Of a DNA stretch of 36,893 bases, positions 1 through 36,893 are shown piece by piece. The notes under the pieces were generated by a model. The model was not told the origin of the DNA, ran no database searches, and saw nothing but the letters and a program-made list of their open reading frames with translations. Source of the stretch: Prevotellaceae bacterium (GTDB lineage Bacteria; Bacteroidota; Bacteroidia; Bacteroidales; Bacteroidaceae); NCBI GenBank assembly GCA_022508665.1, contig JAFLUT010000012.1, positions 1-36,893 of the forward strand. Reading direction: 5' to 3'. How positions within the stretch are numbered: the first letter of the stretch is position 1; the number at the start of each line of letters is the position of its first letter. Made by a program: the position numbers and the translations under genes.

Positions 1-69
1 TTACAATAGTCAGCCGTGACAAATTATAATAGTCAGCCAATGCAGATTATCTATGTCGGCGGTTGCCTA
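1..69. repeat. Degenerate 23-base tandem array (2-3 units)
   Basis: Units begin at 1, 24 and 47. Units 1 and 2 share AATAGTCAGCC in the same register; unit 3 matches unit 2 at about 14 of 23 positions. The CAGCCGT core of unit 1 falls at the same unit position as in the array at 36801-36890, which suggests one repeat family. The array may continue left of the window. Confidence 0.55.
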
Positions 70-233
70 CTAGTTCGATAAAAGGGTGTGATTTTTTGTA
101 GAGAGAAGTTGTCAGAAAAATATGTACAAATATAGCCAAAAATGTTGAAAAGGAATGAGAAATGTAAAAAATAAAAATTGTAAAAAAATGAAGATTTCCA
201 CATTATTATATAGGTTGTATATCTTTTTTTTAC

Positions 234-241
234 TTACTTTG
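234..241 (+). promoter_or_regulatory. Probable topA promoter, -7 element
   Basis: TTACTTTG followed by CACC is a one-mismatch version of the Bacteroidetes -7 box TAnnTTTG, about 88 bases before the topA start. A TTG about 16 bases upstream is a weak -33 candidate. It would drive topA-aroK-speA. Confidence 0.45.
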
Positions 242-328
242 CACCGATTTTGTGGTTTGTTCCCCTTGAAACAACGGATTATAGACCGCTAAAAGACATA
301 ATTTACGATTGAAAAAAGATAAAAAGAT

Positions 329-2671
329 ATGCAGAAAAATTTGGTTATTGTCGAGTCGCCTGCAAAGGCAAAGACCTTGGAGAGGTTTCTTGGCAAGGAA
401 TATAAGGTGATGTCAAGTTACGGACATATTCGGGATTTGAAGAAGAAGGAGATGAGCGTAAATCTTGATGATTTTTCGCCCGAATATGAGATACCTTCGG
501 ACAAGGAGGCAGTGGTGAAGGAACTGAAGAAACAGGCAAAGGCAGCCGATACAGTGTGGCTGGCATCCGATGAAGACCGCGAGGGAGAGGCTATCAGTTG
601 GCATTTGAGCCAAGTGCTTGGGCTTGACCCCAAGGTGGCAAAGCGCATTGTGTTCCACGAGATTACTAAAAATGCCATATTGAATGCCATAGAGCATCCA
701 CGCACCATAGACATGGGGCTTGTCAATGCACAGCAGGCACGCCGTGTGCTTGACCGAATTGTGGGTTTCAAACTTTCTCCTGTGCTATGGAAGAAGTTGA
801 AACCGAGCCTTTCAGCAGGTCGAGTGCAGAGCGTGGCGGTGCGTCTTATTGTGGAGCGTGAGAAAGACATTGAAAATTTCAAAAGCGAGTCGACATACCG
901 TGTCAACGCTATCTTCGAGGTGAACGGACAGCAGATAAAGGCGAACCTCAACCAAGGCTTCAAGACCGAGGCTGAGGCGGAAGCGTTCCTCGAGAGTTGC
1001 AAGGGCAAGACATTTTTCATTACAGATATTGAGACCAAGCCGATAAAGAAAAGTCCTGCGCCTCCATTCACTACATCGACATTGCAGCAGGAGGCGGCAC
1101 GCAAACTCGGCTTCACGGTGTCGCAAACGATGATGGTGGCTCAACGGCTGTATGAATCAGGACATATCACCTACATGCGAACCGACTCGGTCAATCTGTC
1201 GTCGCTCTGCATCAATACGACAAAGGAGGAGATCATCTCTACACATGGCGAGAGATATTCGCAGCCACGGCAATTCCACACCAACTCGAAAGGTGCGCAA
1301 GAGGCACACGAGGCTATCCGTCCTACATATATATCAGAGCATAAAATCTCGGGAACAGCGCAGGAAAAGCGTCTCTACGACTTGATATGGAAGCGTACCG
1401 TGGCATGCCAAATGGCTGATGTTGAGGCAGAAAAGACAATCGTGACCATAAAGGCAGACGGCAATTTTTCAGCCGATATGGCGTTTATGGTGACAGGCGA
1501 AGTGATAACATTCGATGGTTTCCTGCATGTGTATCACGAGTCGTATGACGATGACGCATCCACAGACGAGGCTGAAACTGCAATCCCTGCAATGAAAGTG
1601 GGTGAGACGGTGCAGATAGACGAGGTTGTGGCCACACAGCGTTTCTCCCAGCACCCTCTGCGTTATACGGAGGCAAGTCTTGTGAAGAAGTTGGAGGAAC
1701 TGGGCATAGGTCGACCGTCAACATACGCTCCAACAATCTCTACCATACAGCAGCGTGAGTATGTGGAAAAGGGCGACAAGAAGGGCGAGGAGCGTACATA
1801 CAAGGTGCTGAAACTGGCGGGCAACAAAATAAGCAAATCTACTAAAAAAGAGGTGTTTGGCAACGAGAAGGGCAAACTCATTCCTACCGACATAGGCATT
1901 GTGGTAAATGACTTTCTGATGCAGTCGTTCCCGAAGATTATCGACTATAATTTCACTGCCAATGTTGAGAAAGAGTTTGACGAAATAGCCGATGGTCGTG
2001 AAAATTGGCAGGAAATGATGCATGACTTCTACGGCGAATTGGAGCCAATGATTGATGCCACACTGCACGAAAAGAGCGAGCATAAGGTTGGCGAGCGTAT
2101 GCTTGGCAATGAGCCGGGTACGGGAAAGCCCGTCAGCGTTAAAATCGGGCGTTTCGGGCCGATGGTACAGATTGGTGTTGCCAACGAGAATGAGAAGCCA
2201 CGTTTCGCCCAACTGAAGAAGGGGCAGAGCATAGCGACAATCACTCTTGAGGAGGCGTTGGAACTGTTCAAACTGCCTCGCACGATAGGCGAATACGAAG
2301 GAGAGACCGTTACCATAGGCACAGGTCGTTTTGGACCATACGTTCTGCACAGCAAGAAATATGTGTCAATCCCGAAAGATATTGACCCAATGAGCATTGA
2401 ACTGGATGCGGCAATACGACTGATTGAGGAACGCCGAAAGAGCGAGGCTTCTGCTCATCTGAAGACTTTTGAGGAAGATGCGGAACTGGAGGTGATGAAC
2501 GGTCGTTTCGGGCCTTATCTCAAATACAAAGGCTCTAATTACAAACTGCCGAAGACGGTGAAAGAGCCTAACGCTCTGACATACGAGGAGTGCATGGAGA
2601 TTATCAACGGTCAGCAATCGGAAGGCAAAACCACAACAAGGCGAGGTCGCAGACCAGCAGCACAGAAGTGA
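329..2671 (+). CDS. topA: DNA topoisomerase I (type IA)
   Basis: Relaxes negatively supercoiled DNA by cutting one strand through a 5'-phosphotyrosine link. The N-terminal TOPRIM domain starts with VIVESPAKAKTL and carries the metal/catalytic motif DEDREGE at residues 81-87. The active-site tyrosine is Tyr282 in TYMRTDS. The C-terminal third holds at least three short repeats built around GRFGP (about residues 610, 680 and 745), the topoisomerase C-terminal repeat used by Bacteroidetes instead of cysteine zinc fingers; no paired-cysteine finger is visible. At 780 residues the length is normal for the phylum. It is the first gene of an apparent operon, with aroK starting one base after its stop codon. 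Confidence 0.97.
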   Translation: MQKNLVIVESPAKAKTLERFLGKEYKVMSSYGHIRDLKKKEMSVNLDDFSPEYEIPSDKEAVVKELKKQAKAADTVWLASDEDREGEAISWHLSQVLGLDPKVAKRIVFHEITKNAILNAIEHPRTIDMGLVNAQQARRVLDRIVGFKLSPVLWKKLKPSLSAGRVQSVAVRLIVEREKDIENFKSESTYRVNAIFEVNGQQIKANLNQGFKTEAEAEAFLESCKGKTFFITDIETKPIKKSPAPPFTTSTLQQEAARKLGFTVSQTMMVAQRLYESGHITYMRTDSVNLSSLCINTTKEEIISTHGERYSQPRQFHTNSKGAQEAHEAIRPTYISEHKISGTAQEKRLYDLIWKRTVACQMADVEAEKTIVTIKADGNFSADMAFMVTGEVITFDGFLHVYHESYDDDASTDEAETAIPAMKVGETVQIDEVVATQRFSQHPLRYTEASLVKKLEELGIGRPSTYAPTISTIQQREYVEKGDKKGEERTYKVLKLAGNKISKSTKKEVFGNEKGKLIPTDIGIVVNDFLMQSFPKIIDYNFTANVEKEFDEIADGRENWQEMMHDFYGELEPMIDATLHEKSEHKVGERMLGNEPGTGKPVSVKIGRFGPMVQIGVANENEKPRFAQLKKGQSIATITLEEALELFKLPRTIGEYEGETVTIGTGRFGPYVLHSKKYVSIPKDIDPMSIELDAAIRLIEERRKSEASAHLKTFEEDAELEVMNGRFGPYLKYKGSNYKLPKTVKEPNALTYEECMEIINGQQSEGKTTTRRGRRPAAQK

Positions 2672-2672
2672 A

Positions 2673-3200
2673 ATGACAAGAATACTTTTGATAGGCTACA
2701 TGGGGGCTGGTAAAACCACCATCGGCAGGGTACTGGCACGAGAGTTGGGAGTGGAGTTTTACGACCTCGACTGGTATATAGAAGACCGATTTCACAAGAA
2801 AATCCCTGAAATCTTTGCGGAGAATGGCGAGGAGGGATTTCGTGAGATAGAGAGGAAGATGCTTCACGAGGTGGCTGAATTTGAGGATGTTGTCGTGTCG
2901 TGCGGTGGTGGCACGCCGTGCTTCTTCGACAATGTTGATTATATGAATGCTCAAGGAGAAACGGTGTATCTCAATGCCGCTCCGTCGGTACTGAAAGAGC
3001 ATCTGCTGATGGGCAAGAGCCAACGCCCGCTCATTCATGGGAAAACCCCTGAAGAATTGGAGGCATACATCAATGAGTCTCTGACTGCGAGGTTGCCGTT
3101 TTACAAGAAAGCCAAACATACTATAGATATAGATGTGATACACACGAAAGAGGACATCATGCAGTATGTGAAGCAAATAATGTCAATAATACACGTTTAA
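2673..3200 (+). CDS. aroK: Shikimate kinase
   Basis: Phosphorylates shikimate to shikimate-3-phosphate with ATP in the chorismate pathway. The P-loop GYMGAGKT is at residues 8-15. Shikimate-binding positions are visible as Asp33 in DLDWYIE, Arg57 in GFREIE and the GGG at 78-80. The lid arginine is Arg118 in SQRPL. At 175 residues it has the usual single-domain length. Its ATG is separated from the topA stop by a single base, so the two are almost certainly cotranscribed and probably translationally coupled; speA follows after 25 bases. The grouping looks like operon economy rather than one pathway. Confidence 0.95.
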   Translation: MTRILLIGYMGAGKTTIGRVLARELGVEFYDLDWYIEDRFHKKIPEIFAENGEEGFREIERKMLHEVAEFEDVVVSCGGGTPCFFDNVDYMNAQGETVYLNAAPSVLKEHLLMGKSQRPLIHGKTPEELEAYINESLTARLPFYKKAKHTIDIDVIHTKEDIMQYVKQIMSIIHV

Positions 3201-3225
3201 CAATTATTTTCTATCCGCTGAACAA

Positions 3226-5121
3226 ATGAGAAAATGGAGAATTGAAGACTCCAACGAACTGTACGGTATCAATGGTTGGGGTGTGAATTACTTTCATATC
3301 AACGAGAAGGGAAATGTGGCAGTCACTCCTAAGAAAGACGGGGTGGAGGTAGATTTGAAGGAGGTGATGGACGAACTCGCCCTGCGAGATGTGTCTGCCC
3401 CTGTGCTTGTTCGCTTCCCCGACATCATAGACAACCGCATAGAGAAGACATCCATCTGCTTCAACAAGGCAGCAAAAGAATATGGATATGCTGCTGAGAA
3501 CTTCATCATCTATCCTATAAAAGTCAATCAGATAAGCCCTGTGGTGGAGGAGGTCATCAAGCACGGAAAGAAATTCAATCTCGGACTTGAGGCAGGCTCG
3601 AAGCCTGAACTCCATGCGGTGTTGGCGGTAAATATGGACAGCGATTCGCTTGTCATCTGCAATGGGTACAAAGACCAAGACTATATAGAGTTGGCTCTGC
3701 TTGCACAGAAGATGGGAAAGAGAATCTTCATTGTGGTGGAGAAATATAATGAGTTGGAGACCATTACCCGCATTGCAAAGAAACTCGGTGTGCGACCTAA
3801 TATGGGCATACGCATCAAACTTGCCGCATCAGGCTCTGGCAAATGGGAAGAGAGTGGTGGAGATGCAAGCAAATTCGGCTTGACATCGGGCGAACTGCTC
3901 ACAGCCTTGCAGTATATAGAGGAGAACGACATGAAGGACTGTCTGAAACTCATCCACTTCCATATCGGCTCGCAAATCACTAAAATACGCCGCATTCAGA
4001 ATGCCTTGAAAGAGGCGAGTATGTTCTATGTGCAGTTGCACAAGATGGGCTATGGAGTAGAGTTTGTTGATTGCGGAGGAGGACTTGGAGTGGATTATGA
4101 CGGCAGCCGTTCAAGCAACAGCGAAAGTTCGGTGAACTACTCCATTCAAGAGTATGTGAATAACTGCGTATATACATTCGTCGATGCCGCCAACAGCCAC
4201 GGTGTTCCTCATCCCAACCTCATCACAGAGGGCGGACGGTCGCTCGCAGCCCATCATTCGGTGCTGATTATGGAGGTGCTGGAGACTACCGAAGTGCCGG
4301 CGATGCAAGAGGAGTTTGAAGTAGGGGAGAACGACCACGAATTGGCAAAAGACCTCTACGACATCTGGTGCAATATCAACGTGCGTAATATGTTAGAGTA
4401 TTGGCACGATGCTCAGCAAATCCGCGAGGATGCTCTCGACCTTTTCTCACACGGCATGCTCGACCTCCGCACACGGGCAGAGATAGAGAGGATGTATTGG
4501 GCTGTGGCTCGTGAAATCAATGCCCACGCTCATGCCATGAAGCACATACCAGAGGAATTGCTGTCGCTCGACAAGTTGTTGGCAGACAAGTATTTCTGCA
4601 ATTTCTCGCTCTTCCATTCGCTGCCCGACTCGTGGGCGATTGACCAGATTTTCCCGATAATGCCAATACAGCGACTGAACGAACGCCCCGACCGCAATGC
4701 CACCATTCAAGACATCACCTGCGACTCTGACGGCAAAATTTCGCAGTTCGCAACCGAAGCAGGAGTGAGCCATTTCATTCCGTTGCATTCGCTCGGCAAA
4801 GGCAAGGGAAGTTACTACATCGGCGTGTTCCTCGTCGGTGCATATCAAGAGATTTTGGGCGATATGCACAATCTCTTCGGCGACACCAATGCTGTCCACG
4901 TCACTACCGACAAAGACGGCTACCACATCAAGAACATCATTGATGGCGAAACCGTGGCAGACGTGCTAAGTTACGTTCAGTACGAGCCTAAGAAATTGGT
5001 GCGAGGTCTTGAGATTTGGGCAAAGCAAGCAATAAAAGACGGTAAGATTACCCTTGAAGAAGGAAAGGAATTCCTTGACACCTATCGCTCAGGACTTTAC
5101 GGCTACACTTATTTGGAATAA
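3226..5121 (+). CDS. speA: Biosynthetic arginine decarboxylase
   Basis: A PLP-dependent fold-III decarboxylase that converts arginine to agmatine, the first step of a polyamine route. The PLP lysine is Lys99 in YPIKVNQ. Other family landmarks are HFHIGSQ, the phosphate-binding DCGGGLGVDYDG, EGGRSLAAHH, and the C-terminal ITCDSDG segment that supplies the partner-subunit cysteine. At 631 residues it matches the long SpeA type, not the shorter ornithine or diaminopimelate decarboxylases. The start is 25 bases after aroK with no promoter box between, so it probably belongs to the topA-aroK-speA unit. A long hairpin follows its stop codon. Confidence 0.95.
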   Translation: MRKWRIEDSNELYGINGWGVNYFHINEKGNVAVTPKKDGVEVDLKEVMDELALRDVSAPVLVRFPDIIDNRIEKTSICFNKAAKEYGYAAENFIIYPIKVNQISPVVEEVIKHGKKFNLGLEAGSKPELHAVLAVNMDSDSLVICNGYKDQDYIELALLAQKMGKRIFIVVEKYNELETITRIAKKLGVRPNMGIRIKLAASGSGKWEESGGDASKFGLTSGELLTALQYIEENDMKDCLKLIHFHIGSQITKIRRIQNALKEASMFYVQLHKMGYGVEFVDCGGGLGVDYDGSRSSNSESSVNYSIQEYVNNCVYTFVDAANSHGVPHPNLITEGGRSLAAHHSVLIMEVLETTEVPAMQEEFEVGENDHELAKDLYDIWCNINVRNMLEYWHDAQQIREDALDLFSHGMLDLRTRAEIERMYWAVAREINAHAHAMKHIPEELLSLDKLLADKYFCNFSLFHSLPDSWAIDQIFPIMPIQRLNERPDRNATIQDITCDSDGKISQFATEAGVSHFIPLHSLGKGKGSYYIGVFLVGAYQEILGDMHNLFGDTNAVHVTTDKDGYHIKNIIDGETVADVLSYVQYEPKKLVRGLEIWAKQAIKDGKITLEEGKEFLDTYRSGLYGYTYLE

Positions 5122-5127
5122 TAAAAA

Positions 5128-5192
5128 TAGAGGTGAGAGGGTAGAGGTGATAGGTTATTAGTTACTAAGTCACCTCTACCCCCTCACCTCTA
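5128..5192. repeat. 23-bp inverted repeat between speA and flippase gene
   Basis: Arms 5128-5150 and 5170-5192 are complementary except at one position, around a 19-base loop. Each arm is built from repeated GAGGTGA/AGAGG words, so it is repetitive as well as palindromic. It begins 6 bases after the speA stop and ends 16 bases before the next start codon. It could end or attenuate the upstream operon, or be a mobile intergenic repeat. There is no T-run after it. Confidence 0.75.
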
Positions 5193-5208
5193 ACCTCTGC
5201 AAATACAC

Positions 5209-6654
5209 ATGGCAAATCTCAAATCATTAGCAAAAGACACCGCCATATACGGCATGAGCAGTATCGTGGGCAGGTTCCTCAACTACCTGCTTGTGCCGCT
5301 CTACACGCACTACATGCCCAAAGATTCGGGCGATTATGGCATCAGCGTGAATGTCTATGCCTACACCGCATTGGCACTGGTCTTTCTGACTTTTGGAATG
5401 GAGACCACGATGTTCCGCTTCGCCAATAAGGAAGGAGAGAAGCCCGACACCGTTTTCTCTACATCTATGGCTGTGGTAGGCACACTTTCTGCTGTTTTCC
5501 TCGCATTGGTATTCGCTTTCATCACTCCGATAAGTGACTTCTTGGGATATGCCAACCACCCCGACTACCTGCTGATGATGGCATCCGTAGTTGCCCTTGA
5601 TGCCATACAAGCCATGCCATTCAGTTACCTGCGGTTTCAGAAACGCCCCATCAGATTTGCCGCTCTGAAACTGCTGTTCATATTACTTAATATAGGACTT
5701 AATGTGCTGTATTTCGTGGTTCTCGGCAAGACAGAAGTGTTTTACGTCTTCTGTATAAACCTTTGGTGTACGGGGATTATCACATTCTTCTTCATTCCCG
5801 ACCTCTTCAAAGTGAAGTGGCATTTCGACTGGGCATTGCTGAAGCGGATGCTCGGCTACTCATGGCCCATCCTCGTGCTTGGTCTTGCGGGAGTGTTAAA
5901 CCAGTGTGCCGACAAAATCATCTATCCGTTAGTCGATAACTCCCACAATGGCAAAGTGCAACTCGGTGTGTATGGTGCATGCGTAAAGATAGCCATGATA
6001 ATGGCGATGATAACCCAAGCCTTCCGCTATGCCTACGAGCCAATCGTTTTCTCGAAGGCAAAAGACAAGAACAGCAAGGAATACTATGCCCATGCCATGA
6101 AGTATTTCATCATCTTCACACTCTTCGCCTTCCTCTGTGTCATTGGCTATATGGACATTCTGCAACGCATCATCGGCAAAGAATACCGCGAAGGAATAGC
6201 CGCCGTCCCCATCGTCATGGCAGCAGAAATAATGATGGGTATATACTTCAATCTCTCCTTCTGGTACAAACTCATCGACAAGACCATTTGGGGTGCGTGG
6301 CTCTCCCTCGCTGGCTGTGCCGTGCTTGTGGCAATCAACGTGATATTCATCCCCCGATACGGCTATATGGCGTGTGCATGGGGAGGCTTCGCTGGCTATG
6401 CTACCTCTATGATATTGAGTTACTTCGTAGGGCAGAAGATAAATCCCATACAGTACGACATCAAAGGCATCTTCAGATACATTCTGCTTGCCGGCGTGCT
6501 TTTCGTTGCCATGCTCTACCTGCCGCAGTCGTGGCCCAACTGGCTACACATTATATTAAATACAGGTCTCATCGTCATCTTCGTCATTGAAGTGATACAC
6601 AAAGACTTGCCCCTGCGCAGCCTTCCGATAATAGGGAAAAAACTCCATAAATAA
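5209..6654 (+). CDS. Polysaccharide flippase (Wzx/RfbX-type, MOP superfamily)
   Basis: A 481-residue polytopic inner-membrane protein with about 12-14 hydrophobic segments. The N-terminus (LAKDTAIYGMSSIVGRFLNYLLVPLYT) has the amphipathic start followed by a first helix with the R-LNYLL-PLYT pattern typical of Wzx-like exporters that flip lipid-linked oligosaccharides. No glycosyltransferase lies next to it, so its substrate cannot be guessed; capsule, O-antigen or peptidoglycan-related lipids are all possible. It starts 87 bases after speA beyond a long inverted repeat and sits 14 bases upstream of the DPP7-like gene, so it is likely cotranscribed with the latter. The start codon is the first ATG of the frame and fits the family. 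Confidence 0.85.
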   Translation: MANLKSLAKDTAIYGMSSIVGRFLNYLLVPLYTHYMPKDSGDYGISVNVYAYTALALVFLTFGMETTMFRFANKEGEKPDTVFSTSMAVVGTLSAVFLALVFAFITPISDFLGYANHPDYLLMMASVVALDAIQAMPFSYLRFQKRPIRFAALKLLFILLNIGLNVLYFVVLGKTEVFYVFCINLWCTGIITFFFIPDLFKVKWHFDWALLKRMLGYSWPILVLGLAGVLNQCADKIIYPLVDNSHNGKVQLGVYGACVKIAMIMAMITQAFRYAYEPIVFSKAKDKNSKEYYAHAMKYFIIFTLFAFLCVIGYMDILQRIIGKEYREGIAAVPIVMAAEIMMGIYFNLSFWYKLIDKTIWGAWLSLAGCAVLVAINVIFIPRYGYMACAWGGFAGYATSMILSYFVGQKINPIQYDIKGIFRYILLAGVLFVAMLYLPQSWPNWLHIILNTGLIVIFVIEVIHKDLPLRSLPIIGKKLHK

Positions 6655-6668
6655 ACATTAAAAACTTT

Positions 6669-8801
6669 ATGAGAAAAATTGCATTATCTTTACTCATCTC
6701 CTGCTTCTCAGTCCTCGGCATCCATGCCGACGAGGGCATGTGGGTAGTGGGAAACATCTCCGCAAAAGTCGATTCCATCCTTCACAGCATGGGTCTTGAG
6801 CTTACGGCAGATGAACTCTACAGTACAGAACACCCGTCGCTGAACAATGCCATTGTGCAGTTTGGCGGCTTCTGCTCGGGCGTTGTCGTGTCTCCCGACG
6901 GACTGGTCTTCACTAACCACCACTGCGGTTTCGGCTCCATACAAAGCCATTCCACACCCAAGCACGACTACCTCAAAAACGGCTTCTTCGCGAAGAAGTT
7001 TGAGGACGAACTGCCCAACGAAGGACTCTTTGTCCTTTTCCACATCAAGACGGTAGATGTCACCGACATCGTTCTCGGAGCAGTCCCACAGGGTGCTTCC
7101 GACCAACAAAAGTATGCCATCATTGACTCCGTATCTACACGCCTCATGCAGATGGTCGATTACAGCGGCAAGGGCATAGAGAGCGAGGTCAATCCTTTCT
7201 ACCGCGGCAGCAAGTATTTCCTTTCTGTTTATCAGCGTTATGACGACGTACGCCTTGTCTATGCCCCACCACAGAGCATCGGCAAGTTCGGCGGCGACAC
7301 CGACAACTGGATGTGGCCTCGCCAGTGCTGCGACTTCAGCGTGTTCCGCATCTATGCCGACAAGAACAACGACCCTGCCGAATACAGCAAGGACAACCAG
7401 CCTTACCACCCCATGCAGTATGCCCATGTCAGCACACAGGGCTATCAGGACGGCTCCTACGCTATGACCCTCGGCTACCCCGGCAGCACCGACCGCTACC
7501 TCTCGTCCTACGGCATCGAAAGCACTATGAGGACGACAAACGATGTGCGTTATCAGGTGCGTGACGTGAAACTCAACATCCTCCGCGAGATTATGCGCAA
7601 CGACGATGCCATACGCATCATGTACGCCTCAAAATACGCCAGCAGTTCCAACTACTGGAAGTTCTCGCTCGGTCAGAACCAAGCACTTGACAATCTGAAG
7701 GTCATAGACGAAAAGCAGCAACTGGAGAAGGAACTCGCCGAGTGGGCGGCACAGGACACCGTGGCACGCGGAAAATACATCGGCATCACCGACTCGCTCA
7801 AAGCCCTCTACGCAGAGTGTTACCCGATGTTGTATGCTCGCACCCTCTGGTCTGAAAGCAATAGTGACATACTCAATTTTGTCATTAGGAACTCTCTCGG
7901 CCGTCGAAGCGACGATTTCCAAAAGGCTGTAGAAAAGGCATACAAGGACATCGATGTGGAAACCGACAAAAAGGTATTCCTCGCCCTGCTGCAGAATTAC
8001 ATAAAGCATGCTCCTAATGGCGATAAGTATCTGCCAACTGGCATAATAAACAAGGTTGACTCTCTCTTCGGAGGCAACTACGAAGCGTATGTCAACGACC
8101 TCTATTCAAAGTCCATCTTCGCCCGTCCCGACGACCTGAAGAAGGTTCACGACTTTGACGAAGTGGCTAAAGACCCAATGGTGGAAGCGGCAATGGATGT
8201 CATAGATGTATACTTCGCCCTCCGCAAAAGCAACGAATGGGAAAGGGCATGGGTAATCGAAGAATACGAGCGTCTGCTTGGCGACGGCATCCGCGAGATG
8301 AACCACGACAAAGAGTATTATCCCGATGCCAACTTCACCCTGCGTCTCAGTTACGGACTCTGCAAGCCCATCGACTTCGCCCCCGGCACAACAGGACTGA
8401 AGGAGGAGGCGACAAGCCTTATGACCACTCCGCGCTCGTTCCTCAACAAGCATGAGCAGAACCCCGACAACTACGACTACCGCCTTATTCCGGAGGCATA
8501 CAAGTGGATGAAGAAAGGCAAATTCTCCAAGCAGTATCTTGACAAGAACACAGGCGAACTGCCTCTCTGCTTCCTCACCACCAACGACATCACTGGCGGA
8601 AACTCAGGCTCTGGAATGTTCGACGGCAAGGGTCGCCTCATCGGCCTCGCCTTCGACGGCAACTGGGAAGCAATGTCGGGCGACCTCAAGTTCGACAATG
8701 CCCTGCAGCGCTGCATCGGCGTGGATATTCGTTGGGTGCTCTCCGTCATGGACGACTACAGCCATGCGAAGAGGCTCATCAACGAACTTACCATAGAATA
8801 A
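6669..8801 (+). CDS. S46-family dipeptidyl-peptidase, DPP7-like
   Basis: An exported serine exopeptidase that removes dipeptides from the N-termini of oligopeptides, supporting amino-acid uptake. Residues 1-20 form a signal peptide. The catalytic histidine is in TNHHC (His85), the serine is Ser646 in GGNSGSG, and the catalytic aspartate is probably Asp222 just after GGDTDNWMWPR. Known family chemistry: the residue 18 positions after the serine sets P1 preference, Gly in DPP7 (hydrophobic P1) and Arg in DPP11 (Asp/Glu P1). Here it is Gly664 in FDGNWE, so DPP7-like specificity is inferred. The stretch before Asp222 reads PRQCCDFS where PRHTGDFS is usual. A convergent terminator follows. Confidence 0.93.
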   Translation: MRKIALSLLISCFSVLGIHADEGMWVVGNISAKVDSILHSMGLELTADELYSTEHPSLNNAIVQFGGFCSGVVVSPDGLVFTNHHCGFGSIQSHSTPKHDYLKNGFFAKKFEDELPNEGLFVLFHIKTVDVTDIVLGAVPQGASDQQKYAIIDSVSTRLMQMVDYSGKGIESEVNPFYRGSKYFLSVYQRYDDVRLVYAPPQSIGKFGGDTDNWMWPRQCCDFSVFRIYADKNNDPAEYSKDNQPYHPMQYAHVSTQGYQDGSYAMTLGYPGSTDRYLSSYGIESTMRTTNDVRYQVRDVKLNILREIMRNDDAIRIMYASKYASSSNYWKFSLGQNQALDNLKVIDEKQQLEKELAEWAAQDTVARGKYIGITDSLKALYAECYPMLYARTLWSESNSDILNFVIRNSLGRRSDDFQKAVEKAYKDIDVETDKKVFLALLQNYIKHAPNGDKYLPTGIINKVDSLFGGNYEAYVNDLYSKSIFARPDDLKKVHDFDEVAKDPMVEAAMDVIDVYFALRKSNEWERAWVIEEYERLLGDGIREMNHDKEYYPDANFTLRLSYGLCKPIDFAPGTTGLKEEATSLMTTPRSFLNKHEQNPDNYDYRLIPEAYKWMKKGKFSKQYLDKNTGELPLCFLTTNDITGGNSGSGMFDGKGRLIGLAFDGNWEAMSGDLKFDNALQRCIGVDIRWVLSVMDDYSHAKRLINELTIE

Positions 8802-8822
8802 AAAGCATAATGCTTTCATAAC

Positions 8823-8862
8823 AATGGGCTGTGATGCTAAAACCTTTGCATCACAGCCCATT
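8823..8862. terminator. Bidirectional terminator hairpin
   Basis: A perfect 15-bp stem (8823-8837 with 8848-8862) and a 10-base loop lie between the converging DPP7-like gene and mutS. A TTACTCTTTTCTT tract follows on the plus strand. Its position between convergent genes suggests it serves both. Confidence 0.8.
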
Positions 8863-8879
8863 ACTCTTTTCTTCTCGGG

Positions 8880-11510
8880 TCATTTCCCCTTCACTATTCG
8901 CTTTATCTCATTCAGTTTGTTCAGAGCCTCAAGCGGTGTGAGACTGTCAATGTCGAGAGTTAGTATCTCGTCTCTGATTTGGCATAGAACGGGGTCGTCC
9001 AACTGGAAGAAACTGAGTTGGGCATTGCCCGTGTTGCCTGTCATTTGTATGTTTTCCGTTTGTGGACGGCTTACTCCATTCCCCGAGTTGTTTGCCTCCA
9101 ACTCCTTTAGCACCTGCTCAGCTCGCTTCACAACCGTGGGCGACATGCCAGCGATTTTCGCAACATGGATACCAAACGAGTGTTCACTGCCACCCGGCAC
9201 AAGTTTACGCATGAAGATGATGCGACCATTCACTTCCTTAACGCTGACATTAAAGTTCTTCACCTTTTGCAGCGACTTCTCCATTTCGTTAAGTTCGTGA
9301 TAATGAGTAGCAAAAAGCGTGCGAGCGTGAGCCTTAGGGTTCTCGTGGATGTACTCCACAATAGACCACGCAATAGATATGCCGTCGTAAGTTGATGTGC
9401 CTCTTCCCAACTCGTCGAACAGCACCAAAGAGCGTGGGCTAAGGTTGTTCAGAATGCTTGCCGCCTCATTCATTTCCACCATAAATGTAGACTCTCCCAA
9501 CGAGATATTGTCAGAAGCGCCGACACGAGTGAATATCTTATCCGTCAACCCTATACGTGCGCTGTCGGCAGGTACGAAACAGCCTATCTGCGCCAATAGC
9601 GTGATAAGAGCAGTCTGACGCAACAAGGCAGACTTACCAGCCATGTTAGGGCCTGTGAGTATGATGATTTGCTGTTTGTCAGAGTCAAGATAGAGGTCAT
9701 TCGCCACATACTGCTCCCCTACAGGCATCTGCCGCTCGATTACAGGGTGGCGGCCCTGCTTTATGTCGATGACAAGACTGTCGTCAACCACAGGGCGGTT
9801 GTAGTGGTATTCCTTAGCAATCATAGCAAAGGAGAGCAAGCAATCAATCTGCCCTATGAGTGTAGCATCCAGTTGAATTTGAGGTATATAGTCAGCAGCA
9901 GCCGCCATGAGTTGGTTAAAAAGGCTCAATTCGAGAGAGAGTATTTTCTCCTCCGCTCCAAGTATTTTCTCCTCATACTCTTTCAGTTCCTGCGTAATGT
10001 ACCGCTCCGCCTGTGTCAGCGTCTGTTTCCTAATCCAGTCTTGCGGCACTTTGTCCTTATAGGTGTTACGCACCTCCATATAGTAGCCGAATACGTTGTT
10101 GAAGCCAATTTTCAGGCTCTGTATGCCCGTGGCTTCAATCTCACGTTGCTGAATTTGCAGTAGATAGTCCTTGCCTGAGTAGGCAATGCGGCGCAGTTCG
10201 TCAAGTTCCTCACACACTCCGTCAGCAATCACATTTCCCTTGTTCACCACAAGCGGAGGCGACGGGTTCAGTTCCTTCTCTATGCGGTCACGCAGAGGAA
10301 TGCAAGCGTCAAGTTGTTCGCCAAAATGTCTCAGGCTCTCACTGTCCGTCTGCAAACAGATGTTGCGGATAGGCTCAATGGCTTTCAGCGCTTGCATCAA
10401 CTGTATCATTTCCCGAGGGTTGACACGCCCCACCGCAATTTTGCTCGCAATGCGCTCCAAATCGCCTATCTGACGCATCAGTTCCTCGATAGAGTCACGC
10501 ACATCGGGTTCGCGGAAGAAGTACTCCACCACATTCTGACGCTCCACAATCGGCCTCACATCCTTCAGCGGAAACACCACCCAGCGGCGCAGCATTCTGG
10601 CTCCCATAGGACTGACAGTCTTGTCAATGACAGACAGCAGACTATTGCCGCCCTCATTCATCGAGCCGAGCAGTTCGAGACTGCGCACTGTAAACTTGTC
10701 CATACGCACATAGCGGTTCTCCTCTATCTGCGAAATGTTGCGGATGTGAGAAATCTGCGTGTGCTGTGTCTGCTCTAAATAATACAGTATCGCACCAGCG
10801 GCCACAACGCCGTTTTTCAGATGCTCAACGCCAAACCCCTTGAGGTTCTTCGTACCGAAATGGCTGAGCAGTTTGCGACGTGCCGAATCGTCCGTATAAA
10901 TCCAGTCATCCAGTTCAAAGGTAAAGAAACGGTTACCGAAATTCCCATCAAACATAGGGCGTTTGCCTCGCTCAAACAGCACTTCCTTAGGCGAAAAGTT
11001 CGTCAGCAACTTATCCACATAGTCCGTCGTACCCTCAGCACATAGAAACTCGCCTGTAGAAATGTCGAGCAACGCCACGCCACACGCTGCCTTGCCGAAA
11101 TACACCGATGCGAGAAAGTTATTCTCCTTCGTATTCAGCACGTTATCCGCCATTGCCACACCCGGAGTCACCAATTCGGTGATGCCTCGCTTCACAAGTT
11201 TCTTCGTCAATTTCGGGTCTTCCAACTGGTCACAGATAGCCACCCTTTTACCTGCCCTCACAAGTTTCGGCAGATAAGTGTCGAGTGCATGATGAGGGAA
11301 ACCAGCCATAGCCGTGCCGCTTGCCGAGTTCCCTGCCACACTGCTGCGCCTTGTCAGAGTGATGCCCAAAATATCCGCAGCGATAACAGCATCCTCATTA
11401 TATGTCTCATAGAAATCACCGCAACGAAACAGCAGCAAAGCATCAGGATGCTTCGACTTCAAGTCATAAAACTGCCTCATCATCGGGGTAAGTTCCTCTT
11501 TCTTCGCCAT
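8880..11510 (-). CDS. mutS: DNA mismatch repair protein MutS
   Basis: Recognises mispaired bases and starts methyl- or nick-directed repair. The mismatch-wedge motif is F33-Y-E35 in GDFYETY, marking a MutS1-type recogniser rather than MutS2. The connector, lever and clamp domains follow. The ATPase has Walker A GPNMAGKS at 620-627 and the Walker B stretch SLVLFDE at 694-700, then the signature GRGTSTYDG. The C-terminus ends with a dimerisation segment. At 876 residues the length is normal. It lies 71 bases downstream of murF-alr and has its own promoter box in that gap. mutL is not nearby. Confidence 0.97.
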
Positions 11511-11532
11511 GGTGTGTGATTATTTCCGATTG

Positions 11533-11540
11533 CAAATTTA
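11533..11540 (-). promoter_or_regulatory. mutS promoter, -7 element
   Basis: On the minus strand this reads TAAATTTG, a match to TAnnTTTG, 22 bases before the mutS start. A TGTGG about 19 bases further upstream is a weak -33 candidate. Confidence 0.6.
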
Positions 11541-11581
11541 CATAAAAAAGACGATATTTCCACACATGCCGCAACAAAAAG

Positions 11582-14050
11582 TTACTCCTGCACATACACA
11601 CGCTGCACCCGTGTACTAATGCCAGTCAGCACTTCGTATGGGATTGTGCCGAGAGCGTCGCTCAGCACCGTGACAGGCAGGTTATCGCCAAAAATTTCCA
11701 CTTGGTCACCCTCCTTGCATTCTATGTCCGTCACGTCAATCATGCACACGTCCATGCAGATGTTGCCCACATAGTCCGCCCTCTTGCCATTGACGAGGCA
11801 GTAGCACCCACGGTTCCCAAGACGTCGGTTAAATCCGTCCGCATAGCCTATGGGGATAGCGGCAATGCGGCTATTCCTGTCAAGCGTCGTGCGCCGCGAG
11901 TATCCCACAGTGTCGCCAGCCGGCACATCATGAATTTGCAGAATAGTCGTCTTCAGCGTCGCCACGTTATTTATAATATGGTTATTGCGTGCATTTATGC
12001 CATACAGCCCAAGCCCAAGACGCACCATGTCGAGATGATATTCAGGGAAATGCTCAATGCCTGCCGAGTTGCATATATGGCGTAAAATCTTATGAGGATA
12101 AGCCTGTTGCAACTGTTGGCTGGCACGGTCAAACAGGGCGAACTGCTGCCGTGAGAAAGCGTCAAACTCATCGCCGTCACTGCCCACAAAATGGCTGAAC
12201 ACCGAACACGGCACAAGAGCAGTCTGACGTTGCAGTCGGTCAATGAGGCGCGGCATGTCAGCCTTAGGGTCAAAGCCAAGACGATGCATGCCAGTATCGA
12301 GTTTTATATGTATAGGAAAATTTGTGATGCCCTCCTTCTCAGCGGCATGTATGAGTTGTTCGAGCAAGTTAAAGCTAAACACCTCAGGCTCAAGCCGATA
12401 GTCAAACAGCATCTTGAACGAGGTCGTTTCGGGGTTCATCACCATGATGCTTGCAGTGATGCCAGCCTTGCGGAGGTCAGCCCCCTCATCAGCCACAGCC
12501 ACAGCCAGATAGTCCACCCCATTGTCTTGCAGCGTCTTGCTCGTTTCGAGCGAGCCTACGCCATATCCGCTCGCCTTCACCATGCACACAATCTTTGTTT
12601 CGGGCTTCATCATGCTGCGATAGTGCCTCACGTTGTTGACAAGCGCATTAAGGTTTACTTCAAGTATCGTCTGATGCACCTTCAATGTGAGCAAGTCACT
12701 CAGTTTGTCAAAGCGAAACTGCCTTGCCCCCTTGATGAGGATAAACTCATCGCGCAGATTGTGAAAAACCTCACTGTGTATCAGCGCCTCAGATGTCAAG
12801 AACGTATGATGCTCCATAGGGAAATACTCAGCACACGCACATATCTCCTTGCCCACCCCAATAACCTTCTCAATGCCTCTCGACGCAGCCATTTGCGCCA
12901 CACGAGAGTAGAGGCTGCGTGGCGATTCGCCGCTCTGCAAAATGTCAGATAAAATAAGCGTGCGCCTCTGCTTGCGTGTCTCAGGTCTGCGGCTCATAAA
13001 GTCGAGGGCAATGTCCAGCGAGTGAACGTCAGAGTTATAAGAGTCATTGATGAGCGTACAGCCATTTTCCCCGTCCTTCACCTCAAGCCTCATCGCCACC
13101 TGCTCCAGTCGTCCCATACCCTCACACAGTTTGGCAACTATATCTTTCTTCGCCATGCCTTCCATGGCGGCAAGCGCCGTCGTGAAACACGTGATAGAGT
13201 TCTGTATAGACGCATCATCAATAAAATTTATAGTGTATTGCCCCACCTCTCCGCCATGTTCAAACCGTATGGTGGCACGCTCCCCCTCTTTCTCAATGCC
13301 TCGTATTTTCAAACTCCGCCTTTCTACGCTTTCAGGCAGTGCAGCCGCACACCTCTGTATAGTGGCATCAGCAGAGCCTATCACCACCGTCTGACATCCT
13401 CGGAACAGTTTCATCTTCTCCGAGCATTTAATGTCATAACTCATGAAATTCTCCTGATGCGCAGCGCCAAGGTTAGTCATCACCCCTATGGTTGGCCTCA
13501 CAATCCTCTCCAGCCGTTCCATTTCCCGAGGCTGAGATATGCCAGCCTCTATAATAGCGATGTCGCTATGGCTGCCTATGAGCCACACGCTGAGCGGCAC
13601 ACCCACCTGACTGTTGTAGCTCCTTGGCGAGCGGCACACGTTGCAATAGGGAGAAAGCAGTTGATAAAGCCACTCCTTCACCGTCGTCTTGCCGTTAGAC
13701 CCCGTGATAGCAATCACAGGAATGTCCAGTCTGCTGCGGTGATAAGCGGCAAGCGCTTGCAGCGCCTCCACAGAAGACTTGACAAAAAGGAAATTAGCAT
13801 CCCCCTTGCCGTCCGCAAGACCGTCCGCAGCATTGCCCTGCTCCACAACAAAATTCCTTACCCCACGCCTGTACAGCCCATCAACATACTTATGTCCGTC
13901 ATTCTTCTCCGTGCGAATAGCGAAGAACAGCGTTTCCTCGGGGAAACACAGGCTTCGGCTGTCAATAAGCAGCCAATTTATCTTAGCGTCGGCACAGCCA
14001 ATCCGCTCTGCTCCGACAATGTTCGCAATATCTGCTATGCTATATGTCAT
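11582..14050 (-). CDS. Bifunctional MurF-type ligase / alanine racemase
   Basis: Fuses two peptidoglycan enzymes. The N-terminal half is a Mur ligase (UDP-MurNAc-tripeptide:D-Ala-D-Ala ligase, MurF type) with ATP loop GSNGKTT at residues 117-123. The C-terminal half is a fold-III alanine racemase with PLP lysine Lys492 in MVKASGYG and second catalytic base Tyr717 in VGYSR, making the D-alanine that MurF substrates need. This fusion is common in Bacteroidetes. The frame is open to an ATG at 14083, but the ATG at 14050 gives MTYSIADIANIVG, a natural MurF start, and creates a 4-base ATGA overlap with the upstream GSCFA gene, so I chose it (822 residues). Confidence 0.93.
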   Translation of the reverse strand: MTYSIADIANIVGAERIGCADAKINWLLIDSRSLCFPEETLFFAIRTEKNDGHKYVDGLYRRGVRNFVVEQGNAADGLADGKGDANFLFVKSSVEALQALAAYHRSRLDIPVIAITGSNGKTTVKEWLYQLLSPYCNVCRSPRSYNSQVGVPLSVWLIGSHSDIAIIEAGISQPREMERLERIVRPTIGVMTNLGAAHQENFMSYDIKCSEKMKLFRGCQTVVIGSADATIQRCAAALPESVERRSLKIRGIEKEGERATIRFEHGGEVGQYTINFIDDASIQNSITCFTTALAAMEGMAKKDIVAKLCEGMGRLEQVAMRLEVKDGENGCTLINDSYNSDVHSLDIALDFMSRRPETRKQRRTLILSDILQSGESPRSLYSRVAQMAASRGIEKVIGVGKEICACAEYFPMEHHTFLTSEALIHSEVFHNLRDEFILIKGARQFRFDKLSDLLTLKVHQTILEVNLNALVNNVRHYRSMMKPETKIVCMVKASGYGVGSLETSKTLQDNGVDYLAVAVADEGADLRKAGITASIMVMNPETTSFKMLFDYRLEPEVFSFNLLEQLIHAAEKEGITNFPIHIKLDTGMHRLGFDPKADMPRLIDRLQRQTALVPCSVFSHFVGSDGDEFDAFSRQQFALFDRASQQLQQAYPHKILRHICNSAGIEHFPEYHLDMVRLGLGLYGINARNNHIINNVATLKTTILQIHDVPAGDTVGYSRRTTLDRNSRIAAIPIGYADGFNRRLGNRGCYCLVNGKRADYVGNICMDVCMIDVTDIECKEGDQVEIFGDNLPVTVLSDALGTIPYEVLTGISTRVQRVYVQE

Positions 14051-14925
14051 TTCACTATCGTGCGATGCTGCCGCCTTCGCCACTCCTTAGTCGCCTTCGC
14101 CGCAGCATCCTTTGTCTTATTGTCAAAATACGTATCTTGGAAACGCTGCCAGATATACTCCACCGCCACCTCCGACGGATGTACCATGTCGGCAGCGTAA
14201 AAGCGGTAGTCACGCAGTTCATCCAGCATAATCTCGTAGGCAGGGAAATAGGAGCAAACATCCGCCGCACCCCTCACCAGCGCATCTACCGCCTGAAGCA
14301 GTATACCCTTCGACACTTGGTTAGCATGAAATCCGTCACGCCTGTGCCTTATAGGGCTTATCGTAAAGACTATCCTCAGTTTAGGGTTCACGCTCTCCAA
14401 CAGCCTCAACAGCATCTGCCACTGGTCAGCAATGTCGTATGCCGTCATGCACTCCCTCACGAAAAGCCCGTCAGCCTGCTTATGGCAGTTAGCCACCAGC
14501 ATGCCCGTCTCTTTCAGCCTATATGCGATAGCAGTGCCAAGCGTCACCACAAGCACGTCAGCCTCACGCAGAAACGCCGCCACCTCATGCATCGTCCGGT
14601 TCATCTTCGTCAGCAGCGCCTCCTTATCCGTCGACGAGAAACGGCTGTGATGCATCCACGAGTGCCATGCGCCGTCAGCCTCCCCTCTCACCAGTTCCGC
14701 AGCATCGCCGCCATACTCCCTCTCGCTGATGCTCCTCAGCAGGCTTGCCGCAATGCTCGCAGGGTTATACAATGTGCCGAAAGGATTGACCATAGCCCTA
14801 AGCCCACCCGTTATCATCTTCTGCCCCACCTCGTCGGCAAAGCACGACCCCACAAGAAGCACACGTGCCTCAGCCCCAATCTTCCATTCCGACTTGGGAA
14901 TGTCTATGCGTGTCATCAGTTCCAT
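14047..14925 (-). CDS. GSCFA-domain protein
   Basis: A 292-residue protein of the GSCFA family, named for the motif seen here as VLLVGSCFADEVGQKM near residue 25. The fold is thought to resemble SGNH/GDSL hydrolases. A GSCFADE block, the later VVTLGTAI strand and a C-terminal Asp/His pair (in ADMVHPSEVA) fit such a hydrolase, but the substrate is not known. No signal peptide is seen. It is first in the transcript with murF-alr and overlaps that gene by 4 bases, which hints at a cell-envelope role. Its own promoter is just upstream. Confidence 0.85.
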   Translation of the reverse strand: MELMTRIDIPKSEWKIGAEARVLLVGSCFADEVGQKMITGGLRAMVNPFGTLYNPASIAASLLRSISEREYGGDAAELVRGEADGAWHSWMHHSRFSSTDKEALLTKMNRTMHEVAAFLREADVLVVTLGTAIAYRLKETGMLVANCHKQADGLFVRECMTAYDIADQWQMLLRLLESVNPKLRIVFTISPIRHRRDGFHANQVSKGILLQAVDALVRGAADVCSYFPAYEIMLDELRDYRFYAADMVHPSEVAVEYIWQRFQDTYFDNKTKDAAAKATKEWRRRQHRTIVK

Positions 14926-14935
14926 AATGCGGCGG

Positions 14936-14943
14936 CAAAGATA
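14936..14943 (-). promoter_or_regulatory. Promoter of GSCFA-murF-alr, -7 element
   Basis: The minus strand reads TATCTTTG, a perfect TAnnTTTG, 10 bases before the GSCFA start, so the leader would be very short. A -33 candidate TTTTTGG lies about 22 bases upstream (14966-14972). Confidence 0.65.
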
Positions 14944-15016
14944 AGGGAAAAAATCCGTTTTTCTGCCAAAAAGAATGCATAAAAGTGAGCCGCCTCGCTA
15001 ATAATCGCCGAAAAAC

Positions 15017-15047
15017 TTGCGGATATATGCCTCATCAACTATCTTTG
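15017..15047 (+). promoter_or_regulatory. tadA promoter (-33 and -7)
   Basis: TTG at 15017-15019 and TATCTTTG at 15040-15047 are 20 bases apart, the expected Bacteroidetes spacing. The -7 box lies downstream of the first ATG of the open frame (15017), which argues that translation begins later, at 15083. Confidence 0.7.
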
Positions 15048-15082
15048 CCATTAGATTAAAAGACTTTACCCCGACGAAGCCA

Positions 15083-15517
15083 ATGACAACAGACGAAAAA
15101 TATATGTCAATAGCCCTTGAAGAGGCAAAGACAGCCATGTCGCAAGACGAGATACCCATTGGTGCAGTAGTAGTGGCAGACGGACAGATAATAGGCAAAG
15201 GACACAACCTGACAGAGACACTACACGACGTGACCGCCCACGCCGAAATGCAAGCAATTACAGCGGCAGCAGAATGGCTCGGAGGCAAATATCTGGACAG
15301 ATGCACCCTCTATGTGACAGTCGAACCATGCGTGATGTGCGCCGGAGCAATAGGGTGGAGCCAGTTGGGCAGACTTGTGTATGGGGCAAGCGACGAAAAG
15401 CGAGGCTTTCAGAGGTTCGCCCCAAAAGCACTGCACCCCAAAACCGCAGTCGTGAGCGGAGTGTTGGAAGAAGAATGCTCAACGCTGATGAAAAACTTCT
15501 TCAAAGGGAAACGGTAG
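15083..15517 (+). CDS. tadA: tRNA-specific adenosine deaminase
   Basis: Deaminates the wobble adenosine of tRNA-Arg(ACG) to inosine. The zinc site is complete: HAE at residues 53-55 and PCVMC with Cys83 and Cys86; Glu55 is the proton shuttle. Length from the chosen start is 144 residues, close to other TadA proteins. The frame extends upstream to an ATG at 15017, but that codon lies inside the predicted promoter, while the ATG at 15083 gives MTTDEKYMSIALEEA, the usual TadA beginning. It is divergent from the GSCFA gene and convergent with the nucleoside kinase gene. Confidence 0.93.
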   Translation: MTTDEKYMSIALEEAKTAMSQDEIPIGAVVVADGQIIGKGHNLTETLHDVTAHAEMQAITAAAEWLGGKYLDRCTLYVTVEPCVMCAGAIGWSQLGRLVYGASDEKRGFQRFAPKALHPKTAVVSGVLEEECSTLMKNFFKGKR

Positions 15518-15576
15518 TCACACAACGCTCGTCGACACCCCACACAGACTTACATATTAGCCATAATCCCCCCGCT

Positions 15577-16704
15577 TTAATACTCAAAGACACTGCCGCC
15601 AATAAACTCACGCAGCAGCGAGTCAGCAGGAATGAGGTCAGCAGGAATAGTGTGAAAACGTTGAAGCACCCATTTCAGACGTTGCGCCTCAGTATATTCG
15701 GGCGACTCCTTAGGCACTTTCTCCAGCAGCGGCAGAGCCTGCGTCTTCAGCACAGCCAGTTCATACTGGAAAGCAGTGCAGAAATTGATGTCAGCATTCT
15801 GCTGAAACGGCACAATCCACTTGTCCTCGCCGCGCCTCACCGATGGCCAGCGAGCAAGCGTAGCCTGTGCCGACGTGCCTCGGAACTGAGCGTCACGCAC
15901 CATGCGGCGGATGAGGCGGTTATCAGTCGTAGGGCGATAAGTGCCGTCATGCTGCTTAGCCACGGTCAGCCCCGAAATGTAGATGCGGAAAAGAGCTTCG
16001 TCAGGGATAGAGCCAGTCAAAATATGGTTCAGCGCATGAATACCCTCCATGATAAGGATTGTGTCAGAGTGCAGACGCAGGAACTTGCCGCTCTTCACCC
16101 TCTTGCCCGACACAAAGTCATAGCGAGGCAACTCTATCTCCTCCCCTGCAAGGAGTTGAGCAAAATGACGCTGAAAAAGGTCAATGTCCACAGCATACAG
16201 ACTTTCGTAGTCATACTCGCCATTTTCGTCCAGCGGTGTGCGCTCACGGTCAACGTAGTAGTCGTCAAAAGAAATGCAGTGCGCCGTCATCCCGTTCTTC
16301 TCCAGCGCGCGGCTCAACTTCTTGCTGAACGTAGTCTTGCCGCTCGACGAAGGTCCGGCAATGAGTATCGCCTTCACGTTAGGACGAGAGGCAGCAGCCT
16401 CGCCAATCTTCTCAATGCCACGCACCTGCAGCGCATCCCATATCTTCACCATTTTCTCAGTGTCGCCCTCGTCAACAATGCGGTTCATAGTGCCGATAGA
16501 GTAAGACACAGTCCTCAGACGCTTGCTGAAAAAATCATCGTCATCAATCTTGCCAACAAGGTGTTCAATCACCTCGTCAAGTTCCTCGCCGCAAGTCTCC
16601 GACTTTATCTGCTTGAAGATATTGAGGAAATTCATGTTTGCCTCAAACAGTTCTGAACTTCTGTTGTCCACGCGTCCAGTTGGTTCTGACGTATTCATCT
16701 GCAT
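15577..16704 (-). CDS. Nucleoside (uridine-type) kinase, short form
   Basis: A 375-residue P-loop kinase of the uridine kinase/phosphoribulokinase group, probably phosphorylating a nucleoside for pyrimidine salvage. Walker A GPSSSGKT is at 117-124, followed by SFDDYYVDRERTPLDENGEYD, the nucleoside-binding region of this family, and ARWPSVRRGEDKW. From family knowledge, Bacteroidales versions are usually about 550 residues with an N-terminal TGS/tRNA-synthetase-like region of roughly 200 residues. That region is absent here, and only ~110 residues precede the kinase. No upstream frame supplies it, and the promoter sits directly before this start, so the short form looks genuine. It could start at Met3 instead. 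Confidence 0.88.
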   Translation of the reverse strand: MQMNTSEPTGRVDNRSSELFEANMNFLNIFKQIKSETCGEELDEVIEHLVGKIDDDDFFSKRLRTVSYSIGTMNRIVDEGDTEKMVKIWDALQVRGIEKIGEAAASRPNVKAILIAGPSSSGKTTFSKKLSRALEKNGMTAHCISFDDYYVDRERTPLDENGEYDYESLYAVDIDLFQRHFAQLLAGEEIELPRYDFVSGKRVKSGKFLRLHSDTILIMEGIHALNHILTGSIPDEALFRIYISGLTVAKQHDGTYRPTTDNRLIRRMVRDAQFRGTSAQATLARWPSVRRGEDKWIVPFQQNADINFCTAFQYELAVLKTQALPLLEKVPKESPEYTEAQRLKWVLQRFHTIPADLIPADSLLREFIGGSVFEY

Positions 16705-16724
16705 AAATAATTGGTTTCAACTGC

Positions 16725-16732
16725 CAAAATTA
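16725..16732 (-). promoter_or_regulatory. Promoter of the nucleoside kinase gene, -7 element
   Basis: The minus strand reads TAATTTTG, a match to TAnnTTTG, about 20 bases before the start codon. No good -33 TTTG was found. Confidence 0.55.
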
Positions 16733-16839
16733 CAACAATTATTTGGAAACTACACCCAATAGCCAAACAAAAGAATGCTTTTCAAGCAAGAATTAACATT
16801 ATTTTCCCCACTCATTCCTCATTCTTCATTTATTTTCAT

Positions 16840-16847
16840 TACCTTTG
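16840..16847 (+). promoter_or_regulatory. Promoter of tRNA-Arg and the following regulator gene, -7 element
   Basis: TACCTTTG is a perfect TAnnTTTG located 16 bases before the tRNA. No second box is seen between the tRNA and the regulator gene, so this may drive both. Confidence 0.65.
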
Positions 16848-16863
16848 CACACAGAAAGAGGAT

Positions 16864-16935
16864 GGCCCCATAGTTCAATGGATAGAACAAATCTCTCCTA
16901 AAGATTAGATCCGGGTTCGATTCCCGGTGGAGCTA
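16864..16935 (+). tRNA. tRNA-Arg (anticodon CCT)
   Basis: A 72-base cloverleaf can be folded: D stem GTTC/GAAC with loop AATGGATA, anticodon stem AATCT/AGATT with 7-base loop CTCCTAA (anticodon CCT at 16897-16899, reading AGG), a 4-base variable loop, and T arm CCGGG-TTCGATT-CCCGG. The D-loop A after GG fits arginine identity. CCA is not encoded, which is usual here. The acceptor stem (GGCCCCA with TGGAGCT) has a G-U first pair and a C-A mismatch at position 4-69, which is odd; a T at position 4 would restore pairing. It is followed 20 bases later by a regulator gene. Confidence 0.88.
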
Positions 16936-16955
16936 CTCACTTTTGGCTTATCTCT

Positions 16956-18362
16956 ATGATTTTATCCTACACACAAACGTATGTGGCAACACACGTAACC
17001 GACACAGACCTCCTCATTTGGGCGGTCTCATGCTTGTTGGTAGGCGCCGTCGCAGGAGCCGTGCTGACATGCCTCTGCATGCGTCGCCACATCAAAAAGG
17101 CAGTGGCGGCAACAGAACTGAGGGCGAAAAAAGAAGCAGCCGACAAGATGCAAGAACGCAAATACCAGTTCTTCGCCAACGTGAGCAACGAACTCAGAAC
17201 ACGCATGGCACTCATCGTCAGCCCACTGCAAGCGATGACAGGCGAAAGCCTCACAGGCGACGTGAAGCAGCGGCTGCAAATGATACTGAGCAATGCCCAG
17301 ATGCTGCTGCACGAGATAAACATGCTGATCGACCCGCGACACCTTGATAAAATAGGCAGACAAACGCCAAAGCCACTGGGCGACACCACAGCCGACAAGC
17401 CAACGCCACAAGTCGTATATGAGCCACTGTCAATGCAAAAAGTGCAGACAGACACCGCCGCACAAGAGGCAGAGCAGACCGCCACACAACCAGAGCAGAA
17501 AGCGACAGCGATAGACGACAGCAACGCCGCCGAGGCAGCCCAATTAGACGACGAGGAACTGCTGGCAGAAGAGAAAGCAGCAAACCACCCATTCACAATA
17601 CTTATGGTCGACGACAGCGCAGACATGTGCCGCTTCGTGCGCGACTACTTCCGGGGAGAATACAACATTGTCACAGCAAGCGACGGAGAACAAGCCTTGC
17701 TGCAACTGGAAGAGAACGACGGCATAGACCTCGTGGTCAGCGACGTGACCATGCCCAAAATGGACGGAATGGAACTCTGCCGACGAGTAAAGACCGACCT
17801 GCGATGGTCACACATACCCGTTATTCTGCTTACAGGACGCACAGGCGAACAGGCAGAGGTGCAAGGGCTGAAACTGGGCGCCGACGACTACATCACGAAG
17901 CCATTCAATGCTGAAATGCTACGTCTGCGTGTGAAGAAACTCATAGAAGTAAAAGAGAGCAGACAAAAGCAGTTCAAAGAAAAGATAGACGTGTCGCCAA
18001 GCGAGATAACCATAACCTCCGTAGATGAGGACTTCATACAACGGGCAATAAAAATTTGCGAAGAGCATATCTCCGACACAGAGTTTTCCGTAGAAGTTCT
18101 TGGGCAGGAACTGGCGATGAGCCGCACCTATCTCTACCGCAAACTGATGAACATCACAGGCAAAGGCCCTGCCGAGTTCATACGTGTAATACGCATGAAA
18201 CGTGCCAAGCAGTACTTAGAGCAATCACGCATGCCCATTGCCGAAGTGTCAGCAGCCGTGGGCTACAGCACCCCAAAACGTTTCACAGAAAACTTCAAAA
18301 CCGAATACGGAACATCACCCTCAGAATACATCAAGAAGTTTCGTGCCTCTTCATCGAACTGA
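16956..18362 (+). CDS. Membrane-anchored response regulator with histidine-less HisKA-like segment and AraC output
   Basis: Looks like the back end of a hybrid two-component regulator. Residues 19-42 form one membrane helix. Residues 68-125 resemble the dimerisation/phosphoacceptor region of such kinases (QFFANVSNELRTRM), but the histidine position is Asn78 and the usual proline after RT is arginine. No ATP-binding kinase domain and no periplasmic sensor are present. A low-complexity Ala/Gln/Glu linker (140-210) leads to an intact receiver: Asp219/220, phosphoacceptor Asp263, Thr293, Lys315. An AraC-type helix-turn-helix pair ends the protein (365-465). It must be phosphorylated, if at all, by another kinase. 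The start lies 20 bases after the tRNA; the next Met (42) would lose the membrane helix. Confidence 0.85.
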   Translation: MILSYTQTYVATHVTDTDLLIWAVSCLLVGAVAGAVLTCLCMRRHIKKAVAATELRAKKEAADKMQERKYQFFANVSNELRTRMALIVSPLQAMTGESLTGDVKQRLQMILSNAQMLLHEINMLIDPRHLDKIGRQTPKPLGDTTADKPTPQVVYEPLSMQKVQTDTAAQEAEQTATQPEQKATAIDDSNAAEAAQLDDEELLAEEKAANHPFTILMVDDSADMCRFVRDYFRGEYNIVTASDGEQALLQLEENDGIDLVVSDVTMPKMDGMELCRRVKTDLRWSHIPVILLTGRTGEQAEVQGLKLGADDYITKPFNAEMLRLRVKKLIEVKESRQKQFKEKIDVSPSEITITSVDEDFIQRAIKICEEHISDTEFSVEVLGQELAMSRTYLYRKLMNITGKGPAEFIRVIRMKRAKQYLEQSRMPIAEVSAAVGYSTPKRFTENFKTEYGTSPSEYIKKFRASSSN

Positions 18363-18364
18363 CG

Positions 18365-18503
18365 TTATATTTATGGTCATTCGTGGGCATTATATGGCAA
18401 TTCGTGTTCAAATAAACAACGTGAGTTCGGAACGAACTCACGCCTAAAAAGGTTTTTCAACATATAATGTCCATATAATGCCCACGAATGACCATAAATA
18501 TAA
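18365..18503. repeat. Perfect 33-bp inverted repeat with nested 10-bp hairpin
   Basis: Arms 18365-18397 and 18471-18503 are perfectly complementary over 33 bases. The 73-base centre contains a second perfect palindrome: 10-bp arms 18420-18429 and 18433-18442 around a 3-base loop. The sequence next to the inner ends of the arms is also partly complementary, as if the arms were once longer. The left arm begins 3 bases after the regulator stop codon. It could be a miniature mobile element, a BIME-like repeat, a terminator, or a small invertible segment. No Bacteroidetes promoter box was found in the centre. Confidence 0.9.
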
Positions 18504-18540
18504 AATATCATCTTCCCGAAAAATAACAAGTGGTTGGGGG

Positions 18541-18610
18541 CAAAAGCAGACAGCGGCTACCCCCCAAAAATAGATAGCCGTTGCCCCCAAAAGTGGACAA
18601 AAGGAGCAGT
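18541..18610. repeat. 24-base tandem array (about 3 units)
   Basis: Units start at 18541, 18565 and about 18588. The first two end in CCCCC and the second contains ATAGCCGTTGCCCC. Unit 1 shares AAAAGCAGACAGC with the unit at 36824, and the third resembles the AAAAGTGGACA unit at 36847, so both loci carry the same repeat family. The first two units are non-coding and 24 bases long, against 23 elsewhere. Confidence 0.7.
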
Positions 18611-18698
18611 TTGGGCAACACCCGAAACGTTCATCCAAACACTCTTACAACGTGTAAGACTTCTTCTCTTCTATATAGTCTATTTTTGTTTTTAATAG

Positions 18699-18731
18699 AA
18701 GCAGGGTGTGCTTGTGTGGCACACCCTGCTT
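18699..18731 (-). terminator. Terminator hairpin of the 1009-residue protein gene
   Basis: A perfect 13-bp stem (18699-18711 with 18719-18731) and a 7-base loop lie 48 bases beyond the stop codon of the minus-strand gene. No U-tract follows in that direction. Confidence 0.65.
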
Positions 18732-18779
18732 GGTTTATGATGCGATAGTTTTATCGCTTGTGTCGCTTGGTTGTGTGGG

Positions 18780-21700
18780 TTACTTCACGAGAACCTTAGT
18801 AACCTTGCCGTTAGAGTATTTAACAATGTTGATACCTTTCTGCAGAGAAGAAACCTTAGTTCCTGCGAGAGTGTAGATAGCCACTGGAGCAGATGCTGCG
18901 TCGTCAGCAGGTTCTACTGTATTGATGTCAGTTGCAATCTTCTCGCTCTTTGTGCCGAAGTATGTCAAATGGAAGTCGTCAGCCTTGAACCAGCCATTTG
19001 CAGTAACCTTGATTTCGAGTTCAGCGCCTTCTTTAAGCACGAAGATGTTGGTTACTTTGTGGCCAATGTTCTTTGGACCTACAACCAATACGTTTTCTTC
19101 CTCTTCTTCATCCTCGTCTACCTCTGCTGGCTCGTCGTCTTCTGTTGCCTCATCGTCGCTTTCAAGAGCAGGAACAGTGATAGTAGCCTTAGACTTTCTG
19201 TGAGTGTTAGTTTCGAGGCTGATTTCATTACCTGCATCACCTGCTACAAGGGCAGAAACTTCGTATGTACCTGCTGGGAGACCTGCGATAGTCTGTGCCA
19301 ACCAGAAGCCACCGCTTGGTACGCTGCCGTTCCATGTGTTGAATACATAATAGCCGTCAGCGTTCTCTACGTAGTAAGTGCCGTAGCCTGTGATTCTCAC
19401 CTCGCCTGTCTCTACACCGCTTTCGTCCTTTACTTTCTCTGTAGCGTAGATTGGAGTGCGCTCGCCTTCTACATCCTCAAACACTCGTGCAACCTTTGTG
19501 TCGCCAGAAGCGGCTGTGTTGTATGTCCAGCCAGTGATTGTCTTCACCTCATCGCCGTCATCCTCGAAACTTGGGTTAACGATAGCCCCAGTCATGTCGA
19601 ATGGTTCTGCGTCAGAAGCATTTTCGTAACCTGTTGGAATTCTCAAGAAACCTGCAACATACTTAATCTTCTCTATCAATGCTCTGAGCTCGTCTGTTGT
19701 CAAGTTGTCTGGGTCGCCTATTTCATCTTGCAAATCGTTGTATGCAGCCTCTTGCTCATCGCTCAAACCTTCCTCTGAGTATTCAGCATAAACTTCCTCG
19801 AGGTTTTCTTGAGCAGCAAGGAATTCTGCATATACAGCAATGTTTGCCTTTGCATCAGCAAATGCCTTGTTGAAAGCCTTCAGAGCATCCCACATCACTT
19901 CAACATCGCCAGTCTTTTCAGAAGCGATAGCCGCAGCCATCTTTGATGTGAGTGCATTGAATGCAGCAGTAGTCATAGTTTCACCAACTGTATAGCCGCC
20001 GAGGTCTTCTTCCTCACCGTTCAGAGCCATGAATGCTTGAGCCGCAGGTGTGAGTGCGTCAATAGTTTTTGTAACGCTCTCCTGTGTCTTACCTTCGTAA
20101 GTGAGAGTGAAGTTAGACCAAAGTACCCAGTGAGCATTTACACCATTAGATGTGAGACCAACTTTCATTGTGCCACCTTCAACGAGACCGTATGTCTTCT
20201 GCTCATAGCGACCATAGCGGAATGCATAAGATGCACCTGACATACCGTTTGGAACGTAGTTTGTTTCACCTGCAATATCCAACGTAGAGTCGTGGTTGGT
20301 TGTTCCATTGGTATTGGTATAATCTTCGGCTACATCACCTTCGATAAAGCAGTTTACATAATTTTCGGCTTTACTTTGTGGCATAGCATCGTCTGCAATG
20401 CTTTGAACATTAGTCTGGAAGTCATTCATGAAAAGATAAGTTTTTGTTTCTTTAGGCCATGATTCAAAATTTGCAATTTCTCCCGGACGCTCGAAAGCAT
20501 TACAAGCGATAGAATATATACCGTCTGGAACATTGCTAACAGTCTGAGAAACATCTACAGTACCACCGTAACGTTCAACACATGGGAAATCTTTCAAACC
20601 GCCTGCTGTACCTGCACTGTAAGTCCAACCCGTGAAACCATTATCAAACTTAGGATTGACGAGCAAGTCTGATACGTCTATGCCAGGTGCCATGCTATTT
20701 CTGAGGGTCTCAGTGATGAGTTTCTCAACCCACTCTTTTTCTGCTGCAAGTTCATCATTTGTAAGTGTCCTTGTATCAAGGATGTAGATAGCAGAACCGT
20801 TAGGGAATGCGTTTGCTCCGTTTGGTTCTTCGTTGTCACTGATATATGCTTGGAGACGCATAACATATTCGCCATCCAGTTGGAGAACCTTGTTGTTGCT
20901 CACTTCATTCTCGATATAGTTGCGGAATGCAGCGTATGCATTAACAGACTCTTGAGCGGCTTCGATTGCCCTCTTCAATGTCTGAGTTGCAGCAACGATT
21001 TGGTCTCTTGTTGCATTGTTTGGGTCAAAGTTTGTTGCATCTTTGAGCGCTTGCAGCACTGCAACATTCATTTCGCCATCATACATTTCCTCTGCCTCTG
21101 CTTTTGCTTTGGTGAACTCGTTGATGTAATCCTGCAGTTCATACTTGTAGAGTTTCACTGGACCGAGAATACACCAAGAGTTGTAAGTGTTAATGTAGCC
21201 TTTGAAGCCAATGTCTAACGTTGTTTCTTTGTCGAGGTCAAAGTCGAACTCGTTGCTCCATTTTCCATTATAGAATGCGTTAGCGGCTTTGTTTATATCT
21301 GCGCTACCAGTCCAACCATTAAGCACGTTTGAAGGTGCATCATAAACACCCTGCTCCTTGATGTCTCCTGCAAAGATAAAAGCCTTGGTGCTAAGATGTA
21401 CTTGGCCGTCGTCTGTACGACCGTTACCCTCACGATAGAAAGCGTTAACAGCGAGACGGTAGTTACCTGCTGGCAATGTGACTTTCTGTGTGAAGTGGAA
21501 GTTCTGAGTAAATCCCAATTCTGTTTTGCCATCTTTTACGGCACCTGCAACCCATGTGTGAAAGAACTCTATGACAGGTACCTCTGTATTATTGCCAGTT
21601 GTTTTGGCTTGGTAGTACAAACTGTCACCTGCGGCATTTTTTACTCCGTCGTTTTTCGTTCCTGCCAATGGGTCTCCCATGTCCCAACCTTCCAACGACG

Positions 21701-21809
21701 ACAGGTCAGCATTTTGCAAATACTGGTCTGTGATGTCTGTTTGTGCATGGGCGTTGAATCCCAAAGCACTGGCGGCTAATGCCACCACAAAAAGTAGTCT
21801 TCTTTTCAT
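18780..21809 (-). CDS. Large secreted modular protein with galactose-binding-like domains
   Basis: A 1009-residue exported protein of unknown function. Residues 1-22 are a signal peptide. Three related beta-rich modules are visible, each with an 'N-x-FDNGFTGW / GW-Y' opening and a closing 'F-LTY' strand: about 30-228, 385-575 and 745-955. They resemble carbohydrate-binding galactose-binding-like folds. Helical FIVAR-like segments separate them (about 230-300 and 590-740). Module 3 is interrupted near residues 884-904 by an almost purely Asp/Glu run. The last ~35 residues (AIYTLAGTKVSSLQKGIN then KVTKVLVK) resemble Prevotella C-terminal sorting tails used by type IX secretion. No catalytic motif was recognised; surface glycan binding or adhesion is an inference. 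It may share a transcript with the small peptide genes upstream. Confidence 0.8.
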   Translation of the reverse strand: MKRRLLFVVALAASALGFNAHAQTDITDQYLQNADLSSLEGWDMGDPLAGTKNDGVKNAAGDSLYYQAKTTGNNTEVPVIEFFHTWVAGAVKDGKTELGFTQNFHFTQKVTLPAGNYRLAVNAFYREGNGRTDDGQVHLSTKAFIFAGDIKEQGVYDAPSNVLNGWTGSADINKAANAFYNGKWSNEFDFDLDKETTLDIGFKGYINTYNSWCILGPVKLYKYELQDYINEFTKAKAEAEEMYDGEMNVAVLQALKDATNFDPNNATRDQIVAATQTLKRAIEAAQESVNAYAAFRNYIENEVSNNKVLQLDGEYVMRLQAYISDNEEPNGANAFPNGSAIYILDTRTLTNDELAAEKEWVEKLITETLRNSMAPGIDVSDLLVNPKFDNGFTGWTYSAGTAGGLKDFPCVERYGGTVDVSQTVSNVPDGIYSIACNAFERPGEIANFESWPKETKTYLFMNDFQTNVQSIADDAMPQSKAENYVNCFIEGDVAEDYTNTNGTTNHDSTLDIAGETNYVPNGMSGASYAFRYGRYEQKTYGLVEGGTMKVGLTSNGVNAHWVLWSNFTLTYEGKTQESVTKTIDALTPAAQAFMALNGEEEDLGGYTVGETMTTAAFNALTSKMAAAIASEKTGDVEVMWDALKAFNKAFADAKANIAVYAEFLAAQENLEEVYAEYSEEGLSDEQEAAYNDLQDEIGDPDNLTTDELRALIEKIKYVAGFLRIPTGYENASDAEPFDMTGAIVNPSFEDDGDEVKTITGWTYNTAASGDTKVARVFEDVEGERTPIYATEKVKDESGVETGEVRITGYGTYYVENADGYYVFNTWNGSVPSGGFWLAQTIAGLPAGTYEVSALVAGDAGNEISLETNTHRKSKATITVPALESDDEATEDDEPAEVDEDEEEEENVLVVGPKNIGHKVTNIFVLKEGAELEIKVTANGWFKADDFHLTYFGTKSEKIATDINTVEPADDAASAPVAIYTLAGTKVSSLQKGINIVKYSNGKVTKVLVK

Positions 21810-21850
21810 TGTTAATAATAATTTTGGTTAATTAAAAAATTGTTTGTTAA

Positions 21851-21858
21851 TAAGTTTG
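21851..21858 (+). promoter_or_regulatory. Possible antisense promoter box
   Basis: TAAGTTTG matches TAnnTTTG on the strand opposite the peptide genes. The nearest upstream TTTTG (21822-21826) is 24 bases away, longer than the usual 19-21, so support is weak. If real, its RNA would run antisense across both peptides. Confidence 0.25.
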
Positions 21859-21972
21859 TTTCTTAGGTTTTATTGTCTATTTGTTTTTTGTGTTCTATTT
21901 CTTCTCCCCCTCCCTTGGTTACATCCCACATAAACTTTGCTAACTCACTCAACGTTCTGGAAGAAAAAAAGT

Positions 21973-22077
21973 TCAAGCTCGTTTCTTCTTACGGTTAATA
22001 CTGTCTATTACAACAAGAATGATGCTAATGATTAAAATCATCAATATCGGTAATGACCCCCAAAATACTCTCATCAT
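21973..22077 (-). CDS. Small hydrophobic peptide 2 (34 residues)
   Basis: Predicted single-helix membrane peptide. After MMRVFWG comes about 19 hydrophobic residues, then IDSINRKKKRA, a basic tail that should stay in the cytoplasm. The tail and the position of the helix match peptide 1 just upstream, so the two are probably duplicates. Its first ATG overlaps the stop codon of peptide 1 as ATGA, the classic layout for translational coupling; the second in-frame ATG follows directly. No known family was recognised. The shape recalls type I toxin or regulatory membrane peptides, but nothing in the sequence proves this. It lies 163 bases before the 1009-residue protein gene. Confidence 0.6.
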   Translation of the reverse strand: MMRVFWGSLPILMILIISIILVVIDSINRKKKRA

Positions 22078-22181
22078 ACTGTCTTTTTCTTTTTATTGTT
22101 TATACTGTCTATTATAATCTCAACAATAACAATTGCAACAATTATTGATATTACGACTAATCCATAATTTATATTATTCAT
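22074..22181 (-). CDS. Small hydrophobic peptide 1 (35 residues)
   Basis: Predicted single-helix membrane peptide: a short polar start (MNNINYG), about 18 aliphatic residues, one glutamate, then IIIDSINNKKKKTV. The IDSIN-N/R-KKK ending is shared with peptide 2, evidence that both frames are under selection as proteins. AAGGAAG lies 4 bases before the ATG and could act as a ribosome binding site, unusual in this phylum. Its ATG overlaps the TGA of a decayed upstream frame, and its own TGA overlaps the ATG of peptide 2, so the three copies form a chain of 4-base overlaps. Function is unknown. Confidence 0.6.
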   Translation of the reverse strand: MNNINYGLVVISIIVAIVIVEIIIDSINNKKKKTV

Positions 22182-22262
22182 ACACTTCCTTTCTTTTTGC
22201 GGTTAATGTAATCTATTACCGAATCTTATAAATATCGGTAGTAATCCCCACAATTCGTTTAT
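22178..22262 (-). pseudogene. Decayed third copy of the small membrane peptide
   Basis: One frame begins with WGLLPIF, like FWGSLPIL of peptide 2; a second frame ends VIDYINRKKKGSV, like the tails of peptides 1 and 2, and its TGA overlaps the ATG of peptide 1. The two halves are in different frames, a TAA separates them, no ATG starts the first, and much of the membrane helix is missing. A small deletion plus frameshift is the simplest reading. Confidence 0.5.
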
Positions 22263-22303
22263 ATTGTAGTGTTAGTTTCGCAGTTAGTATAGGTTAATTT
22301 TTG

Positions 22304-22336
22304 CAAATATAGACAAAAAGGGATGTATTCGCAAAA
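22304..22336 (-). promoter_or_regulatory. Promoter of the small-peptide operon
   Basis: On the minus strand TTTTGC (22336-22331) and TATATTTG (22311-22304) are separated by 19 bases, a near-ideal Bacteroidetes promoter. Transcription would begin near 22297 and pass the decayed copy, both peptides, and perhaps the 1009-residue protein gene, for which no nearer promoter was found. Confidence 0.7.
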
Positions 22337-22419
22337 TAAAAAGTGTTAAAAATGATGTAAAAGCAGGAAAAAGGTGCGTTTTGTATATTGGAGTGATGTA
22401 ATCGGGGGGAGATGTATAG

Positions 22420-23604
22420 TCAGAAGAGTTTTCTAATGTCCATGGAGAGGAAATCTTCTGCGGTGATGCCTCCATTGCCTACAATCAGGGCTGTATGGGG
22501 CGTGAATGCGGCTTTGAATGTCTCTAATCCTTTTGTGCTTTTCTCGGCGCTGCTCTTTACTTCTATCGCTACGAGCGAGCCTTTTTTGCGCAGCACGAAA
22601 TCGACTTCGTCGTTGCGTTCTCGCCAATAGAACACCTCGAAGCGATGCACAAATGCTTGGCTGATGATGTAGGCTCCAATGCCCGACTCAAATATGTGTC
22701 CCCATGCTTTGCGGTCGAGTGTGGCTTGCTCAAAGGTGTGGGGGCTGTAGATAGTTTTCAGTGCGTTGTTATAGACTTGAAATTTGGGAATGCTCTGTTT
22801 TCTTCGGGCTGTGTCGACACTATATTTCTGCAATCCGTCGAGCATGCCTGATTCGTTAAGCAGGTTGATGTATCCTGCCAGTGTTGTGGTGTTGCCTGCG
22901 TCTTGTAGTGAGCCTAACATCTTGTTGAGTGAGAGCAGTTGTCCTGAGTATGCTGCGCCTAACTCGAATGTTTGCCTCAGCAGTGCAGGTTTGCCGACAG
23001 GGGTGTCCATTAGGATGTCTTTGTTTATGGTTGTTTCGACAATGGCTGATTGAACATATTGCTGGTAGCGGTCGTCGTCGGCGATGAGCGCTGCTGCGCC
23101 CGGATAGCCTCCGTAGAACAGGTACTGGTTGAGCGTGTATCCGAAGCAGTCGTGCATTTCGGTGTAACTCCAATGTGTCATGCGGATTTCTTCAAATCGT
23201 CCTCCGAGGGATTCGGACAGCCCTTTTTCTAACAGTACTCGGCTGCTGCCAAGCAGGAGGACTTTTATGTGGCGGTCGTGGAAGGTGTCATCATCCCACT
23301 CTTTCTTTACGGCTTCGCTCCAGTTGGCTATTTTCTGGATTTCGTCAATCACGAGGATGATGCTTTCCAATTCTTTGTTGTCTTGCAGTCTGCGCACGCT
23401 TTCCCAGCAGTTGGCAATCCATGCGCCGTCGCTGGCTGGCACGTTGTCTGCGGAGAAGAACTGGTAGGGTGCGTCAATCTCTTGCAGCACCTGCTTCACG
23501 ACGGTGGATTTTCCTACCTGTCGAGGTCCCATTACAACTTGAATGAACTTTCTCGGCTCTTTCAGCCTGTCTCTAATAACTTGATATTCAGCCCTTTTAT
23601 ACAT
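22420..23604 (-). CDS. AAA-type ATPase with DUF4143 C-terminus
   Basis: A 394-residue protein of the large, uncharacterised bacterial ATPase group that pairs an N-terminal P-loop domain with DUF4143. Walker A GPRQVGKS is at 26-33; Walker B ILVIDEIQK ends at Asp87-Glu88. The middle has the YPGAAAL segment typical of the group, followed by helical DUF4143 sequence. The C-terminus carries NDEVDFVLRKKG then AIEVKSS, an E/D...D...ExK pattern like a PD-(D/E)XK nuclease remnant. Such genes are usually solitary and variable between strains; their role is unknown, with defence or toxin-antitoxin links suggested but unproven. It has its own promoter with a palindromic operator-like site. Confidence 0.85.
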   Translation of the reverse strand: MYKRAEYQVIRDRLKEPRKFIQVVMGPRQVGKSTVVKQVLQEIDAPYQFFSADNVPASDGAWIANCWESVRRLQDNKELESIILVIDEIQKIANWSEAVKKEWDDDTFHDRHIKVLLLGSSRVLLEKGLSESLGGRFEEIRMTHWSYTEMHDCFGYTLNQYLFYGGYPGAAALIADDDRYQQYVQSAIVETTINKDILMDTPVGKPALLRQTFELGAAYSGQLLSLNKMLGSLQDAGNTTTLAGYINLLNESGMLDGLQKYSVDTARRKQSIPKFQVYNNALKTIYSPHTFEQATLDRKAWGHIFESGIGAYIISQAFVHRFEVFYWRERNDEVDFVLRKKGSLVAIEVKSSAEKSTKGLETFKAAFTPHTALIVGNGGITAEDFLSMDIRKLF

Positions 23605-23613
23605 ATCTTTACA

Positions 23614-23648
23614 TTTTACTCAATGCGCTGAGTATTTTTACTCAATGC
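23614..23648. repeat. 13-bp direct repeat with central palindrome in the ATPase gene leader
   Basis: TTTTACTCAATGC occurs at 23614-23626 and 23636-23648, 22 bases apart, and ACTCA-ATGCGC-TGAGT forms a short palindrome between them. It overlaps the leader and -7 box of the DUF4143 ATPase gene, so it may be a regulator binding site. Confidence 0.55.
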
Positions 23649-23683
23649 AAATATAAGGAACATTTGTTGAGAAAACAAATGTT
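23648..23683 (-). promoter_or_regulatory. Promoter and operator-like palindrome of the DUF4143 ATPase gene
   Basis: TATATTTG (23655-23648) and TTTG (23679-23676) are 20 bases apart on the minus strand. A perfect 10-bp inverted repeat, AACATTTGTT/AACAAATGTT (23659-23668 and 23674-23683, 5-base centre), covers the -33 box and spacer. A repressor dimer bound there would block transcription. Confidence 0.65.
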
Positions 23684-23725
23684 GACGTAAGAAATGTTCA
23701 TGCGTGTGCAGAAATGAGTGTATAG

Positions 23726-25744
23726 TCAGAGTGGGTCGACATCGTAATAGATGTTGAGGTTTTTGGCTATGGGCTGTGCGGTGAGTTGGTGTTGTATGGC
23801 GAGGAGGGCTTGGCGCACTTGGTCGATAGGGGCTTGGTGTTCAAGTTTGAGCATTATTTTGCGGATGTGGAGGGAGTGGATGCGAGAGACGGGGGGGCAG
23901 TCGGGACCGAGGATGCGGTCGCCGAAGACGGTGCGGAGGCGCTGGCCGAGGTCGGCGGCGAGGTGGTCGAGCAGACGGCTGTCACGGTGGCGGAGGTAGA
24001 TGCAGATGAGGCGGCAGAAGGGGGGATAGCGGAAGAGTTGGCGCTCGGACATCTGGGTGAGGAACATCTGCCAGTAGTCGCCTGCGGTTATCTGACGGAT
24101 GATGTCGCTGTTGGCGGAGCGTGTCTGGAGGATGACGTGTCCGGGGCGGTTTTTGCGCCCTGCGCGTCCTGCCACTTGGCTGAGGGTCTGGAAGGCGCGC
24201 TCGTGGCTGCGGAAGTCGGGGAGGTTGAGCATGAGGTCGGCGTCGAGGATGCCTACTACGGAGACGTTGTCGAAGTCGAGTCCTTTGGTGACCATTTGCG
24301 TGCCGATGAGTATGTCGGCACGGTGGTGGGCGAAGGCGTCGATGATGCGCTCGTGTTGCAGACGTGTCTTGGCGGTGTCGAGGTCCATGCGTAGGGCGGT
24401 GGCGTGGGGGAAGAGGGTGGGGATGAGGTCTTCTATCTTCTCTGTGCCTGTGCCTATGCTGTCGAATTTCTGTTCTTCGCATGCCGGGCATTGTGTGGGT
24501 ATGCGTGTGGTGTAGCCGCAGTAGTGGCATGTGAGGGTGGAGACTTTGCGGTGGAGTGTGAGGGTCACGTCGCAGTGTGGGCAGCGTGGCACCCATCCGC
24601 ACTGGTGGCACTGGATGAAGTTGGCGAAGCCTCGGCGGTTTTGGAAGAGTATGATTTGCTCGTTGCGGCTGAGGGCGTCGCTGATGACTTCGATGAGGCG
24701 CGGTGAGAATGGGCCTTTCATCAGTTTCTTTCTTTTGGCTTCTTTGGTGTCGACCACTTCGATTGTGGGGAGTTGCATGTCGCGGTAGCGCTGTGTGAGC
24801 GTGACGTAGCCGTAGCGCTGCTTGTGGGCGAGGTGGAAGACTTCGAAACTGGGTGTGGCTGTGCCGAGCAGTGTCTTGGCTCCGCACATGTGTGCGAGCA
24901 TAATGGCTGCGTTGCGTGCGTGGTAGCGTGGGGCTGGCTCTTGCTGCTTGTAGGTCTGCTCATGCTCTTCGTCGACGATGATGAGTCCGAGCCGCTGAAA
25001 GGGGAGGAAGATGCTGGAGCGTACGCCGAGCATGAGCATGTGGGGATGGGGGGATGCTTGTCGGCGGTAGATGTCGAGACGCTGTGCGTCGGTGAATTTG
25101 GAATGATACACTCCCATTTGGTCTCCGAAGACGTGACGGAGGCGGTTGGTTATCTGTGTGGTGAGGGCTATTTCGGGCAGGAGGTACAGCACTTGTTTGC
25201 CTTGGCTGATGCATTTCTGTATGAGGTGCATGTATATCTCTGTCTTGCCCGATGATGTCACGCCATGCAGGAGAGTGACGTTTTTGGTCTGGAAGGATGC
25301 CTCAATCTCTTGCATTGCTGTCTGCTGGGCGAGGCTGAGGGGATTGAGTGTGTGGGCGGTCTGGTCGGCCGTTTCGCTGTTGCGTTTTTGTCGCTTCTTG
25401 CTTGTTTCGCGCAGGGCTGCGTCGTCTTTGGGCTTCATTGCTCCGGGCAGTGCCGCTTTCATGACGTCGCCGAGTGGGCAGATGTAGTATTTGGCTATCC
25501 ACTGCCAGAAGGTGAACTGCTGCTCGCTGACAACGGGGCTGTCGTCGAGCGCTTCGATGATGTCTTTCACTTCTATGCCTTGGGGCTGGCGGTGGTGGGT
25601 GGCGATGACTACGCCTGTGTAGATTTTGCTTTTGCCGAATGGCACAACAACTCGACAGCCTCGCATAACTCTTGTCTCCATGTGGGGAGGAACGAGGTAT
25701 GTGAAGCTGTCGAATGGTACTGGCAGTATGACGTCGGCAAACAT
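23726..25744 (-). CDS. priA: Primosomal protein N' (replication restart helicase), compact form
   Basis: A DEAH-type 3'-5' helicase that reloads the replisome at stalled forks. Residues 1-100 are the 3'-DNA-binding domain. Walker A GVTSSGKT is at 161-168 and the DEEH box at 258-261. Eight cysteines in CHQCGW, CPHCD, CHYCG and CPACEE form the two zinc sites. The protein is 672 residues, shorter than E. coli PriA (732), and its Walker A lies about 65 residues earlier. Between the first domain and the helicase there are only ~35 polar residues, so the winged-helix domain seems missing. It follows the beta-barrel gene by 21 bases, so the two are probably cotranscribed. Confidence 0.93.
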   Translation of the reverse strand: MFADVILPVPFDSFTYLVPPHMETRVMRGCRVVVPFGKSKIYTGVVIATHHRQPQGIEVKDIIEALDDSPVVSEQQFTFWQWIAKYYICPLGDVMKAALPGAMKPKDDAALRETSKKRQKRNSETADQTAHTLNPLSLAQQTAMQEIEASFQTKNVTLLHGVTSSGKTEIYMHLIQKCISQGKQVLYLLPEIALTTQITNRLRHVFGDQMGVYHSKFTDAQRLDIYRRQASPHPHMLMLGVRSSIFLPFQRLGLIIVDEEHEQTYKQQEPAPRYHARNAAIMLAHMCGAKTLLGTATPSFEVFHLAHKQRYGYVTLTQRYRDMQLPTIEVVDTKEAKRKKLMKGPFSPRLIEVISDALSRNEQIILFQNRRGFANFIQCHQCGWVPRCPHCDVTLTLHRKVSTLTCHYCGYTTRIPTQCPACEEQKFDSIGTGTEKIEDLIPTLFPHATALRMDLDTAKTRLQHERIIDAFAHHRADILIGTQMVTKGLDFDNVSVVGILDADLMLNLPDFRSHERAFQTLSQVAGRAGRKNRPGHVILQTRSANSDIIRQITAGDYWQMFLTQMSERQLFRYPPFCRLICIYLRHRDSRLLDHLAADLGQRLRTVFGDRILGPDCPPVSRIHSLHIRKIMLKLEHQAPIDQVRQALLAIQHQLTAQPIAKNLNIYYDVDPL

Positions 25745-25765
25745 GTGTTCCCTATGCGTCGGGAT

Positions 25766-26404
25766 TTAGAAGAAGTAGGTGAGGGAAATCTGATGTGTGT
25801 TGTTTTTGAGTTTGCCTTTAATGGCTTTGCCAGCAGTATTTATGAATGACGCCTCTGCTGTCTCGCCGATGCCAATGTTGTAGTTATAGCCTATGCGCAC
25901 GTGGCTGATGAATGTTGCTCCTGCGCCTACGTTCCATGAGAACTCTGACTTTTTAAGTTCCCAGTCGTCGGTGAGGTTGCCTATTTTCCAGCTTCTGTTG
26001 CCCAAGTTCCACGAGAACTGCGGACCTGTGGCTACATATACGCTTGCGAGGCTGCTGAGTCCGAAGGTGTATTTCACGTTGATTGGCAGTGTGATGTAGT
26101 GGAGGGATTTTGTTCCCTTCTCAACCTTGTTGGTTTGGTCGTTCTCGCCAGTGAGGCTGAGTGACTTGTAGTCGTAGAGGAGCGAGATGTCTGCTCCGAG
26201 GCCAGCGAGGGGTATTGTGACGTCGGCTGTTGGACCTGCGAAGAAACCAGCGCGGTTGCTGTCCTTGAATTTTACGGCGTCTTTCAGGCTGGGGGTGTTG
26301 ACGTTGAGACCTGCCTTGATACCGAATTTCACTTGTGCCTGTGAGGGCATTGCGATTGTGAGCGCTGCAACGAGGGCAACGAGAGTGAGAATGTTCTTTT
26401 TCAT
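25766..26404 (-). CDS. Outer-membrane beta-barrel protein (PorT-like)
   Basis: A 212-residue exported protein with a clear signal peptide (MKKNILTLVALVAALTIAMPSQA). The mature part begins VKFGIKAGLNV and continues with alternating strands, ending ISLTYFF; a terminal phenylalanine is typical of BAM-inserted barrels. It fits the small outer-membrane beta-barrel group common in Bacteroidetes (PorT/OMP_b-brl type), probably 8 strands. Ligand or role is not known. It is the first gene before priA, 21 bases apart, which looks like chance operon sharing. Confidence 0.82.
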   Translation of the reverse strand: MKKNILTLVALVAALTIAMPSQAQVKFGIKAGLNVNTPSLKDAVKFKDSNRAGFFAGPTADVTIPLAGLGADISLLYDYKSLSLTGENDQTNKVEKGTKSLHYITLPINVKYTFGLSSLASVYVATGPQFSWNLGNRSWKIGNLTDDWELKKSEFSWNVGAGATFISHVRIGYNYNIGIGETAEASFINTAGKAIKGKLKNNTHQISLTYFF

Positions 26405-26489
26405 ACGTCTTTCTTGTTTTGGTGTTTATATTTTGGTGGCAAAGTAAGTGTTTTTTTTTCACATTAGGAAATATTTGGGTGGAAAAGTG

Positions 26490-26650
26490 AGGATGTGCTT
26501 CGGATATGTTTGGGTGCGGACGGTGTGCGTGTGGCGGTGCGAGCGGTCTGCGGTCATTGGTGCAGACGGCGGTTTTCTATGGGTGGAGATATTGTTCTGA
26601 TGTGATGTCGGGGCGTAGGCTTGGGTCGGTTGGCTGTGTGGGCGCTGATA
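26490..26650. repeat. Degenerate G-rich 23-base array
   Basis: GGTGC starts units at 26513, 26536 and 26559, then GGTGG at 26582 and GGTTG at 26628, all multiples of 23 apart. Units 1 and 2 agree at about 14 of 23 positions; units 1 and 3 at about 13. Flanking units (26490, 26605) fit weakly. The period is clearer than the sequence match. Confidence 0.5.
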
Positions 26651-26732
26651 AAATATAAGTTATGTTTTATAAAATATAACCTATATTTTGTAAAATTAAA
26701 CTTAAATTTTATAAAACATAACTTATATTTTA
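26649..26732. repeat. 27-bp AT-only inverted repeat (hairpin)
   Basis: Arms 26649-26675 and 26706-26732 are perfectly complementary and contain only A and T plus a single G (left) or C (right) per central word (AAGTTATG / CATAACTT). The 30-base centre holds two further diverged copies of the same AAAATATAA-type word. It lies between divergent promoters, about 180 bases from the GH105 box. Confidence 0.9.
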
Positions 26733-26798
26733 ATATTGTGTCTGGCTGAGGTGGGAGTAGGTGGAGGAGTGGATATTGTTCGGAGCGTTTTTGGGGGC

Positions 26799-26867
26799 GG
26801 TTTCTCTCCGTCGTTAGTACCGTTCCCTCTCCGCTGTTGATGTCGTTCCCCCTCTGCCGTTGGTGCC
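26799..26867. repeat. 23-base tandem array (3 units)
   Basis: Three exact-length units start at 26799, 26822 and 26845. Units 2 and 3 match at about 18 of 23 positions; unit 1 matches them at about 14-15. The last contains GCCGTTG, as in the arrays at 18541 and 36801. It ends 20 bases before the -33 box of the GH105 gene. Confidence 0.75.
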
Positions 26868-26887
26868 GAAAGAAAAAAGTGTTTTCC

Positions 26888-26919
26888 TTTGGAGTTGTGC
26901 GGTCTTATTCGTATCTTTG
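26888..26919 (+). promoter_or_regulatory. Promoter of the GH105-type gene
   Basis: TTTG (26888-26891) and TATCTTTG (26912-26919) are 20 bases apart, a textbook Bacteroidetes promoter 23 bases before the chosen start codon. Confidence 0.75.
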
Positions 26920-26942
26920 TGGCGGTAATAAATTCTGATGCA

Positions 26943-28232
26943 ATGAAAACAAAGACATCTTTTCTGTTTGTTCTTTCTGTGCTGGCGTGTATGAGCGTTG
27001 AGGCTCAGCCAAGGCAGGAGGAGGTTATGGCGGCAATGGAGTGTGCCAACGATTATTTTATGAGGAAGTATCCTGACCCCGGGAAGCCGACGTTTGTGAA
27101 GAAGGAGCGCCCGTCGAACCTGTGGACGAGGGGCGTGTATTTCGAGGGTCTTGTGGCGCTGACGGAGGTTGAGCGGCAGACGGGGGGCGGAAGGTATGGC
27201 ACATATTATAAATATATATATGACTGGGGAACGGCGCACGGGTGGACGCCTCGCAATGGGGTGACGACGAGGGATGCGGATGACTATTGCTGCTGTCAGA
27301 CGTACTTGGATATGTATTGGATGGATAATCCGATGACGCATGTCTTTAAGGATGAGGCGTTTGTGGCGCCTACTATTCAGTGTGTGGACAATGTGATTGG
27401 GGCGAAGGATGTGCCGTGGGTGGCTGGCGGACAGGTGAAGTCGGAGGGCAGCGACGGCGACTGGACGTGGATTGACGCTATTCAAATGGGGTTGCCTGTG
27501 TTCTCGAAGGTGGCGCGCATGCGTTGCTTCTTTGGGGCGGAGGATGCGACGGTGTATACGGAGAAGGGATGGGCGATGTATGAGGCGACGCGCAACAGGA
27601 TTGGCGGTGGGCTGTTCAATGCTGAGGACGGGCTGTGGTGGCGTGACGCTGATTTTGTGCCTCCTTACGCTGAGCCTAACGGGGAGGATTGCTACTGGAG
27701 CAGGGGGAATGGCTGGGTGTATGCTGCGCTGGTGCGTGCTATGGATGCGATGCTGGTGGCGAGGAGGGCTGAGGAAGGCACTTATGCTGAACCGCTGGGC
27801 GAGAGGAAATGGAAAAATCTTGGGGCGGATGCTCATTATAAGGATTATTTGAAGGATTATTTGGCGATGACGGATGCGCTGGTGAGGTGCCAGAGGGGTG
27901 ACCGCTTTTGGAATGTGTCGCTGCATGACGAGGGCAACTATGGCGGTGTGGAGTTGTCGGGTACGGCGCTGTTCATCTATGGCATGGCGTGGGGCGTGAG
28001 GCACGGCTATCTGCCGAAGAAGAGGTTTCTGCCTGTCATCTATCAGACGTGGGATGCGATGGTGAAGACGTGTCTGCATGAGGACGGTTTTTTGGGATAT
28101 GTGCAGGGAACTGGCAAGGAGCCGAAGGACTCGCAGCCTGTGACGTATGACAGGGAGCCTGACTTTGACGACTACGGGCTTGGGTGTTTCTTGCTGTGCG
28201 GCACGGAGATTGTGAGGCTGCTTAATCAATAA
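26943..28232 (+). CDS. Glycoside hydrolase family 105/88-type unsaturated glycuronyl hydrolase
   Basis: A 429-residue exported (alpha/alpha)6-barrel enzyme that most likely removes unsaturated uronic acid from oligosaccharides made by pectin or other polysaccharide lyases. The signal peptide is MKTKTSFLFVLSVLACMSVEA. The family's catalytic aspartate is probably Asp178 in WTWIDAIQMGLP; YWSRGNGWVY at 251-260 and GGVELSGTALFIYGMAWG near the end are further landmarks. Pectic substrates are an inference: no SusC/D, lyase or other carbohydrate gene is adjacent. The frame is open 54 bases upstream, but that ATG is inside the promoter, so the start at 26943 was chosen. The DUF4837 lipoprotein gene follows. 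Confidence 0.88.
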   Translation: MKTKTSFLFVLSVLACMSVEAQPRQEEVMAAMECANDYFMRKYPDPGKPTFVKKERPSNLWTRGVYFEGLVALTEVERQTGGGRYGTYYKYIYDWGTAHGWTPRNGVTTRDADDYCCCQTYLDMYWMDNPMTHVFKDEAFVAPTIQCVDNVIGAKDVPWVAGGQVKSEGSDGDWTWIDAIQMGLPVFSKVARMRCFFGAEDATVYTEKGWAMYEATRNRIGGGLFNAEDGLWWRDADFVPPYAEPNGEDCYWSRGNGWVYAALVRAMDAMLVARRAEEGTYAEPLGERKWKNLGADAHYKDYLKDYLAMTDALVRCQRGDRFWNVSLHDEGNYGGVELSGTALFIYGMAWGVRHGYLPKKRFLPVIYQTWDAMVKTCLHEDGFLGYVQGTGKEPKDSQPVTYDREPDFDDYGLGCFLLCGTEIVRLLNQ

Positions 28233-28271
28233 TGGATGAGTTGGCATGGGGGAAAAAACTGGATGATGAGT

Positions 28272-29282
28272 ATGAAAAGTGTAAGATGTTGTCTATATAT
28301 TATAATATGTGTAGGTTTGCTTGCTGTGTCGTCATGCACGTCGGGCAGCAAGGGTGGCGACGCCAAGAAGGGTTCGACGGCGAGGGCGCAGAGCATGCCG
28401 TATGAGTTGCTGGTTGTGGCGAATAAGGACTGGCTGAAGACGGAGGCTGGGCAGACGCTTGTGGAGGCGGTGGAGGCGCCGATTGAGGGGCTTCCGCAGT
28501 TGGAGAAGAATTTTCGTGTGACGTACATAAATCCGGAGGCTTTCAACGGCACGTTTAAGGTGTATTCTAACATTGTCTTTGCCGAGGTGGGGAAGAAGTA
28601 TGAAGGGGCGGAAATGAGGACTGCACGCAATGAGTATTGCCGTCCGCAGTTGATTGTGTTTCTCTCTGCTCCTGACGGACAGGCGTTTGTGGAGTTGGTG
28701 CAGGGGCGTGGACAGCAGGTGCTGGATATGTTTAACGAGCAGGAAATGGTGCGTGAGCGTGCGGCGCTGGGGAAGAAGTTCAGCCGTGCCGTGATGCAAC
28801 AGGCGGAGAAGCAGTTTGGAGTGGGCATGAAAGTGCCAGCGAACATTGATGACATAAAGGTGGGGAAGGATTTCTTTTGGGCGTCGGACAGCAAGCGTGA
28901 GAACCGCACGAATGTGTGTGTCTATACGTTGCCGATGAGGGATTTGTCGGTGGAGGATTTTGTGGCGGCGAGGGATTCGGTGATGAAAATCAATATCCCC
29001 GGAGGGCGTGAGGATCAGTGGATGGAGACTGACGGGCGGACTGTGACGAGCCGCATCGTGGAGCGTGAGGGGCGGCAGGTGATGGAGGTGCGTGGACTGT
29101 GGGACATGAGGCACGACGCTATGGGAGGGCCTTTTGTCTGCTACGTGCAAGCGGATGTGTCGGGGCAGAAACTGCTTGTGGCTGAGGGCTTTGTGTTTGC
29201 GCCGGAGGAGAAGAAGAGGGCAATGATTAGGCAGTTGGAGGCGGCGTTGCAGACGTTGGATACTCACTCTGATGCCCCATGA
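28272..29282 (+). CDS. DUF4837 lipoprotein
   Basis: A 336-residue lipoprotein of a Bacteroidetes-only family of unknown function. The chosen start gives MKSVRCC, a hydrophobic core and lipobox LAVSSC with Cys22 as the lipid-bearing residue; the frame is open to an ATG at 28236, which would add 12 residues and weaken the signal. The mature protein begins with a Gly/Ser/Lys-rich spacer and then PYELLVVANKDW, the family's opening block; NRTNVCVYTLPM and WDMRHDAMGGPFV are other conserved-looking blocks. It sits 39 bases after the glycosidase stop and is probably cotranscribed with it, though no functional link is apparent. Confidence 0.8.
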   Translation: MKSVRCCLYIIICVGLLAVSSCTSGSKGGDAKKGSTARAQSMPYELLVVANKDWLKTEAGQTLVEAVEAPIEGLPQLEKNFRVTYINPEAFNGTFKVYSNIVFAEVGKKYEGAEMRTARNEYCRPQLIVFLSAPDGQAFVELVQGRGQQVLDMFNEQEMVRERAALGKKFSRAVMQQAEKQFGVGMKVPANIDDIKVGKDFFWASDSKRENRTNVCVYTLPMRDLSVEDFVAARDSVMKINIPGGREDQWMETDGRTVTSRIVEREGRQVMEVRGLWDMRHDAMGGPFVCYVQADVSGQKLLVAEGFVFAPEEKKRAMIRQLEAALQTLDTHSDAP

Positions 29283-29336
29283 TACCTACTTTTGGGTATT
29301 ATTTTTGTTGGTAAAGTCCTTTTTGTGTGGTCAAAA

Positions 29337-29368
29337 TTTGGCGTGTAGCCAAACTTTTCATACATTTG
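29337..29368 (+). promoter_or_regulatory. Ferredoxin gene promoter with palindrome
   Basis: TTTG (29337-29340) and TACATTTG (29361-29368) are 20 bases apart. TTTGGC-gtgta-GCCAAA forms a perfect 6-bp inverted repeat over the -33 box (29337-29353), with looser symmetry beyond it, possibly an operator. The leader is about 50 bases. Confidence 0.7.
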
Positions 29369-29423
29369 CATACGAAAACGAGAATAGTAAAATAATTTCA
29401 AAGAACAGAAAAAAGTAAAAATT

Positions 29424-29597
29424 ATGGCTTACGTAATTAGTGATGATTGTGTAATGTGCGGCACTTGTGTAGGCGAGTGTCCTTCAGGTGCTATCAGCGA
29501 AGGCGATGGCAAGTATGTAATTGACGCTGACGCTTGTGTTGACTGCGGCACATGTGCTGACGCTTGTCCAGCAGGCGCTATTGCTCCGGGCGAGTAA
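29424..29597 (+). CDS. 2[4Fe-4S] ferredoxin (57 residues)
   Basis: A small cytoplasmic electron carrier of the clostridial type. Two CxxCxxCxxxC clusters are complete: Cys9, 12, 15, 19 and Cys38, 41, 44, 48, in DCVMCGTCVGECP and ACVDCGTCADACP. The two halves are clear internal duplicates, ending SGAI and AGAI. The protein is acidic, as usual for these carriers. It probably serves pyruvate:ferredoxin oxidoreductase or hydrogenase-type enzymes elsewhere in an anaerobic genome. It has its own strong promoter and a terminator right after the stop, so it is a single-gene unit. Confidence 0.95.
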   Translation: MAYVISDDCVMCGTCVGECPSGAISEGDGKYVIDADACVDCGTCADACPAGAIAPGE

Positions 29598-29645
29598 ATA
29601 GAGGCGGTCGACGGAGAGCGTTCTGCTCAAAGCCAATGACTGAAT

Positions 29646-29676
29646 AAAGCGGCAAACCCCATAGGTTTGCCGCTTT
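29646..29676 (+). terminator. Ferredoxin gene terminator
   Basis: A perfect 13-bp stem (29646-29658 with 29664-29676) and a 5-base loop, followed by TTATT. A smaller stem (29687-29693 with 29701-29707) lies between it and the converging ddh gene and may terminate that one. Confidence 0.85.
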
Positions 29677-29742
29677 TATTGTGGGTGTGAAACGGAGGTC
29701 GTTTCACGCTTTTATTTTGCAATGAAGTGCATTGCGCATGCC

Positions 29743-30642
29743 TTACACGAGGTGGCGGATGAGTTCCTCCTTGTCGCCGTAGAGCATGTCGATGACAGGG
29801 ATTTCAATCATGGTGTATGCGCCGGGCTGCTGCTTGAGCGATGCGCGGGCTACGTTGACCAGCACCTGCGCTGTGAGGGCAGGGTTATTGATTTTCATGT
29901 CGAACTCGAAGAGTTGGTTGTGGGTCTTGCCCGAAACGCCTTTGCGGACGAGGTTTACGCCATGGCCAACATCATTGAGGGCATCGACGGAAGGTACTTG
30001 CTGTACGTGTGTTTCGTCGTTCACGAAGTATGGGTCGGCTTTGATGGCTGCCTCTACGGTCTTGAAGTCTGCACCGTCTTCGAGTTCAACGTAGACCATG
30101 CGGCGATGTATGCCTGTGCCTACGGGGATGGTCATTGAGAGGGCGTCTTTCACTCCGTCGATAGCACGTACTGCCACTGAGTGACCCATGGAGCGGCCGG
30201 GACCGAAGTTGGTGTAACTGATGCCTTTTGGGGCGAGGCTTTCCATGAGTGAGCGCACGATAGAGTCAGAGCCGGGGTCCCAACCAGCGGAGATGACGCT
30301 GACAGCGTTGTTTGCCTTTGCTACGGCGTCGAGGCTGCGACGGAGGTCAACGATTTGTGTGTGGATGTCGAAGGAATCGACAGTGTTGATGCCGAGGGCA
30401 AGGCACTGCTTGGCGTATTCCTCGACTTTGCGTGTTGGGGTGGCAAGAATGGCTACCTGCACGTCTTTAAGTTCAGTGATGTCTTTTACTACGGGGTAGT
30501 TGGCGAGTTCGGCTGGTTTGTTGGCATCGCCATTGCGACGCACTACGCCTACGCACTCCATGTCCTCGGATGCTTCGATTGCTTCGAGGGTGTATTTGCC
30601 GATGTTGCCATAGCCGATGATGGCTGCACGAATTTTTGCCAT
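29743..30642 (-). CDS. ddh: meso-Diaminopimelate D-dehydrogenase
   Basis: An NADPH-dependent enzyme that makes meso-diaminopimelate directly from tetrahydrodipicolinate, bypassing the succinylase/acetylase branches, for lysine and peptidoglycan. The Rossmann loop GYGNIG is at residues 10-15 in [30 protein letters not shown] and [20 protein letters not shown] are characteristic substrate-binding blocks. At 299 residues the length is slightly short of the usual ~320 but complete. A hairpin separates it from secDF upstream; no clear promoter box was found in the 82-base gap, so expression may partly depend on read-through. Confidence 0.94.
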
Positions 30643-30680
30643 AATGTTTAGTTGGGGTTTGTTAGAGGGTTAAGATATAA

Positions 30681-30710
30681 ATAAGGCAGCAATCGGGGTT
30701 GCTGCCTTAT
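30681..30710 (-). terminator. secDF terminator
   Basis: A perfect 12-bp stem (30681-30692 with 30699-30710) and a 6-base loop lie 15 bases past the secDF stop codon and before ddh, followed on the minus strand by TTATATCTT. Confidence 0.75.
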
Positions 30711-30724
30711 TATATAATAATGTG

Positions 30725-33700
30725 TTATTTTGTTGGTTCTTCGTTGTCGTTCTCTTTGATGCGGGCTCCCATAACGAGGTATGCTGTAGGAGCGGCAATG
30801 AAGAGTGACGAGCATGTGCCGATGATGACACCGAGCATCATTGCGAAGGCGAAGGCACGGATGCTGTCGCCGCCGAGGATGAAGATGGCGAGAAGCACGA
30901 TGAACGTTGATACTGATGTATTGACGGTTCGTGTGATAGTGCTGTTCAGCGAGTCGTTGAAGATGCGCTGACGGTCACGCTTCGGATAGTTGCTGAATGT
31001 CTCGCGGATACGGTCGAAGATGACCACCTTGTCGTTGATTGAGTAACCGATAACGGTGAGGATTGCACCGATGAATGTCTGGTCAACCTCGAGCGAGAAG
31101 CCTATCCATCCGTAGCACAGCGAGAACATGCCGATTACAAGCACGGTGTCGAGTGCCAACGCTACGATAGAGCCTACTGAATATGCCACGTTGCGGAAAC
31201 GCACGAGGATGTACACGAAGATTACAACGATAGCGAAGAGGACTGAGAGGATTGCTCCGTATGTGATGTCCTCTGCAATGGCTGGACCTACCTTCTGAGA
31301 AGATACGATTGAGCCACCTGCTCGGTTGTCGCGGTCGAGGAATGCCTCTTCTGTCACGCTTGCATCAACCATGCCGCCGTCGATGAATGACTGATAGAGG
31401 AGTGTCTCTATCTGTGCGTCTGCCTCGGCGCTGTTGTCGTTGATTTTGAAGTTGGTAGACACGCGGATGTTGTTGCCGTCTGTTCCGAGGGCAATAACTG
31501 TCACGTTGATTGCCTCGCCGTCTTTGTTGTTCGCATCGAACTGCTTAACGATTGCTTCCTTGACAGCCTCTGGATGAACCTGATTCACGAACTCTATCTT
31601 GTAGTTGCGACCGCCCGTGAAGTCGATAGACTGGCTAAGTCCACGGATGGCGAAACTTGCGAGGGCAACCAAAAGGAAGATGCCGAAGATGGTGAAAGAC
31701 CTCTTGTAGTGACCCATGAAGTTGATATGGGTGTCTTTCAGCATGTTGCGTGAGAAATTGGTGGTGAATGTGAGGTCTTGCCACTTGCCGCGGTTGAGGA
31801 AGTGTTCGTATGCGATACGAGTCAACCATACGGCTGTGAAGAATGAGCAGACAATACCGATGATGAGGGTTGTGGCAAATCCCTTGATAGGCCCTGTACC
31901 GAAGTTGTAGAGGATGATACCTGTGAGGATTGTTGTCACGTTTGAGTCGAAGATTGCAGAGAAAGCGTTGCTGTAACCTGCTGCAACAGCGGCACTGATA
32001 TTCTTTCCTGCACGCAACTCTTCTTTTGTACGCTCGTAGATAAGCACGTTGGCATCGACCGCCATACCGAGTGTAAGCACCATACCTGCGATACCCGACA
32101 TGGTAAGTGCAGCGCCAAGTGACGTGAGGATACCGAATGAGAAGAAGAAGTTGAGGATGAGTGCGCAGTTGGCAACCATACCTGCACGACCGCCGTACAT
32201 GAGAACCATGTAGAACATCAGCACGATGAATGCCACGATGCAAGAGAAGAAACCTGCCTTGATTGACTGTGCGCCGAGTGTTGGGCCGACGATGTCCTCC
32301 TGAATGATTGATGCAGGAGCGGGCATCTTACCCGACTGAAGCACGTTTGCCAAGTCTTTTGTTTCGCTTGTAGTGAAACTACCGCTAATCTGCGTGTTGC
32401 CGCCGTCAATCTTGTTCATAACGTTTGGAGCGCTATATACAAGGTTGTCAAGCACGATTGCTACGCAATGGTTTACGTTAGCCTCTGTGAGAGCCGCCCA
32501 CTTGCGAGCGCCTTCGGTGTTCATCTTCATGCTGACAACAGGATTGCCGTACTGGTCGAAGTCGTCCTTAGCCTCTGTTACGACATCGCCCTCCAGCGGA
32601 GCGCGGCCGTTAGGGCCTGTGGTGCGGATAGCATAGAGTTCGAAGATGCGACCAGCCTTGTCCATTGACTTCACGCCCCATTTGAGCGAGAGGTCGGCAG
32701 GGAAGATTTGCTTTGCTATCTCAGAGTTGAGGAGAGCATTGATTTCTGCTGTGTCGAGCGCCTGAGCAATCGCTACCATACAGCCACGCTGAGCGCCTGT
32801 TGGCTGGAGCATTGCGAAGAGAGGGTTCTCTTTCTTCGCTTCCTCGCTTGCCTTCTGCATAGAGGCAACGTCGGTAGTGGCAGCATCGGCAGCCTTCACC
32901 TTGGCAAGTGCGCTGACAGCACTGCTTGAATCGGCATTTTCTGCTACGACTACTTCCTCAACCACTTCCACGACAGCGGTGTCAGTTGCTACGGAGTCAG
33001 TAGCCTCCTCGGCAGCCTCTGTTGCGCCGCCATTGCGGAGAGCAGCATTGAGTTGTGAGAGGTAAGGTGCTACCTGTGGTGCATCGTAAGTCTCCCAAAA
33101 TTCGAGGTTGGCGCTTCCTTGAAGGAGTTTGCGCACACGCTCTGGCTCCTTGATGCCCGGCAACTCTACCATGATGCGTCCGCTCTGACCCTCAATCTTC
33201 TGGATGTTGGGCTGTACCACACCGAAACGGTCGATACGAGTGCGAAGAACGTTGAAAGAGTTGTCCACTGCCTCGTCAACGCTCTCGCGGAGAACCTTCT
33301 CCACCTCAGAGTCGCTGCTGTTGGTGTTCACCTTGCCTTTAAGTTGCTGCGTGGCGAAAATTGCCGCAAGGGGCTTGCCCGGAGCATTCTTTTTATAGGC
33401 ACTGACAAAAAGTGTGATGAAATCGCTCTGACTCTCTTGCGCTGCCTTCGCTGCTTCGTTTACAGACTTGAGGAACGCTTCGTCAGTCTTGTGGTCTGCC
33501 AACGTCTTTATCACCTCTGGCACGCTCACTTCGAGGATGACGTTCATACCGCCTTTGAGGTCAAGACCAAGACCAATGGCAGTTTCGCGACAGTCCTTTA
33601 GCGTGTAAGTGCCGAGATAGAATGGAGTCGTGTTCAACGAGTCCAAATAAAGTTCAGCCGCCTGTGGTTCCATTTTCGCCGCCTTGTCCTCTACATACTT

Positions 33701-33784
33701 TGTAGCGACAGAGAACGAAAGATAGAAGAGGCAGATGAGTGTCAACGCCACTGCTAAAAACTTTACAAATCCTTTGTTTTGCAT
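30725..33784 (-). CDS. secDF: Fused protein-export subunit SecDF
   Basis: An RND-type membrane protein that uses the proton gradient to help pull preproteins out of the SecYEG channel. The SecD half opens with a membrane helix and GLDLKGG (73-79), has a large periplasmic region, and a membrane block with GMAVDANVLIYERTKEEL. The SecF half repeats the plan with IDFTGGRNYKIEF and GYSINDKVVIFDRIRE. Total 1019 residues and about 12 helices, normal for the fused Bacteroidetes form. An Ala/Glu/Val-rich low-complexity insertion of about 75 residues lies in the SecD periplasmic region (roughly 255-330). Confidence 0.96.
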   Translation of the reverse strand: MQNKGFVKFLAVALTLICLFYLSFSVATKYVEDKAAKMEPQAAELYLDSLNTTPFYLGTYTLKDCRETAIGLGLDLKGGMNVILEVSVPEVIKTLADHKTDEAFLKSVNEAAKAAQESQSDFITLFVSAYKKNAPGKPLAAIFATQQLKGKVNTNSSDSEVEKVLRESVDEAVDNSFNVLRTRIDRFGVVQPNIQKIEGQSGRIMVELPGIKEPERVRKLLQGSANLEFWETYDAPQVAPYLSQLNAALRNGGATEAAEEATDSVATDTAVVEVVEEVVVAENADSSSAVSALAKVKAADAATTDVASMQKASEEAKKENPLFAMLQPTGAQRGCMVAIAQALDTAEINALLNSEIAKQIFPADLSLKWGVKSMDKAGRIFELYAIRTTGPNGRAPLEGDVVTEAKDDFDQYGNPVVSMKMNTEGARKWAALTEANVNHCVAIVLDNLVYSAPNVMNKIDGGNTQISGSFTTSETKDLANVLQSGKMPAPASIIQEDIVGPTLGAQSIKAGFFSCIVAFIVLMFYMVLMYGGRAGMVANCALILNFFFSFGILTSLGAALTMSGIAGMVLTLGMAVDANVLIYERTKEELRAGKNISAAVAAGYSNAFSAIFDSNVTTILTGIILYNFGTGPIKGFATTLIIGIVCSFFTAVWLTRIAYEHFLNRGKWQDLTFTTNFSRNMLKDTHINFMGHYKRSFTIFGIFLLVALASFAIRGLSQSIDFTGGRNYKIEFVNQVHPEAVKEAIVKQFDANNKDGEAINVTVIALGTDGNNIRVSTNFKINDNSAEADAQIETLLYQSFIDGGMVDASVTEEAFLDRDNRAGGSIVSSQKVGPAIAEDITYGAILSVLFAIVVIFVYILVRFRNVAYSVGSIVALALDTVLVIGMFSLCYGWIGFSLEVDQTFIGAILTVIGYSINDKVVIFDRIRETFSNYPKRDRQRIFNDSLNSTITRTVNTSVSTFIVLLAIFILGGDSIRAFAFAMMLGVIIGTCSSLFIAAPTAYLVMGARIKENDNEEPTK

Positions 33785-34065
33785 TTTGTTGAATTGTTAA
33801 TTATTTAGATTATTATTTATTTCTTTTCACATTAGCCATTGGTTCGCAAATGCCAAGATGACACGTTCCACAAACCATTTTTCCTTCCGCTATTCACGGA
33901 TGCGAAGGCTATTCAAGATGCAAAGTTATACAATTTTTTCCGAAAAGGAATAAAGTTATTGCTAAATTATTTATATAGTATAGGTTGTTAGGTGCTTTTT
34001 GGGCAAAAAGTGTAACTGTATGGCATTAAGACAAGGCTGTATTGCCTGTTGAAATGCTTGCTCAA
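33785..34065. other. Intergenic region upstream of secDF
   Basis: Holds the secDF leader and promoter and the 3' end of the phosphatase-fold gene transcript. A weak 6-bp stem with TTTTT/AAAAA arms near 33995-34010 could help terminate that gene. No gene is supported. Confidence 0.5.
33921..33928 (-). promoter_or_regulatory. secDF promoter, -7 element
   Basis: The minus strand reads TAACTTTG, a match to TAnnTTTG, giving a leader of roughly 130 bases. The -33 region is not obvious. Confidence 0.55.
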
Positions 34066-35139
34066 TCATTCCAGCGTAAAGAAACTGATGATAGGATAGT
34101 GGTCGCTGGCAATGATAGAGTTGTCAATCTTTGTTCCGTATGTCTTTACGTTTGGAGAGGCGAAAATGTGGTCGATGCGGAAGTACATGCCGCTGCGGTT
34201 GTAACTGATGCCCAATCCGTTGCCATTGTTGACGAAGGCATCGTAGAGGTTTTCCGTCATCTTGTAGTGAGTGTATGAGATTGGCGAGGAGTTGAAGTCG
34301 CCGCAAGCAAGGATGTGGCGGTCTTTGTGACGTGCTATGTAGGATGCTACGGAGTCTACTTGTATGCCTCGTATGGAGTCGCCGTGAGCCAGTTTTTCTG
34401 TGAGATGAATATATTTGCTTTTGGAATGGTTTTGGGCAGGGTGTTTGTAGTTCTCGATGATAGATTTGTAGTTTTCCTTGTCCTCCTCAGCCAGTTTGTA
34501 CGATTCTAAGTGGTTGTTTATCAGTAGGAGAGTGTCTTTGCCCATTAACACTTCGTAGGCGAATGACCCATTGTTGGCAGACGGATACTCAATCTGCGTG
34601 GTTGATATGAGTGGATATTTTGAGAAGCAGGCGATGTAACTGTTGGTCAGTAGTTCCACCGCATAATATGGATATGTCTCTTGAATTGTCGGCAAAGCCT
34701 TGTCGATATAGAGTTTCTGTGCCTCTTGCAGGCATATTATGTCGGCGTCGCTCCCAAGAAGATACAGCATTATGGGATTTTCTTCCCAGCCGATGTTGTT
34801 GAATTTGCCGAAACTCATCACGTTGTAAGACAGTATCTTATAACTGCCTTTGGGTGGAGCGGAAGGAAGATTGATAGGAATATATGTTCTGATGCTTCCT
34901 GCACACAGTAGCAGCCCAACTAATGGAATGGCGCTGAACTTCCATTTGAATATAATCCAAAAGGGGATTGTGCAGATGTTGGCAATGAGGAACACGGGAA
35001 ACATCAGCCCCAAATATGACAGGTTTGGATAGTCTTGCGACGGCAAATAGGCAGTGTAGGTACAGATGAGCATTGCCGCAATCAATAGCAGATTGACGGA
35101 GACAGATATGGTGAGTATTATCCTTTTCAGTCTATTCAT
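34066..35139 (-). CDS. Membrane-anchored endonuclease/exonuclease/phosphatase-fold protein
   Basis: A 357-residue protein with about three N-terminal membrane helices (residues 5-85) and a C-terminal metal-dependent hydrolase domain facing the periplasm. All core catalytic residues are visible: Asn106 in LSYNVMSF, Glu139 in DIICLQEA, Asp281/Asn283 in CGDFNSSP, Asp323/His324 in FRIDHIFAS, and Asp346/His347 in ASDHYP. The family includes nucleases, sphingomyelinases and inositol phosphatases, so the substrate cannot be told; an envelope lipid or nucleotide is plausible given the anchoring. It lies downstream of the rhomboid gene on the same strand, beyond a 23-base repeat array. Confidence 0.87.
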   Translation of the reverse strand: MNRLKRIILTISVSVNLLLIAAMLICTYTAYLPSQDYPNLSYLGLMFPVFLIANICTIPFWIIFKWKFSAIPLVGLLLCAGSIRTYIPINLPSAPPKGSYKILSYNVMSFGKFNNIGWEENPIMLYLLGSDADIICLQEAQKLYIDKALPTIQETYPYYAVELLTNSYIACFSKYPLISTTQIEYPSANNGSFAYEVLMGKDTLLLINNHLESYKLAEEDKENYKSIIENYKHPAQNHSKSKYIHLTEKLAHGDSIRGIQVDSVASYIARHKDRHILACGDFNSSPISYTHYKMTENLYDAFVNNGNGLGISYNRSGMYFRIDHIFASPNVKTYGTKIDNSIIASDHYPIISFFTLE

Positions 35140-35168
35140 ATATATGTAAAGTGTTGCACAATATATGT

Positions 35169-35260
35169 CTCAAATGATACACCGTTTATCGCACAATCGA
35201 CACACCGTTCATCGAAAGAGCGGTACACCGCTTGTCGATTTGTCGATACACCGTCTTTAC
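35169..35260. repeat. 23-base tandem array (4 units)
   Basis: Four units of exactly 23 bases start at 35169, 35192, 35215 and 35238. ACACCG occupies the same six positions in all four, and three end in TCG. Units 1 and 2 match at about 18 of 23 positions. Unit 2 aligns without gaps to the unit at 36847 at about 14 of 23, including CCGTT at the same place. It fills most of the gap between the rhomboid stop and the next start. Confidence 0.85.
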
Positions 35261-35269
35261 TATATAGGG

Positions 35270-36169
35270 TTAATTCTTCATCTTTTTGCTTGCATCGAAC
35301 AGGGTAGCCTTCTCTTTATCTGTCAGATTTTGATAGCCATTCTTGCGGATTTTGTCGAGGATGCGGTCAATCTCCTCGGATTCCTCACGCTTTCGGGCAT
35401 TGTATGCATGGTCTTCGTGGTTTGCTTCCCTTACGTTGGTCACACGCATCTTGGGTTTACGACCGCCTGACATGGAGTTTTTCAGTTTGTCCCATGCGCT
35501 TTCTCCCTTGTTGTAGTTGCCAGCGGACGATGTTGTCCAATGTTTATTGCTCCTGCTTGACTTTTTCTTGTCTGCCGATTTCCAATACAATAGTATTATT
35601 ATGCCTACAACGATGCCGCCCAAGTGTGCGAAGTGAGCCACGCCGTCTACCGATGTGATGCCCATGTACATTTCTACCAACGTGTAAAATCCTACCAAGT
35701 ATTTCAGTTTGATAGGGAATGGTATAGGGATGATGAACAACTGCGCATTTGGGAAAAAGAATGCCGCCGCAGCCATTACGCCATAGATTGCTCCTGATGC
35801 GCCGACGAGTTGTGCAGGCGGGATGATGCCTAAGAATGTGCATAACTGGTTAATCGCTGCACTTCCCACTCCGCACAAAAGGTAGTAGCAGACAAATCTG
35901 CGTGTTCCCACCTGCTGCTCAACGGCGTTTCCGAAAATCATCAGCGACCACATGTTGAAAAACAAGTGCCACCAACCGCCGTGCATGAACATGTAGGTCA
36001 GATACTGATATATGGCAAACCCATTCGACCCAATGGGGTGCAGGGCATTGAAATTCAGAAACCAGTCGGTGTGTCCGCCCAAAGCAACCGCAGGAGTAAT
36101 CCAGTAGGTCAGGACATAAAATACGAAGTTTATAATAAGTATAACCTTAACGGCAGGAGTCAGTCTCAT
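35270..36169 (-). CDS. Rhomboid-family intramembrane serine protease
   Basis: A 299-residue protein with about six membrane helices in residues 8-195. The catalytic dyad is Ser126 in GASGAIYG and His182 in HFAHLGG; the oxyanion-side motif is HGGWWHLFFNMW (His68, Asn72). These are all intact, so it should cleave membrane proteins within the bilayer. The last ~100 residues are a charged cytoplasmic tail ending in EEIDRILDKIRKNGYQNLT and KKMKN, an extension seen in Bacteroidetes rhomboids. Its target is unknown. It has its own promoter and is divergent from the HU gene. Confidence 0.93.
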   Translation of the reverse strand: MRLTPAVKVILIINFVFYVLTYWITPAVALGGHTDWFLNFNALHPIGSNGFAIYQYLTYMFMHGGWWHLFFNMWSLMIFGNAVEQQVGTRRFVCYYLLCGVGSAAINQLCTFLGIIPPAQLVGASGAIYGVMAAAAFFFPNAQLFIIPIPFPIKLKYLVGFYTLVEMYMGITSVDGVAHFAHLGGIVVGIIILLYWKSADKKKSSRSNKHWTTSSAGNYNKGESAWDKLKNSMSGGRKPKMRVTNVREANHEDHAYNARKREESEEIDRILDKIRKNGYQNLTDKEKATLFDASKKMKN

Positions 36170-36212
36170 ATCTCTTATTCTTTTGATTGTTGCTGTTATA
36201 TATTTTAGGCTG

Positions 36213-36220
36213 CAAAATTA
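36213..36220 (-). promoter_or_regulatory. Rhomboid gene promoter, -7 element
   Basis: The minus strand reads TAATTTTG, a match to TAnnTTTG, with TTTTG (36248-36244) about 23 bases upstream. The leader is about 40 bases. Confidence 0.55.
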
Positions 36221-36302
36221 CTCTTTTTCTTTGGATTGAAGTACAAAATGAGGGGAAATGAAGTTTTTTTTGACTTTTTTCAACTTTTTTTCGCGAAATT
36301 TG

Positions 36303-36333
36303 TTTGTTCGAGAAAATATATCTCATATATTTG
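36303..36333 (+). promoter_or_regulatory. HU gene promoter
   Basis: TTTG (36303-36306) and TATATTTG (36326-36333) are 19 bases apart, a near-ideal promoter, with a ~100-base leader before the ATG. This fits a highly expressed nucleoid protein. Confidence 0.75.
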
Positions 36334-36436
36334 CAACAAATCTATGGCAGAAAGCGCTGTTGAGAGGCTCTGTCGCAGACAAATCAGAACAGAAAAGAAC
36401 AAACCAAAGTTATAAAACCTAAAATTTTTTTTGATT

Positions 36437-36709
36437 ATGAACAAGACAGAACTCGTTAGCGCAATCGCTGCAAAGGCAGGATTGAGCAAGTCAGATGCAA
36501 AAAAGGCTCTTGACGCTACAGTAGAGGCTATCTCAGAGGCTCTCAAGGCTGGCGACAAGGTAGCACTCGTTGGTTTCGGTACATTCTCAGTTAATGAGCG
36601 TCCTGCTCGTCAGGGCATCAACCCAGCAACAAAAGAGGCTATCACTATTGCCGCTAAGAAAGTTGCTAAGTTCAAGGCTGGTGCTGACCTCGACGGCGCG
36701 CTCAACTAA
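36437..36709 (+). CDS. HU-family DNA-binding protein
   Basis: A 90-residue nucleoid protein that bends and compacts DNA as a dimer. The N-terminal helices start [18 protein letters not shown]; the family core [14 protein letters not shown] is at about 39-52, and the DNA-wrapping arm follows with [14 protein letters not shown], including the Asn-Pro that inserts between base pairs. The length is exactly that of HU-beta. IHF is less likely because of the short C-terminus and the lack of flanking partners. The ATG at 36437 is chosen over an in-frame TTG at 36431. Single-gene unit with its own promoter and terminator. Confidence 0.95.
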
Positions 36710-36743
36710 TCAGTCATTGTTTTTTGACTATAAAAAACGGAAT

Positions 36744-36775
36744 AATGGGCAGACTCCATACGGAGTTTGCCCATT
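36744..36775 (+). terminator. HU gene terminator
   Basis: A 14-bp stem (36744-36757 with 36762-36775; one G-U pair) and a 4-base loop, followed by GTTCTATT, 34 bases past the stop codon. Confidence 0.85.
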
Positions 36776-36800
36776 GTTCTATTATCTAACGGCTACCCCC

Positions 36801-36890
36801 TAAAAATTGACGGCAGTTGAGGGTAAAAGCAGACAGCCGTTGCCCTCAAAAGTGGACAGCCGTTGAGCGAACTAGCGGACAACCGCCGGC
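36801..36890. repeat. 23-base tandem array (3-4 units)
   Basis: Units of 23 bases start at 36801, 36824, 36847 and 36870. Units 2 and 3 share AAAAG and GACAGCCGTTG in register; unit 1 and the partial unit 4 are diverged. The same words occur at 18541-18610. It may run past the window's right end. Confidence 0.8.
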
Positions 36891-36893
36891 ATA

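What the first reader, a model, noticed from the sequence alone, without database searches (positions are those of the whole stretch)
21973..22336. Operon of tandem, overlapping 34-35 residue membrane peptides upstream of a giant secreted protein
Seen directly: behind a near-perfect Bacteroidetes promoter lie two short frames with the same design (short start, 18-19 residue hydrophobic helix, IDSIN-N/R-KKK tail), joined by an ATGA overlap, plus a frameshifted third copy joined by a second ATGA overlap. Shared protein sequence, duplication and coupled starts argue for real genes that size cut-offs miss. Inference: they could be toxin-like, signalling or stress peptides, or a leader controlling the large downstream gene.
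Basis: partly seen in the sequence, partly recalled or inferred. Interest (0 to 1): 0.8.

Follow-up and report, generated by a model that had tools for sequence, protein, structure and literature searches.

The report
Orphan tandem membrane micropeptides in leader
A Bacteroidales-type genome carries a tiny tandem array of genes for 34-35 residue membrane peptides wedged between a promoter and a surface-protein gene; the copies look like real protein-coding genes, but no relative was found in any other sampled genome and their job is unknown, so this is a credible unannotated small-protein family, not a breakthrough.

Summary
PepA (22181-22074, 35 aa) and PepB (22077-21973, 34 aa) lie head to tail with an ATGA overlap. 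A dead third copy (about 22265-22178) has lost its ATG and 20 nt. All three are 104-nt units. The promoter is a full TTTG-N20-TATATTTG match. The arrangement is not chance: 0 of 4,000 shuffles and 0 pairs in 1.97 Mb of other DNA give an ATGA-coupled pair of small membrane ORFs. The copies diverged with protein-level constraint (dN/dS 0.12 dead copy vs B, 0.49 A vs B). The homology prediction failed: no relative in the other 44 same-genus species, about 400 family genomes, about 390 order genomes, phages or plasmids. The KKK tail itself is a convergent end of many membrane proteins. New: the promoter is homologous to that of a paralogous surface-protein gene in the same genome, and that paralog's short leader matches the DNA just before the window's surface gene, so the array looks inserted (about 445 nt) between promoter and gene. 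Most likely they are coupled, single-pass inner-membrane peptides (N-out, C-in), toxin-like or modulators of a membrane partner; activity is untested. A leader-attenuator role is not supported.

The parts
22304..22335 (-). Bacteroidetes sigma-ABfr-type promoter TTTG-N20-TATATTTG; start site expected near 22297
   Evidence: Full match to both boxes, only two-box match in the 800-nt region; block 22353-22300 homologous to the promoter of the paralogous gene on contig C82; consensus from PMC7366714
22178..22265 (-). Degenerate outermost copy: no ATG, 20-nt deletion, remnants WGLLPIFI and VIDYINRKKKGSV, ends in ATGA overlapping PepA
   Evidence: Direct repeats D1/D2; codon comparison with PepB, dN/dS 0.12 on surviving pieces
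22074..22181 (-). PepA, 35-aa predicted single-pass membrane peptide
   Evidence: ORF; KD18 3.2; no Pfam/NCBIfam/PADLOC match above threshold
21973..22077 (-). PepB, 34-aa predicted single-pass membrane peptide, start overlaps PepA stop (ATGA)
   Evidence: ORF; KD18 3.0; AlphaFold2 single helix 8-33, mean pLDDT 85; no family match above threshold
21855..22299 (-). Inferred inserted segment (about 445 nt; array part 29% GC) between promoter and the native leader of the surface-protein gene; CAAA at both edges
   Evidence: The C82 paralog has promoter and leader directly joined; its leader aligns to window 21858-21805 from CAAACTT on. Direction (insertion here vs loss at C82) is inference
18780..21809 (-). 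Downstream 1,009-aa predicted surface/secreted protein, member of a multi-copy paralogous family; N-terminal domain resembles carbohydrate-binding modules
   Evidence: 44 of 45 same-genus genomes (own included) have a match, up to 13 matches per genome; weak DUF5013; Foldseek best hits TmCBM61, CBM16 at modest TM-score
22420..23604 (-). Upstream gene, not part of the array: AAA ATPase with DUF4143, ends before the promoter
   Evidence: Pfam; PADLOC candidate PDC-S01 E 1e-184

Best explanation
This is a small, real gene array: two live 34-35 residue single-pass inner-membrane peptides and one dead copy, grown by tandem duplication of a 104-nt coding unit, sitting between a strong promoter and a paralogous surface-protein gene and transcribed with it. 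Because 104 nt shifts the frame by -1, each copy ends in an ATGA that starts the next, so ribosomes finishing one would tend to start the next and make the peptides in a fixed ratio. The helix would insert N-out with the KKK tail in the cytoplasm, where the peptides act on the membrane or on a membrane partner (toxin-like or modulatory). Shown: array, repeat structure, coding constraint, promoter, absence of relatives in the sampled genomes. Inferred: insertion event, co-transcription, coupled translation, topology, membrane action.
For: Exact 104-nt repeats; ATGA junction between both live copies and at the dead one; synonymous-biased change between copies, dN/dS 0.12 (dead copy vs B) and 0.49 (A vs B), and only 0.01-0.06% of neutral simulations keep an open frame, a membrane helix and a basic tail; no coupled membrane ORF pair in 1.97 Mb or in 4,000 shuffles; full promoter and no second two-box promoter before the surface gene; promoter and leader similarity to the C82 paralog, where they are contiguous; one confident helix.
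Against: No homologue in any other searched genome, so conservation between species cannot be tested. Codon usage is poor for this genome (0.57 and 0.46 against 0.65-0.80 for neighbours). Constraint rests on three short copies; A vs B differences by codon position (14, 12, 17) are only mildly biased. No expression data.
Confidence: 0.6

Rival explanations
1. A decaying or selfish fragment: an AT-rich coding scrap acquired recently, duplicated in place, with no present function; the dead copy shows the end state.
For: 29% GC against 45-50% in neighbours and poor codon usage; no relatives; one of three copies already dead.
Against: Two copies keep start, frame, helix and basic tail despite about 42% nucleotide divergence, which neutral drift keeps in under 0.1% of simulations; dN/dS below 1.
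Confidence: 0.17
2. A type I toxin system like Ldr/Fst: each peptide is a membrane toxin silenced by an antisense RNA.
For: Length, single helix and positively charged C-in tail are those described for LdrA in PMC8309996; Ldr genes also occur as repeats; B. thetaiotaomicron has putative type I systems (PMC7366714).
Against: No two-box promoter on the opposite strand; no Pfam match to any toxin family at E up to 10; coupled tandem starts within one unit are unlike Ldr, whose long repeats each encode an mRNA and an antisense RNA.
Confidence: 0.12
3. Leader peptides: translation of the short frames controls expression of the surface-protein gene.
For: Long (about 490 nt) leader directly upstream with no other two-box promoter; B. 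thetaiotaomicron BT_4401 has a 462-nt 5' UTR with several short ORFs (PMC7366714).
Against: About 35 relatives of the downstream gene lack such peptides and mostly have short leaders; no terminator-like site, no Rfam element, no strong local structure; constraint is on the whole peptide and its membrane helix, not on a run of regulatory codons.
Confidence: 0.08
4. A leaderless two-peptide bacteriocin-like pair acting on other cells.
For: Similar short cationic paralogues in tandem resemble enterocin L50 and aureocin A70 in layout (own knowledge; papers listed were not read in full).
Against: The helices are uniformly hydrophobic; no transporter or immunity gene next to them; no bacteriocin family match above threshold (YxzE E 0.22).
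Confidence: 0.03

Closest known systems
Short ORFs in long 5' UTRs of Bacteroides thetaiotaomicron (e.g. BT_4401, 462 nt, sORF_378-381; PMC7366714)
   Same: Several short ORFs inside a several-hundred-nt leader in the same order of bacteria, with the same promoter consensus
   Different: Here the ORFs are duplicates of one another, overlap by ATGA, and show protein-level constraint; sequence relation to the BT_4401 ORFs was not tested
Ldr/Fst-type type I toxins (PMC8309996)
   Same: About 35 residues, one membrane helix, positive C-terminal tail predicted in the cytoplasm (LdrA); repeated copies
   Different: No antisense promoter found, no Pfam match, no APxxxGxxx motif, copies share one promoter and overlap by ATGA
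Leaderless multi-peptide bacteriocins (aureocin A70, enterocin L50)
   Same: Tandem similar cationic short peptides without leader (own knowledge)
   Different: Uniformly hydrophobic helix, no immunity or export genes beside them, Gram-negative host
G033 peptide MNTYQTIGFALLMALSASIIVYAIIDSIKSKKKR (locus L041, same genus)
   Same: 34 aa, one helix, DSIxxKKK tail
   Different: Single copy, other context, match not significant on its own (E 0.58 in one genome); best read as convergence

Membership tests
Type I toxin (Ldr/Fst-like) | Short peptide, one membrane helix, charged C-terminal tail | tested here: met
   KD18 3.0-3.2, helix 8-33 in PepB, KKK tails; topology itself is inferred
Type I toxin (Ldr/Fst-like) | Match to a curated toxin family model | tested here: not met
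   Pfam at E up to 10 and PADLOC: no toxin family
Type I toxin (Ldr/Fst-like) | APxxxGxxx motif of the Fst group | tested here: not met
   Absent from both peptides; motif from PMC8309996
Type I toxin (Ldr/Fst-like) | Antisense RNA from the opposite strand | tested here: inconclusive
   No + strand promoter with both boxes in 21700-22500; only isolated -7-like boxes
Type I toxin (Ldr/Fst-like) | Toxic when overproduced | not testable with these tools
   Needs a bench assay
Leader-peptide attenuator | Terminator or alternative RNA structure between short ORF and regulated gene | tested here: not met
   0 terminator-like sites, no Rfam match, weak local folding
Leader-peptide attenuator | Short ORF kept upstream of related genes | tested here: not met
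   No similar peptide among about 35 related genes
Leaderless bacteriocin | Family match and neighbouring export/immunity genes | tested here: not met
   Neighbours are a DUF4143 ATPase and a surface protein; Pfam YxzE only E 0.22

The most novel reading that the evidence does not exclude
A new kind of compact operon-embedded micropeptide array: one promoter drives a chain of related membrane peptides linked by ATGA overlaps, which grows and shrinks by 104-nt unit duplication and uses a captured surface-protein promoter, so that peptide dose and surface-protein expression are tied together.
Probability: 0.12. Interest if true: 0.6.

Novelty: new variant of a known kind. Interest (0 to 1): 0.38.

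Why it matters
It is a clear case where gene callers' size limits and cross-species conservation filters would both discard genes that within-locus duplication shows to be coding. [quoted passage not shown] It also gives a natural example of coding DNA lying between a promoter and its gene, which can be tested for effects on the surface protein.

Tried and rejected
Homology: blastn of the array in 101 relatives, then the family sample, gave only 20-60 nt AT-rich matches that do not encode the peptide. tblastn and a three-row profile in genus, family and order gave TM tails of VWA-domain proteins or non-coding stretches. That look-alike was one of the three rows of the profile, which only broadens it. 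The single strict-pattern hit in G034 is not a membrane peptide. Genome contigs with the surface protein gave nothing. Leader similarity to C82 alone is partly compositional: another relative scores as high against C82, but the window's own best match is C82, and the promoter match (74 against 39 or less for all others) is specific.

Full report
Observation. A promoter with both boxes of the Bacteroidetes consensus (TTTG, 20 nt, TATATTTG) ends at 22304; it is the only two-box match on either strand in 21700-22500 (consensus in PMC7366714). PepA and PepB follow, overlapping by ATGA. Repeat analysis shows a tail block three times at spacing 104 and 104 and an N-terminal block at 188, that is two units minus 20 nt. 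The outer copy has therefore lost 20 nt, and where PepB has its second ATG it reads ATA, so it is a dead copy. Because 104 leaves remainder 2 on division by 3, each unit naturally produces the -1 overlap, which also survives at the dead copy's junction.

Is it coding? Comparison of the copies: dead copy vs PepB on the surviving codons dN 0.125, dS 1.04; PepA vs PepB dN 0.53, dS 1.10 (the stretches are short and dS is near saturation, so the values are approximate). In neutral simulations with the observed divergence 12% keep the frame open and 0.06% or 0.01%, by starting copy, also keep a helix and a basic tail. Shuffles and a 1.97-Mb background give no coupled pair. PepB is predicted as one helix, residues 8-33, at mean pLDDT 85 from its single sequence. 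Against it: 29% GC and atypical codons.

Relatives. None found: the other same-genus species, 399 family genomes by pattern, profile and DNA, 393 order genomes, phages and plasmids. The closest species searched share only about 77% protein identity in the neighbouring PriA, so sampling near this species is thin and absence says little beyond 'not widespread'. The IDxIxxKKK tail after a helix is common in unrelated proteins, so tail similarity between genomes is not evidence of homology. Within this locus homology rests on the DNA repeats.

Setting. The downstream 1,009-aa protein belongs to a family present in 44 of 45 same-genus genomes (own included), often in many copies. Its N-terminal domain models mostly as beta strands, and the best PDB matches are carbohydrate-binding modules and other jelly-roll-like folds at modest TM-score; no curated sorting or secretion domain was found. 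Relatives whose start could be placed have AT-rich, mostly short leaders and no comparable peptides. The paralog on contig C82 has the same promoter block (85% over 53 nt; score 74 against 39 or less for all others) joined directly to a leader that matches the window just upstream of 21809. The simplest reading is that about 445 nt carrying the array came to lie between promoter and leader, with CAAA at both edges; loss at C82 is the alternative.

Mechanism. Shown: gene structure, constraint, promoter, lack of a second two-box promoter. Inferred: one transcript, coupled translation, N-out/C-in topology, action in or on the inner membrane. Which action (toxin-like, modulator) cannot be decided here. 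A leader-control role is disfavoured, type I toxin-antitoxin lacks an antisense promoter and a family match, and a bacteriocin role lacks the usual neighbours.

Verdict. A genuine, unannotated-looking, so far orphan micropeptide array; moderately interesting, mainly as a demonstration that tandem copies can argue for coding where cross-species comparison cannot.

Noticed in passing
window 22420-23604: AAA/DUF4143 ATPase strongly matches PADLOC candidate defence model PDC-S01 (E 1e-184) and is patchily present, 8 of 45 same-genus genomes.
   Followed up: partly
window 18780-21809 and G000:C82:17937-20114: Surface-protein family with many paralogs per genome across the genus; function unknown, N-terminal domain resembles carbohydrate-binding modules.
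   Followed up: partly
window 11582-14083: One 833-aa ORF carries Mur ligase domains followed by an alanine racemase (Pfam).
   Followed up: no
L041 1498-1602 (-), G033: Single 34-aa membrane peptide with IDSIKSKKKR tail beside small genes of a likely mobile element; probably convergent.
   Followed up: partly
loci L171, L174, L193, L246, L327: IDxIxxKKK directly after a terminal membrane helix recurs in unrelated membrane proteins of several phyla, apparently a convergent membrane-end motif.
   Followed up: partly
window 26814-28247 and 15274-16656: Two ORFs of 477 and 460 aa without any Pfam match.
   Followed up: no
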